Below are positions 1 through 59,693 of a DNA stretch of 59,693 bases, in pieces. Source of the stretch: an uncultured bacterium (GTDB taxonomy: Bacteria; Pseudomonadota; Gammaproteobacteria; Burkholderiales; CAIKXV01). The position numbers and the translations under genes are program-made. The stretch is from contig CAIQON010000282.1 of the NCBI GenBank assembly GCA_903873475.1, forward strand, positions 1 to 59,693, read 5' to 3'. Numbering within the stretch: the stretch's first letter is position 1; each line of letters begins with the position of its first letter. Below the pieces are notes generated by a model. The model worked only from the letters and a program-made list of their open reading frames with translations. It was not told the DNA's origin and made no database searches.

Positions 1-17
1 CGGCGGGCGCCCGGGGC

Positions 18-590
18 TCAGCCGCGAGCGCGCCGGGTGCCGGCGCGGGCGCCAGGACGGGTGCCCCCGGTGCTGCCGGGCCCTTGCTCCTGCTCATGCT
101 CGGCGGCAAGCAGGGACAGCAGCCGCGCGAGCGTGTTCCGGTCGGCTTCGCCGAGCACGTCGAGCAGCCGTGCCTGCTCGGCGAAGTGGCGTTCGATCAC
201 CCGGTTGGCCAGCTTCAGTCCCTTCGGGGTCAGTCGCACCGCGCTCGACCGCGCATCGAGCGGATCGGGCTCGCGCGCTACCCAGCCCATCGCCTCGGCG
301 CGCGCGATGCGGTTGGTGATCGCGCCCGACGTGAGCAGTGCCTGGCGGTAGAGGGCCGTCGGCGTCAGTCGATAGGGCGGGCCCTGCCTGAGCAGGGCGC
401 CGAGTACTGCGAACGTCTCCCAGGTGAGGTCGAACTCGGCGAGCCAGCCATCGGCGCGCCGCTGGAACATCCGTGCCAGGCGCGTGATGCGCCCGATCAC
501 CTCGGTCGGTGCCGGGTCGAGGTCGAGGCGGCTCGCACGCCACTGCGCGACGAACTGCCCCACCGCATCATCCGCCTGATGTCTTGACAT
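18..590 (-). CDS. MarR family transcriptional regulator
   Basis: ORF with MarR-like winged-helix text (FAVLGALLRQGPPYRLTPTALYRQALLTSGAITNRIARAEAMGWVAREPDPLDARSSAVRLTPKGLKL); start chosen at MSRHQADD (CAT 588-590); divergent to next gene. Confidence 0.85.
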   Translation of the reverse strand: MSRHQADDAVGQFVAQWRASRLDLDPAPTEVIGRITRLARMFQRRADGWLAEFDLTWETFAVLGALLRQGPPYRLTPTALYRQALLTSGAITNRIARAEAMGWVAREPDPLDARSSAVRLTPKGLKLANRVIERHFAEQARLLDVLGEADRNTLARLLSLLAAEHEQEQGPGSTGGTRPGARAGTRRARG

Positions 591-669
591 TGAGATAACT
601 CGGGAATAGCGTCCGGCCTTCGACGCCGCGATTGTACGCGCCGGCGGACACTGCCCGGGGAGGCCGACG

Positions 670-1332
670 ATGAAGACGCAACGCATCAGCTATGTACCGT
701 TCGAGCAGATCCATGACCCGCGCATGCGCGCCGAACTCGAGCGGTGCGCGCGCGACGGCACGCCGCGCCCCGAGAGTTCCGCGGTGCGTGCCCACGTGCC
801 GGAATGCTTCTGGTTCTTCGCCGACTCGTGGGAGAAGATCTTCCGCAACGGTGTCGTCGAGCATGCGATCAAGGAACTCTGCCGGGTGTACGTGTCGCGT
901 TCGGTGATCTGCGAATTCTGCGGCAACCAGCGCTCGATCAAGGGCGCATCCGAAGGCCTGACCGAGGCGAAGTACGATGACCTGATCAACTTCGAGAAGT
1001 CGACGAAGTACGACGAGCGGCAGAAGGCGGCCCTCGCCTATGCCGAGGCGATCGTCTGGCGGCTCGACACCGACGACGCGTTCTGGAAGCGCATGCATGC
1101 GAGCTTCAATGAAGCGGAACTGGTCGAACTCGGCTGTGCGATCGGGCTGACCTACGGCCAGCAGAGCTGGCTGCGCCTGCTCAACATCGAGCATCATCAG
1201 TATCTCGCCGGCACCGACGGTTCGATGGCGCCCGGCTTCGAGACCGCCTATGCCCTCGCGCAATCGAAGGCCTCGCCCGAGTACTGGGCGGCACGCAAGG
1301 CCGAGCAGGCCGGAGCCGGCAAGCTGGTCTGA
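670..1332 (+). CDS. carboxymuconolactone decarboxylase / AhpD-like family protein
   Basis: ORF with CxxC (ICEFCGNQ) in AhpD-like helical context; divergent from marR. Confidence 0.7.
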   Translation: MKTQRISYVPFEQIHDPRMRAELERCARDGTPRPESSAVRAHVPECFWFFADSWEKIFRNGVVEHAIKELCRVYVSRSVICEFCGNQRSIKGASEGLTEAKYDDLINFEKSTKYDERQKAALAYAEAIVWRLDTDDAFWKRMHASFNEAELVELGCAIGLTYGQQSWLRLLNIEHHQYLAGTDGSMAPGFETAYALAQSKASPEYWAARKAEQAGAGKLV

Positions 1333-1482
1333 GCCCGACTGCGGGCGGGCGCCCGCTGCCGCTGCCGTACGCACGCATGCCTGACTTCGACTGCCGGACC
1401 CCGTAAGATCGGCACCGGGGCGCGCGGCCGTCGCTGGCCGCGCCGCAGACGGCCAGTGGGCGTGACGACGGAGCGAGCAGGC

Positions 1483-2418
1483 GTGAATATTTTCGTGTTG
1501 GGTGCAGGTGCGGTCGGTGGCTATTACGGCGGACGGCTGGTCGAGGCGGGCGCCGATGTCACCTTCCTCGTTCGAGACCGCCGGCTGGCGCAGCTCGCGC
1601 GTGACGGGCTGGTGATCGAAAGCGCCGCCTGCGGCGATGCACGGCTGAAGGTCGATGCGGTCACCGCGGCCGACCCCACGAAGGCCTTCGACCTCGTGCT
1701 GCTCACCAGCAAGGCCTACGACCTCGATGCGGCCATCGAGGCGGTGCGCCCGGCGATCGGTCCGGGCACCGCGATTCTTCCGCTGCTCAACGGCTATGCG
1801 CATGTCGACCGACTGGTGGCCGAGTTCGGCGCGCAGCGGGTGATCGGCGGGCTGGCGAAGATCCAGGCCACGCTGAGCCCGGAGGGCGTGGTGAAGCACC
1901 TGAACGACTGGCGCTACATCACGTTCGGCGAACTCGACGGACACGCATCCGAACGCGTCGCGCAACTGAAGGCCCTGTTCGACCGTACCTCGGTCGTTGC
2001 CACCGTCTCGTCCGACATCCGCCACGATCTCTGGATCAAGCTGGTCCACCTGTCCACCGTGGCCGGCATGACCTGCCTGATGCGCGGCAGCGTGGGCGAG
2101 ATCGCCCGCACGCCCGATGGCACGCGGCTGCTCAATGCGTTCTTCGACCTGAACATCGAGATCGCGACGCGTGCCGGCTGTGCGCCGAAGCAGGGGTTCA
2201 TCGACGAGTTCCGGGCGCTGTTCGGCAACCGCGATGCGGCCTACAGCGCATCGATGGCGCGCGACATCGAGCGCGGCGGGCCGATCGAGGCCGAGCACAT
2301 CCTCGGTTTCATGCTCGAGCGCTGCCGGGCATTCGGGCTGGACGACACGCTGCACGCCGTCGCCTATACGCACTGCATGACGTACCAGGCGCGGCGCGCG
2401 GCAGGCCGCCTGCCGTGA
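1483..2418 (+). CDS. 2-dehydropantoate 2-reductase family (ApbA/PanE-like)
   Basis: N-terminal Rossmann motif MNIFVLGAGAVGGYYGGRLVEAG (GTG start 1483); KLVHLSTVAGMTCLMR core. Confidence 0.85.
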   Translation: MNIFVLGAGAVGGYYGGRLVEAGADVTFLVRDRRLAQLARDGLVIESAACGDARLKVDAVTAADPTKAFDLVLLTSKAYDLDAAIEAVRPAIGPGTAILPLLNGYAHVDRLVAEFGAQRVIGGLAKIQATLSPEGVVKHLNDWRYITFGELDGHASERVAQLKALFDRTSVVATVSSDIRHDLWIKLVHLSTVAGMTCLMRGSVGEIARTPDGTRLLNAFFDLNIEIATRAGCAPKQGFIDEFRALFGNRDAAYSASMARDIERGGPIEAEHILGFMLERCRAFGLDDTLHAVAYTHCMTYQARRAAGRLP

Positions 2419-2479
2419 CCCACGTGAAGTACGGGGCGCCCGGGACACGCGCCTCGCGGCCACGTTCCGGCGAGCGACG

Positions 2480-3829
2480 ATGACCCCGTACGATCCGATC
2501 TTCGCCGACGGCCCGGGCACCGGCCTGGCGCATCCCGCGTCGTACTGGCTCGACACCGCTGGTCCGCTGCCGGCCGACGATGGCCTGGCACCCGCGGCGC
2601 TGGATACCGAGGTCGCGGTGATCGGCGGCGGCTACACGGGGCTGTCGACCGCATTGCACCTCGCGCGGCGCGGCCATCGCGTCACCGTGCTGGAGGCGAA
2701 CCGTCCCGGCTGGGGCTGCAGCGGACGCAACGGCGGTTTCGCGCGCATGGCATTCGGACGCCTGTCGTTCAGCGACATGGTGTCGCGCTTCGGCCTGCCC
2801 GGGGCGAAGGTGCTGTTCGGGCATACGAAGGCCTCGCTCGACAACGTCCGGCAGATGATCCGCGAGGGTGGCATCGACTGCGATGCGTCCGAGGCTGGCT
2901 ACCTGAAGGTTGCGCCGAAGCCGGGCCGCGCCGCGGCGCTGGCGGCTGAAGCCCGGCTGATGCAGCGCGAACTCGACTATCCGGCCGAGTTCATCGATGC
3001 CCGGACCCTGCAGCGCGACCACCTGGGCGGCGCGCAGTCGTTCGGCGCGCTGCGCATACCGGATGCGCTGGCGCTGCATCCGCTCAAGCTCGCCGCCGGC
3101 GTGCTGCGCATGGCGCGTGCCGCTGGCGCGGTGGTGCACGCTTCGAGTCCGGTCACCGGCTGGCGCAAGGACGGCGCGACCCATGTGCTGTCGACGCCCC
3201 ACGGGACGGTGCGCGCCGCGCAGGTCGTGATCGGTACCAACGGCTACACGCCGCCCGGGCTGCACCGCGACCTGAACGCCGCGATGATGCCCATCCTCTC
3301 GCACATCATCGTGACCCGGCCGATGACCGATGCCGAGGTGGCGGGTTCGAACTTCGTCACCGGTCATGTGCTGACCGACGCACGCAAGCTGATGTTCTAC
3401 TGGCGGCGGCTTCCCGACCGGCGCATCCTGTTCGGAGGGCGCGGGCTGATCGCCGACACCCCGGGCCGCACGGCGAGCCACCGCGACTACCTGTACCGGG
3501 AACTGATCGCCAAGTATCCGTCGCTCGATGGTATCGGCATCGAACACGACTGGCATGGATGGGTCGCATTCACGCGCGACTTCCTGCCGCGCATCCGCTG
3601 CGCGGCAGACGACTCGACCGTTCACTATGCGGTCGGCTACCAGGGCAGCGGCGTGTCGCTGTCGCTCTACGCCGGCCGGCTGATCGCAGCACGGATCGCC
3701 GGCGATGCGGCCGAGCCGGCGATCGAGGCCGCCGGGCATCCGGTGCGGCCCTTCCCGCTGCATCGCCTGATGCGCATCCCGCAGCGTGCGCTCTTCTACT
3801 GGTACCGGTTCCTCGACAGCAGGCCCTGA
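2480..3829 (+). CDS. FAD-dependent oxidoreductase (DAO / PuuB-OrdL-like)
   Basis: VAVIGGGYTGLSTALHLARRGHRVTVLEA dinucleotide fold, GCSGRNGGF motif. Confidence 0.88.
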   Translation: MTPYDPIFADGPGTGLAHPASYWLDTAGPLPADDGLAPAALDTEVAVIGGGYTGLSTALHLARRGHRVTVLEANRPGWGCSGRNGGFARMAFGRLSFSDMVSRFGLPGAKVLFGHTKASLDNVRQMIREGGIDCDASEAGYLKVAPKPGRAAALAAEARLMQRELDYPAEFIDARTLQRDHLGGAQSFGALRIPDALALHPLKLAAGVLRMARAAGAVVHASSPVTGWRKDGATHVLSTPHGTVRAAQVVIGTNGYTPPGLHRDLNAAMMPILSHIIVTRPMTDAEVAGSNFVTGHVLTDARKLMFYWRRLPDRRILFGGRGLIADTPGRTASHRDYLYRELIAKYPSLDGIGIEHDWHGWVAFTRDFLPRIRCAADDSTVHYAVGYQGSGVSLSLYAGRLIAARIAGDAAEPAIEAAGHPVRPFPLHRLMRIPQRALFYWYRFLDSRP

Positions 3830-3842
3830 TCGCTGCGAGCCC

Positions 3843-4682
3843 TCAGGGCATTGGCCAGCCGATCCATTCGCAGACGCCACGGCCCATGATCCATTCCTTG
3901 TCCGATGCCGACAGCCAGGGGATCTCGTCGATGAACATCGTCACATGCTGCCGGTACGCGATCGGCGAACGGGACAGGTCGGTGCCCCAGAACAGCCGCC
4001 TCGGCCCGAACGCATCGTAGGCGCGCCGCAGGTGGTCGTGCAGCGAGCGGTAGGGGTAGCTGTCGTTCGTGTAGCAGGGCAGCGCGCTGGCCTTCGCGGC
4101 GACGTTGGGGCGCTTCGCGATCGCCAGCAGCTTGTCGAAGTCGGCGAACGCCTCGGCGTCGCGCTGCTTGCTGTTCAGGCCGAAGTGGTCCATCACCAGC
4201 CGCAGGTCCGGATAGCGCGCCGCGACCTTGTCGATCTCCGGTACCAGCCGGTGCGGCACCAGCACGTAGATCGGCACGCCGGCCTTCTCTGCCTCGCCCC
4301 AGACCCAGTCCATGTGGCCTTCGGTGAGCAGGGCCTCGAGCATCGGCAGGTGGAAGGTGAAACGCAGGCCGAGCATGCCGGGCTGGCTGCGCCACGCTGC
4401 GAGCGTGCCGCGCGCGGCCGGGTCCTGGGGGTCGATGCGGCCCATGGTCGCGAACCGGGTGGGGTGCGCGAGGTGGGCGGCGATCGCCAGGTCGTTGCGG
4501 TCGCCCTCCCAGGACGGCGGCACGATCACCACGCGATCGACGCCCGCCTCATCCATCTCGCGCAGCAGGTCGGTGTGGTCCAGCGGGATCGGCCGCTGTG
4601 CCTCGGCGCGCTTCGGCCAGGGGCGTTCCGGCGTGTCGGCGCCCCAGATGTGTACCTGCGAATCGACGATCAGCATCGCCAT
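3843..4682 (-). CDS. amidohydrolase family protein (TIM-barrel, PDC-hydrolase-like)
   Basis: MLIVDSQVHIWG start, VMDHFGLN, LFWGTDLSR motifs. Confidence 0.85.
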   Translation of the reverse strand: MAMLIVDSQVHIWGADTPERPWPKRAEAQRPIPLDHTDLLREMDEAGVDRVVIVPPSWEGDRNDLAIAAHLAHPTRFATMGRIDPQDPAARGTLAAWRSQPGMLGLRFTFHLPMLEALLTEGHMDWVWGEAEKAGVPIYVLVPHRLVPEIDKVAARYPDLRLVMDHFGLNSKQRDAEAFADFDKLLAIAKRPNVAAKASALPCYTNDSYPYRSLHDHLRRAYDAFGPRRLFWGTDLSRSPIAYRQHVTMFIDEIPWLSASDKEWIMGRGVCEWIGWPMP

Positions 4683-4743
4683 CCTCCTCGTTGCCCGTCG
4701 CGGGCTTTCGTTGTGCGCGGCGCGGCCGGCAGCCGCGCCGGTG

Positions 4744-5628
4744 TCATCCCGAGCGCTTCATCCAGCGGACCGGCAGGGCCACCGCATCGGCACCACCCAT
4801 GCCTTCCCTGGAGGCCTCGTCGAATACATCGAGGGCGCGCTGGGTCACCGGCAAGGTCGCCCCGAGCGATCCGGCTTCGTCGATCATCGTCTGCAGGTCC
4901 TTGCGGATCAGGTCGACATCGAAGGTGACCGGCCCGGTATCGCCGCCTGCCATCGCACGCGCGATGGTGGGGCCGCGCACCTTGAGCACGTTCGGCCCGC
5001 CGGAGGTATCGGCGAGGATGTCCATGATGCGCGCCGGTTCCAGGCCCAGCGGCTTGATCAGCGCGAGCGCCTCCCCGAGTGCCTGCCAGTAGACCAGCAG
5101 CGGCAGGTTGATCGCGAGCTTCATGCTCGCCCCGGCCCCGGCCGGGCCGATGTGCTCGACCCGTCGGCAGAGCTGGTCGAGCAGCGGCTTCGCGCGTGCG
5201 AAGTCTTCCGCGCTGCCGCCGGCGAAGCCCAGCAGCTTGCCGTCGCGCGCGGGCCCGGTAGTACCGCCGACCGGGCATTCGATCACTGCCGCGCCCGTCG
5301 CCTTCAGTCGTTCGGCGAGGCTGCGCTGGGTCTCCGGGCGCAGCGTGCTCATCTCGATCACCAGCTTGCCGGCCAGGCTGCCTACGGCCGCGCCCGATGC
5401 ACCGAAGTAGGTGGCCTCGACGGCCCTGGCGTCGGCCACGATGCTGAGGATGGCCTCGCTCGCCTCGGCCAGCGCACGCGGAGTCGTGCAGACTTTCGCG
5501 CCGGCGGCCACCAGGGCCTGCGCCTTCTCCGGCGAGCGGTTCCACACGAACACTTCATGGCCGAGGCCGAGCAGGCGGGTTGCCATCGCCGCGCCCATGC
5601 GGCCGATACCCAGGATTCCGATCTTCAA
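4744..5628 (-). CDS. NAD(P)-dependent oxidoreductase, 3-hydroxyisobutyrate dehydrogenase-like
   Basis: MKIGILGIGRMGAAMATRLLGLGHEVFVWNRS; GAGASMKLAINL catalytic-Lys region. Confidence 0.88.
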   Translation of the reverse strand: MKIGILGIGRMGAAMATRLLGLGHEVFVWNRSPEKAQALVAAGAKVCTTPRALAEASEAILSIVADARAVEATYFGASGAAVGSLAGKLVIEMSTLRPETQRSLAERLKATGAAVIECPVGGTTGPARDGKLLGFAGGSAEDFARAKPLLDQLCRRVEHIGPAGAGASMKLAINLPLLVYWQALGEALALIKPLGLEPARIMDILADTSGGPNVLKVRGPTIARAMAGGDTGPVTFDVDLIRKDLQTMIDEAGSLGATLPVTQRALDVFDEASREGMGGADAVALPVRWMKRSG

Positions 5629-5826
5629 GGAGGCTGCCTCCGCAGTTGAAAGAGCACGAACTTGACACCGCTTGCGCCCGCCGTCAATTTAGGTGAACGC
5701 GGACATGTATGCGGACACTTGTGCGCACACATGCGCGAACACGCCCGCCGGCACGCGCCTGGGCGTGCCGGCGGCAACGAACAGCAGGCGGCGCGGCGAC
5801 CTGGCGCGGCCGGGCGGGAGGATCCG

Positions 5827-7638
5827 ATGGCTACGATTGAAGGTGCGACGCCTGCAGGGGCGGCGGCTCCGGCTGCCTCGGGCGTGCAGGGCGGCGTTCA
5901 GGGCGGCGTGCAGGGCGGCGTCATTCGCGACGGCATGCATTGCACGTTCGACGTGCCGATCCCCATGGACGACGGCGTCGTGCTGCGCGCGGATGTGTAC
6001 CGACCCCCGGGAGACGGGCCGTGGCCGGTGCTGCTGACCTACGGCCCGTATGCGAAGGGGCTGGCCTTCCAGGAAGGCTATCCGAGCGCCTGGCAGCGCA
6101 TGGTCGCCGAGCATCCGGATGTCGCCCACGGATCGAGCAACCGCTACCAGAACTGGGAAGTGGTCGATCCCGAGAAATGGGTGCCCGAGGGCTACGCCTG
6201 CGTGCGGGTGGATTCCCGCGGCGCCGGCCGCTCGCCGGGGTTCATCGAGCCTTTCTCCCCGCGCGAGACGCGCGACTTCCACGACTGCATCGAGTGGGCC
6301 GGTGTCCAGCCCTGGTCGAACGGCAAGGTCGGGCTGAACGGCGTGTCCTACTTCGGCATCAATCAGTGGCACGTGGCGTCGCTGCAGCCGCCGCACCTGG
6401 CCGCGATGTGCATCTGGGAGGGCGCGGCCGACTGGTACCGCGACATGACCCACCACGGCGGCATCCTGTCGACCTTCTGGGCCAACTGGTACGACATGCA
6501 GGTGAAGACCGTGCAGTACGGGCTTGGCGAGCGCGGCGCGCGCAGCCGGGTGACCGGCGCGCTGGTGTGTGGCGACGAGACGCTGTCCGACGAACGGCTC
6601 GCGGCCAACCGCTGCAACTTCGGCGACGAGATCCTCGCGCATCCGTTCGACGATGACTGGCACCGCGCGCGTTCGCCCCGGTGGGACCGGGTGACGGTGC
6701 CCTTCCTGTCTGCCGCCAACTGGGGCGGGCAGGGGCTGCATCCGCGCGGAAACTTCGAAGGCTTCCTGCGCGCGGCATCCCCGCACAAGTGGCTCGAGGC
6801 ACACGGCCTGGAACACTGGACGCATTTCTACACCGACTACGGCCGGCGCCTGCAACTGCGCTTCTTCGACCACTTCCTGAAAGGCATCGACAACGGGCAG
6901 GATCGCATGCCGCCGGTGCTGCTGCAGGTGCGCCATGTCGATCGCTTCGTCGAACGTGCGGAGCAGGAATGGCCGATCGCGCGCACGCGCTGGACGAAGC
7001 TGCACCTCGATCCGTCGGCAGGCACGCTCGAGGCGCAGCCGCCGGCGCGCGCATCCACCGGCACGTTCGAGGCGATGGGCGACGGCATCACCTTCCTGGC
7101 AGCGCCGTGCGCGCGCGACACCGAGGTCACCGGCCCGCTCGCGCTGCGCCTCTGGGTGTCGTCCACCACGACCGATGCCGACCTGTTCGCGGTGTTCCGG
7201 GTGTTCACGCCCGACCTGCGCGAGGTCGTGTTCATGGGCGCGATCGATCCGCACACCCCGGTTGCGCAGGGCTGGCTGCGGGCGTCGCACCGCCGGCTCG
7301 ATCCGGCGCTGTCCACCGACTGGCGGCCTTACCACATGCACGACCGTGCCGAGCCCCTGTCGCCGGGGGAGCCGGTCGCGCTCGACATCGAGCTGTGGCC
7401 GACTTCGATCGTGGTGCCGGCCGGGCATCGCCTGGCGCTGACCGTGCGTGGCCGCGACTACGAATGGCAGGCCTCGACCGGTGCACGGCTGTCGAATTTC
7501 AAGAACGAACTGAAGGGCTGCGGCCCGTTCCTGCACGACGACCCGCGCGACCGGCCGCGGTCGGTGTTCGCCGGGCGCACTACCCTGCACGCCGGGCCCG
7601 GCCACGAAGCGTGGCTGCTGCTGCCGATAGTCGAATGA
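5827..7638 (+). CDS. CocE/NonD family hydrolase (X-Pro dipeptidyl-peptidase fold)
   Basis: CTFDVPIPMDDGVVLRADVYRP; GLNGVSYFGINQW nucleophile region; C-terminal jelly-roll-like end; internal ATG 5827 preferred over ORF start 5662. Confidence 0.85.
   Translation: MATIEGATPAGAAAPAASGVQGGVQGGVQGGVIRDGMHCTFDVPIPMDDGVVLRADVYRPPGDGPWPVLLTYGPYAKGLAFQEGYPSAWQRMVAEHPDVAHGSSNRYQNWEVVDPEKWVPEGYACVRVDSRGAGRSPGFIEPFSPRETRDFHDCIEWAGVQPWSNGKVGLNGVSYFGINQWHVASLQPPHLAAMCIWEGAADWYRDMTHHGGILSTFWANWYDMQVKTVQYGLGERGARSRVTGALVCGDETLSDERLAANRCNFGDEILAHPFDDDWHRARSPRWDRVTVPFLSAANWGGQGLHPRGNFEGFLRAASPHKWLEAHGLEHWTHFYTDYGRRLQLRFFDHFLKGIDNGQDRMPPVLLQVRHVDRFVERAEQEWPIARTRWTKLHLDPSAGTLEAQPPARASTGTFEAMGDGITFLAAPCARDTEVTGPLALRLWVSSTTTDADLFAVFRVFTPDLREVVFMGAIDPHTPVAQGWLRASHRRLDPALSTDWRPYHMHDRAEPLSPGEPVALDIELWPTSIVVPAGHRLALTVRGRDYEWQASTGARLSNFKNELKGCGPFLHDDPRDRPRSVFAGRTTLHAGPGHEAWLLLPIVE
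5884..5919 (+). repeat. 3x12-bp tandem repeat (GTGCAGGGCGGC-like) encoding VQGG x3
   Basis: GTGCAGGGCGGC/GTTCAGGGCGGC/GTGCAGGGCGGC read directly. Confidence 0.9.
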
Positions 7639-7696
7639 AACGGATGGTCCTGATGAACCCGATGAACCTGACCAAGCTGCACCGAGGAGACGCGCG

Positions 7697-8347
7697 ATGA
7701 CCCTTGATCTCTACGGATTCTGGCGCTCGCTCGCCACCTTCCGCGTGCGCATCGCGCTGAACCTGAAGGGCCTCGACTACCGCGAGCATCCGATCGACCT
7801 GTTCTCGGGTGAACAGTACGCGGCGTCGTTTCGCGCGATCAACCCGATGGCCGCGGTGCCGGTCCTGGTCGAGGACGGGCAGTCGCCGCTCACGCAGTCG
7901 ATGGCCATCCTCGAATACCTGGAAGAGGCCTGCCCGCAGCCGCCGCTGCTGCCAGCCGCGCCGCGCGCGCGCGCCCACGTGCGCGCCCTGGCGATGACCT
8001 TCGTGTCCGATGCCCATCCACTGGTGGTGCCGCGGGTGCGCAGCTACCTGTCGGACGTGCTCGGGCTGGAAGAGCCCGTACGCATGGCGTGGATCGAGCA
8101 CTGGAGCCTTACCGCGCTGCGGGCGGTCGAGCAGCAGCTCGCCGGCGCGGCCGGTCCCTTCTGCGCCGGAGCATCGCCGACGATCGCAGACATCTGCCTC
8201 GTCGCCCATGTGGTCGGCGCGCGGCTGTCAAGGTTCGATCTCTCGGCGTTCCAGGCCTGCAACCGGATCGCGGACCATTGCCTGCAGATCGACGCGTTCG
8301 CCCGGGCACATCCGCTCAGGCAGCAGGGCGCGCCCGTGTCGAGCTGA
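7697..8347 (+). CDS. glutathione S-transferase family (zeta/maleylacetoacetate isomerase-like)
   Basis: FRVRIALNLKGLDYREHPIDL..INPMAAVPVLVEDG..LTQSMAILEYLEE. Confidence 0.85.
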   Translation: MTLDLYGFWRSLATFRVRIALNLKGLDYREHPIDLFSGEQYAASFRAINPMAAVPVLVEDGQSPLTQSMAILEYLEEACPQPPLLPAAPRARAHVRALAMTFVSDAHPLVVPRVRSYLSDVLGLEEPVRMAWIEHWSLTALRAVEQQLAGAAGPFCAGASPTIADICLVAHVVGARLSRFDLSAFQACNRIADHCLQIDAFARAHPLRQQGAPVSS

Positions 8348-8381
8348 CGGGCCGCACGGACGGGTGACGGCGTCTGCCGGG

Positions 8382-8417
8382 GCGGGGCCGCCCGCGAGAC
8401 CGCTGGCGCGGCCCCGC
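8382..8417. terminator. candidate bidirectional terminator / stem-loop
   Basis: perfect 10-bp inverted repeat GCGGGGCCGC...GCGGCCCCGC, 16-nt loop, between convergent genes; no clear U tract. Confidence 0.45.
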
Positions 8418-8434
8418 AGGCGGTACTCAGGGGC

Positions 8435-9583
8435 TCAGCTGCCCGACGGCACCTTGCCCTCGACGCCGGCGACGAAGAAGTCGACCTTGTCCTTCCACGC
8501 GCGGTCGGCCTTCTCGTCCTTCGGCAGCCGCTCCTTGCCGGCGTTGTCGACGATCGGGCCGGTGAACACTTCGAAGCTGTCGTCCTTCAGCCCGGCCTTG
8601 ACCTTCGCGATCTGCGCCTTCGTCTCTTCCGGGACGACGTCGGCGATCTTCACCAGATCGTTGAGGTCTTCCTTCACGCCCCAGATCGTGCGTCCGGTCT
8701 GCCAGGACCCCTTCAGCACGTCGTCGATCGCCTTGATGTAGTAGGGGCCCCAGTTGATGATCGCCGATGCCAGGTGGGCTTTCGGGCCGAACGCGCTCAT
8801 GTCGCTGTCCCAGCCGAACGCGTACTTGCCGTTCTTCTCGGCCGTCTGCAGCACGGCGGTGGAGTCGGTGTTCTGCAGGAGCACGTCGGCGCCCTGGTTG
8901 ATCAGCGTCTGCGCCGCCTCGCTCTCGCGCGCCGGGTCGAACCAGGTGTTCACCCAGACCACGCGGGTGCGTACCTTCGGGTTCACGCTGCGTGCACCCA
9001 GCGTGTAGGCGTTGATGTTGCGCAGCACCTCCGGGATCGGGAACGAGCCGACGAAGCCCAGCGTGCCGGTCTTCGTCATGCGTCCGGCAATGATGCCGGC
9101 GAGGTAGGCGTCCTGGTAGAGGCTGGCATCGTAGATGCGCATGTTCGGCGCGCTCTTGTAGCCGGTCGCGTGCTCGAACTTCACGTCGGGGAAGTCACCG
9201 GCCACCTTCAGCATCGGTTCCATGTATCCGAACGAGGTCGCGAATATGATCTTGTTGCCCTGCTGTGCCAGGTCGCGGATCACCCGCTCGGCATCCGCGC
9301 CTTCGGGCACCTTCTCGACGAAGCTGGTGCTGACCGCGCTGCCGAACTTCGCCTCGACCGCCTTGCGGCCGAGGTCGTGCGCAAACGACCAGCCGGCATC
9401 GCCGACCGGACCGACGTAGATCCACGCAGCCTTCAGCGGGTCGGCCTTCTTCGGCTCGGGCTTGGCCTCGGCCTTCGGCGCGGCCGGTTCCTGTTTGCCA
9501 CAGGCCGAGAGCAGCCCTGCGGCGGCGAGTGCGGACAGGCTGCCAGCCAGGCTGACGAGATGGCGTCTGGAACGATCGGTCAT
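8435..9583 (-). CDS. BMP family ABC transporter substrate-binding lipoprotein
   Basis: Twin-Arg-type signal with lipobox (RSRRHLVSLAG..GLLSAC); KAAWIYVGPVGDAGWSFAHDLGRKAVEA. Confidence 0.88.
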   Translation of the reverse strand: MTDRSRRHLVSLAGSLSALAAAGLLSACGKQEPAAPKAEAKPEPKKADPLKAAWIYVGPVGDAGWSFAHDLGRKAVEAKFGSAVSTSFVEKVPEGADAERVIRDLAQQGNKIIFATSFGYMEPMLKVAGDFPDVKFEHATGYKSAPNMRIYDASLYQDAYLAGIIAGRMTKTGTLGFVGSFPIPEVLRNINAYTLGARSVNPKVRTRVVWVNTWFDPARESEAAQTLINQGADVLLQNTDSTAVLQTAEKNGKYAFGWDSDMSAFGPKAHLASAIINWGPYYIKAIDDVLKGSWQTGRTIWGVKEDLNDLVKIADVVPEETKAQIAKVKAGLKDDSFEVFTGPIVDNAGKERLPKDEKADRAWKDKVDFFVAGVEGKVPSGS

Positions 9584-9676
9584 GGAACGGGTCTCCTGGG
9601 TTGAACGAGTGGCGTGGAAAGGTACGGACGACAATTGATTGAAGCAAAGATCGAACCGGATGTCGACCGTACAGGG

Positions 9677-10606
9677 TCAGTCGGCATGGAAAGGCCGACC
9701 CAGTGACGCCGGCATGTTGGCGCGTATCCAGGCCGGGTTGCGGCTGATCAGCGCCAGCACGACGATCGTCGCGAGGTAGGGCAGCATGGCCAGCAGCTGG
9801 CTGGCGATCGCCACGCCCTGCGCCTGCAGGTGGAACTGCAGCAACGTGACGCCACCGAACAGCCAGGCGCCGAGCAGCACCCGGCCTGGGCGCCATGTGG
9901 CGAAGGTGGTGAGCGCCAGGGCGATCCAGCCGCGTCCGGCCACCAGCCCTTCGACCCACATCGGTGCGTAGACCACCGACAGGCAGGCACCAGCCACGCC
10001 ACATAATGCACCGCCCGTGACGACCGCCGCGAAGCGGATGAGGCGCACCTGATAGCCGAGCGCATGCGCCGACTCCGGTGATTCGCCGATCGCGCGCAGC
10101 ACCAGTCCGGCACGCGTGCGGTAGAGCAGCCATGCGACGGCCGCGGTCAGCGCGAGTGACAGCCAGACGATCGGATGCTGACCGAACAGCAGCGGGCCGA
10201 TCACCGGCAGGTCGGCCAGCCAGTGTCCGATCGACCCGGCCAGCGGTGCCGCCGGGTCGCCCAGCTTCCTGCCGACATAGCCGATGCCGACGAAGGCCGA
10301 GAAGCCGCCTCCGAACAGCGACAGGGCCAGCCCGGCCGCATACTGGTTCGCGTTGAGCCCGATCACCAGCAACCCGAAGACGGCCGCCGCGGTGGCCCCG
10401 GCGAGCGCGCCGGCACCGAGCGCGAGTACTTCGCTGCCGGTGCCGAAGGCGGTGGCGAAGCCCGCGACCGCGGCGATCAGCATCATCCCCTCGGCGCCGA
10501 GGTTGACCACCCCGGCCTTTTCGTTGACCAGCAGCCCAAGCCCTGCGAGCACCAGGGGCGTGCCCGAGGCGATGGCCGCGGCGAGCAGCAGCACGGTCTC
10601 GTTCAC
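9677..10606 (-). CDS. ABC transporter permease (BMP/simple-sugar/nucleoside type)
   Basis: hydrophobic ORF; VVNLGAEGMMLIAAVAGF motif; GTG start 10606 overlaps stop of upstream permease (GTGA). Confidence 0.85.
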   Translation of the reverse strand: MNETVLLLAAAIASGTPLVLAGLGLLVNEKAGVVNLGAEGMMLIAAVAGFATAFGTGSEVLALGAGALAGATAAAVFGLLVIGLNANQYAAGLALSLFGGGFSAFVGIGYVGRKLGDPAAPLAGSIGHWLADLPVIGPLLFGQHPIVWLSLALTAAVAWLLYRTRAGLVLRAIGESPESAHALGYQVRLIRFAAVVTGGALCGVAGACLSVVYAPMWVEGLVAGRGWIALALTTFATWRPGRVLLGAWLFGGVTLLQFHLQAQGVAIASQLLAMLPYLATIVVLALISRNPAWIRANMPASLGRPFHAD

Positions 10607-11748
10607 GAGGACACCGGCCCGGCGCGCCGCCAGCGCACCCGGGAATGGATCAGGGTGTCGCAGGCCAGCAGCATGAACAGCATCGAACCCTGGAACACGC
10701 CGGTGAGCGCGCCGGGCAGCCCGAGGCGCGACTGCGCATATTCGCCACCGATGAGCATCATCGACAGCAGGATGGCGGCGAGCAGGATGCCCACCGGATG
10801 CAGCCGCCCGACGAAGGCGACAATGATCGCGGTGAATCCGTAACCGGTGGAAACATGGGGCGTGAGCTGGCGCAGCGGCCCGGCCACCTCCATCGCGCCG
10901 GCCAGCCCTGCCATGCCGCCGGAGACGAGCAGCGCTGTCCACAGCGCGCGCCGGGCAGAGAAGCCCGCGTAGCGCGCCGCCGCCGGCGCCTGCCCGGACA
11001 CGTCGAGCTGGAAGCCGCGCCACGAACGGAACAGCGCGAACCAGAACAGCGGTACCGCGAGCAGCGCGAGCACGAAGCCCCAGTGCAGCCGCGTGCCGGG
11101 CATCAGCGGCGGCAGCCAGGTCGACGCGGCGAAGGTCGGGGTCTGCGGGAAGTTGAAGCCCGCGGGATCCTTCCACGGCCCGAAAACCAGGTAACCGAGC
11201 AGCTGCTGCGCCACGTAGACCAGCATCAGGCTGACCAGGATCTCGTTGGCGTTGCAGCGGTCGCGCAGCAGCGCGGTGATCGCGGCCCAGGCAGCGCCGC
11301 CGGCCACGCCGGCGAGCAGCACCAGCGGCAGTTGCAGGGGGCGCCCCGCGAGCGCGGCGAATACGCCGTCGCCAGCGGCGAGGCCGCCCAGTGCACCCTG
11401 CGGGCCACCGATCCAGAGCGCCATGCCGCCCGCGGCGATCGCACCGAGCAGGAACTGTCCTTCTGCGCCCACGTTCCAGATGTTGCTGCGATAGCACAGC
11501 GACAGACCGAGCGCGCACAGCGCCAGCGGCGTGGCCTTGAGCAGCACTTCGCTTGCCGGCCGCCAGCCGGACAGCGGCTCGATGAAGAACACCGACAGCC
11601 CGCGCCAGGGGTCCTTGCCCAGTGCGACGAACAGCGCTGTGGCAAGCAGCGCGGTCAACAGCAGCGCGATCAGCGGCGAGGCGATCGACATCGCCGCGCT
11701 GGGCCGGCCGCGCGGTTCGAACCGGGGCAGGAAGGTCGCGCGCATCAT
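10603..11748 (-). CDS. ABC transporter permease (BMP/simple-sugar/nucleoside type)
   Basis: hydrophobic ORF; NIWNVGAEGQFLLGAIAAGG; start overlaps stop of ATPase gene (ATGATGA). Confidence 0.85.
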   Translation of the reverse strand: MMRATFLPRFEPRGRPSAAMSIASPLIALLLTALLATALFVALGKDPWRGLSVFFIEPLSGWRPASEVLLKATPLALCALGLSLCYRSNIWNVGAEGQFLLGAIAAGGMALWIGGPQGALGGLAAGDGVFAALAGRPLQLPLVLLAGVAGGAAWAAITALLRDRCNANEILVSLMLVYVAQQLLGYLVFGPWKDPAGFNFPQTPTFAASTWLPPLMPGTRLHWGFVLALLAVPLFWFALFRSWRGFQLDVSGQAPAAARYAGFSARRALWTALLVSGGMAGLAGAMEVAGPLRQLTPHVSTGYGFTAIIVAFVGRLHPVGILLAAILLSMMLIGGEYAQSRLGLPGALTGVFQGSMLFMLLACDTLIHSRVRWRRAGPVSS

Positions 11749-13358
11749 CGGGCCGCCGGCACCGCGACCGTGGCTGCGGCCGCATCGGCCATGGCTGCCT
11801 GTGGCCAGAGCCCGGACATCCATTCACCGATCCGTGCGGGAGACGCCTCGGCGATCGGCAGTGACGGCGACAGCCGGCCGCGGGCGATCACCTGCAGGCG
11901 GTCGCACAGCGCGAACAGTTCGTCGAGGTCTTCGCTCACCACCAGCAGCGCCCCGCCGCGCTCGCGCAGCGCGAGCAGTTCTGCACGGATCAGCGCGGCA
12001 GCGCCGACGTCCACGCCCCAGGTCGGTTGCGCGACGACCAGTACCCGGGGGTCGGCATCGATCTCGCGCCCGACGATGAACTTCTGCAGGTTGCCGCCCG
12101 ACAGCGAGCGCGCAGCGCTGGCCGGGCCCTCGGCCCGGACGCCGAAACGCTCGATCAGGTGCCGTGCCAGCGCACGCATGGCGTCCGGCTTCAGGCAGCC
12201 GCCCCGGCCGAGGCCCTCGTCGCGGGTGAGCAGGGTGTTGCGATCGAGCCCGAGAGCCGGTACCGCACCGCGCCCGAGCCGCTCCTCCGGCACGAAGTGC
12301 AGGCCGAGCCTGCGCCGCTCGCGCGGACCGAGCCTGCCGACCGGATGGTCGAACAGCCGGATCGCGGTGCGATCGGCGGTGCGATCGATCGTACGCTCGC
12401 CCGACAGTGCCGCCAGCAGCGCCTGCTGGCCGTTGCCCGAGACACCGGCGATGCCGAGGATCTCGCCGGTCCTCACCTGCAGCGATACCTGCTCCAGGGG
12501 CGTGCCATGCACCGTCTCGCCCGGCATCGACAACGCATGCACCGACAGGGCGACCTGGCCTGCGGCCACGTTCCTGCGGGTCAGTGGTGGCGGCTCGGTC
12601 CCGATCATCAGCCGCGACAGGCTGGCCGGGGTCTCCCGCGCGGGCACCACCTCGCCGGTCACCCGCCCGGCGCGCAGCACCGTGCAGCGGTCGCACAGCG
12701 CGCGGATCTCGTCGAGCTTGTGGCTGACGTAGAGGATCGAGCAGCCTTCGGCCGCCAGCCGGCGCAGGGTCGCGAACAGGCCGTCGATCGCCTGCGGGGC
12801 CAGCACCGAGGTCGGCTCGTCGAGGATCAGCAGCCTGGGCGCGCCGAGCAGCGCGCGGATGATCTCCACGCGCTGGCGCTCGCCCACCGACAGGGCATGC
12901 ACCGGTCTGCCCGGATCGACCACCAGGTCGTAGCTGGCGCCCATCGCCTCGATGCGGCGCGCGACCGAGGCCAGCGTTTCCCCGCGCGGCAGCCCCAGCC
13001 AGACGTTCTCGGCGACGGTCAGCGTCTCGAACAGGCTGAAGTGCTGGTAGACCATGCTGATGCCCAGCGCCTGTGCCACCGCGGGGCTGGCGAGTTGCAC
13101 CGGTTCGCCGTTCCAGCGTACGGTGCCCGAGTCGGGTCGCACCGAGCCGTGGATGATCTTCATCAGCGTGCTCTTGCCCGCGCCGTTCTCGCCGAGCACG
13201 GCATGGATTTCGCCCGCGGCAACGTGCAGGTCGATGCCGTCGTTCGCCTTCACTCCGGGGTAGTGGCGGGTGATGCCCTCGAGCTGCAGTCGGGGCATCG
13301 GGCTTCCGGGGCGCACGGCGGTAGGCTCGGACAAGGGCAGGGTTCGCCGGTCAGGCAA
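11745..13358 (-). CDS. ABC transporter ATP-binding protein, tandem ABC domains (YufO/RbsA-like)
   Basis: Walker A GENGAGKSTLMK, ALSVGERQRVEIIRALLGAPRLLILDEPTS; second degenerate ABC half; start may be MPRLQLEGITRHYPG (~13298). Confidence 0.88.
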   Translation of the reverse strand: MPDRRTLPLSEPTAVRPGSPMPRLQLEGITRHYPGVKANDGIDLHVAAGEIHAVLGENGAGKSTLMKIIHGSVRPDSGTVRWNGEPVQLASPAVAQALGISMVYQHFSLFETLTVAENVWLGLPRGETLASVARRIEAMGASYDLVVDPGRPVHALSVGERQRVEIIRALLGAPRLLILDEPTSVLAPQAIDGLFATLRRLAAEGCSILYVSHKLDEIRALCDRCTVLRAGRVTGEVVPARETPASLSRLMIGTEPPPLTRRNVAAGQVALSVHALSMPGETVHGTPLEQVSLQVRTGEILGIAGVSGNGQQALLAALSGERTIDRTADRTAIRLFDHPVGRLGPRERRRLGLHFVPEERLGRGAVPALGLDRNTLLTRDEGLGRGGCLKPDAMRALARHLIERFGVRAEGPASAARSLSGGNLQKFIVGREIDADPRVLVVAQPTWGVDVGAAALIRAELLALRERGGALLVVSEDLDELFALCDRLQVIARGRLSPSLPIAEASPARIGEWMSGLWPQAAMADAAAATVAVPAAR

Positions 13359-13469
13359 GGCTCGGTAGGTCTCGCTTCAGCGTAGACGCGTTTGTCGTGT
13401 CATGCAACGTCCCCGGCCGGTCAGCGGCCGGTCCATGGGGAGGCTCTGGCCGGCCGGCTCGATCGGCCG

Positions 13470-15002
13470 TCAGTTCAGCCGGCGCGCCCCTTCGACCGTG
13501 CCGTACCAGTCGAAAGGCTTGCCCGACACGTTGGTCATCACCGCCTTCACGCTGAAGTGGGCGTCGAACGATTCGGTGCCGAACTCCGAACCGATGCCGG
13601 AATCCTTCACCCCGCCCCAGGGCGAGGCGGGATCGAGCCGGTGGTGGTCGTTGATCCAGAAGATGCCGCAGTCGACGCGGCGTGCGATCCGGTGCGCCCG
13701 CGCGACATCGGCGGTGCGCACGCCGGCGGCGAGTCCGTACGGCGAGTCGTTGGCGATGCGCACGGCTTCGTCCTCGGTGTCGAACGGGATCACCACGGTC
13801 ACCGGCCCGAACACTTCCTCGCGCGCGATGGTCATCGATGGCGTGACGCCGGCGAACACGGTCGGCTCGAGGAAGTACCCGCCGGCCAGCGCGCCTTCGA
13901 GGTGGGCCGGCCGGCCGCCGCCGGTCACCGCATGCGCGCCCTCGTGCCGGGCGATGTCGACCAGGCGCAGCACGCGCTCGCGCTGGCGCGCCGAGATCAC
14001 CGGACCCATCTGCGTGTCCGGCAGCGCCGGGTCGCCGACCCGGATCGCCGCGGCCTTGCGCGCGAGCCGCTCGACGAACTCGTCGTGGATGCTGCGCTGG
14101 ACGATGTGCCGTGCCGCGCAGACGCAGGTCTGGCCGGCGGCGATGAAGGCGCCGAACGCCGCGTAGTTCACCGCCTGTTCGAGGTCGTAGTCGTCGAACA
14201 CGATGACCGGCGTCTTGCCGCCCAGTTCCATCGTCTGGTGCGCGAAGTGGCGCGCGGCCAGCGCGCCCGAGATCCGTCCGGCCTCGGTGCCGCCGGTCAG
14301 CACGAACTTGTCGATGCCGGGGTGTTCGGCAAGCGCCTTGCCGGTCGTCGCACCCAGGCCGGTCACGACGTTGAACACGCCGGCCGGCAGCCCGGCCTCG
14401 ACGAAGATCTGCGCCAGCCTCAAGGTCGTCAGCGGCGTGTACTCGGAGCACTTGACCACGGTGGTGCATCCGGAGGCGAACACCGGTGCCAGGCTCTTCG
14501 CCATGATCATCAGCGGATGGTTGAACGGCGTGCAGTTGCCGACGACGCCGATCGGCGATCGCTGGGTGTAGCAGAGGTACTCGCCCTCGACCGGGATCAC
14601 CGCGTCGCGCCGCGCCAGCGCGAGCCCGGCGTTGTAGCGGAAGAAATCCGGCAGCCGGCCGAGCTGCGCCCGCGTCTCGGTGATCGGCCGACCGTTGTTG
14701 CGGGTCTCGAGCTGGTACAGCTCTTCCAGGTGGGCTTCCAGCGCATCGGCGAGGGTGTTCACGAGTCGTGCGCGGGCACGCACCGTCATCGTCGCCCAGG
14801 GGCCGCTGGCGAAGGCCCGGCGCGCGGACTGCACCGCGGCATCGACATCCGCGTCGGTGGCGTGGCCGATGCGCGCGATCACCTCGCCGCGCGAGGGGTC
14901 GAAGACATCGATCAGGTCCGCCGACGAGGCCGGACGCTCGGCGCCGTCGATGAACAGGCCGCGGGTGGGAACAGCATGGGTGGCGGTGGCAGACGTCGGC
15001 AT
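13470..15002 (-). CDS. aldehyde dehydrogenase family protein
   Basis: FVLTGGTEAGR, MELGGKTPVIVFDDYDLEQA, AGQTCVCAARHIV catalytic Cys. Confidence 0.92.
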   Translation of the reverse strand: MPTSATATHAVPTRGLFIDGAERPASSADLIDVFDPSRGEVIARIGHATDADVDAAVQSARRAFASGPWATMTVRARARLVNTLADALEAHLEELYQLETRNNGRPITETRAQLGRLPDFFRYNAGLALARRDAVIPVEGEYLCYTQRSPIGVVGNCTPFNHPLMIMAKSLAPVFASGCTTVVKCSEYTPLTTLRLAQIFVEAGLPAGVFNVVTGLGATTGKALAEHPGIDKFVLTGGTEAGRISGALAARHFAHQTMELGGKTPVIVFDDYDLEQAVNYAAFGAFIAAGQTCVCAARHIVQRSIHDEFVERLARKAAAIRVGDPALPDTQMGPVISARQRERVLRLVDIARHEGAHAVTGGGRPAHLEGALAGGYFLEPTVFAGVTPSMTIAREEVFGPVTVVIPFDTEDEAVRIANDSPYGLAAGVRTADVARAHRIARRVDCGIFWINDHHRLDPASPWGGVKDSGIGSEFGTESFDAHFSVKAVMTNVSGKPFDWYGTVEGARRLN

Positions 15003-15179
15003 CGGGGGGCTCGCAGGCGTGAGGAGGGCAGAACGATAACCCGGCGGCGGACTGTCCGGGGTCTTGTCCGTGGCGCGCGGACGCGCCACCATCCCCGCCC
15101 GGATCGGGTCGCCCGGCGCTGCCAGTCAACCGTCCCTCGCCCATCCGCCATCCCCCATCCGCCATACAAAGGACACGCC

Positions 15180-15971
15180 ATGCCTGTCATCGAAGTGACC
15201 GGACACGCCGTCGAATACCATCAGTGGGGTGGCCCGTCGGGCAGCAGCCCGGAACTGGTCCTGATCCATTCGCTGCTGACCGATGCCAGCGTGTTCGAGG
15301 GCATTGCCCCGGTGCTCGCCCGGTCGCGCCGGGTGACCACGATCAACCTGCCCGGGTATGGCGCGAGCGCGGCTCGCCCGCTGGAGACCATCGCCGGCTA
15401 TGCCGCGTTCCTGCGCGAGGCGATGGACGCACTGGCGCTGCCGGTGACGGCCGACCTGTTCGCCAACGGTTTCGGTGCGTTCGTCGCGACGGTGTTCGCG
15501 CTCGACAACCCGGGCCGCATCCGCCGGCTGCTGGTCGCCGACGTCAATGCGGGCTTCCCGGAGGCCGGGCGCATCCCGTTCGGCATGATGGCCGGCAAGG
15601 TCACCGAGGGTGGCATGGAGACTGTCCTGGATGCTGCGATCGGCCGCATGTTCCCCGAACCGTTCCAGCAGGCCAACCCCGCCGTGGTCGCGGACCGCAA
15701 GCGGCGCCTGGAGACCGCCGACCCGGCGGCTTTCGCACGCGCCTGCCGGGCGCTGGCAGCGCTCGACCTGGCAGACCGGCTGCCCGCGCTGACGGTCCCG
15801 ACCTTCGTACTGTGCGGCGAACTCGACCGCACGACGCCGCCGGAACTGGCCGAGCGGATGGCATCGCTGATCCCGGGCGCGGCGTATGCTTCCATCCCGG
15901 GCAGCGGTCACTGCCCGATGCTCGAACAACCCACGGCGCTCGTCGCGCTGATCGAAGGAGCACTCGCATGA
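15180..15971 (+). CDS. alpha/beta fold hydrolase
   Basis: INLPGYGASAARPL, LVADVNAGFPEAGR, CGELDRTTPPELAERM, GSGHCPMLEQP. Confidence 0.85.
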   Translation: MPVIEVTGHAVEYHQWGGPSGSSPELVLIHSLLTDASVFEGIAPVLARSRRVTTINLPGYGASAARPLETIAGYAAFLREAMDALALPVTADLFANGFGAFVATVFALDNPGRIRRLLVADVNAGFPEAGRIPFGMMAGKVTEGGMETVLDAAIGRMFPEPFQQANPAVVADRKRRLETADPAAFARACRALAALDLADRLPALTVPTFVLCGELDRTTPPELAERMASLIPGAAYASIPGSGHCPMLEQPTALVALIEGALA

Positions 15972-16567
15972 AGGGATTCCTCCGCGGCATCGCCATCGTC
16001 GCGCTGCTCTGCTGCACGGCGGCCGCATTCGCGCAGGCGTCGCAGAACGTCCGCATCCGGGCGACCATCACCGCGATCGACGGCGACGTGCTGTCGCTGA
16101 GATCGCGCGACGGTACCGCGCTGAAGGTGCGCATGACCGGGAAGACCACGGTGGCGACCGCGCGCGCACTGCAACTCGCCGACCTGCCGAAGAACGCATT
16201 CGTCGGCGTCACCGCGGTGAAGGGACCCGACGGCGTGCTGGTCGCGCGCGAGGTGCACACGATCCCGAAGACCGCGAACGAGGGCCATGCCGACTGGGAC
16301 CTCGAACCGGGCGCGTCGATGACCAACGCGTATCTCGAAGCCAGCGTGCAGACCAGCAGCGGCAACGAGATCACGATGGTCTACAAGGGCGGCATGCAGC
16401 GCATCCGGGTGCCGGCCGGCACGCCGGTGGTGACCACCGATCCGGCTGACCGGTCGGCGCTCGCGCCCGGCATCTACGTGTTCATGGCGGCCGAGGTCGG
16501 GCCCGACAACACGATCACCGCGCTGCGCATCCAGGCCGAGAAGGCCGGCGTGAAGCCGCCGCAGTAG
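15968..16567 (+). CDS. hypothetical secreted protein (OB/DUF5666-like beta-rich)
   Basis: signal peptide MKGFLRGIAIVALLCCTAAAFAQA; ATGA overlap with upstream hydrolase stop. Confidence 0.7.
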   Translation: MKGFLRGIAIVALLCCTAAAFAQASQNVRIRATITAIDGDVLSLRSRDGTALKVRMTGKTTVATARALQLADLPKNAFVGVTAVKGPDGVLVAREVHTIPKTANEGHADWDLEPGASMTNAYLEASVQTSSGNEITMVYKGGMQRIRVPAGTPVVTTDPADRSALAPGIYVFMAAEVGPDNTITALRIQAEKAGVKPPQ

Positions 16568-16775
16568 CGCGATCCCCTTCTCCCGGAGCGGTACGGCCGC
16601 CGCCCCGGCCCAGGTTCAGGCCGGGCCCGACCATTGGATTTCTGCGACACGCTGGCCCGGTCTGGCGCAACCAGCGCGCTCGCCCGGGAAACCCGCGCCA
16701 GCGGGGTGTTTCGTCCCCGTCCGCATGCGCGCGATTACACTTGCGCCGGCGGCGGCTGGGTGGCGGAGTGATGGC

Positions 16776-17258
16776 ATGAAGCGTTTCCTCAAACTGATGC
16801 ACGAGATCGGCGGGATCGGCATGACCGGCGCGCTGGCCGCCCACCTGATCCTGGTAGTGACCGCGCCGGACACCTCGCTTTCCGAGTACGCGGCGGTGCG
16901 CCAGTCGATCCTCGCGGTATCGAAGTACCTGCTGCTGCCGTCACTGCTGGTCGTGCTGCTGAGCGGCCTGCTCGCGATGGCCGTGCATTACCCGTTCTGC
17001 CAGGCGCGCTGGGTGTGGGCGAAGGCGCTCACCGGCATCGCCCTGCTCGAGGGCACGCTGGTGACGGTGCAGGGCACCTCGCGCCGCGTGGCGGAACTGT
17101 CTGCCGGCGCGCTCGACGGTCGGGCCGATCCGGCGCTGATGGCGGAGCTGCTGCGCACCGAATGGATCGGCTTGTGGACGATCCTCGTGCTGTCGCTGCT
17201 CAATGTCGTGCTCGGCGTGCTGCGACCGCGCCTCGGGCGCAATCCGGCTGCCGCCTGA
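16776..17258 (+). CDS. DUF2269-like integral membrane protein
   Basis: MKRFLKLMHEIGGIGMTGALAAHLIL; several TM segments. Confidence 0.6.
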   Translation: MKRFLKLMHEIGGIGMTGALAAHLILVVTAPDTSLSEYAAVRQSILAVSKYLLLPSLLVVLLSGLLAMAVHYPFCQARWVWAKALTGIALLEGTLVTVQGTSRRVAELSAGALDGRADPALMAELLRTEWIGLWTILVLSLLNVVLGVLRPRLGRNPAAA

Positions 17259-17263
17259 GGCGC

Positions 17264-17944
17264 TCAGCCTTCGAACAGGCTCCGGTGCGCGCAGGTGAGG
17301 TGGGCGACGACCGCCGCGCGTGCGGCGGCGGCATCGCGTGCCTTCAGGGCGGCGACGATCGCCCGATGCTGGCGCTGGTACTCCAGCCGCAGCGTCTCGG
17401 TGACGATCCGGTCGCGCAGCTTGCCGAACTCCGTCTGCTGTCGCGCGGCGTGGAACAGTTCGAAGATGCCGGCGATCAATGCGTTGTGGGCGGCGGCGGC
17501 CATCGCCTGGTGGAGCGCGGCATCCCACAGTTCGAACTCGCCGAGCGTCACCGCCGCCTCGGCGCGGTCGAGGCAGTGGTCCATGCGTTCGTAGTCGGCC
17601 GGGGTGGCGTTGACCACGATCAGCTCGACAGCAGCGGGCTCGATGCGCAGTCGCGCATCCATCAGTTCCCCCGGGCTTGCGCGGGCGACGGTCGGCAGGT
17701 CGGTCGGTGCCGGCGCTGGCACTGCCGCGATGAAGGTGCCGCGCCCGACCGCGCGGTGGATGCGGCCTTCGGCCTCCAGGTCGGCCAGCGTCCGCCGGAC
17801 CGCGTTGCGCGGCAGGGCGAAGCGCAGCGCGAACTCGCGCTCGGTCGGCAGCTTGCGGCCGGGGCCGTCGGCAGCGCCCGCCTGCGCGAGCACGAACGTG
17901 CGCAATTCGCGCGTCGAGGTGCGGTTCCGGATGCGGGATGCCAT
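17264..17944 (-). CDS. GntR family transcriptional regulator, FCD (FadR) subfamily
   Basis: GRKLPTEREFALRFALPRNAVRRTLADLEAEGRIHRAVGRGTFI wHTH plus FCD-type C-domain; start at MASRIRN. Confidence 0.88.
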   Translation of the reverse strand: MASRIRNRTSTRELRTFVLAQAGAADGPGRKLPTEREFALRFALPRNAVRRTLADLEAEGRIHRAVGRGTFIAAVPAPAPTDLPTVARASPGELMDARLRIEPAAVELIVVNATPADYERMDHCLDRAEAAVTLGEFELWDAALHQAMAAAAHNALIAGIFELFHAARQQTEFGKLRDRIVTETLRLEYQRQHRAIVAALKARDAAAARAAVVAHLTCAHRSLFEG

Positions 17945-17960
17945 GGTGCCGTTGAAAGTA

Positions 17961-17980
17961 AACCAATCCATTGATTGGTT
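17961..17980. promoter_or_regulatory. candidate GntR operator O1
   Basis: perfect inverted repeat AACCAATC-CATT-GATTGGTT just upstream of gntR start. Confidence 0.7.
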
Positions 17981-18075
17981 CAATTCGGCTGCATGGCGCG
18001 TTGCGGTAATGGTGGTGCAATGCAGCAAAAAAGGGCATGTATCGCCTAGGCAGACTGTCCCCGGTCCACTGGGCA

Positions 18076-18104
18076 GTATTGGTTCCTGTGGATCGAACCA
18101 ATAC
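18076..18104. promoter_or_regulatory. candidate GntR operator O2
   Basis: perfect 10-bp inverted repeat GTATTGGTTC-N9-GAACCAATAC, same ATTGGTT half-site as O1. Confidence 0.7.
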
Positions 18105-18113
18105 CGTTTCTGG

Positions 18114-18143
18114 TTGACGTCCAGTCGGGGCCGCGGCTAGCAT
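18114..18143 (+). promoter_or_regulatory. putative sigma70-like promoter for hydrolase cluster
   Basis: TTGACG-N18-TAGCAT immediately 3' of O2. Confidence 0.4.
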
Positions 18144-18229
18144 TCCCCGGCCCTTGCGAGCGTCGGCGCGATTCCGTCCCGAGACAGTCGCCGACCTTTG
18201 CCGGGCCCGCCGGAGAGGAGACCGACACG

Positions 18230-19300
18230 ATGGCCGATTCACAACTGCAGTCTGCGCTGGCGCACTGGGCGCCGCGCCTGATCGCCAATGGCATTCCGCT
18301 GACCGACTTCCAGGACGTCACCGGCGCCCTCGCATCCTGGAACGACTGGTGCAAGGCTTGGGTCGCCCGCGGCGACGTGCATGACGCGCTCGGCGAGGCC
18401 GACCTCGCCGCCGGGCATCGCCTGTCGGCCGGTGAGCACTTCTCGCGCGCCGCCGTCTGCCATCACTTCGCGAAGTTCGTGTTCGTCGATGACCTCGATC
18501 AGATGAAGTGGGCGCACATGAAGGCGGTGGCATCGCGCGCGAAGGCGCTGCCGTTGATCGACCCGCCCGGCGAACGGGTCGAGATTCCCTACATGGGCAC
18601 CACGCTCAAGGGTGAACTGCGCAAGCCGGCCGGCAGCGTGCGCCCGCCGGTGCTGGTGATGTGCATGGGCCTCGATTCCTGCAAGGAAGAGATGGACGCC
18701 TACGAGCGCAACTTCCTCGAGCGCGGCATCGCGACGCTGGCGTTCGATGGCCCGGGGCAGGGCGAGGCCGAGTACGAGTTCCCGATCCGCGGCGACTACG
18801 AAGTGCCGGTGAAGGCGGTGTTCGACTGGCTCGAGACGCGCAGCGACATCGACCATGGCCGTGCCGCCCTGTGGGGCGTCTCGCTCGGCGGCTACTATGC
18901 GCCGCGGGCCGCGGCTTTCGAGAAACGGGCGAAGGCCTGCATCGCGCTGTCCGGTCCGTACAACATGGGCGCCAACTGGGACGGGCTGCCTGAACTCACC
19001 CGTCGTGCGTTCCAGGTGCGTGCCAAGTGCGCGACGCCCGAGGAAGGCCGCAAGGCGGCGCATACGCTGTCGCTCGAGGGGCTGGCGTCGAAGATCACCT
19101 GTCCGTTGTTCATCGTCGCCGGCAAGCAGGACCGTATCATCCCGTGGCAGGACGCGGAGCGGCTGGCCCGCGAGGCGGGCGGCCCGGTCGAACTGCTGAT
19201 GGTCGAGGATGGCAACCACGTGGTGAACAACCGCGCGTACCGCTACCGCACGCAGACCGCCGACTGGATGGCGGCTCGGCTCGGCCTTCCGAAGCGATAG
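18230..19300 (+). CDS. alpha/beta hydrolase, 2,6-dihydroxypseudooxynicotine hydrolase / FrsA-like (paralog A)
   Basis: VLVMCMGLDSCKEEMD, AFDGPGQGEAEYEFPIRGDYE, WGVSLGGYYAPRAAA, GKQDRIIP, GNHVVNN. Confidence 0.82.
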   Translation: MADSQLQSALAHWAPRLIANGIPLTDFQDVTGALASWNDWCKAWVARGDVHDALGEADLAAGHRLSAGEHFSRAAVCHHFAKFVFVDDLDQMKWAHMKAVASRAKALPLIDPPGERVEIPYMGTTLKGELRKPAGSVRPPVLVMCMGLDSCKEEMDAYERNFLERGIATLAFDGPGQGEAEYEFPIRGDYEVPVKAVFDWLETRSDIDHGRAALWGVSLGGYYAPRAAAFEKRAKACIALSGPYNMGANWDGLPELTRRAFQVRAKCATPEEGRKAAHTLSLEGLASKITCPLFIVAGKQDRIIPWQDAERLAREAGGPVELLMVEDGNHVVNNRAYRYRTQTADWMAARLGLPKR

Positions 19301-19424
19301 GGGAAGGGCAACTGCAGGGACAGGCCGGCGCGAGCCGGACGATGCGAGGCCGCCCGAGCGGTCCATGCAGCATTCACAGCGCGAGGCTGCCCGATCAGCC
19401 CGTCGACCTTCCAAAGGAGATTCC

Positions 19425-20387
19425 ATGAATCGATTGCTTGCAGGTGCCGCCGCCGCAGCGGCCGTCGTGTCGATGAATGCACAGGCACAGGACAACTTCC
19501 CGAACCGCCCGGTGCGGATCGTCGTGCCGTTCTCCGCCGGCAGCGCGACCGACATCCTCGCGCGTGCGCTCGCAGCCCGGCTTACCGAGGCCTGGGGCCA
19601 GCAGGTGCTGTCCGACAACCGGCCGGGCGCGCTGGGCATCATCGGCACCGAACTGATGCTCAAGGCAAACCCCGACGGCCATACGATGCTGATGGTGTCC
19701 TCCGGCCACGCAGCCAACGCGACGCTCGCCGCGAAGCTGCCGTTCGACACGGTGAAGGATTTCTCCGGCATCGCGCCGGTGGCGATCGTGCCGAACGTGC
19801 TGGTGGTGTCGCCCTCGTCCGGCGTGAAGTCGGTGCGCGACCTCGTCGAACTGTCGAAGAAGCGTCCGAATGGCCTGCTCTATGCATCGGCCGGCATCGG
19901 TAGTTCCACCCACCTGAATGGCGAGGTGGTGCGCGCCGCGCTCGGTATCCAGGCGCAGCACGTGCCGTTCAAGGGCGTGCCCGAAGGCCTGACCGACGTG
20001 ATCGGCGGCCGTGTCGACTTCTTCATGGTGCCGCTGGTCGCCTCGCTCAGCCAGCTGAAGGCAGGCAAGCTGCTCGGCCTCGCGGTCGGCACCAACAAGC
20101 GTTCGTCCGTGCTGCCCGACCTGCCGACGCTGGTCGAGACCTACCCGAACGCGGGCTTCGACGGCTGGTTCGGCCTGCTCGCGTCGTCGAAGTCGCCGCG
20201 TGCGCTGGTCGGTCGCCTGAACCGCGACGTGAACAAGGTGCTGTCGATGCCCGAGGTGCGCGAGCTTTTCCTGACCCAGGGCGCCGAGACGATGTCGATG
20301 ACGCCGGAGCAGTTCGACAAGTTCCTGACCGCCGAGGTCGCGCGCCTGGGCAAGGTGGTGCGCGAGTCGGGCGCGAAGGCCGAATAG
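19425..20387 (+). CDS. Bug/TctC family tripartite tricarboxylate transporter substrate-binding protein
   Basis: signal peptide; FPNRPVRIVVPFSAGSATDILAR; LSDNRPGALGIIGTE; PDGHTMLM. Confidence 0.92.
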   Translation: MNRLLAGAAAAAAVVSMNAQAQDNFPNRPVRIVVPFSAGSATDILARALAARLTEAWGQQVLSDNRPGALGIIGTELMLKANPDGHTMLMVSSGHAANATLAAKLPFDTVKDFSGIAPVAIVPNVLVVSPSSGVKSVRDLVELSKKRPNGLLYASAGIGSSTHLNGEVVRAALGIQAQHVPFKGVPEGLTDVIGGRVDFFMVPLVASLSQLKAGKLLGLAVGTNKRSSVLPDLPTLVETYPNAGFDGWFGLLASSKSPRALVGRLNRDVNKVLSMPEVRELFLTQGAETMSMTPEQFDKFLTAEVARLGKVVRESGAKAE

Positions 20388-20427
20388 CGAGCCGACCGAC
20401 ACACATTCCAACGAGGGGAGCGCATCG

Positions 20428-20823
20428 ATGAAGAAGGAACACCTGCCCACCGGCGAGGCCCAGAAGGGCCGCGCCTATTCGCCAGCGGTGATCACCGAGG
20501 GCGGACGCATCGTCTGGCTCGCCGGCCAGACCGCGCTCACCGATGCCGAGGGCAAGGACCTGTCCGGAAACTTCGAAGCGCAGGCCGAGCGCATCTTCGA
20601 CCTGCTCGGCGCGACCATCGCCCGGGCCGGCGGCACGCTCGCCGACATGGTCACGATGACCGTGTTCATCAATGATCCGCGCAATGGCGACAGGTTCGTC
20701 GCGCTGCGCGGCAAGCGCTTCCCCGACGGCAAGTACCCGGCGAGTGCGCTGATCACGGTCTCGCACTTCGCGCGGCCGGGCCTGCTGATCGAGATCCAGG
20801 GCGTCGCGGTGGTGGCCGAATGA
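20428..20823 (+). CDS. RidA/YjgF/UK114 family protein lacking the canonical Arg
   Basis: YSPAVITEGGRIVWLAGQTALTDAEG ... GKYPASALITVSHFARPGLLIEIQGVAVV. Confidence 0.85.
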   Translation: MKKEHLPTGEAQKGRAYSPAVITEGGRIVWLAGQTALTDAEGKDLSGNFEAQAERIFDLLGATIARAGGTLADMVTMTVFINDPRNGDRFVALRGKRFPDGKYPASALITVSHFARPGLLIEIQGVAVVAE

Positions 20824-21833
20824 ATCGGGTCGCGACCCGTGATGCCAACGGTGCGGTGATCGCTTCGGTGATTGCGTCGGTAATCCTTCCGGCCGCGCTG
20901 CTGGCGGCCGACGGTGCATGGGCCCAGGCACCGAAGTACCCGAGCAAACCGATCCGCCTCCTGGTCACGCTCGGGCCGGGTTCGGCCGGGGACAACCTGT
21001 CCCGGCTGATGGCCGACGGCCTGTCGCGTTCGCTCGGCCAGCAGGTGGTCGTCGACAACCGGCCGGGTGCCGGCGGCAACGTCGCGGCTGAACTCGCGGC
21101 GCGCGCCGCGCCCGACGGCTACACACTGTTCATCACCACGATCAGCACGCACGGCATCAATCCCACGCTGTACGGCAAGCTGGCCTTCGACCCGATCAAG
21201 GACTTCGCGCCGATCATCCTGGCGGCGTCCAGCCCGAACATGCTGGTCGTGCATCCGTCGCTGCCGGTGAGGACGGTGAAAGACTTCATCGCGCTGGCGC
21301 GGCAGAAGCCGGGCGAGCTCACCTATTCGTCGGGTGGCACCGGCACGTCGCAGCACATGGCGGGCGAACTGTTCGGCATGCTCACCAGTACCAGGCTGAC
21401 GCACATCGCCTACAAGAGCACGCCGCTGTCGGTCAACGCGGTGCTCTCGGGCGAGACCATCGCCTCGTTCGCCAGCGTGTCGGTGGTGTCGGGCATCGTG
21501 CAGGCGGGCAAGCTGCGCACGCTGGGCGTCACCAACGCGAAGCGCATCCCGTCGCTGCCCGACCTGCCGACGATCGCCGAGAGTGGCGTGCCGGGCTTCG
21601 CGATCGCCGCCTGGTTCGGTTTCTCCGCCACCGGTGGTACGCCCGAACCGATCGTGAACCTGCTCAACGCCGAGATGCGCAAGGTGCTCCAGGACCCGGG
21701 CAACCGCCAGAAACTGGCGGCCCAGGGCATGGACGTGCTCGACAGCACCCCGGCGGAGTTCGCCGCCTACATCCGCTCCGAGATCGATCTGTGGGGCAAG
21801 GTGGTCAAGGCGTCTGGCGCGAAGGTCCAGTAG
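20820..21833 (+). CDS. Bug/TctC family substrate-binding protein
   Basis: YPSKPIRLLVTLGPGSAGDNLSR, VDNRPGAGGNVAAELAARAAPDGYTLF; ATGA overlap with rid stop. Confidence 0.92.
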   Translation: MNRVATRDANGAVIASVIASVILPAALLAADGAWAQAPKYPSKPIRLLVTLGPGSAGDNLSRLMADGLSRSLGQQVVVDNRPGAGGNVAAELAARAAPDGYTLFITTISTHGINPTLYGKLAFDPIKDFAPIILAASSPNMLVVHPSLPVRTVKDFIALARQKPGELTYSSGGTGTSQHMAGELFGMLTSTRLTHIAYKSTPLSVNAVLSGETIASFASVSVVSGIVQAGKLRTLGVTNAKRIPSLPDLPTIAESGVPGFAIAAWFGFSATGGTPEPIVNLLNAEMRKVLQDPGNRQKLAAQGMDVLDSTPAEFAAYIRSEIDLWGKVVKASGAKVQ

Positions 21834-21913
21834 TCGCAGGGCGGGTACCCATGCAACGAGAGGCCGGCGGCGCACTGCACGGCCCGGCTCGAAGAGAAAA
21901 TGGAGGAGCATCG

Positions 21914-22930
21914 ATGGAACACGAGTGCACGCGTTCGAAGCAAGTCGCCCCCTGCCTGCAGGCGATCGCCGGCGCTATCGCGCTCGGCGTCTCCGGCGGG
22001 GCATTCGCCCAGGCCGATGCGGCGAAGGATTTCCCCAACCGGCCGCTGCGCATCATGGGCCAGGGCGTGGGCAGCACCGCCGACTACCTGTCGCGGGTCA
22101 TCGGGCAGAAGCTGAGCGAGCGCTGGGGACAGCCGGTCGTGGTGGACAACCGCGCGGGTGCGGGCGGCACCATCCCGACCGAGGTGGCGGCGCGCGCGAC
22201 GCCGGACGGGCATACGCTGGTGATGGGGCATGCCGGGCCGATGGTGAGCGCCGTCACTTTGTACCCGAAGCTGTCCTACGACCCGGTGCGCGACCTGCAG
22301 CCGCTGTCGATGGTGGCGCAGGGCGTCACCGCGCTGGTGGTGAACAGCACCCTGCCCGTGACCAGCGTCAAGGACCTGATCGCCTACGCAAAGCAGAAGG
22401 GGCGGCTGACCTACGGTTCGGCGGGCAACGGCACGATCAGCCACCTGTCGGGAGAACTGTTCAAGAAAGTCGCGGGCATCGACCTGGAGCATGTGCCTTA
22501 CAAGAGTGCGGGCGCCGCACTGACCGGGCTCCTGTCCGGCGACGTGCAGGTGTCGTTCCTGTCCCCGGTCACCGTGGCCGGGCAGTTGAAGGCCGGCGGT
22601 GCCGCGAAGATGCGCCCGCTTGCGGTTTCGAGCCCGAAGCGCTTCATCGGCGCGCCGGACATCCCCGGCTCCGCCGAGGCCGGCCTGCCGCAGTTCGAGG
22701 CGCGCCTGTGGTTCGGTCTGTTCACGACGCAGAAGACACCGAAGCCGGTGGTCGACAAGCTGCACCAGGCGATCGTCGAAATCCTCGCGATGCCTGATGT
22801 GCGCGAGACCATCCTCAAGCAGGGCATCGAAGTCGTATCGTCGTCGCCTGCAGAGCTCGGCCGCTTCGTCACGGACGAGATCGCCCGCTGGACGCCGATC
22901 ATCAAGGCGGCCGGGATCACCGCAGACTGA
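21914..22930 (+). CDS. Bug/TctC family substrate-binding protein
   Basis: FPNRPLRIMGQGVGSTADYLSR, VVDNRAGAGGTIPTEVAARATPDGHTLVMG. Confidence 0.9.
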   Translation: MEHECTRSKQVAPCLQAIAGAIALGVSGGAFAQADAAKDFPNRPLRIMGQGVGSTADYLSRVIGQKLSERWGQPVVVDNRAGAGGTIPTEVAARATPDGHTLVMGHAGPMVSAVTLYPKLSYDPVRDLQPLSMVAQGVTALVVNSTLPVTSVKDLIAYAKQKGRLTYGSAGNGTISHLSGELFKKVAGIDLEHVPYKSAGAALTGLLSGDVQVSFLSPVTVAGQLKAGGAAKMRPLAVSSPKRFIGAPDIPGSAEAGLPQFEARLWFGLFTTQKTPKPVVDKLHQAIVEILAMPDVRETILKQGIEVVSSSPAELGRFVTDEIARWTPIIKAAGITAD

Positions 22931-22949
22931 CCGGAGCAGGCACGCCTCG

Positions 22950-23933
<984 letters not shown>

Positions 23934-23935
23934 AC

Positions 23936-25114
23936 ATGCCCGCCGCCATCCCCGATTCCCTGTATCCCCGTTTCTCCGATGCCGAGTTCGAGCGGCGTCA
24001 TGCCCGTGCGCGCATCCTGATGTCCGGCGAGGGCCTCGCGGCGCTCGTGGTGTACGGCCACTCGGGCATGTCGCGCCACATGCAGGCCGACGTGCTCTGG
24101 CTGTCGGGCTTCTTCGGCAACCGCAACAACTACGTGGCGATGGTCGACGGTGGCGCGCCGGTGCTGTTCGCGCAGTCGCACAACCATGTGCCCAACGCGC
24201 GCGAGATGGCGTCGATCGAGACGCGCTGGGGCGGCGCCGATTCCGCGGCCACGATCGCGCGCTTCCTGCTAGACGCCGGCACTGCACCCGGCGTGCTCGG
24301 CTGGGTCGGCGACGTGCCGGCCGCCGACTGGCTCACCTGGCAGAAGCTGCTTCCCGGCTGGACCTTCCGCGAGGTGACGCCGAAGTTCCGCAACCTGCGC
24401 CAGGTGAAGAGCGACGAAGAGATCGAATGGCTGCGCCTAGGCGCACAGCTGACCGATGCCGCGCTGCAGGCGCTGATCGACGGCGCGCATGCCGGGCTGC
24501 GCGAGGCGCAACTCGGTGCGATCGTCGAATCGGCCGGCTTCGCCGCCGGTGGCCTGCCGCACCTGTGCTACCTGTCCTCCGGCGGCCAGGACGAGGCTTC
24601 GGCCTGCGTGCCCAGGCAGAACCTCACGCAGCGCGTGCTGCGCAAGGGCGACGTGGTGAACAACGAGATCAGCATCAGCCACTGGGGCTACTCGGGGCAG
24701 ATCCAGCGGCCGATCTTCATCGGCGAGGCGCCCGGCCCGCGCTATGCGTCGCTGTGCGCGGTCGCGCTCGAGTCCTACCAGCGCGGGCTCGAGGTGCTGC
24801 GCGCGGGCGCCACCAGCGACGACCTGCTCGACGCGGCCGAGGTGATCCACGAGCGCGGCTTCACCATCAACGACTCCTTCCTGCACGGCTTCGGCGTCGG
24901 GCTGCTGCCACCGAACCTCGGCACCCGGCGCACCGCCAAGGGCCGCTCGATAGCCCCGTTCGTGTTCGAGAAGAACATGTGCGTGGTGCTGCAGCCGAAC
25001 ATCGTCACCGAGGACGAGCGCGCCGGCGTGCAGCTCGGCAACCTCGTGCGCATCACCGAGCGTGGCGCAGAGAACCTGCATTCGGTGCCGCTGCGGTTTT
25101 TCGTCACCGGCTGA
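23936..25114 (+). CDS. M24-fold (pita-bread) protein, creatinase/prolidase-like, metal ligands not conserved
   Basis: VVYGHSGMSRHMQADVLWLSGFFGNRNNYVAM N-domain; KSDEEIEWLRLGAQLTDAAL linker; HGFGVG in C-domain. Confidence 0.8.
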   Translation: MPAAIPDSLYPRFSDAEFERRHARARILMSGEGLAALVVYGHSGMSRHMQADVLWLSGFFGNRNNYVAMVDGGAPVLFAQSHNHVPNAREMASIETRWGGADSAATIARFLLDAGTAPGVLGWVGDVPAADWLTWQKLLPGWTFREVTPKFRNLRQVKSDEEIEWLRLGAQLTDAALQALIDGAHAGLREAQLGAIVESAGFAAGGLPHLCYLSSGGQDEASACVPRQNLTQRVLRKGDVVNNEISISHWGYSGQIQRPIFIGEAPGPRYASLCAVALESYQRGLEVLRAGATSDDLLDAAEVIHERGFTINDSFLHGFGVGLLPPNLGTRRTAKGRSIAPFVFEKNMCVVLQPNIVTEDERAGVQLGNLVRITERGAENLHSVPLRFFVTG

Positions 25115-25182
25115 TGGAGGCCGCCATGCATGCAAAGGCGACCCTGCCAGCGGGTTCCGTCGTTCCTGGAGGAGGAAAAGCG

Positions 25183-26244
25183 ATGAACGTATCCGGATGG
25201 TTTTCGGGCAGCAGGCAGGGCGCTGGCCACCACAGGTCGATGTTCGCCGGCATGCTGGCGACCGTGATGGTCGCGCTGGGCGGTGCCGCGGCGGCGACCG
25301 TGGCCACTGCGCTGGCGGCGCCGGGTACGGCGCTGGCGGCCGAATTGAAATACCCGGTGCGTCCGGTGCGGCTGGTGGTGCCGTTCCCGCCCGGTGCGGC
25401 GAGCGACTTCCTCGGCCGCACGCTGGGTGCGCGCCTGTTCGAGACCTGGGGCCAGCAGGTGGTGGTCGACAACCGGCCGGGCGGCGGCGGCATCATGGGA
25501 GGCCAACTGGTGGCGGCGGCGGCGCCCGACGGCTATACGATGTCTCTGGTCGGCACGCCGCACCTGGCCGCACCGCTGCTGCAGCGCGACCTGCCGTACC
25601 GACCGATCGAGGACTTCACGATGGTGATGCAGATCGCATCGCTCGCCAACGTGCTGGTCGTGGCACAGCAGCTTCCGGTGAAGACGCTGCCCGAGTTCCT
25701 CGCGCATGCGAAGTCGCGTCCCGGCCAGCTCAACATGGGCTCGGCCGGCGTCGGCAGCGGCTCGCACATGGCCGGAGAATTCTTCCGCCAGGCTGCGGGC
25801 ATCGATACCGTGCATGTGCCGTTCAAGCTGCTGTCCGATGCACTGTCGGAGATGTTCGCCGGGCGCGTGCACTACTACGTGTTCCCGGTCGCGGCGATCG
25901 CGCCGGTGCTGCGCGAAGGGCGGCTGCGTCCGATCGCAGTGACCTCGGCGAAGCGCGCCAGCGGCTTCCCCGACGTGCCGGCGATGACCGAAGCCGGCAT
26001 GCCGGGCTTCGTCTACGACACCTGGTTCGGCATCATCGGGCCGGCGAAGCTGCCGGTGGCGATCGTCGACCGCTGGGTGGCCGACCTCGGGAAGATCCTG
26101 CGCGAGCCGGATACCGTCGAGCGCATGCTCAAGAGCGGCAGCGACCCGGCACCCACGAACGCGGCGGAGTTCCTCGCGCTGATGAAGGCCGAGTATCCGC
26201 GCTACGCGAAGCTCATCAAGCAGGCCAACCTGCGCATCGACTAG
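25183..26244 (+). CDS. Bug/TctC family substrate-binding protein
   Basis: GGAGG RBS upstream; YPVRPVRLVVPFPPGAASDFLGR, VVDNRPGGGGIMGG, PDGYTMSLVG. Confidence 0.9.
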   Translation: MNVSGWFSGSRQGAGHHRSMFAGMLATVMVALGGAAAATVATALAAPGTALAAELKYPVRPVRLVVPFPPGAASDFLGRTLGARLFETWGQQVVVDNRPGGGGIMGGQLVAAAAPDGYTMSLVGTPHLAAPLLQRDLPYRPIEDFTMVMQIASLANVLVVAQQLPVKTLPEFLAHAKSRPGQLNMGSAGVGSGSHMAGEFFRQAAGIDTVHVPFKLLSDALSEMFAGRVHYYVFPVAAIAPVLREGRLRPIAVTSAKRASGFPDVPAMTEAGMPGFVYDTWFGIIGPAKLPVAIVDRWVADLGKILREPDTVERMLKSGSDPAPTNAAEFLALMKAEYPRYAKLIKQANLRID

Positions 26245-26256
26245 GAAGAACGGAAC

Positions 26257-27330
26257 ATGGCAAGGGATCCCCGCGTGCAATCGGCGATCGACCACTGGTC
26301 GCCGCGATTCATCATCAATGGCGTGCCGTCGGCCGACTTCGCGGAGGTCACGGCGGCCTGCGAGACCTGGGACGACTGGTGCGCTGCCTGGGGCGAGCGT
26401 GCGAAGGTGCACGAGGCCCTCGGCGAGCAGGCGCTGGCCGACGGCTACCGGCTCTCGGCCGGCGCGCATTTCACCCGTGCGGCAGTCTGCCACCACTTCG
26501 GCAAGTTCCTGTTCGTCAACGACCTCGTGCAGCAGAAGGCCGCCAACATGCGCGCAGTCGAGTGCCGCAACAAGGCGCTGCCACTGATCGATCCGCCGGG
26601 CGAACGTGTCGCGATTCCTTACGAAGGCAAGGTGCTCTACGGCAACCTGCGCAAGCCGAAGGGCGTCGAGCGGCCGCCGGTAGTGGTCATGTGCATGGGG
26701 CTCGATTCGACGAAGGAGGAGATGGACGACTACGAGAACCGCTTCCTCGCGCGCGGCGTGGCGACCCTGCCGTTCGACGGGCCGGGGCAGGGCGAGGCCG
26801 AGTACGACTTCCCGATCTGCCCCGAGTTCGAGCGGCCGGTGAAGGCGGTGGTCGACTGGATCGAGACGCGTGCCGACCTCGATGCGGGTCGCATCGGCAT
26901 CTGGGGCGTGTCCTTCGGCGGTTACTATGCGCCGCGCGCCGCCGCGTTCGAGAAGCGGATCAAGGCCTGCGTGTCGTTGTCCGGTGCCTTCCAGCGCAAG
27001 ACGACGTTCGAAGGCCGGCCGGTGATCAACGTCGAGGCGTTCCGTGTACGCTCCGGCAGCAAGGATCTGGAAGAGGCGGGGCAGGTCGCGGCAAGGGTCA
27101 GCCTCGCCGACTGCGCGAAGGACATCACCTGCCCGATCTACATCCTGGCCGGCACGAAGGACAGGCTGACCGGGGTCGACCAGGCCAGCAAGCTCGCCGC
27201 GGCGGTGTCCGGGCCGGTGACGCTGTCGATCATCGAGGGCGGCAACCACGTGGTGAACAACTACTGGTACACCTACCGGGACCAGACCGCCGACTGGATG
27301 GCGACGCAACTCGGGGTGCCGAAGCGCTGA
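26257..27330 (+). CDS. alpha/beta hydrolase, 2,6-dihydroxypseudooxynicotine hydrolase / FrsA-like (paralog B)
   Basis: co-linear and highly similar to 18230-19300 product: VVVMCMGLDSTKEEMDDYE, FDGPGQGEAEYDFP, WGVSFGGYYAPRAAAFEKR, GNHVVNN. Confidence 0.82.
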   Translation: MARDPRVQSAIDHWSPRFIINGVPSADFAEVTAACETWDDWCAAWGERAKVHEALGEQALADGYRLSAGAHFTRAAVCHHFGKFLFVNDLVQQKAANMRAVECRNKALPLIDPPGERVAIPYEGKVLYGNLRKPKGVERPPVVVMCMGLDSTKEEMDDYENRFLARGVATLPFDGPGQGEAEYDFPICPEFERPVKAVVDWIETRADLDAGRIGIWGVSFGGYYAPRAAAFEKRIKACVSLSGAFQRKTTFEGRPVINVEAFRVRSGSKDLEEAGQVAARVSLADCAKDITCPIYILAGTKDRLTGVDQASKLAAAVSGPVTLSIIEGGNHVVNNYWYTYRDQTADWMATQLGVPKR

Positions 27331-27376
27331 GCGCGCGCAGGCCGCGAACACGAACGAAACGACGGAGAAGCATCGA

Positions 27377-28738
27377 ATGGCCAAGAAGCTGAAGAAGGTC
27401 GAGCCGCAGCAGGTCAAGGCGGCGGACATCCCGGTCAAGGCGCGGCGCGGCAAGTCGCTGGCCGAGACCATGATGGACTACCCGGACCCCGACCACCGCT
27501 GGGACCGCCCGCTGCAGGCGCCCGGCCGGATGCAGGTCGACTTCGAGGAGCGGGTCAACTTCCAGCGGCTGCACACCTACCGCCTGGCGCGCACCAAGGC
27601 CGCGCTCGCGCGCAGCGGCATGGGCGCGATGCTCTGCTTCGACCAGTACAACGTGCGCTACACCACCAGCACGGTGATCGGCGAGTGGGCGCGCGACAAG
27701 CTGACCCGCTGGTCGCTGGTCACCGGCAATGGCGAGCCCTACATCTGGGATTTCGGTTCTGCGGCCCGGCACCATCGCATCTACTGCCCGTGGCTGCCGA
27801 CCAACCATGTGTTCGCCGGCAACGTCGGACTGCGTGGCGCGATCAACCCCGCGGTGGGGCTGTTCGAGGAGGCGGCGAAGGAGATCTTCGACATCCTGAA
27901 GCAGGAAGGCGTGGCGGACATGCCGCTGGGCATCGACGTGGTCGAGCCGCCGTTCCTGTTCGCGCTGCAGAAGCTCGGCCTGAAGATCGTCGACGGCCAG
28001 CAGATGATGCTCACGGCGCGCGAGATCAAGAGCCATGACGAGATCACCCTGCTCAACACGGCCAGCGCCATGGTCGATGGCGTCTACCAGGATATCTTCG
28101 AGGCGCTCAAGCCGGGCGTGCGCGAGAACGAAGTGGTCGCCATGGCCACCAAGCGCCTTTACGAAATGGGTTCGGACTGCGTCGAGGCGATCAACGCGAT
28201 CGCCGGCGAGCGTTGCAGCCCCCATCCGCACAACTTCACTGACCGGCTTATCCGCCCGGGCGACCAGGCCTATTTCGACATCATCCAGTCGTACATGGGC
28301 TACCGTACCTGCTACTACCGCACGTTCACGGTGGGCAGCGCGACCCGTGCGCAGCAGGACGCCTACAAGCGTGCACGCAGCTGGATGGATGGCGCGATCT
28401 CCATGCTCAAGCCGGGCGTGAGCACCGACAAGGTCGCCGCCGCCTTCCCGAAATGCACCGAGATCGGCTTCGAGACCGAGATGTCCGCCTTCGGCCTGAA
28501 CTTCTGCCACGGCCTGGGGCTGGGCCTGCACGAGCGGCCGCTGATCTCGCGGCTGAACTCGTTCAAGGATCCGTACGAACTCAAGGCCGGCATGGTGTTC
28601 GCGGTCGAGACGTTCTGCCCGGCGAAGGACGGCGTGTCGGCTGCGCGCATCGAGGAGGAAGTGGTACTGACGCCCAATGGCGCGCAGGTCATCTCCCTGT
28701 TCCCGGCGCAGGAACTGCCGATCGCCAACAAGTACTGA
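27377..28738 (+). CDS. M24 family metallopeptidase-fold protein (DddP/prolidase-like branch)
   Basis: AMLCFDQYNVRYTTSTVIGEWA, AREIKSHDEITLLNTASAMVD, CHGLGLGLHERP, GMVFAVETFCP, EEEVVLTPNG. Confidence 0.8.
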   Translation: MAKKLKKVEPQQVKAADIPVKARRGKSLAETMMDYPDPDHRWDRPLQAPGRMQVDFEERVNFQRLHTYRLARTKAALARSGMGAMLCFDQYNVRYTTSTVIGEWARDKLTRWSLVTGNGEPYIWDFGSAARHHRIYCPWLPTNHVFAGNVGLRGAINPAVGLFEEAAKEIFDILKQEGVADMPLGIDVVEPPFLFALQKLGLKIVDGQQMMLTAREIKSHDEITLLNTASAMVDGVYQDIFEALKPGVRENEVVAMATKRLYEMGSDCVEAINAIAGERCSPHPHNFTDRLIRPGDQAYFDIIQSYMGYRTCYYRTFTVGSATRAQQDAYKRARSWMDGAISMLKPGVSTDKVAAAFPKCTEIGFETEMSAFGLNFCHGLGLGLHERPLISRLNSFKDPYELKAGMVFAVETFCPAKDGVSAARIEEEVVLTPNGAQVISLFPAQELPIANKY

Positions 28739-28757
28739 GTACCGACAAGGGAATCCG

Positions 28758-29774
28758 ATGAGTGCCATTCCGAAAGCGAAGAAGCCGGCGTTCGAGATCG
28801 GGCGCGAGACGCGCCTGGACCTGTTCCGGATGCAACTCGAACTGCGCATGACCGAGAAACGCGCGTTCGATCTGTTCCTGCAGAACCTGATCAAGGGCAC
28901 CAGCCACCTGGCCCTCGGGCAGGAGGCGATCGCCGCCGCGTTCGGCGTCGCGATGAAGCCCGACGACTACACCTTCTGCACCTACCGCGGCCATGCGCAC
29001 ACGCTCGCCCGTGGCGCGTCGATGTCGGGCGTGCTGGGCGAGTTGATGGGCCGTGAATGCGGCCTGCTCGCCGGCAAGGGCGGTTCGATGCACCTGACCG
29101 ACGTCGAGAAGGGCGTGATGGGCTCGTACGCGATCATCGGTGCGCACCTGCCGATCGCCGCGGGCGCCGCCTGGTCGGCACAGTACCGCGGCACGAAGCA
29201 GGTGTCGGTGTGCTTCTTCGGCGACGGTACGACCAACATCGGCGCATTCCACGAGGCGCTGAACTTCTCGGTGGTCTGGAAGCTGCCGGTGGTGTTCGTC
29301 TGCGAGAACAACTTCTACATGGAATACACCCCGATCCGATCGGTGACTGCGGTGGATGCGCCGGCCGCCGACCGTGCGTCGGCCTACGGCCTGCCGTCGA
29401 TCATCGTCGACGGCAACGATGCCGACATCATGTACGAGACGGCGATGGCAGCGATCGACCTGGCGCGTGCCGGTGGCGGCCCCTCGCTGATCGAGGCGCG
29501 CACCTACCGCCATTCGGGCCATTCGCGCGCCGACCCGGCGAAGTACCGGCCGGAAGGCGAGCTCGAGGAATGGCTGAAGAAGGATCCGATCCCGACCTAC
29601 CGCGAGCGCCTGCTGCGCCTGGGCTTCTCGGAAGGCACGTTGAAGGGTATCGAGGAAGACACGCAGCGCAGGGTGGACGAGGCGACCGCGATCGCGAAAG
29701 CCTCGCCCACGCCTTCGCTCGACCTGATCGACAAGGATGTCTGGGCAGACGGGAGCACGGCATGGCGGAACTGA
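28758..29774 (+). CDS. thiamine-diphosphate-dependent 2-oxoacid/acetoin dehydrogenase E1 alpha subunit
   Basis: TPP motif GDGTTNIGAFHEALNFSVVWKLPVVFVCENN; HLALGQEAIAAAFG. Confidence 0.9.
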   Translation: MSAIPKAKKPAFEIGRETRLDLFRMQLELRMTEKRAFDLFLQNLIKGTSHLALGQEAIAAAFGVAMKPDDYTFCTYRGHAHTLARGASMSGVLGELMGRECGLLAGKGGSMHLTDVEKGVMGSYAIIGAHLPIAAGAAWSAQYRGTKQVSVCFFGDGTTNIGAFHEALNFSVVWKLPVVFVCENNFYMEYTPIRSVTAVDAPAADRASAYGLPSIIVDGNDADIMYETAMAAIDLARAGGGPSLIEARTYRHSGHSRADPAKYRPEGELEEWLKKDPIPTYRERLLRLGFSEGTLKGIEEDTQRRVDEATAIAKASPTPSLDLIDKDVWADGSTAWRN

Positions 29775-30739
29775 CATATCGCGACGCAGTCGCGGCGGGC
29801 ATCGCGCAGGAGATGCGGCGCGATCCGAACGTGGTGTTCCTGGGCGAGGACGTCGCCCATGCCGGCGGCGTGTTCAAGGCCAGCGTCGGGCTTCTGGAAG
29901 AGTTCGGCCCGCTGCGCGTGCGCGACTGCCCGATCTCCGAGCAGGCCATCCTGGGCGCGGCGATGGGTGCCGCGATGACCGGCCTGAAGCCGATCGCCGA
30001 GATCATGTTCTCCGACTTCCTGGCCGTGTGCTGGGACATCATCGCCAACGAGATGGCGAAGATGCGCTACATGACCAACGGCCAGGTAACCATGCCGGTG
30101 GTGATCCGCACCGCCAACGGTGCCGGCTCGCGCTTCGGCGCGCAGCACTCGCAATCGCTCGAGAACTGGGCGATGACCGTGCCCGGCCTGAAGGTCGTCG
30201 CGCCGGCCTACCCGGCCGACGTGAAGGGGCTGCTCGCCGCCGCGGTGCGCGACGGCAACCCGGTGGTGTTCTTCGAGCAGAAATCGCTCTACGCACTCAA
30301 GGGCGAAGTGCCCGACGGCGAACACTACGAACCGCTGGGCAAGGCGAAGGTGCTGCGCCGCGGGCCCGACTGCACGATCGTCGCGCTCGCCGCGATGGTG
30401 CACAAGTCGATGGACGCGGCCGAGATCCTGAAACGCGACCACGGCATCGACGCGACGGTGATCGACCTGCGCTGCCTGGTGCCGCTCGATACCCAGACCA
30501 TCCTCGCCGAGGTCGCGCGCACCGGGCACCTGATCACCGTCGAGGAGAACCCCCGGCTGTGCGGCTGGGGCGCTGAGATCTCCTCGATCGTCACCGAGGA
30601 ATGCTTCTGGGACCTCGACGGCCCGATCATCCGCATCACCACGCCGCACATCCCGCTGCCAGCGGCCGATGCGCTCGAAGACGCCACGATCCCTTCGGTC
30701 GCGCGCATCGTCGAGACGGTACGTACCCGCCTCGGCTGA
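29762..30739 (+). CDS. 2-oxoacid/acetoin dehydrogenase E1 beta subunit
   Basis: MAELTYRDAVAAGIAQEMRRDPNVVFLGEDVAHAGGVFK; overlaps E1 alpha by 13 bp. Confidence 0.92.
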   Translation: MAELTYRDAVAAGIAQEMRRDPNVVFLGEDVAHAGGVFKASVGLLEEFGPLRVRDCPISEQAILGAAMGAAMTGLKPIAEIMFSDFLAVCWDIIANEMAKMRYMTNGQVTMPVVIRTANGAGSRFGAQHSQSLENWAMTVPGLKVVAPAYPADVKGLLAAAVRDGNPVVFFEQKSLYALKGEVPDGEHYEPLGKAKVLRRGPDCTIVALAAMVHKSMDAAEILKRDHGIDATVIDLRCLVPLDTQTILAEVARTGHLITVEENPRLCGWGAEISSIVTEECFWDLDGPIIRITTPHIPLPAADALEDATIPSVARIVETVRTRLG

Positions 30740-30759
30740 GCGAGGCCAGCCTGCAGTAC

Positions 30760-30788
30760 GGCACGCCGGCGCCGCAGGCCGGCGTGCC
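30760..30788. terminator. intergenic stem-loop (terminator or mRNA-processing hairpin)
   Basis: perfect 11-bp inverted repeat GGCACGCCGGC-GCCGCAG-GCCGGCGTGCC between E1b and amidohydrolase. Confidence 0.5.
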
Positions 30789-30845
30789 ATCACCAGAGCG
30801 GCACGAGCCGCCGATGCAGTTTCGCCAACCAGGGGGAGTCTTCCA

Positions 30846-32570
30846 ATGCCAATCGCCAGACCCGATACGTCCGTGATCCGCCGAGCCTTTTTCCGTACCA
30901 CTGCGCTGGCCGCCCTGCTGTCGATGGCGGCCGTCGTGCCGCTGCCGGCCTCGGCGCAACCGAAGCCGGACGCCCGGCCAGTGCCCGACACCATCCTGGT
31001 CAACGGGCGCATCGCGACCGTCGATGACCAGTTCCGCTTCGTGCAGGCCCTGGCCGTGTCCGGGCGGCGCATCACCGCCACTGGCACCAGCGCCGACATC
31101 CGGCGGATGGCCGGGCCGTCCACGCGCGTGATCGACCTGCAGGGCAAGACGGTCATCCCGGGCCTGATCGACAACCACTCGCACTGGATCCGCGCGGCGG
31201 AGCACGACGAGCTGCGCTTCGACGGCATCACCTCGCGCAAGCAGGCGCTCAAGCTGCTCGCCGACCGGGTGCGCACGACGCCCGCCGGCGAATGGATCGT
31301 CGTGCTCGGCGGCTGGTCGGAGCAGCAGTTCACCGACGACGAGCGCAGCTTCACCCGCGCCGAGCTCGATGCCATCGCACCGAACCATCCGGTGGTGCTG
31401 CAGGCGATCTACCTGCACAGCACGCTCAACACCGCCGCGCTGCGCGCCGCCAAGATCGACGCCACGACGGCCAATCCGCCCGGCGGCACCATCGAGAAGG
31501 ATGCCGACGGACAGATCACCGGGATGGTGCGTGGTGCCGGCGGCGTGGCCTTCGTCGCGGCGAGGATTCCCCTGAAGGACCGCGATGCCTGGCTCGCCAA
31601 TACGCGCAAGCTGGTACGCGAACTGAGCTCGATGGGCCTCACCGGCTGGATGGACGCCGGTGGCCGCGGCATGACTGCGCGCCACTATGAGCCCTACGCG
31701 GAGCTGGCCCGCCGCGACGAACTCGACGTACGCGTGTTCTGGACCACCATCCGCCAGCCCGCCACGCCGGAGCAGGTCGACAAGGTGGTGGCCGAGATCC
31801 CGACGCTTCGTCCGTTCCAGGGAAACGACTACTTCGACAACGTCGGCTTCGGCGAATCGATGTACGGGCCGGTGACCACCCAGCTGCTGCGCAAGGAAAA
31901 CACCAGGCGCCCCGAGGACATCGCGCAGATGGCGCGCATCGCGCGCGCACTGGCCGAGCGCGGCATCTACCTCAACGCCCACGTCGAGATGGAAGACATG
32001 ATCGATGTCTTCCTCGGCGAGTTCGAGAAGATCCATGCGCAGTCGCCGATCAAGGGCTTCCGCTGGTCGTTCTCCCACCTCGACCAGGTGACCCCGGCGC
32101 AGCTCGACCGGATGAAGCGGCTCGGCATGACGGCGCAGATCCACAGCCGGCCGCTGATCCAGGGCGTGCTGATGCATCGCGTGCACGGCGACCGGGCATG
32201 GGACATGCCGCCGTTTCGTCGCATCCAGGACAGCGGCATCCGCTGGGGCCTGGGTTCGGACGCCACCGCGGTCACCACGTCGAACCCCTTCTACACGCTG
32301 GGCTTCGCGGTGACGGGCAAGATGGTCGGTGGCCACGCCGTGAATCGCCAGACGATCAGCCGCGAGGAGGCGCTGATCGCGCATACGCGCAACAACGCAT
32401 ACATCGTGTTCCAGGAGTCGAACCTCGGGTCGCTGGTGCCCGGGAAGTACGCCGACCTCCTGGTGCTCGACAGGGATTACTTCCGAGTCGCCGCGGATGA
32501 CATCAAGGACCTCAAGCCGGTGATGACGATGGTCGGTGGCCGGGTGGTGTACGAGGCGGCGAGGCAGTAG
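30846..32570 (+). CDS. exported amidohydrolase family protein (YtcJ-like)
   Basis: signal with twin Arg (IRRAFFRTTALAALLSMAAVVPLPASAQ); DTILVNGRIATVDD; GLIDNHSHW; GLGSDATAVT. Confidence 0.87.
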   Translation: MPIARPDTSVIRRAFFRTTALAALLSMAAVVPLPASAQPKPDARPVPDTILVNGRIATVDDQFRFVQALAVSGRRITATGTSADIRRMAGPSTRVIDLQGKTVIPGLIDNHSHWIRAAEHDELRFDGITSRKQALKLLADRVRTTPAGEWIVVLGGWSEQQFTDDERSFTRAELDAIAPNHPVVLQAIYLHSTLNTAALRAAKIDATTANPPGGTIEKDADGQITGMVRGAGGVAFVAARIPLKDRDAWLANTRKLVRELSSMGLTGWMDAGGRGMTARHYEPYAELARRDELDVRVFWTTIRQPATPEQVDKVVAEIPTLRPFQGNDYFDNVGFGESMYGPVTTQLLRKENTRRPEDIAQMARIARALAERGIYLNAHVEMEDMIDVFLGEFEKIHAQSPIKGFRWSFSHLDQVTPAQLDRMKRLGMTAQIHSRPLIQGVLMHRVHGDRAWDMPPFRRIQDSGIRWGLGSDATAVTTSNPFYTLGFAVTGKMVGGHAVNRQTISREEALIAHTRNNAYIVFQESNLGSLVPGKYADLLVLDRDYFRVAADDIKDLKPVMTMVGGRVVYEAARQ

Positions 32571-32615
32571 CACGGGTGGTAGCAGAGGTTCGGGCAATCA
32601 GAGACGGGTGGATCC

Positions 32616-33938
32616 ATGGAAATCATCATGCCGCAACTCGGCGAGACAGTCGCCGAGGGCACGGTCAGCAAGTGGTACAAGAAGGTCGGTGACTCGATCA
32701 AGGCGGACGAGACGCTGTTCGACGTGGAGACCGACAAGGTCAACACCGAGATCCCGTCGCCGGTTGCCGGCGTGCTGACCGAGATCCGCGTGGCCGAAGG
32801 CGTGACCGTCAAGGTTGGCGTGGTGCTTGCGGTGGTCACCGAGGCCGGCGCTGCAGCGCCAGCAGGGGCTGCTGTCGCGGCCCCTGCGCCCGCCGCGGCA
32901 GCCACGACGGTTGCCGTGCCGGTGGCTGGCGCCTGGGCGGCACGGCCAGCCGCGGTGCCGGCGAAGGCCGACGGCAGCCTGAGGCTGTCGCCGGTCGTGC
33001 GCAAGCTCGCGGCAGAACACGGTATCGACCCGTCGCAGGTTTCCGGCACCGGCCGCGACGGCCGCGTCACCCGCGAGGACATGCTGGCCTTCGTCGAGGC
33101 ACGAAAGTCGAGCGCGGTACCTGCGATGCCGGTGGTTGCCGCCTCGCCCGTGGCTGAGCCTGCGGTGCCCCGGCCGGCGGCAGCGCCGGTCGCGCCGTTC
33201 ACCGCCCCGCCTGCCTCCACCGGTCCGTCCGAGCGCATCCGGCTCAACCCGATCCGCAAGCGCACCGCGGAACATCTCGCGCGCGCGTGGGTCACCGTGC
33301 CGGCGGTGCTGCAGGCGATCGAGGTCGACTTCCACAAGGTCGACGAGGCACGCAAGCTGGCGGGCAGCGGCTGGAAGGCGCGTGAAGGCTTCTCGCTCAC
33401 CTACCTGCCGTTCATCGCGCGCGCGGTGTCGATCGCGCTGGCGAAGTTCCCGCGCCTGAATTCGAGCGTCGATGGCGACGAACTCGTGCTGCACAAGCGC
33501 ATCAACCTCGGCATCGCAGTCGACATGAACTTCGACGGCCTGATGGTGCCCGTGGTGAAGGACGTGCCGTCGAAGTCGCTGCCGCAGATCGCGCGCGAGG
33601 TGAACGACCTCGCGCAGCGTGCCCGTGCGAACCGGCTGAAGCCGGATGACCTGTCGGAAGCCACCTATACGCTGTCCAATTCCGGCGTGTTCGGTACGGC
33701 ATTCACCGCACCGATCGTCAACGTGCCGCAGGTTGCGATACTGTCCACCGACGGCGTGCAGAAGAAGCCGGTGGTGATCGAAGGGCCGGCCGGCGACAGC
33801 ATCGCGATCCGCCCGGTCGGCATGCTCGCGCAATGCTTCGACCATCGTGCGGTCGATGGCGCGTACTCGGCGGCCTTCCTGAAGGAAGTGAAGACCGTGC
33901 TCGAAACCCGGCACTGGGTACAGGACCTCGAAGCCTGA
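32616..33938 (+). CDS. dihydrolipoamide acyltransferase (E2) of 2-oxoacid dehydrogenase complex
   Basis: lipoyl domain ETDKVNTEIPSPVAGVL; E3-binding-like SPVVRKLAAEHGIDPSQVSGTGRDGRVTREDM; catalytic FDHRAVDG. Confidence 0.93.
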   Translation: MEIIMPQLGETVAEGTVSKWYKKVGDSIKADETLFDVETDKVNTEIPSPVAGVLTEIRVAEGVTVKVGVVLAVVTEAGAAAPAGAAVAAPAPAAAATTVAVPVAGAWAARPAAVPAKADGSLRLSPVVRKLAAEHGIDPSQVSGTGRDGRVTREDMLAFVEARKSSAVPAMPVVAASPVAEPAVPRPAAAPVAPFTAPPASTGPSERIRLNPIRKRTAEHLARAWVTVPAVLQAIEVDFHKVDEARKLAGSGWKAREGFSLTYLPFIARAVSIALAKFPRLNSSVDGDELVLHKRINLGIAVDMNFDGLMVPVVKDVPSKSLPQIAREVNDLAQRARANRLKPDDLSEATYTLSNSGVFGTAFTAPIVNVPQVAILSTDGVQKKPVVIEGPAGDSIAIRPVGMLAQCFDHRAVDGAYSAAFLKEVKTVLETRHWVQDLEA

Positions 33939-34022
33939 CCCGGGCCGTTCCCGCGAACTTTCCACGCTCGAAGCAACCGGGCGACGGGGACCACCCCGCC
34001 CCCGAACCGGAGGAGTGCAGCA

Positions 34023-35021
34023 ATGAACCGAATGATCGAATCGTCGATGGACGTGGCACTGAAGTTCGGCGCGGTGGTGTTCGGCGCGGCGGCGCTGATG
34101 CTCGTCCAGGCCGAGTCGCGCGCCCAGGCCTGGCCTGCCAAACCCGTCCGCATGATCGCCCCGTTCCCGCCTGGTGGCACGTCGGACGTGATCGGCCGCG
34201 TCGTCGGGGCGAAGCTGCAGGAAGTGCTCGGCCAGAACGTGCTGGTCGAGAACCGTGCCGGGGCCGGAGGCAGCCTCGGCACCGAGGTGGCCGCCCGCGC
34301 GCCCGCCGACGGCTACACGATCCTGGTCGGCAACGCGAGCCCGATCTCGATCAACCCGCTGCTGGTCAAGTACCAGTACGAAACGCTGCGCGACTTCGCG
34401 TCCATCGCGCTGGTGGCGCGTTCGCCGCAGTTGCTGGTGGTGCACCCGACGTTGCCGGTACGCAACGTGAAGGAACTGATCCCGTTCATCCGGGCCAACA
34501 GCGGCAAGGTGAACTACGGGTCCTCGGGCATCGGTACGCTCGCCCACCTGGCGGCGGAGCAGTTCAAGACAATGACGAAGACCGACATCACCCACATCAC
34601 CTACAAGGGGTCCATCCTCGTGGTGCTCGACATGGTAGCGGGCAACATCCCGCTGGCCTGGTCGGACATGGCGCCAGCGCTGACCCAGGTGAAGGCCGGC
34701 AAGCTGCGCGGGGTGGCGGTCACCTCGGCCAAGCCGAGCCAGCTGCTGCCTGACGTGCCGACCATGGCCTCGGTGCTGCCCGGCTTCGACATGGTCAACT
34801 GGTGGGGCCTGTTCGTGCCGGCCGGCACGCCGCAGCCTGTGATCGGCCGCCTGAACGCCGAACTTGTGAAGATCATGAGGGCTCCTGACGTGGTCGAGCG
34901 TTTCGCCGGCCTGGGCGTCGAATCCCTGTCCAGCACCCCGGAGGAACTCACCGCCCTGGTCAAGGCCGAGATCGCCTCGTTCGGCAAGCTGATCAAGGCC
35001 GCCGGCATCAAGGCCGACTGA
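34023..35021 (+). CDS. Bug/TctC family substrate-binding protein
   Basis: WPAKPVRMIAPFPPGGTSDVIGR, VENRAGAGGSLGTEVAARAPADGYTILVG. Confidence 0.92.
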   Translation: MNRMIESSMDVALKFGAVVFGAAALMLVQAESRAQAWPAKPVRMIAPFPPGGTSDVIGRVVGAKLQEVLGQNVLVENRAGAGGSLGTEVAARAPADGYTILVGNASPISINPLLVKYQYETLRDFASIALVARSPQLLVVHPTLPVRNVKELIPFIRANSGKVNYGSSGIGTLAHLAAEQFKTMTKTDITHITYKGSILVVLDMVAGNIPLAWSDMAPALTQVKAGKLRGVAVTSAKPSQLLPDVPTMASVLPGFDMVNWWGLFVPAGTPQPVIGRLNAELVKIMRAPDVVERFAGLGVESLSSTPEELTALVKAEIASFGKLIKAAGIKAD

Positions 35022-35094
35022 CGGCCGCCGTCTGCGCGGGCAGCCTGCACCTCGCATCCGTTTCCTTTCATCCACCTCTGTCCCGGAGAAACCC

Positions 35095-36027
35095 ATGGCA
35101 ACTGAAAACCTCAAGCAACACAAGCTCGGCTGGATCGGCATCGGCCGCATGGGCTATGCGATGGCTGCGAGGCTGGCGAAGGTCGGCTGCGACCTGTCGG
35201 TCTGGAACCGCACGAAGTCGAAGGCCGAACCCCTGAAGGAATACGGCGCGAAGGTCGTCGACAACCTCACCGACCTCGCCGGCTGCGACATCATCTTCAC
35301 GATGGTCTCCACCGGCGACGACGTGAAGGAGGTGCTGTACGGCCCGAACGGCGTGATGTCGAAGGGCGGCAAGCCGAAGCTGGTGATCGACTCCACCTCG
35401 ATCTCGCTGGAGGCCTCGGCCGAGATCCGTGCCGAACTCGCCGCGCATGGCGTGCAGATGCTGGCGGCGCCGGTCTCCGGCAACGCCAAGGTGATCAAGG
35501 CCGGCAAGCTGACCATCGTCGCCTCCGGCCCGCAGGCCGCGTTCGACATGGCGCTGCCTTACCTCGACGTGGTCGGTGCCGGCGTGTCGTATGTCGGCGA
35601 AGGCGAACTCGCGCGCATCGCGAAGATCTGCCACAACGTGATGCTCGGCGTTGTCATCCAGAACCTGTGCGAGATCACCGTGCTGGCCGAGAAGGCCGGC
35701 ATGAAGCGCCACCAGTTCCTCGACTTCCTGAACAAGAGCGTGATGGGCTCGACCTTCACGAAGTACAAGACCCCGGCGCTGACCAACCTCGATTTCCACG
35801 TGACCTTCACGCCGGAACTGCTGAGGAAGGACCTCGACCTCGGGCTGTACGCGGCGAAGGCGCTCGAGGTGCCGATGCCGACCACCACGATCACCCGCGA
35901 CCTGGTGCAGACGCTGATCGGCCACGGCTACGACGAGGACTTCTCGCAGTTGCTGCTGCTGCAGGCGAAGGCGTCGGGCGTCGAACTGAAGCCGGAGAAC
36001 GTCGAGGTGGGTGACGGGCTGTCCTGA
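35095..36027 (+). CDS. NAD(P)-dependent oxidoreductase (6PGDH/3-HIBDH-like)
   Basis: LGWIGIGRMGYAMAARLAKVGCDLSVWNRTKSKAEPL; VIDSTSISLEASAEI. Confidence 0.87.
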   Translation: MATENLKQHKLGWIGIGRMGYAMAARLAKVGCDLSVWNRTKSKAEPLKEYGAKVVDNLTDLAGCDIIFTMVSTGDDVKEVLYGPNGVMSKGGKPKLVIDSTSISLEASAEIRAELAAHGVQMLAAPVSGNAKVIKAGKLTIVASGPQAAFDMALPYLDVVGAGVSYVGEGELARIAKICHNVMLGVVIQNLCEITVLAEKAGMKRHQFLDFLNKSVMGSTFTKYKTPALTNLDFHVTFTPELLRKDLDLGLYAAKALEVPMPTTTITRDLVQTLIGHGYDEDFSQLLLLQAKASGVELKPENVEVGDGLS

Positions 36028-36032
36028 CCGGC

Positions 36033-36081
36033 GCGAGGGGGTCAGGTCTTGAGTTTTGCACTGCTGCCTCGCTCTGCCGCC
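36033..36081 (+). repeat. REP-like copy 1 (49 bp, identical to copy 3)
   Basis: GCGAGGGGGTCAGGTCTTGAGTTTTGCACTGCTGCCTCGCTCTGCCGCC. Confidence 0.9.
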
Positions 36082-36089
36082 GGGGTCAC

Positions 36090-36115
36090 GCGAGGGGGTC
36101 AGGTCTTGAGTTTTG
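36090..36115 (+). repeat. REP-like copy 2 (26-bp core)
   Basis: GCGAGGGGGTCAGGTCTTGAGTTTTG. Confidence 0.9.
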
Positions 36116-36118
36116 GGC

Positions 36119-36167
36119 GCGAGGGGGTCAGGTCTTGAGTTTTGCACTGCTGCCTCGCTCTGCCGCC
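36119..36167 (+). repeat. REP-like copy 3, overlapping RAYT 3' end
   Basis: identical 49-bp sequence to copy 1; contains the stop codon of the minus-strand RAYT gene. Confidence 0.9.
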
Positions 36168-37012
36168 GCGATCATCCGACTCACGCTCGACACGCTCAAG
36201 CCAGCGTGGCGTGCGATCGCGCTCATCGTGAATCCGCCCTCCCGGTAAGCTGAGCGCATGCCCTGCGCAAGGGCGGTGTGCGCTGCAAGTATCGAGGGCA
36301 GCGTACGCGGCGCAAGCGTCTGCTGCCGAGGTATGCCGTCGGGATCGGCAGCGCGTACCTCGCAATGCTTGAGCGAGCGCTCGATGAACGCGTCGTCACC
36401 GAGGAATACCTGGTGTCGCAGGTCGGGCTGCCATAGGGCGAAATCGCATGCTCCGGCGACGCTTTCAGCGTACAGGGCGGCAGCGCGCTTGCGCTGCGCG
36501 CGCGATCTTGCCGGACAGCCCAGGATGAAGCTGTGAAGGCCCTCTACGTCGAGCCACGGTGGCGGTAGCGCGAGCCCCACGTGCGCGCGATAACTCGACC
36601 ACGCCCAGTCGCCGGCGTACGACACCATCCGCGCCGCGACCGGGTTGCGCTCGACGTAGCGACACAGCGCCCAAAGGTAAGCATCGCGATCGACAAGGAT
36701 CGCCTTGTAGCGACCCTGGAACAGATGTCCGACGAGCCCGTGCCGTCGATTGAATCTCTGCGAGTACACGCCATTGACGTGACGCATGAGTCGCGACAGA
36801 TTCGCGCGATGCGTGTGCAGCACGACGTGGTAGTGATTGCCCATCAGACAATAGGCCAGCGCCCGCGCATCGAAGCGATCCAGGGCATCGGACAGCACCT
36901 GCAGGTGTGCTGTACGGTCGGCGTCATCGAGATAGATCGCCTCGCAGCGGTCGCCCCGACAGGTGATGTGATAAAGCGCTCCGGGAAACTCGAGACGCAG
37001 CGGACGTGACAT
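36128..37012 (-). CDS. REP-associated tyrosine transposase (RAYT; Y1/HUH, IS200/IS605-like)
   Basis: MSRPLRLEFPGALYHITCRGD; HUH motif GNHYHVVLH; YLWALCRYVERNPVAARMV; C-terminal HTH SAIARHAGLSVSSVSRMIA. Confidence 0.92.
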   Translation of the reverse strand: MSRPLRLEFPGALYHITCRGDRCEAIYLDDADRTAHLQVLSDALDRFDARALAYCLMGNHYHVVLHTHRANLSRLMRHVNGVYSQRFNRRHGLVGHLFQGRYKAILVDRDAYLWALCRYVERNPVAARMVSYAGDWAWSSYRAHVGLALPPPWLDVEGLHSFILGCPARSRAQRKRAAALYAESVAGACDFALWQPDLRHQVFLGDDAFIERSLKHCEVRAADPDGIPRQQTLAPRTLPSILAAHTALAQGMRSAYREGGFTMSAIARHAGLSVSSVSRMIAAAERGSSAKLKT

Positions 37013-37370
37013 CGGTGGGCGGACTCCTTTGAGGGGCGAAGTGCCGAGACGATGCTGTTCGCCATTGTTCGCCATGCGATGGAAGCGTGTCCTGGCGACG
37101 ATGTGGCGGCAAGTGCGCTTAGCAGGGGTTTGACTGCGGAAACGTTCTGCGCGTCGACCTGTCAAACGCCACGCTGGCGGCTGCAACAATCAAGACTTGA
37201 CCCCCTCCGTTTCGACCCCCGCGTCTCGACGCAATGCCTGCTTGTACAATGCAGCCTGCACTCGCGGGAGCGACGCCCGATGAGGCTGCCGGCGATGCGG
37301 CAAGGTCCTGACGCAGGCGCCGACGCTGCGCAGGTCGCGGGATGAACGGAACCAGGCGAGGAGGCGGGAC

Positions 37371-38450
37371 ATGGAACTGCAGCAGGCAGGCCGCAGGAAC
37401 GCGAGCGAACGGCGGCGGGATGTGTCGGAAGGTCGCCTGCGGGGGGCGGTACCACGCCGATCGGCGATTCGGTCGAACAGCCTGGCCATGGCAGGAGCGG
37501 CCGTGATGGCAGCAGCATCGGCCCTGGTTGCATTCCCCGCGTACGCCCAGGCGCCTTACCCGGCGAAACCGATCCGCATGATCGTGCCCTTCCCGGCAGG
37601 CGGCGGCTACGATTTTCTCGGCCGGCTGTACGCGGCGAAGATGAGCGAGACCTGGGGCCAGGCGGTATTGGTCGAGAACCGGGCCGGTGCCAACGGCAAC
37701 ATCGGCTCCGAGGTCGCCGCGAAGGCGCCGCCGGACGGCTACACCCTGCTGATGGGTGGCATCGGGCCACAGGCGCTGTCCGTCGGCCTGTATCCGGCCT
37801 TGCCCTACGATCCGCTGAAGGCGTTCGAGCCGATCTCGCTGGTCGCGGGACAGCCGAACCTGCTGGTAGTGCATCCGTCGATGCCGGTGAAGACGCTGAA
37901 GGACTTCATCGCCTTCGCGAAGGCCCGGCCCGGCCAGATCTCCTATGCGTCCAACGGCAGCGGCAGCGGCCAGCACATCGCGGCCGAGCAACTCAAGCTG
38001 ATGACCGGCATCGATATCGTGCACGTGCCGTTCAAGGGCGCGGCGCCGGCGCTCACCGCGATCCTGTCCGGTGAGGTTGCAGTGGCCTTCAACGTCATCC
38101 TGTCGCCGCTGCCCTACGTGAAGAGCGGCCGCCTGCGGGCGCTGGCCACCGCCAGTTCGCGCCGGGCAAGCCTGGCACCCGACGTGCCGACGATGGCCGA
38201 ACTTGGCTATCCGATCGACATCGACACCTGGTATGCGCTGTACGCGCCGGCCGGCACGCCGAAGGAGGTCGTCGGCCGGCTCGCCGCCGAGGCGGTGCGC
38301 ATCGGTGGCCTGGCCGACGTGCGCGAGCGGGCGGGCGGCCAGGGCATCGAGATGATCGGCGCCGGCCCGGACAAACTGCTCGCGCACAACCGTGCCGAGA
38401 TCGCCCGCTGGACCAAGGTGATCCGGCAGGCGAAGATCAATATCGACTGA
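37371..38450 (+). CDS. Bug/TctC family substrate-binding protein
   Basis: YPAKPIRMIVPFPAGGGYDFLGR, VENRAGANGNIGSEVAAKAPPDGYTLLMG. Confidence 0.92.
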   Translation: MELQQAGRRNASERRRDVSEGRLRGAVPRRSAIRSNSLAMAGAAVMAAASALVAFPAYAQAPYPAKPIRMIVPFPAGGGYDFLGRLYAAKMSETWGQAVLVENRAGANGNIGSEVAAKAPPDGYTLLMGGIGPQALSVGLYPALPYDPLKAFEPISLVAGQPNLLVVHPSMPVKTLKDFIAFAKARPGQISYASNGSGSGQHIAAEQLKLMTGIDIVHVPFKGAAPALTAILSGEVAVAFNVILSPLPYVKSGRLRALATASSRRASLAPDVPTMAELGYPIDIDTWYALYAPAGTPKEVVGRLAAEAVRIGGLADVRERAGGQGIEMIGAGPDKLLAHNRAEIARWTKVIRQAKINID

Positions 38451-38483
38451 TCCGCTGCGGCGGACTCGACGACGGAGGCAGGC

Positions 38484-39383
38484 ATGGCACAGACAGTGGC
38501 GATGATCGGGCTCGGCATCATGGGTTCGGCGATCTCGGCGAACCTGGTGAAGAACGGCTTCACGGTGCTGGGCTTCGATGTATCCGACGCAGCGAAGGCC
38601 GCCGCGAAGGCGAAGGGTGTCACGCTGGTCGGCTCGCCGAAGGAAGCCGCCGCGAAGGCCGACGTGCTGCTGCTGTCGCTGCCGAGCGTGGCGGCGCTCG
38701 ATGCCGTCGTCGCAGGCGCGGACGGCATCCTCGATGCCGCGCGCGGCGGCATCGTCGTGGCCGAATTGTCCACGCTGCCGATCGAGGACAAGCAGCGCAG
38801 CCACGACGCGCTCGCCGCGGCCGGCATCACGATGCTCGACTGCCCGCTGTCGGGCACCGGTGGCCAGGCGGTCAGCGGCGACCTGTCTGTCTACATGAGC
38901 GGCGATGCGTCTGCGGCCGAGAAGATGCGCCCGGTGTTCGCCGGCTTCTCGCGCCAGCAGGACCATGTCGGCGCGTTCGGCAACGGCATGAAGATGAAGG
39001 CCGTGGCCAACATGCTGGTCGCCATCCACAATGTCGCCACCGCCGAGGCCTTCGTGTTCGGCATGAAGATGGGCCTGGACCCCGAGTCGATCCTGAAGGT
39101 TGCAGGCAACGGGGCGGGGGGCTCGCGCATGTTCGAGGTCCGGGGACCGATGATGGTGAAGGACGAATACCCGGCGACGATGAAGGTCGCGGTCTGGCAG
39201 AAGGACATGCACATCATCGGCGAGATGGCCAAGGCGGTGGCCTGCCCGACGCCACTGCTCAACACCTCGGCCATCCTGTACGACGCGGCGATGGCCCAGG
39301 GCCGGTCGGAACAGGACACCGGTTCGGTGTGTGCAGTGCTCGGTGAGATGGCGCGGCTGAAGCGGGTCAACCCAGCCGGATGA
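38484..39383 (+). CDS. NAD(P)-dependent oxidoreductase (3-hydroxyisobutyrate dehydrogenase-like)
   Basis: VAMIGLGIMGSAISANLVKNGFTVLGFDVS; DCPLSGTGGQA; GNGMKMKAVANML. Confidence 0.9.
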   Translation: MAQTVAMIGLGIMGSAISANLVKNGFTVLGFDVSDAAKAAAKAKGVTLVGSPKEAAAKADVLLLSLPSVAALDAVVAGADGILDAARGGIVVAELSTLPIEDKQRSHDALAAAGITMLDCPLSGTGGQAVSGDLSVYMSGDASAAEKMRPVFAGFSRQQDHVGAFGNGMKMKAVANMLVAIHNVATAEAFVFGMKMGLDPESILKVAGNGAGGSRMFEVRGPMMVKDEYPATMKVAVWQKDMHIIGEMAKAVACPTPLLNTSAILYDAAMAQGRSEQDTGSVCAVLGEMARLKRVNPAG

Positions 39384-40551
39384 CTTTCGCAGCGTTCAGT
39401 TCGTCGATCTCGCGCGTGCCGTAGCCGATCGATTCCAGCACCTCGCGCGTATGCTCGCCGACCTTCGGCAGGTCGAGCCGCACGCCCAGCCGGTGCCCGT
39501 CCATCTCGATCGGCAGGATCGGCACCTTCGTCGCGGTGCCGTCGGGCAGCGTGATCGGCGCCAGGCCGCCCGAGGCGTTCAGGTGCGGGTCGTCGAACAG
39601 GTCTTCCGGGCGCGCGATCGGCGCGAATGGCAGGCCGAGGGCCTCGAAGCGCGCCATCAGGTCGGCCTTGCTCATGCGCGAGAACAGTTCGGTGATCACC
39701 GGGATCGTCTTGCCGCGCTGCTCGACACGCTGCGGGTTGGTCGCCAGCGAGGCGTCGGCCAGGAACTGCGGCAGGTCGAAGGCCTCGCAGAAAACCTTCC
39801 ACTGGGTATCGGTGACCACGCCGACGAATACCTGCTCGCCTTCGACGGTGGTGAACGTGTCGTAGACCGCCCAGGCGCGCACGCGCTCGGGCATCGGCAC
39901 TGCCGGCCTGCCGGTGGCCAGCGACTCCATCATGTGCTGTGCCATCAGGAACACGTTGTTCTCGTACAGCGCACTCTCGACATACTGGCCGCGGCCGGTC
40001 GCCTTGCGCTGGTAGAGCGCACCCATCACCGCGACTGCGCCGAACACGCCGCCCATCACGTCGTTCACCGATGCGCCGGCGCGCAGCGGGCGTCCCCTCG
40101 GGCCAGTCATGTAGGCGAGTCCGCCCATCATCTGGGCCATCTCGTCTAGCGCCGTGCGGTGTGCGTAGGGCCCGCGCAGGAAACCCTTGTGCGAGCAGTA
40201 GACCAGGCCCGGGTTCTCCTTCGACAGCGCTTCATAGCCGAAGCCGAGCGACGCCATCGCCCCGGGCCGGAAGTTCTCGGTGACCACGTCGGCCTTTGCC
40301 ACCAGCCGGTGCACGATTTCCTTGCCCCGGGCGGACTTCAGGTCGACCGCCAGGCTCTTCTTGTTGCGGTTGTAGGCCGGGAAGAAGCCGGCGCCGGAGG
40401 CCGTGAGCTTGCGGGTATGGTCGCCCTCGAGCGGCTCGATCTTGATCACCTCTGCGCCCATGTCGCCGAGTACCAGGCCGCAGGTCGGGCCCATGACCAT
40501 GTGTACGAACTCGACGACCCGCAGGTCGGCGAAAGGCAGGGCATGGCTCAT
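39367..40551 (-). CDS. CaiB/BaiF family CoA transferase
   Basis: PFADLRVVEFVHMVMGPTCGLVLGDMGAEVIKIEPLEGDHTR; NRNKKSLAVDLKSARGKEI. Confidence 0.95.
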   Translation of the reverse strand: MSHALPFADLRVVEFVHMVMGPTCGLVLGDMGAEVIKIEPLEGDHTRKLTASGAGFFPAYNRNKKSLAVDLKSARGKEIVHRLVAKADVVTENFRPGAMASLGFGYEALSKENPGLVYCSHKGFLRGPYAHRTALDEMAQMMGGLAYMTGPRGRPLRAGASVNDVMGGVFGAVAVMGALYQRKATGRGQYVESALYENNVFLMAQHMMESLATGRPAVPMPERVRAWAVYDTFTTVEGEQVFVGVVTDTQWKVFCEAFDLPQFLADASLATNPQRVEQRGKTIPVITELFSRMSKADLMARFEALGLPFAPIARPEDLFDDPHLNASGGLAPITLPDGTATKVPILPIEMDGHRLGVRLDLPKVGEHTREVLESIGYGTREIDELNAAKVIRLG

Positions 40552-40645
40552 TCCACTTCCCTCATCGTGCTGGCCTCGTTCGGGGTCCCCGGCGCGTGCC
40601 GCGAGCCCTGTGGTATTGATCGTCCATCATCGACCGGAGACTGCC

Positions 40646-41080
40646 ATGAGTGCAACCCCCTCGTTCCAGCCGCTGTTCCATCTTGCGTTCCCTGTCCGCG
40701 ACCTTGCCGAGGCACGTTCGTTCTACGGCGGCCTGATCGGCTGCAGCGAAGGGCGCTCGTCCGACGAATGGTGCGACTTCAATTTCTACGGCCACCAGAT
40801 CGTCGCCTACGAGGCGCCGCACCTGTGCGCCGTCAGCGACACTTCCCCGGTCGACGGCGACGCCGTGCCGATCCGACACTTCGGCGCGGTGCTGGCGCTG
40901 CCCGACTGGGAGGCGCTGCGCGACCGGCTGCGTGCGGCGGGCGTGACGTTCATCATCGAGCCGCAGATCCGCTTTGTCGGCGAGATCGGCGAGCAGCACT
41001 CGATGTTCTTCCTCGACCCGTCGGGCAACGCGCTCGAGTTCAAGGCGTTCACCGACATCGGTTATCTGTTCCGCAAGTGA
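40646..41080 (+). CDS. VOC (glyoxalase/dioxygenase) family protein
   Basis: FHLAFPVRDLAEARSFYGGLIG; FLDPSGNALEFKAF. Confidence 0.9.
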   Translation: MSATPSFQPLFHLAFPVRDLAEARSFYGGLIGCSEGRSSDEWCDFNFYGHQIVAYEAPHLCAVSDTSPVDGDAVPIRHFGAVLALPDWEALRDRLRAAGVTFIIEPQIRFVGEIGEQHSMFFLDPSGNALEFKAFTDIGYLFRK

Positions 41081-41282
41081 GGCAGCCCGGACACGTACGG
41101 CCGGAACTGGCCCGGACCCTACGCTGCACTGCACCATCGGTTCTCCGCGACCGATCACCACGGCCTCTCTATACTGGTTTCCCACAACAGCGGAAAACGG
41201 GACACGAGATCCCGCAGTCGTGCGGACAGCGTCCGTTCCATCCGTGCGCGGGGGCGCACTCATACCCAGAGGCCAACCACAC

Positions 41283-42242
41283 ATGAAACGCCTGATCGTC
41301 ATGACCGCGGCAGCGCTCGTCGCCCTGTCCGCATCCGTGTTCGCGCAACCGAAAGCCTTCTCGATCGTCACCGGCACCACGGGTGGCGTCTACTTTCCCC
41401 TTGGTGGCGGGCTTGCGCAGTTGCTGAACAAGCATGCCGGCATCAACGCCAACGTCGAGGCGACAGCCGGCTCGGCGGAGAACATGTACCGCATCGGCAA
41501 GGGCCAGGCCGACCTCGCGTTCAGCCAGACCGACGCGGCCTGGGACGCGGTGAACGGGCTCGACAAGTTCTCCGGCAACAAGATGGGCATCCGCGCGCTG
41601 ATGGTGCTGTACCCGAACGCGATGCACCTGGTGACCATCGAAGGTTCAGGCATCAATTCGATCGCCGACCTGCGCGGCAAGCGCGTGTCCACCGGCCCGG
41701 CCAACAGCGCGACCGAGATCATGGCGATGCGGGCGATGCAGGCCGTGGGCATCGACCCTGACAAGGACGTGAAGCGCGCCCGGCTGTCGCCCGCCGAATC
41801 GACGCGTGCGATCCGTGACCGCCAGCTCGACGCCTACTGGTTCGTCGGTGGCGTGCCGACCCCGGCGATCACCGACCTTGCCGCGACGCCCGGCATCAAG
41901 ATCAAGCTGATCGACTACCAGAAGGAAGCGCTGGCCGGCATGGTCAAGATCACCGGGCCGATCTACGTGCCGCTGACCATCCCGGCCAAGTCGTACCCGG
42001 GGCAGGATACGCCGTCGCAGGCGGTCGCCGTGTGGAACATCCTGGCCGTGCGCGACGACATGCCGGTCGAGATGGCCTACAACATCACCCGTGCCGCCTA
42101 CCAGCAGCGTGCGGAGCTCGCCACGGTCCACCCCGAGGGGCGCAACATCGACCTCAAGTGGCAGTTGAACGGCGCAGCCGTGATCCCCTTCCACCCCGGG
42201 GCGATGAAGTTCTGGGCCGAGCAGGGCGTGAAGCTCAAGTAG
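41283..42242 (+). CDS. TAXI family TRAP transporter solute-binding protein
   Basis: signal peptide; FSIVTGTTGGVYFPLGGGLAQLLNK; ATAGSAENMYRIGKGQADLAFSQTDAAWDA. Confidence 0.92.
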   Translation: MKRLIVMTAAALVALSASVFAQPKAFSIVTGTTGGVYFPLGGGLAQLLNKHAGINANVEATAGSAENMYRIGKGQADLAFSQTDAAWDAVNGLDKFSGNKMGIRALMVLYPNAMHLVTIEGSGINSIADLRGKRVSTGPANSATEIMAMRAMQAVGIDPDKDVKRARLSPAESTRAIRDRQLDAYWFVGGVPTPAITDLAATPGIKIKLIDYQKEALAGMVKITGPIYVPLTIPAKSYPGQDTPSQAVAVWNILAVRDDMPVEMAYNITRAAYQQRAELATVHPEGRNIDLKWQLNGAAVIPFHPGAMKFWAEQGVKLK

Positions 42243-42257
42243 CGGGGCGCGCGCGGC

Positions 42258-44408
42258 ATGGCGATTCAGGCGGGCAGCGGGCCGGCGGGCGGCGGGGCAT
42301 CCGCCGTTCCCGGCGATACGGTGGTGCTCGACGGGGCTGTCGGGCGGAAGGTCACCGAACTGATCGAAGCAGAAGAGGGCGCCCTGCACCGCTACGGCGG
42401 CTGGCTGGGCGGCTTCCTCACGCTTGTCGCGATCGGCATCTCGCTGTTCCACCTGTACGGCGCGATCGAGGTCGTGCCGGCGCAGTTCTTCCGCACCGCG
42501 CACGTGGCGCTGGTGCTTTTCCTGGCCTTCCTGCTGTATCCGGTCGCGCGCCGCTACCGCAACCGGATGATGTGGTGGGACTGGCTGTTCGCGCTGGCCA
42601 GCCTGTCGACGCTGGTCTACGTGCTGGTCGAAGGCTGGGATTTCGCCTATCGCACCATTGCCCCGACCACGATGGACGTGGTGATGGGCTGGTTGCTGAT
42701 CCTGCTGCTGCTGGAGGCGACGCGCCGCACCACCGGCTGGGTGATGGTGTTCGTGCTGGCCGTGTTCATCGCCTACGCTTTCGCCGGGCCGTGGCTGCCG
42801 CAACCCTGGACGCATCGCGGCTACGACCTCTCGCGGCTGGCAGCCACGCTCTACATGACGGTCGACGGCGTCTACGGCACGGCCGTGGACGTCTCTTCGT
42901 CGCTGATCATCCTGTTCTGCATCTACGGCGCCTTCCTGCAGTTTTCCGGCGCGGGCAAGTTCTTCCTCGACTTCTCGTTCGCGGCGATGGGCTCGAAGCC
43001 GACCAATGCCGGGCGCACCGTCGTGCTGGCTTCGTTCCTGCTCGGCGGGCCGTCGGGCTCGGGCGTGGCGACCACGGTGACCATCGGCTCGGTCGCCTAT
43101 CCGATGCTGAAGAAGGCCGGCTATCCGCCGAACCCGGCTGGTGGCCTGCTCGCCGCAGGCGGGCTGGGCGCGATCATCTCGCCCCCGGTGCTCGGCGCGG
43201 CTGCCTTCATCATCGCCGAGTTCCTGCGCATCTCGTATCTGGACGTGATCCAGATGGCGATCATCCCGACGCTGCTCTACTACTTCAGCCTGTTCCTGAT
43301 GGTGGAACTGGATGCGCGCAAGTACGGCGGCGACGATACGCGGGTCGACAATCCGCTGTCGGCGTGGCGACTGCTCAGGACCTACTGGTTCCACTTCCTG
43401 TCGCTGGTGGCGATCATCGTCTACATGATGTGGGGCTATTCGCCGACGGCGTCGGTGTTCTGGGCCATCGTCACCGCCTTCGCCGTGAGCTTCCTGCACC
43501 GCGATTGCGCGCTGCTGCCCTACGCCCTGTTCTCCCCGAGCGGCGTGCGGCCCGCCGCACTCTGGGCGAACCTGCGCGATTCCCGGCTGGCACGCGCACT
43601 GCGCGACGGTACGGTCGGCATGCTCAACGTCGGCGTCACCTGTGCCGCAGCGGGCATCATCGTGGGCATCGTCACCCTGACCGGGCTGGGCCTGAAGTTC
43701 AGCTCTATCGTGATCGGCTATGCCGAGGTGTTCGCGGGCGGCTTCGTGGCCGCGTTCCAGGCGGTCGGCCTGTCGCCCGGCGAAGCGGTGTTCGCCAACA
43801 CCCGGCTGCTGTTCACGACCATCTTCACCGCGCTGATCGTCTGGATCGTCGGCCTGGCGGTGCCGGTCACGGCTTCGTACATCATCTGTGCGGTGGTCGC
43901 GGCGCCGGCGCTGATCAAGCTCGGCGTGCCCGACTTCGCCGCGCACATGTTCATCTTCTACTATGCGGTGCTGTCGGAAGTGTCGCCGCCGACCGCGCTG
44001 TCGCCGTTCGCCGCCGCAGCGATCACGGGCGGCGATGCCTACAAGACCACGCTCCAGTCGTGGAAGTACGTGATGCCCGCGTTCGTCGTGCCGTTCATGT
44101 TCGTGCTCGATCCCGCCGGGGTCGGCCTGCTGCTGAAGGTGCCGGTCGGCGGCGACTGGTTCGACGTGGCCTGGGTATGCGTGACCGCGCTGATCGGCAT
44201 CTGTGCGCTCGCCGCGGGTGCGCAGGGCTGGCTGCTGCGCAGGACCGGCCGGCTCGAGCGCTGGCTGCTGATCGTCGGCGGCGTGCTGCTGATGTTCATG
44301 TCGACCGTGACCGACCTGCTCGGTTTCGCCTGCATTACCGTCGCAGTGGCGAGCCAGTTCCTGCGCCGTAATCTGCCTGGGCCGGCCCCCGGGGCGGGCA
44401 CCGCCTGA
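42258..44408 (+). CDS. TRAP transporter permease, fused 4TM/12TM (DctQM type, TAXI-associated)
   Basis: 716-aa multi-TM; LLGGPSGSGVATTVTIGSVAYPMLKKAGYPPNPAGGLLAAGGLGAIISPPVLGAAAFI. Confidence 0.92.
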   Translation: MAIQAGSGPAGGGASAVPGDTVVLDGAVGRKVTELIEAEEGALHRYGGWLGGFLTLVAIGISLFHLYGAIEVVPAQFFRTAHVALVLFLAFLLYPVARRYRNRMMWWDWLFALASLSTLVYVLVEGWDFAYRTIAPTTMDVVMGWLLILLLLEATRRTTGWVMVFVLAVFIAYAFAGPWLPQPWTHRGYDLSRLAATLYMTVDGVYGTAVDVSSSLIILFCIYGAFLQFSGAGKFFLDFSFAAMGSKPTNAGRTVVLASFLLGGPSGSGVATTVTIGSVAYPMLKKAGYPPNPAGGLLAAGGLGAIISPPVLGAAAFIIAEFLRISYLDVIQMAIIPTLLYYFSLFLMVELDARKYGGDDTRVDNPLSAWRLLRTYWFHFLSLVAIIVYMMWGYSPTASVFWAIVTAFAVSFLHRDCALLPYALFSPSGVRPAALWANLRDSRLARALRDGTVGMLNVGVTCAAAGIIVGIVTLTGLGLKFSSIVIGYAEVFAGGFVAAFQAVGLSPGEAVFANTRLLFTTIFTALIVWIVGLAVPVTASYIICAVVAAPALIKLGVPDFAAHMFIFYYAVLSEVSPPTALSPFAAAAITGGDAYKTTLQSWKYVMPAFVVPFMFVLDPAGVGLLLKVPVGGDWFDVAWVCVTALIGICALAAGAQGWLLRRTGRLERWLLIVGGVLLMFMSTVTDLLGFACITVAVASQFLRRNLPGPAPGAGTA

Positions 44409-44409
44409 G

Positions 44410-45369
44410 ATGGGAGCCTCCGTCCACGGTGCGGGGGCTCGGGCGACGGCCAGGGCTGCTGCCGCCAGCAGCGCGCCCGGAGGGGCGGAACTGGACGAGT
44501 TCTGCGACGCGATCTGGCTTGAGGACGGGTTGGCGCGCAACTCGATCGACAGTTACCGGCGCGACCTCGCCCAGTTCGCCGACTGGCTGGCGCAGCCGCC
44601 GCGATCGACCACGCTGCTGGCCGCCGGGCGGGCCGAACTGCTCGACTACCTGGCGCACCGCGTGCGCATCGGCGCGCGCGCATCGAGCAGCGGCCGGCTG
44701 CTGTCGGCGATGAAGCGCTTCTACCGTTTCATGCTGGCCCGCGGCCGGGTACCGGTGGATCCGACCCTGGAGATCGATGCCCCCAGGCATGTGCGCGCGC
44801 TGCCGCACAGCCTGTCCGAGGTGCAGGTCGAGGCGCTGCTGGAAGCCCCCGACATCGCCGACCCCGTCGGGCTGCGCGACCGCGCGATGCTCGAGGTGCT
44901 GTACGCGACCGGCCTGCGCGTGACCGAACTGGTATCGCTGACCCTGCCGCAGGTGAGCCGCGAGATGGGCGTGGTGCGGGTGGTCGGCAAGGGCTCGAAG
45001 GAGCGGCTGGTGCCGCTGGGCGAAGAGGCGCTGGACTGGCTCGGACGTTACCTCGCGCAGGGGCGCGGCGACATCCTCGGTGCGCGCCAGAGCACCGCCC
45101 TGTTCGTGACCGGGCGGGGCGAGGCGATGACCCGGCAGGCGTTCTGGTACCGGATCAAGCTGCACGGGCGCAGCGCCGGCATCGCGCAGGCGATCTCGCC
45201 TCACGTGCTGCGCCACGCGTTCGCGACCCACCTCGTGAACCACGGCGCAGACCTGCGCGTGGTGCAACTGCTGCTCGGCCATGCGGACATCTCGACGACG
45301 CAGATCTACACCCATGTCGCGCGCGAGCGGCTGAAGGACGTGCACCGCAAGCATCATCCGCGCGGCTGA
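44410..45369 (+). CDS. xerD: site-specific tyrosine recombinase XerD
   Basis: EFCDAIWLEDGLARNSIDSYRRDLAQFADWL; YATGLRVTELVSL; HVLRHAFATHLVNHGADLRVVQLLLGHADISTTQIYTHV. Confidence 0.93.
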   Translation: MGASVHGAGARATARAAAASSAPGGAELDEFCDAIWLEDGLARNSIDSYRRDLAQFADWLAQPPRSTTLLAAGRAELLDYLAHRVRIGARASSSGRLLSAMKRFYRFMLARGRVPVDPTLEIDAPRHVRALPHSLSEVQVEALLEAPDIADPVGLRDRAMLEVLYATGLRVTELVSLTLPQVSREMGVVRVVGKGSKERLVPLGEEALDWLGRYLAQGRGDILGARQSTALFVTGRGEAMTRQAFWYRIKLHGRSAGIAQAISPHVLRHAFATHLVNHGADLRVVQLLLGHADISTTQIYTHVARERLKDVHRKHHPRG

Positions 45370-45495
45370 GCCGGGCAGTCAGCGCGACAAGGTTGCTGAG
45401 CGCCACCGCGATCGGCGATCATGCGCACAGCCGGCGGAGACCGGCTGTCCCCAGCGAGTGACGAAGACGCGCCCGGCGCGTCAGGAGGAGAACCC

Positions 45496-46461
45496 GTGGT
45501 CCGTACCCTGCTGATTCCGCTGGCGCTGGTCTGCGCTGCCCCGATGGCCGTCGCGCAGTCGTTCCCCGCCAAGCCGGTACGGATCATCGTCGGCTTCGCA
45601 CCCGGTGGTGGCACCGATTTCGTCGCCCGCGTGCTCGGCCAGCGGCTGGGCGAGGTCTGGGGCCAGCCGGTGCTGGTCGAGAACCGCGCCGGCGCGGCCG
45701 GCACCATCGGCGCCGACTTCGTCGCCAAGGCGCCGGGCGACGGCTACACGCTGCTCATGGGCCATGTGAACTCGAACGCGATCGCGCCCAACGTGTTCCG
45801 CCGCATGCCCTATGACACGCTGAAGGACCTGTCGATGGTGCTGTACGTCGGCTACGTGCCCAACGTCCTGGTGCTGCATCCATCGCTGCCGGCGAAGTCG
45901 GTGAAGGAACTGATCGCGCTTGCGCGGTCCAGGCCCGGGGCGCTCACCTTCGCCTCCTCCGGCACCGGCAGCACCCAGCATCTCGCAGGCGAGATGTTCA
46001 TGAACCTCACCGGCACGAAGCTGATCCACGTACCGTTCAAGGGCAGTGGCCAGGCGATCCAGGACCTGATCGGCGGCCATGTGTCGCTCAATTTCGACAC
46101 CATGCCGCCGGTGCTCGAGCACATCCGCAACGGCAAGCTGCGTGCGCTGGCGGTGACCACCCCGCGCCGCGCCAGCCAGCTGCCCGAGGTGCCTACTCTG
46201 GAGGAACTCGGGCTCAAGGGCTTCGAGATGACCAACTGGTACGGCCTGATGGCACCGGGCAGCACGCCGCGCGCGCTGGTCAACCAGATCAATGCCGACG
46301 GCAACCGGGTGATGAAGGAGCCGGCGATCCGCGAGAAGCTGGTGGCGGTCGGCACCGACATCGGCGGCGGCACGCCGGAGGAGTTCGATGCCTTCCTGCG
46401 CACCGAGCTGGCGAAGTATGCGCGGCTGGTGAAGGCGACCGGGGTGGTGGTCGACAACTGA
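45496..46461 (+). CDS. Bug/TctC family substrate-binding protein
   Basis: AGGAGGAG RBS, GTG start; FPAKPVRIIVGFAPGGGTDFVAR, VENRAGAAGTIGADFVAKAPGDGYTLLMG. Confidence 0.9.
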   Translation: MVRTLLIPLALVCAAPMAVAQSFPAKPVRIIVGFAPGGGTDFVARVLGQRLGEVWGQPVLVENRAGAAGTIGADFVAKAPGDGYTLLMGHVNSNAIAPNVFRRMPYDTLKDLSMVLYVGYVPNVLVLHPSLPAKSVKELIALARSRPGALTFASSGTGSTQHLAGEMFMNLTGTKLIHVPFKGSGQAIQDLIGGHVSLNFDTMPPVLEHIRNGKLRALAVTTPRRASQLPEVPTLEELGLKGFEMTNWYGLMAPGSTPRALVNQINADGNRVMKEPAIREKLVAVGTDIGGGTPEEFDAFLRTELAKYARLVKATGVVVDN

Positions 46462-46483
46462 GCGAGAAGCGAGGGAAGGCTGC

Positions 46484-48058
46484 TCAGTACACTGGACGTA
46501 CGCGGCCAGCCGCTCGCCGCCCCGCCCGGAGGCGCCGCACGAACAGCACCCCACCCATCGTCGCGGTCACGCCGATCGCCAGCGCCAGCGATGCGGCGAT
46601 CGCATCACGGGCCGCGCGCCCGACCAGCGGCACCATCCAGTCGTGCTTGTGCACGTTCGCGAACAGCCATCCCTCGCGCCGGTCGGCGTCGTCGATCACC
46701 GCCGACACCGCACCGTCCGCAGTGTCGATGAACGCGGTGGTCCCGCCCGGTCCTTCCAGCAGCACGCGCTGCACCGGCAGTCGCTTGAACACGAAGCCGT
46801 ACTCGCCGCCGAAACGGGTCACGGTGCCGCCGGACGCGGTCGCTGCCAGGCCGGTTGCCCGGGACGCGATCCAGGCTGCATGCCGGACTTCTCCGTCCGC
46901 GAGGACCGTGCCGTCGCGTGCAGACAGATAGACTGCTGGCACTGGTGGCGGCGGTGCCGCAGGTCCCGCATGCCCTTCATGACCTGCATGTCCTGCGGTT
47001 CCCGCCGGACCCTTCTTCCCCCCATGTCCCTGGTCCTGGCCGTGCGCGGATTGCGGACGGGGTGGCCTTGGCGGCTGCACACGATAGAACGGCTGTCCGT
47101 CGATCTCTGCCAGGGAGATCCGGGCAGGTCGCTCGATCCCGGCGAGCCTCGCGGCATCGGCGAAGGCGATGCGCAACTGCGCGGGGTCTATCCGTGCTGG
47201 CGCGGCGGCGAAACGCGCAGCCGGATCTCCGCGCAGCCCGAGATGCAGCAGGTGGTACAGCCCGCTGGCGAAGAAAGCGAGCGCGACCAGCGACAGCGCC
47301 ATCCCGGACAGCCGGTGCACCCTGCGCAAGGCGCCGTTACGGGTCGCTTGCCGGCGTGCGAAGAACAGCCACAGGCCGCCCAGCGTGGTGCCCATCGCGG
47401 CCAGCAGCATGCCGGCCAGCAGCATCAGGCGCAGTGCAGGCGAAAGCCCGTCCAGCCAGTCCCATCGGTGCAGCGTGGTGAACAGGCCGGAGGTCCAGCG
47501 CTTCGTGTCGTCGACCAGCGTGCCCAGGCGATCGGTGCCAGTGTTCACGTACACGGTCATGCCGTCCGGACGGTCGAATGCGATCCGCCAGGCCGGCAGC
47601 AGCCGGTTCACGTCACCGTACTCGCCATCGAACTGCGTTTGCAGCCGGGCGGAGGCGACCGCTGCCGTCGTCTCCCCCAGGTACTGGCGTGCCAGCCACT
47701 CGGCATGGCGACGATCGCCGTCGTCAAGCTTCATGCCGTCCGCGGCGGCGTAGTACTCGCGCATCCCGCCTCCCGGGCGCGTGACCTGGTAGAACGCGCG
47801 GCCGTCGATCGATACCAGCCGGGCGTCGGAGATCGTGCCGCCGCCCTGCCGCGCGAGGACGGTGGCCAGCGGCTCGCCACCTGCGGCCGGCGCCGCAGGT
47901 GCCTCGGTATGTGCCGGCAGTACCGGCACATGCTGCACCACCGGCCGTGGCTGCATCCGCGCCATGATCGGATGCAGCGTCCCCGAGACCGACCAGAGCA
48001 CTACCCCCGACAGGGCGAGCACGCCCGCCCATCGATGCCATTGCAACAGGCGTGCCAT
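46484..48058 (-). CDS. PepSY-associated TM helix domain protein with His-rich loop
   Basis: RLLQWHRWAGVLALSGVVLWSVSGTLHPIM; FTTLHRWDWLDGLSPALRLMLLAGMLLA; HGQDQGHGGKKGPAGTAGHAGHEGHAG. Confidence 0.83.
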   Translation of the reverse strand: MARLLQWHRWAGVLALSGVVLWSVSGTLHPIMARMQPRPVVQHVPVLPAHTEAPAAPAAGGEPLATVLARQGGGTISDARLVSIDGRAFYQVTRPGGGMREYYAAADGMKLDDGDRRHAEWLARQYLGETTAAVASARLQTQFDGEYGDVNRLLPAWRIAFDRPDGMTVYVNTGTDRLGTLVDDTKRWTSGLFTTLHRWDWLDGLSPALRLMLLAGMLLAAMGTTLGGLWLFFARRQATRNGALRRVHRLSGMALSLVALAFFASGLYHLLHLGLRGDPAARFAAAPARIDPAQLRIAFADAARLAGIERPARISLAEIDGQPFYRVQPPRPPRPQSAHGQDQGHGGKKGPAGTAGHAGHEGHAGPAAPPPPVPAVYLSARDGTVLADGEVRHAAWIASRATGLAATASGGTVTRFGGEYGFVFKRLPVQRVLLEGPGGTTAFIDTADGAVSAVIDDADRREGWLFANVHKHDWMVPLVGRAARDAIAASLALAIGVTATMGGVLFVRRLRAGRRAAGRVRPVY

Positions 48059-48061
48059 CGC

Positions 48062-50119
48062 TCACAGCCTCCAGTCGATGCCGGCGAACACGGACCTTCC
48101 GTCCCCGGGCAGGAACTGCGCCGAGTCGAGCCCGCGCGCATCGGCGATCACGCCGGTGGTCGCCGCGTACTTGCGGTTGCCGAGGTTGCGCGCCTGCACG
48201 AAGAACGAGGCGCCCTTGTCGATGCGCATGCCGGCCTTCAGGCCCCACAGGGTGAACGGATCGGCGAACAGCGTGTTGGCCATGTCTACCGCCGTCTTGC
48301 TCGACCATTCCAGCGTCGGGCCGACGTACCAGCCCGGCGCCGGTGCCCACAACACCTCGGAACGCAGCGCCATCGACGGGATGCCGGGCAGCCGGTTGTC
48401 GCCATAGCTCGCGTTACCGTCGAAGCGGAAGTCGTTCAGCAGGTACGAAGTGCGCCAGGCGACGTCGCGCGCAACCGTGAGCAGCAAGCCGAGTTCGACG
48501 CCCTGGTGGATGGTGCGCGGTGCGTTCACCGTACCCAGCGGCTGCCCGGTGGGCGTGTTCAGCGACAGCAGCTCGTTGTCGACCTGCGAGCGGTAGTAGG
48601 ACACGTCCCAGGTTGCGTTGCGAAGGAAGCCGCGGCTGCCGACCTCGAAGGTGGTGCCCTTCTGCGCGCTGACTGGCGTCACGTTCGGTCCACCGGCGAG
48701 TTCGCCGAAGCTCGGCGGTTCGAAGCTGCGGCTGACGTTCGCATAGACGTCGATTTGCGGACTCCACTCGTAGCGCACGCCGACCTTCGGCGAGAACTGG
48801 CTGTAGGTCCGGTTCACGCTGTTGTCGCCGTCGGCCAGGAACTTGTCGTCGAGCCTGCGGCTGGAGCGGGTCGCGTTGAACCCGAGGACCGCCGCCCACT
48901 GCGGTGCCAGGTAGAGCTGGTTCTCGGCGAACAGCGAATGGTTGGTGGAGGTCTGGGTACTCTGAGCGGTGCGCGCGCCGGCGCGGCCGCCGAGGTTCTG
49001 GAAGCGGTTGTCCTCTACCCGCGCCCGGGTCGGGATGAAGCCGACGACGAATCGGTTCTTCATGCCGGCCAGCGGTGCGTTGTTCACGTACCGGAACGAC
49101 AGCCCGTAGTCGTCCGAATCCTGGCGCAGTACCTGGAAGATCGGGTGGTCGAGGTTCTTGCGCGAATAGAACGCACCGAATTCGATCTGCGCCTCGCCCA
49201 TCCGGTAGACCGTACGGTTGGACACGCGCTGCAGCTGGTAGTCGCGCTTCTGGCGCTGGGCCAGGCTGCCGGCCGCCGCGAGCGTCGGATCTGCGTTGAG
49301 CTGTGCCTTGGTCAGGCTGCCCGGCAACTGCGAGTCGGAGTCGGTGATCGACAGATAGAACCGGGTCTCCAGGTCGGGGTTGATGCGAAAGCCGACGTTG
49401 CCGAAGAAGCGCATGTTCTCCTGGTCGGCCCAGTTGCGGAAGCCGTCCTGTCGTGAATGCGAGATCGATGCGTAGTAGTCGACCGGTCCGGACACGCCGC
49501 CGGTGGAACCGAACGCGCGCAGGTAGCCGAAGCTGCCGGCCTCCAGGCGCAGGCGCGCACGATCGGCATCGTGGCCGGTCGGCGACACGAAGTTGATCGA
49601 GCCGCCGAGGGTGGTGCCGCCGTACTGCAGCGCATTGCTGCCGCGGAAGACCTCGGTGTACTTCAGGCCGATCGGTTCGATCGCCTGGAAGTCGAAGCCG
49701 CCGTCGGCCAGGTTGACCGGCACGCCGTCGAGCAGCACCTGTACGCCGCGGCCGTGGAAGGTACGCTGGATGCCGGAGCCGCGGATAGACAGCCGCGCCT
49801 CGTCGGATCCGAAGCGCGGCTGCACGAACACGCCGGGTGCGAATCCGAGCAGGTCCTGGAAGGTCGATGCGCGGCCGGTCTCATAGCTCTCGGGATCGAC
49901 GACCGCCGCGCCGCCGGGCGTGAAGCGGGATGCGCGTTGCGCGCCCTCGAGGCTGGGTACGGTCAGGCTGCGCTCTGCGGCCGCCTTTCCGTGGATGATC
50001 ACCGGGGGCAGTTGCACCGGGGGGGAGGATTGCGCGATCGCGCTGGCGGAAAAAAGGCTGCTGGTCGCTGCGGCGAGCGCGAGCTGCGGCATCGACCGTC
50101 GTTGGCGGAAGTGCTTCAT
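48062..50119 (-). CDS. TonB-dependent receptor
   Basis: signal peptide; plug FQDLLGFAPGVFVQPRFGSDEARLSIRGSGIQRTFHGRGVQVLLDGVPVNLADGG; barrel ending ...VFAGIDWRL. Confidence 0.93.
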   Translation of the reverse strand: MKHFRQRRSMPQLALAAATSSLFSASAIAQSSPPVQLPPVIIHGKAAAERSLTVPSLEGAQRASRFTPGGAAVVDPESYETGRASTFQDLLGFAPGVFVQPRFGSDEARLSIRGSGIQRTFHGRGVQVLLDGVPVNLADGGFDFQAIEPIGLKYTEVFRGSNALQYGGTTLGGSINFVSPTGHDADRARLRLEAGSFGYLRAFGSTGGVSGPVDYYASISHSRQDGFRNWADQENMRFFGNVGFRINPDLETRFYLSITDSDSQLPGSLTKAQLNADPTLAAAGSLAQRQKRDYQLQRVSNRTVYRMGEAQIEFGAFYSRKNLDHPIFQVLRQDSDDYGLSFRYVNNAPLAGMKNRFVVGFIPTRARVEDNRFQNLGGRAGARTAQSTQTSTNHSLFAENQLYLAPQWAAVLGFNATRSSRRLDDKFLADGDNSVNRTYSQFSPKVGVRYEWSPQIDVYANVSRSFEPPSFGELAGGPNVTPVSAQKGTTFEVGSRGFLRNATWDVSYYRSQVDNELLSLNTPTGQPLGTVNAPRTIHQGVELGLLLTVARDVAWRTSYLLNDFRFDGNASYGDNRLPGIPSMALRSEVLWAPAPGWYVGPTLEWSSKTAVDMANTLFADPFTLWGLKAGMRIDKGASFFVQARNLGNRKYAATTGVIADARGLDSAQFLPGDGRSVFAGIDWRL

Positions 50120-50224
50120 GGTTGTCTTCCTGTCGTGTTTGCACGGAGCCGCGCATCTGCGTCGGCGATACCGCGCACGGGTTCTACGGCGAGGCGAACA
50201 GGCCTCGCGCCAGGGCTGGGAAGG

Positions 50225-50629
50225 TCAGCCGTGGACGGGGGGCGCCCGCGGACTCGCGAGCGTCCAGGTGGGGCCAGGAGGCTGCCGCCAGATGCCGTCT
50301 GCCAGCGGTGGCGCCGACCGGGCTTGCGGCACGAGCAGGCCCGATGTGGCGACCGACACTGGCAGGCCTGCAGTTGCATGGAGCAGGCAGAACGGACAGT
50401 CGGCGCCGGCAGCTGCGCTGTCGGGCAGGGATCCATCGGACGCTGCGCCGACATCGATCGCCACCCGCTTCATGCCGGTGGAGGTGCAGACCTCCAGCCA
50501 TGTCGTGCTGTCGGGCTGGGCCGCCAGCATCACGCGCGCCACGACCGGCGATAACGCGCCGAACAGCAGCGCGAGGCATGCGATCCAGGCGACGGCTCGG
50601 CGCGCGAGGACGGTTCGTGACGGGCGCAT
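50225..50629 (-). CDS. DUF2946-like small protein
   Basis: RRAVAWIACLALLFGALSPVVARVMLA N-term, C-rich tail LEVCTSTG...ADCPFCLLH; adjacent to TonB receptor/PepSY. Confidence 0.6.
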   Translation of the reverse strand: MRPSRTVLARRAVAWIACLALLFGALSPVVARVMLAAQPDSTTWLEVCTSTGMKRVAIDVGAASDGSLPDSAAAGADCPFCLLHATAGLPVSVATSGLLVPQARSAPPLADGIWRQPPGPTWTLASPRAPPVHG

Positions 50630-50690
50630 GGCGCGGACGGCTAGCACAGCACGATCGCGTGGTGCCAACCGACGATAACCGGGTGCCGCA

Positions 50691-51080
50691 TCAAGCCCCA
50701 CGCCGCTCGATCGTGATCCCAAGCTTCTTCACGCCCGGCATCAGGTTCAGCTTCGCAAGCGAGAGCCGCAGCCGTGGCATTCCGAACTCGCGCAGCAGCG
50801 TGGTGGCGATCAGTTCGGCCAGCGCTTCGAGCAACTGGGCATCGTGGTCGTCGAGGATTTCGCGCACCCGCGCCACCACCTTGCTGTAGTCGATGGTGTC
50901 GGCGAGTTCATGGCTGTCTGCCGCGTGCCGGCCGCGCAGGTCGAAGTCGATGTCGAGTTCCACCGCCTGCTTCACTTCCCGTTCCCACGGATAGACTCCG
51001 ACCAGCGTCTGGTGGCGCAGTTCACGGATGAAGATGGTGTCGGGCGAGGGGGGCTGCGCGGTGGCTTCGGTCGTGCTCAT
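50691..51080 (-). CDS. folB: dihydroneopterin aldolase
   Basis: IFIRELRHQTLVGVYPWEREVKQAVELDIDFDL; DTIDYSKVVARVREILDDHDAQLLEALAE. Confidence 0.9.
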   Translation of the reverse strand: MSTTEATAQPPSPDTIFIRELRHQTLVGVYPWEREVKQAVELDIDFDLRGRHAADSHELADTIDYSKVVARVREILDDHDAQLLEALAELIATTLLREFGMPRLRLSLAKLNLMPGVKKLGITIERRGA

Positions 51081-51129
51081 GGTCGGGCCGATGTTAGCGA
51101 GTATCGGGCGGCCGCGCTACACTGGCCGC

Positions 51130-51771
51130 ATGCCCGACATGCCTGCCGACCTGCTGATCATCCTGGCTGCCTACCTGATCGGCTCCATCTCGTTTGCCGT
51201 GATCGTCAGCCGCGGCTTCGGATTGCCCGACCCGCGCACCTACGGCTCGAAGAACCCGGGCGCGACCAACGTGCTGCGCTCCGGCCGCAAGGCGGCCGCG
51301 ATCCTTACGCTGGGTGGCGACGGCCTGAAGGGCTGGCTGGCGGTCGTGCTCGCGCAGTGGCTCGCGCCGGCGCAGGGATACACCGACACCACGATCGCGC
51401 TGGTGGCACTGGCGGTCTTCCTCGGCCACCTCTACCCGGTGTTCTTCCGATTCATCGGGGGCAAGGGCGTGGCGACCGCCGCCGGCGTGCTGTTCGCGCT
51501 GAACCCCTGGCTCGGGCTGGGCCTGCTCGTGATCTGGCTGGTGCTGGCGGTCGGGCTCAAGCTGTCTTCGCTGGCGGCGCTGGCCGCGACCGCCGCGGCG
51601 CTGCCGCTCGCCTGGTGGCTGGCCATGCCCGGCGCGTACCTCGCCACGATCGGCGCGATCGGCGTGCTGCTGGTCTGGCGCCACCGATCGAACATCCGCA
51701 AGCTGCTGTCGGGTACCGAGAGCGGTTTCGGCGGCAAGGCTGGCAAGGAAGATCCGACCGCGCAGCCGTAA
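51130..51771 (+). CDS. plsY: glycerol-3-phosphate acyltransferase PlsY
   Basis: AAYLIGSISFAVIVSRGFGLPDPRTYGSKNPGATNVLRSGRKAAAILTLGGDGLKGWLAV; GHLYPVFFRFIGGKGVAT. Confidence 0.95.
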   Translation: MPDMPADLLIILAAYLIGSISFAVIVSRGFGLPDPRTYGSKNPGATNVLRSGRKAAAILTLGGDGLKGWLAVVLAQWLAPAQGYTDTTIALVALAVFLGHLYPVFFRFIGGKGVATAAGVLFALNPWLGLGLLVIWLVLAVGLKLSSLAALAATAAALPLAWWLAMPGAYLATIGAIGVLLVWRHRSNIRKLLSGTESGFGGKAGKEDPTAQP

Positions 51772-51797
51772 CGGGCCAGCGCCGCCGCGCTTCGTGT

Positions 51798-52835
51798 TCA
51801 GGGGCGCTGCAGCGAATCCAGTGGCCAGCGCGGACGCACCCCGAAGCCGCTGGCGCCGACATCGCTTGCAGCGGCCGGCATGCGTCCTTCGCGCAGGCGC
51901 AGCGCACCGGCCCACGCGATCATCGCGCCGTTGTCGGTGCACAGCGCGACCGGCGGATACACCACGCGCGCACCGCGTCGGCGCATCGCGGCGTCGAGCT
52001 TCTCGCGCAGCCGCAGGTTGGCACCGACGCCACCGGCGACCACCAGCGTGTCGAGCCCGGTGCGCGCGAGCGCACCGATCGACTTGGCGCACAGCACGTC
52101 GGTGACCGCTTCCTGGAACTCGGCCGCGATGTCGGCGACGGTCGCCGCAGTCAGTGCCGCCTGCGCGCGCACCAGCGTCAGCACGGCGGTCTTGAGGCCG
52201 CTGAAGCTCATCTCGAGGTCGTCGCTGGCGATCATCGGGCGCGGCAGCTTCAAGCGCCCGGCCGCGCCGGCCAGAGCGGCCTTCGCCACCGCAGGTCCCC
52301 CGGGGTAACCGAGGCCGAGCAGTTTCGCCGTCTTGTCGAACGCTTCGCCCGCCGCGTCGTCAAGCGTGTCGCCCAGCAGTTCATAGTCGCCGACGCCGCC
52401 CACCCGCATCAACTGGCTGTGCCCGCCCGAGACCAGCAGCGCAACGAAGGGAAACGCAAGGTCGGGCTCCGAGATCAGCGGCGACAGCAGGTGACCCTCG
52501 AGGTGGTGGATCGGGATCACCGGGATGCGCAGCGCATAGCCGAGCGCGTGTGCCACGCTGGTGCCCACCAGCAGCGCGCCCGCCAGCCCGGGGCCCTCTG
52601 TGACCGCGATCGCATCGAGGTCGGCGAGCGTGCAGCCAGCCTCGGCGAGCACCTTGCGGGTCAGCGGCAGCAGCCTGCGCACATGGTCGCGCGAGGCGAG
52701 TTCGGGCACCACGCCGCCATAGGCCTCGTGCAGGTCGACCTGGGAGTGCAGCGCGTGCGCAAGCAGGCCGCGCTCGCCGTCGACCAGCGCGACACCGGTT
52801 TCGTCGCAGGATGTCTCGATACCCAGTACCCGCAT
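51798..52835 (-). CDS. tsaD: tRNA N6-adenosine threonylcarbamoyltransferase TsaD
   Basis: [44 protein letters not shown]. Confidence 0.97.
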
Positions 52836-52939
52836 GCCATCCTCGCCAGCCCGACGCGAGGATGCGCCGGGCCGATGATTCTAGCGGGTCCGCGCCGGGC
52901 CCATCCGCTATCATCGACGGGATAGTGGAGGAGCTTTCG

Positions 52940-55093
52940 ATGGGCAAGCAGACGAATACCGGTGGCCGGTCCGACCTGGAACGGTTGTTCAACCCGCGCT
53001 CGGTCGCCATCCTCGGCGCGTCGCAGAACGTGAAGTCGATCAGCGGCCAGCCAGCCTGGTCGCTCGCGAAGCATGGCTACAAGGGCACGCTGTACCCGGT
53101 CAACCCGAAGTACGACACGGTCGAAGGCGTCCGGTGCTACCCGTCGGTCGAATCGCTGCCCGAGGTGCCCGACCTGGCGCTGATCCTGGTCGCTGCCGCG
53201 CGCGTGCCGCAGATGCTGCGCGAGGTCGGGAAGAAGGGCATCCCGTTCTGCATCATCTTCAGTTCCGGCTTCGCCGAGACTGGCGCGGAAGGGCTTGCGC
53301 TGCAGCACGAGATCGCGGCGATCGCCCGCGAGTACTCGATCGCGGTCGTCGGGCCGAACTGCCAGGGCATGATCGGCGTCACCGACGATGTCTATGCCGG
53401 CTTCGGCTCGGCGTTCTCCGGCGACAACTTCCGCCAGGGTTCGCTGTCGATGACCACCCAGTCCGGCGGCTTCGGCTACGGCGTGATCATTCTCGCCGAG
53501 GAATCCGGCCTGGGTTTCCGCAGCATCGTCAGCACCGGCAATGAATCCGGCCTGACCACCACCGACTTCATCGAGTGGTTCACCCGCGACCCGCAGACCA
53601 AGGTCATCGGGGCCTACATGGAAGGCGTGAAGGACGCGCACCGCCTGCTCGAGGTCGGCGACAAGGCGCTCGATGCCGACAAGCCGGTGCTGATCTGGAA
53701 GGTGGGCAACACCGACGTCGGACAGCGGGCGGCGGCCTCGCACACGGCCAACCTCGGCGGGGCGCTCGCGCTCTACGAGGCGGCGTTCCGCCAGCGCGGC
53801 ATGATCCGCGTGCGCGACGCCAATGAACTCATCGATTACACCCAGGTGTTCGAGTGTGGCAAGCGCCCGGCGGGCAACCGGGTGGCGATCGTCACCATTT
53901 CGGGCGGCGGCGGCATCCTGATGGCCGACCAGTGCGTGGAATCCGGCCTGTCGGTCGGGCCGTTGACGCGCGAAAGCGAACTGGCGCTGAAGGACATCAT
54001 CCCCTCGTTCGGCTCGTGGCAGAATCCGATCGACATCACCGCAGGCATCTTCAACAACCCCGAGATGCTGGCGCAGGCGATGCAGATCATCGTCGACGAC
54101 CCGTCGGTGGATTCGATCGTGGTCATCTTCGCCTCGCTGCAGGGCGACATCGCCACGCAGCGCGCGAAGGAACTGGCCGAACTGAGCGCACGCACGCCCA
54201 AGCCTATCCTCGCGGCGTGGAGCGCGCGCGAGAAGTTCGCCTCCGAGGCCTACCGCATCCTGAAGGAAGGCAAGGTGCCGCGCTTCTCGACGCCGGTGTC
54301 GTGCGGCAAGGCACTGGCCGCGCTGACCACCTTCGCCGAGGCACGGCGCCGACGCGCGAAGGAAAAGGCCGAGCCGGTGCTGACGCTCGAGCGTCCCGAT
54401 GCGAAGGCGATGCTCGCCGGGCGCAGCGCCGACCTCGCCGAGTACCAGGCCAAGGCGCTGGTCGCGGCCTACGGCATCCCGGTCACGCGCGAGGTGCTGG
54501 CGAAGGACCGCGCAGCGGCCGTCGCGGCGGCGAAGGAGATCGGCTTTCCGGTGGTGATGAAGGTGCAGTCGGCCGGCATCGCGCACAAGACCGAGGCGGG
54601 CGGCGTGCGCATCGGCGTGCCCGATGCGGCGGCGGTCGAGGCCGCGTTCGATGCGATCGTCGCCAGCGCGAAGGCATATGCGCCGGAGGCGGTGATCGAC
54701 GGCGTGTCGGTGCAGGAGATGGTGTCCGGCGGCACCGAACTGATCGTCGGCGTGCAGAATGATCCGCTGTTCGGGCCGGCGGTGATGGTCGGCCTGGGCG
54801 GCATCTACGCCGAGGTGTTCAAGGACGTGTCGTTCCGCCTCGCGCCGCTGACCCGCTCGGTGGCCGAGTCGATGCTGCACGACCTGAAATGTTTCCCGCT
54901 GCTCGATGGTGCCCGAGGGCGCCCGAAGGCGGATGTGGACGCGGTGGTCGACGTGCTGCTGAAACTGTCCGCGCTGTCGATCGACCTGAAGCAGGAACTG
55001 GCCGAACTCGACATCAACCCGCTGGTGGTGCTCGAACAGGGCCGCGGCGTGCGTGCACTCGACGCGCTGGCCAAGCCGCACACGCAAGCCTGA
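52940..55093 (+). CDS. acetate--CoA ligase (ADP-forming) family, fused alpha-beta
   Basis: LFNPRSVAILGASQNVKSISGQPAWSL CoA-binding domain; GPNCQGMIG; C-terminal ATP-grasp (FPVVMKVQSAGIAHKTEAGGVRIGV). Confidence 0.92.
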   Translation: MGKQTNTGGRSDLERLFNPRSVAILGASQNVKSISGQPAWSLAKHGYKGTLYPVNPKYDTVEGVRCYPSVESLPEVPDLALILVAAARVPQMLREVGKKGIPFCIIFSSGFAETGAEGLALQHEIAAIAREYSIAVVGPNCQGMIGVTDDVYAGFGSAFSGDNFRQGSLSMTTQSGGFGYGVIILAEESGLGFRSIVSTGNESGLTTTDFIEWFTRDPQTKVIGAYMEGVKDAHRLLEVGDKALDADKPVLIWKVGNTDVGQRAAASHTANLGGALALYEAAFRQRGMIRVRDANELIDYTQVFECGKRPAGNRVAIVTISGGGGILMADQCVESGLSVGPLTRESELALKDIIPSFGSWQNPIDITAGIFNNPEMLAQAMQIIVDDPSVDSIVVIFASLQGDIATQRAKELAELSARTPKPILAAWSAREKFASEAYRILKEGKVPRFSTPVSCGKALAALTTFAEARRRRAKEKAEPVLTLERPDAKAMLAGRSADLAEYQAKALVAAYGIPVTREVLAKDRAAAVAAAKEIGFPVVMKVQSAGIAHKTEAGGVRIGVPDAAAVEAAFDAIVASAKAYAPEAVIDGVSVQEMVSGGTELIVGVQNDPLFGPAVMVGLGGIYAEVFKDVSFRLAPLTRSVAESMLHDLKCFPLLDGARGRPKADVDAVVDVLLKLSALSIDLKQELAELDINPLVVLEQGRGVRALDALAKPHTQA

Positions 55094-55118
55094 TGCCCAC
55101 TCCGCAGGAGCCGCTGTC

Positions 55119-56324
55119 ATGACCCCACCCGATACCTCCATGAAGACGCCGGCCGGCGAGATGCCCGCCGCCGACCTCGGTTTCGCCCGCGGGCTGGGCG
55201 ACGACGTGCTGCTGCTCAAGCGTGAACTGCGCCGTTTCATCGAGGCCGAGGTCGAGACCCGGTCGCGCTGGATCGAGGAGAACGACACCATCCCCGACGA
55301 CCTGATGGCGATGGCGCGCGACCTCGGGCTGTTCGGCCTGACCATCCCCGAGGCCTATGGTGGCATCGGCCTCGACCTCGCCGGCAAGTGCGCGATGGAA
55401 GAGGAACTCGGCCGCAGCAACTACGGTTTCTCGACGGTCATCGCCAACCACACCGGCATTAGCACCAAGGGCATCGTCGACCTCGGCAACGACGAGCAGA
55501 AGCAGCGCTACCTGCCGCGCATGGCCACTGGCGAGTGGGTCGGCTGCTTCGCGCTGACCGAATCGCAGGCGGGGTCGGACCCGGCGGCGATGCGCACCAA
55601 CGCGGTGAAGCAGGGCGACAGGTGGATCCTGAACGGCGAGAAGATCTACATCACCAACGCGACCATCGCCAACGTGTTCACGGTGATGGCGGTGACCGAT
55701 CGCTCGAAGGGTGCCAAGGGCATCTCGGCGTTCATCGTGGAGCGTGACTTTCCCGGCCTGTCGGTGGGGCCGAACGAGCGCAAGATGGGCATGCACGGCT
55801 GCGGCACTGCGCCGGTGATCATGCAGGATTGCGAAGTGCCCGCCGCCAACCTGCTCGGGCCCGAGGGCATGGGCTATGTGCAGGCGCTCAAGACGCTGAC
55901 CGCCGGGCGGGTGACCGTCGCCGCGCGCTGCTGCGGCATCATGGACCGGTTGATCGAGCGCACCGTCGACTACCTGAAGACGCGTGAGCAGGGTGGCAGC
56001 AAGCTCGCCGCCTACCAGGGCCTGCAGTGGATGCTTGCCGACATGGCGCTGTCGCGCGACGCTTCGCGCCTGCTGGTGCAGCGCGCGATCGACACCATCC
56101 GCAGCGGCGCGCGCGGCACGGTCGAGGCGTCGATGGCCAAGCTGCATGCGACCGAGGCGGCCGGAAGGGTGGCCGACGCGGCGATCCAGCTGCACGGCGG
56201 CATCGGCTACATGCGCGACTTCGGCATCGAGACGATGGCGAGGGATGTGCGGATCACCCGCATCTATGAAGGGACGTCGGAGATCCAGCGGTCGCTGATC
56301 GCGCGGGAGTTGCTGAAGGACTGA
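55119..56324 (+). CDS. acyl-CoA dehydrogenase
   Basis: ALTESQAGSDPAAMRTNAVKQGDRWILNGEKIYITNA; LHGGIGYMRDFGIETMARDVRITRIYEGTSEIQRSLIAREL. Confidence 0.95.
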   Translation: MTPPDTSMKTPAGEMPAADLGFARGLGDDVLLLKRELRRFIEAEVETRSRWIEENDTIPDDLMAMARDLGLFGLTIPEAYGGIGLDLAGKCAMEEELGRSNYGFSTVIANHTGISTKGIVDLGNDEQKQRYLPRMATGEWVGCFALTESQAGSDPAAMRTNAVKQGDRWILNGEKIYITNATIANVFTVMAVTDRSKGAKGISAFIVERDFPGLSVGPNERKMGMHGCGTAPVIMQDCEVPAANLLGPEGMGYVQALKTLTAGRVTVAARCCGIMDRLIERTVDYLKTREQGGSKLAAYQGLQWMLADMALSRDASRLLVQRAIDTIRSGARGTVEASMAKLHATEAAGRVADAAIQLHGGIGYMRDFGIETMARDVRITRIYEGTSEIQRSLIARELLKD

Positions 56325-56330
56325 GGCGTG

Positions 56331-56357
56331 GCCCTCCGGTCGGGCCGACGGGAGGGC
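56331..56357. terminator. candidate bidirectional terminator hairpin
   Basis: GCCCTCC-G-GTCG-GGC-CGAC-G-GGAGGGC, 7+4 bp stem with one G/G mismatch, between convergent stops (56324 / 56362). Confidence 0.55.
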
Positions 56358-56361
56358 TTGA

Positions 56362-56760
56362 TCATGAAGCGCCGGCAAGCGCCCTGGTGCGTCCCGGAAA
56401 CGCCTTCACCAGCCTGGCATCCGCCGTCACCAGCGGCACATCGAGGTACTCGGCGAGCGCGACGTATTCGCAGCCATATGCCGAGCAACCGCTCTGCTGC
56501 GACAGCCTGAGGACATCCAGCGTGTCGACGTTGTACTGATCGGGTCCGATGATCGCCGAGGCTCGCGAGTACAGGGCTGCGGCATCCATGAGGGCCAGCT
56601 TGTTCGCGCGGACGCATGTCGCCAGGACGTTCCGCAACTCACTGCGCCACAGGACAGGTGCGGCCCATTCGGGATCGGATCGGAGCAGTTGCTCTGCGCC
56701 AGCGGTGAACTTCCCGGGCATCAGCAGGTAGGCGAGGACGTTCGTATCGACGACGATCAT
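56362..56760 (-). CDS. PIN-domain toxin (VapC-like)
   Basis: MIVVDTNVLAYL; WRSELRNVLA; CEYVALAEYLDVPLVTADARLVKAFP. Confidence 0.87.
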   Translation of the reverse strand: MIVVDTNVLAYLLMPGKFTAGAEQLLRSDPEWAAPVLWRSELRNVLATCVRANKLALMDAAALYSRASAIIGPDQYNVDTLDVLRLSQQSGCSAYGCEYVALAEYLDVPLVTADARLVKAFPGRTRALAGAS

Positions 56761-57002
56761 GATCGACCTTGTCGCTTGAAGCCGTCGATCGCCTCGTGAT
56801 CGAACACGGCCTCGGGCAGCCTGGCGCGGATGGCGCGTATCGCCGCCAGTTGATCCTCGACGGGAGCCCGCCGGGTCATCAGCGTCGCTTCGATGCAGGC
56901 GATCACCTCGCTGTTCAGGCTTCTGTGGTTAGCGGACGCAGACGCCTTCAACCGCTCGTACACGTCGTCCGGGATCCCTTTCAGGGTGACGGTGGTTGCC
57001 AT
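56757..57002 (-). CDS. FitA/Arc-type RHH antitoxin
   Basis: MATTVTLKGIPDDVYERLKASASANHRSLNSEVIACIEATL; 4-bp overlap with PIN toxin. Confidence 0.88.
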   Translation of the reverse strand: MATTVTLKGIPDDVYERLKASASANHRSLNSEVIACIEATLMTRRAPVEDQLAAIRAIRARLPEAVFDHEAIDGFKRQGRS

Positions 57003-57020
57003 GGCACTTCTCCAAAAGAA

Positions 57021-57043
57021 ACCATTATGGTGTCGTTATGGTT
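57021..57043. promoter_or_regulatory. candidate TA autoregulatory operator
   Basis: perfect palindrome ACCATTATGGT (57021-57031) plus extra half-site ATGGT (57038-57042); minus-strand CATAAT -10-like sequence within. Confidence 0.5.
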
Positions 57044-57139
57044 CTATCGTAAATGACTCAGCCTTCGTTCGCGCAGCCCTCGTTCATTCATCGATGCAAA
57101 AGGTAGAATTCCAACTTCGCTTTCCGACTGGGGGCCATC

Positions 57140-57427
57140 ATGCACGTCACCGACAAGGGTCAAGTCACGATCCCGAAACACATCCGCATCGCAGCCGGCG
57201 TCGCACCCGGCAGCGAGGTCTCGTTCAGCCTCGAGGGCAGTCGGATCGTGATCACGCCGGTTGGCACTGGCGTGAAGGATGACCGGCGGGACACGCTGAG
57301 GGCTGCGGCAGCGCGGGCCCGGGCCTCCATGAAGCCCGAGTTCAGGCAACTGGCCGCCGATGAGATCATGAAGTTCCTGCGTGGCGAGGACGCGGCACCC
57401 GCCGCCGTTCGCCGTGGCCATCGCTAG
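57140..57427 (+). CDS. AbrB/MazE/SpoVT-fold antitoxin (VapB-like)
   Basis: MHVTDKGQVTIPKHIRIAAGVAPGSEVSFSLEGSRIVITPV. Confidence 0.92.
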   Translation: MHVTDKGQVTIPKHIRIAAGVAPGSEVSFSLEGSRIVITPVGTGVKDDRRDTLRAAAARARASMKPEFRQLAADEIMKFLRGEDAAPAAVRRGHR

Positions 57428-57857
57428 TCTCGCGGGCTACGACGGCACCGCCGGCACGCTCGTCGACACGAATATCTGGATCGACTGCATGGACCCGGGC
57501 AGTCGGTGGCACGACTGGGCCGTCGAGCAGCTCCAGTTGCTGAGCGAGCGGTCGCCGCTGCACGTCAACCTGGTGATCTACACGGAGCTGCTGGTCCCAG
57601 GCCCTGACATCGCCGCGCTCGACGGATTGCTCGACGTATACGAGACGTTACGGACGCCGCTGCCGTGGACATGTGCATCACTGACGGCGGCGGCCTTTGC
57701 CCTCTACCGCAAGTACGGCGGATCGAAGGCGAAGCCGTTGCCGGACTTCTACATCGGCGCGCATGCGGCGGTTGCGAATCTGAGGGTTCTGACGCGCGAC
57801 CCAGCTCCGTACAGGACCTATTTCCCGAAGCTGGTGGTGGTAGCCCCCGTCTCATGA
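57414..57857 (+). CDS. PIN-domain toxin (VapC-like)
   Basis: LVDTNIWIDCMDPGSRWHDW; YTELLVPG; LPDFYIGAHAAVANLRVLTRDPAPYRTYFP; GTG start 57414 proposed, ORF opens at 57381. Confidence 0.88.
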   Translation: MAIASLAGYDGTAGTLVDTNIWIDCMDPGSRWHDWAVEQLQLLSERSPLHVNLVIYTELLVPGPDIAALDGLLDVYETLRTPLPWTCASLTAAAFALYRKYGGSKAKPLPDFYIGAHAAVANLRVLTRDPAPYRTYFPKLVVVAPVS

Positions 57858-58250
57858 TCGCGTCGCCGACCTGGTCGGTATCCGCAACCGATTCAGGGCG
57901 AATGCCTGCGCTCGGTCGGGCAGGCGGTGACCTGGGTGGACTGATCGGGCCCGGGAGTGCAGCGTTCGCCTGCCCTGCTGATCGCAACGGCGCGTGTCCT
58001 GCCCGGCGCCCACTCTTGGTATCATCCACGAGTTGAGCTGGCGCCTTCGAAGTTCCAGGCCGCGATCCTGAGCAGCATCCCCGCGGCCCCGCAGAGCAGT
58101 TCCGCACGGCGATGTCGGCAGTTCCATGCGGTTCGCGGTTGGAGCCAGGCCCCCCGGGGCAGCCCGCGGCGCCTGCCGGCGTTTCCATGCAGCCTCGACA
58201 GCCCCAGACCGCAGCCAGATGCCGCGCTTCCACGAACGGAGAAACACAAG

Positions 58251-59627
58251 ATGAGTGCAACCCTCGACCTGCTGAAGATCGCCCAGGAAGAAGCCAGCGG
58301 CGACCTGTTCAAGTACCTCGACAGCATCTACAAGCGTTCCGACGTCAAGCTCGAAGGCTCGCCCGACGCGATCCTCTGGGAAGGCGGCAACCCCGCCGGC
58401 GGCGTGAAGCCGGTCGCCCACACCTTCACCGATACCTTCGCGCTCAACGGCACGCTGATGGCACTCGACGTGCTCGGCCTGCCCTACCTCGGCGTGCCGA
58501 TGATGGCGCAGTACCGCCACGACACGAAACTCGCCTGCCTCGACTGGTTTGGCAAGCTGCCCTACACCTCGATCAAGTGGTCGACCGCGGGTGACTTCCT
58601 GGTGAACGACGGTGGCAAGAAGGTCGTCGTGTTCGGCAAGTCGGCCAACGCGCCGCTGCGCACTTCCGCCGGCGTTTACTGCAACGTGCGTCCGTACGGC
58701 CCGATCACCGCGGTGCGTTGCATGCCCTGCCTGCCCTACTCGCAGGACAAGAAGAAGTTCAAGGTCGATCCCGAGACCGGCATCGTCCACTCCGAGATGA
58801 ACACCCCCGGCATCCGCATGGCCCATGCCGGACGCCTGTTCCTCAAGATGGTGCACGAGACCGGCCAGCTCGGCCGCGTCGCGATGAAGCCGACCCAGGC
58901 CCAGGAAGACGCGATCAACGCCGGCCTGCTGCGCTGGATGCTCCAGGGCACGAAGTTCAAGCTGGTGCGCAAGTATTCGGTCGATGCGTACGAAGAGCAC
59001 AAGGACAACGTCGACGCGATCGTCAAGCTGCTGCCGAAGGACTTCAAGGCCGGCATGGAGAACTGGGGCGGCGAGATCAGCGAGCATATCGCCGACACCA
59101 ACTACGGCCTGCTGCTGCATGACGTGATCCGCCACCGCAAGTCGATCGTGCTCGGCACCGACCTCGACGGCGACCGCCTGACCGACCTGATGGCCGACGG
59201 CCCGCAGGTGCTGCGTGATTTCGGCCAGATGGTGCTCGACCACGCCAAGACCGGCATGGACATGAACAAGGTCTGGACCGACATGGGCTTCACCATGAAG
59301 AACGGCCGCGACATGACCAGCGTGATGTACCGCATGGTCGGCGAGCCGATCTACGAACAGACACTCGGTTCGGCCGATGCGATGCTCACCCGCCTGCTCG
59401 ACGGCGACGAGACGGTCGGCGGCACGAAAGATCCCTACGATCCACGCATCCACTTCGTGCTGATCAACGACGCGTACAAGGCCGCGAACCCGGGCCACAC
59501 GCAACTGCACAAGTGGCTCGACGACCAGCTCGCGACCTTCGACTCCATCTACGATCCGAAGCGTCCGAAGTACATCGACGGCTACTTGAAGCTCAAGGCG
59601 GCGATCAAGCCGTGGGGCAGCCAGTAA
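58251..59627 (+). CDS. uncharacterised 459-aa protein
   Basis: clean ORF with GGAGA RBS-like sequence; CMPC motif (AVRCMPCLPYSQDKKKF); no family recognised by eye. Confidence 0.85.
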   Translation: MSATLDLLKIAQEEASGDLFKYLDSIYKRSDVKLEGSPDAILWEGGNPAGGVKPVAHTFTDTFALNGTLMALDVLGLPYLGVPMMAQYRHDTKLACLDWFGKLPYTSIKWSTAGDFLVNDGGKKVVVFGKSANAPLRTSAGVYCNVRPYGPITAVRCMPCLPYSQDKKKFKVDPETGIVHSEMNTPGIRMAHAGRLFLKMVHETGQLGRVAMKPTQAQEDAINAGLLRWMLQGTKFKLVRKYSVDAYEEHKDNVDAIVKLLPKDFKAGMENWGGEISEHIADTNYGLLLHDVIRHRKSIVLGTDLDGDRLTDLMADGPQVLRDFGQMVLDHAKTGMDMNKVWTDMGFTMKNGRDMTSVMYRMVGEPIYEQTLGSADAMLTRLLDGDETVGGTKDPYDPRIHFVLINDAYKAANPGHTQLHKWLDDQLATFDSIYDPKRPKYIDGYLKLKAAIKPWGSQ

Positions 59628-59650
59628 CCCGCTAGACCCGTGGGGAATGT

Positions 59651-59693
59651 GGGGGGTCAGGTCTTGAGTTTTGCAGAAAGCAAAATTCAAGAC
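59651..59693 (+). repeat. REP-like copy at window end, with hairpin
   Basis: GGGGGGTCAG followed by GTCTTGAGTTTTGC-AGAAA-GCAAAATTCAAGAC (14-bp stem, one mismatch). Confidence 0.88.

Follow-up and report, generated by a model that had tools for sequence, protein, structure and literature searches.

One branch of the M24 superfamily, represented in the window (the whole stretch of 59,693 nucleotides analysed here) by the protein M24b, carries a cysteine in place of one of the metal-binding aspartates, an exchange that has a single origin and is fixed throughout our sample, with the other four ligands invariant. This branch, hereafter Cys-M24, is uncharacterised and departs from the canonical ligand set of the superfamily, whose five-residue metal site is usually cited as a textbook example of one that does not change. 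The best explanation, and one that we hold to be fairly probable, is that M24b is a functional M24B enzyme with a D/C/H/E/E metal site that serves as a hydrolase or lyase in small-molecule catabolism. The gene and its ligand codons, matched to those of the E. coli methionine aminopeptidase (EcMetAP; ligands D97, D108, H171, E204 and E235, with H79 and H178 close by), are as follows:

27377..28738, + strand: the Cys-M24 enzyme (M24b), 453 aa with an ATG start, made up of a DddP-like N-terminal domain and an M24 'pita-bread' domain (PF00557, residues 226-432)
28277..28279, + strand: Asp301 codon GAC, the first metal-ligand Asp (D97 of EcMetAP)
28310..28312, + strand: Cys312 codon TGC, at the place of the second metal-ligand Asp (D108 of EcMetAP)
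28508..28510, + strand: His378 codon, the His ligand (H171 of EcMetAP), coordinate from residue number and alignment
28607..28609, + strand: Glu411 codon, a Glu ligand (E204 of EcMetAP), coordinate from residue number and alignment
28652..28654, + strand: Glu426 codon, the last Glu ligand (E235 of EcMetAP), coordinate from residue number and alignment

Membership of the superfamily is clear from a score of 122 bits against PF00557, for which the Pfam curated cut-off is 23. The codons, read directly, give a spacing of exactly 11 residues from D301 to C312, and in HMMER alignments with solved M24 proteins D301 falls on the first ligand Asp, C312 on the second (the D of YNSDMTRT in 5cdl), H378 in the His ligand column and E411 in the first Glu column. 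Codons and alignment thus bear out the first-pass annotation, which had described an Asp ligand followed 11 residues downstream by Cys, and the His and both Glu ligands that it took to be intact can be named as H378, E411 and E426. It had also placed a Glu ligand within EEEVV without specifying which; the Glu is there, and the alignment points to E426, the fifth ligand, opposite the Glu of the canonical vRiED motif. Set against the canonical D, D, H, E, E, every member has Cys at the place of the second Asp. A shift of the Asp ligand to another place was rejected, since C312 fell in the Asp column in each of several alignments made with various D-type proteins; a sequencing or assembly error was likewise rejected, as the Cys recurs in many independent assemblies and is encoded by both TGC and TGT. 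Two further cysteines of M24b, C280 (28214-28216) and C414 (28616-28618), likewise do not vary among 84 bacterial orthologs; haloarchaea have Thr in place of C280, and actinobacterial and haloarchaeal members have Trp or other residues in place of C414.

Cys312 is found in 84/84 bacterial orthologs (about 60-98% identity), three of which belong to other classes or families (60-66% identity), and Asp at this position, which was sought as the mark of a random substitution, occurs in none of the 84. A genome collection holds 482 DNA stretches encoding relatives, and among the best 80 of the 482, drawn from Betaproteobacteria, Rokubacteria, Acidobacteria and others, the Cys is present in 80/80, and D, H and both Glu are retained. 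It extends further to plasmid orthologs at about 50-62% (Phaeobacter, Tritonibacter, Pacificitalea, Streptomyces, Paenarthrobacter and Rhodococcus) and to haloarchaeal plasmid relatives at about 35%; outside Pseudomonadota the clade is known from contig matches in the genome collection and from plasmids, and no close relative was found among viral contigs. Within the window's own order, a search of 300 genomes recovered the gene in 25, six of which have in addition a second Cys-M24 paralog (~33% identity, GYKSCYYRTY), again with a D/C/H/E/E site. When 91 M24 proteins were aligned, Cys was seen in 21/21 clade members, down to 32% pairwise identity, and in 0/70 of the proteins outside the clade, 64/70 of which have Asp in this column. 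As the Cys is fixed in all orthologs examined and absent from 70 other M24 proteins, a random substitution can be rejected.

In maximum-likelihood trees a single branch separates all the Cys proteins from the rest (100/100; 100/96; 99/94), and they remain one clade when column 312 is masked (99/97). The nearest Asp-type protein is encoded by a Haloarcula gene, L115, which is sister at 97/91 on a long branch; the next group out is a DddP-like clade, which unites with the Cys clade in a 100/100 group. A single Asp-to-Cys change suffices under parsimony, and from this together with the one-branch trees the change appears to have happened once, with no reversion in the sample, so that the tree of Cys-bearing M24 proteins proposed in the first-pass annotation resolves as a coherent single clade. 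The Haloarcula gene (L115:5884-7230, on a plasmid) is 30% identical to the Cys clade and has Glu at column 427 as well, so that the Glu-Glu pair appears to be older than the Cys. These observations bear on the view that the exchange is near-neutral, in which M24b would be an ordinary dinuclear M24 hydrolase, conventional in metal and chemistry, with Cys replacing Asp, perhaps helped by E427. That residue is Glu in 21/21 members of the clade, most other M24 proteins having Asp there, as such help might entail, but its presence in the Asp-type sister means that it was not acquired along with the Cys; moreover, a position that never reverts to Asp inside the clade and is never Cys in the 70 proteins outside it is unlike a freely exchangeable one, and we regard the near-neutral view as rather unlikely.

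The residues invariant across the 21 clade members are D301, G308, Y309, C312, Y313, Y314, R315, T316, H378, E411, E426 and E427, whereas H283 and H385, the catalytic-type His positions, differ between subfamilies, being replaced by Asn, Trp or Tyr. Because the five ligand positions are invariant while H283 and H385 vary, the alignment is most simply read as a metal site that stays constant as the substrates, and the residues facing them, change, although invariance alone is no proof of metal binding. We infer that the site binds metal and that Cys312 is among its ligands, probably furnishing one thiolate. The invariance of Cys312 would also suit a nucleophile, which counts against its reading as a thiolate ligand. 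In an enzyme of that kind, which would be metal-independent, Cys312 would act as nucleophile or acid/base on a scaffold that works without metal in creatinase; creatinase does have the same fold, and Cys is a good nucleophile that is invariant in the clade. Metal-poor M24 proteins, however, drop several ligands together, as does a second M24 protein of the window:

23936-25114, + strand: M24a, with E/Q/H/Q/G at the ligand columns

In the Cys clade, in contrast, no member has lost any of the other four ligands, so that the multiple ligand loss of the metal-free creatinase type is absent, which makes metal independence unlikely. The ligand-poor site of M24a is itself consistent across loci (L003, L004, L012, L025, L029, L031, L035, L036, L038, L039 and L041, with an own-genome copy at L102) and, being conserved, is not random decay; these proteins form a separate metal-poor M24 clade. 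A further M24 type of unusual kind, reading N/A/H/E/H across the ligand columns (GYYTALERT), occurs at L171 and L179. The earlier suggestion that two divergent M24 enzymes act in one pathway fared weakly: a close M24a (>60% identity) lies near the Cys-M24 gene in 3/80 loci (L003, L004 and L012) and a ~35% relative in 11 further loci, but most clusters have no M24a in reach, in a count over 80 loci that includes some short contigs.

The predicted fold of M24b agrees with its placement in the tree. An AlphaFold2 model of residues 39-453, built from 55 sequences that included M24a and MetAP rows, has a mean pLDDT of 83.4, with about 85-97 in blocks around the metal site; an earlier AlphaFold model from 35 close orthologs (pLDDT 61), in which the active site was unresolved, was set aside. 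Foldseek searches with the predicted structure return RlDddP as the best match (TM 0.83, 4s01), indicating a whole-length DddP fold, followed by dipeptidases, ectoine hydrolase and creatinase, with Spt16 among the other matches; the nearest solved folds are thus the di-iron DddP and metal-dependent dipeptidases. The match to Spt16, and the existence of M24 pseudoenzymes (PMC3888471), raise the thought of a non-catalytic scaffold or regulator akin to Ebp1/PA2G4 or Spt16, but with four metal ligands and their flanking motifs invariant in the clade, and with Cys-M24 genes repeatedly found in catabolic operons, this is very improbable.

With DddP (RdDddP 4b28, RlDddP 4rzy), M24b shares the whole-length fold, the N-terminal domain and the M24 His and Glu ligands, at about 21-28% identity. 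The DddP ligands are Asp295, Asp297, Asp307, His371, Glu406 and Glu421 (PMC4108388), and where DddP has FDTD...D (Asp295, Asp297, Asp307) M24b has FDII...C, with no Asp at the positions of Asp297 and Asp307; it also lacks Tyr366 and Asp377, the residues proposed to be catalytic, having a Phe near the first and His385 at the second. DddP is also the best NCBIfam match, but at 106.5 bits against an equivalog cut-off of 600 (NF043017). Hence the kinship with DddP raised in the first-pass annotation stands at the level of the clade, through the fold, the best NCBIfam match and the 100/100 group, and does not carry over to DMSP lyase activity: membership of the DddP family was rejected on residues and score, and a DddP-type DMSP lyase, for all that DddP is the closest named family and the closest fold, is hardly to be credited. 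The peptidases of the superfamily (prolidase, aminopeptidase P, methionine aminopeptidase) have the D, H, E, E ligands in common with M24b, whose subfamily also keeps the His matching H178 of MetAP, and differ from it in having an Asp (D108 of EcMetAP) at the place of the Cys. M24b scores far under all curated peptidase cut-offs, and indeed under every curated subfamily cut-off reached, with 66 bits against 630 for the Xaa-Pro dipeptidase PepQ (NF040821) and 58 against 613 for the ectoine hydrolase DoeA (TIGR02993). Creatinase and DoeA, as non-peptidase M24B hydrolases, resemble M24b in fold and illustrate the use of the M24 scaffold in small-molecule catabolism; they differ from it in that sequence similarity is low and that the Cys clade has kept its four other metal ligands.

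A role in catabolism is also suggested by the company that the gene keeps, which in the window includes:

26257..27330, + strand: alpha/beta hydrolase, a full-length relative of 2,6-dihydroxypseudooxynicotine hydrolase
28758..29774, + strand: 2-oxoacid dehydrogenase E1 alpha, following M24b at a distance of about 20 bases
29762..30739, + strand: 2-oxoacid dehydrogenase E1 beta, overlapping E1 alpha
30849..32570, + strand: Amidohydro_3 hydrolase with a hydrophobic signal-like N-terminus, open-frame range with the start codon unsettled
32616..33938, + strand: 2-oxoacid dehydrogenase E2, with lipoyl, E3-binding and acyltransferase domains
35095..36027, + strand: 3-hydroxyisobutyrate-dehydrogenase-like protein (HIBADH-like; NAD_binding_2 and NAD_binding_11), a frequent Cys-M24 neighbour

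The full order runs from Bug-type receptors through an aldo/keto reductase, M24a, a receptor and the alpha/beta hydrolase to Cys-M24, and then through E1 alpha, E1 beta, the amidohydrolase, E2 and a receptor to the HIBADH-like dehydrogenase, the receptors having been identified by eye from sequence. E1 alpha lies immediately 3' of Cys-M24 in 48/75 loci. Where 7 kb is available on both sides (n=35), E1 alpha, E1 beta and E2 are found in 28 loci, the HIBADH-like gene in 26, receptors in 22 and an M24a-like gene in 8. In the window's genome there are just 3 good E1 genes and 12 of HIBADH type, and the chance of presence in a 14-kb stretch is about 1% for E1 and about 4% for HIBADH, figures to be read with the 35 loci being related and not independent.

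The linkage of M24 to E1-E2 or to HIBADH recurs in roseobacters (SDR-M24-E1a-E1b-lipoyl protein-semialdehyde dehydrogenase-E2), Acidobacteria (aldehyde dehydrogenase-HIBADH-E1-E1-E2-M24), Streptomyces (HIBADH-M24-semialdehyde dehydrogenase-E1-E2-flavin reductase-luciferase-like monooxygenase) and Paenarthrobacter (RidA-M24-HIBADH-SDR-lipoamide dehydrogenase), and the second Cys-M24 paralog adjoins HIBADH, Gfo/Idh/MocA and TctA genes. As most Rokubacteria loci and the haloarchaeal copies have other neighbours, with E1/E2 not next door, the E1/E2 link may be lineage-specific. The Amidohydro_3 gene is found in a subset of related clusters. The upstream alpha/beta hydrolase, which aligns over nearly its full length with 2,6-dihydroxypseudooxynicotine hydrolase (2jbw, 4.5e-46), is not in all Cys-M24 loci either, and the likeness is one of sequence that implies no substrate; it is one of two related alpha/beta hydrolases (18230-19300 and 26257-27330, + strand) in a window full of Bug-type receptors. 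On the plasmid of Paenarthrobacter sp. R1, the Cys-M24, RidA and HIBADH genes (L113:7190-11362) lie ~2 kb from sulR, a flavin reductase gene of sulfonamide degradation. Several of the nearest contigs are labelled as 'Bordetella parapertussis' MAGs (L002, L011, L016 and others), yet they derive from environmental assemblies and share their operon with other Betaproteobacteria; the labels look doubtful.

Taken with the conserved site, these neighbourhoods are consistent with a cytosolic M24B enzyme acting on a small organic compound that would be imported by transporters with solute-binding proteins and cleaved in the M24 pocket by metal-assisted water or base, in a reaction that we infer to be hydrolytic or lyase-like. 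Oxidation of the products would then fall to the hydroxyacid or semialdehyde dehydrogenase and to the dedicated 2-oxoacid dehydrogenase complex, placing Cys-M24 upstream of E1/E2. With Cys among the ligands, Zn or Fe(II) would be the favoured metals, as they are in peptide deformylase. The more specific proposal, that a thiolate-ligated Fe or Zn centre, mononuclear or Cys-bridged dinuclear, carries out a reaction new to the pita-bread fold and feeds dedicated 2-oxoacid dehydrogenase complexes within a catabolic route not yet described, is put forward tentatively and is somewhat doubtful as it stands.

Among open-access papers nothing relevant was found on an M24 protein with a Cys ligand or on a Cys-M24 operon. 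Public records annotate these proteins as 'Xaa-Pro peptidase' or 'M24 family metallopeptidase', and a misnomer is thus probably hiding a family of catabolic enzymes together with its pathway. The number of metals that M24 enzymes need is still argued (PMC2807865). In this light, a natural Cys-for-Asp clade reaching from Betaproteobacteria to haloarchaea can be seen as an experiment already set up by nature on which metal the fold selects and what chemistry it performs.
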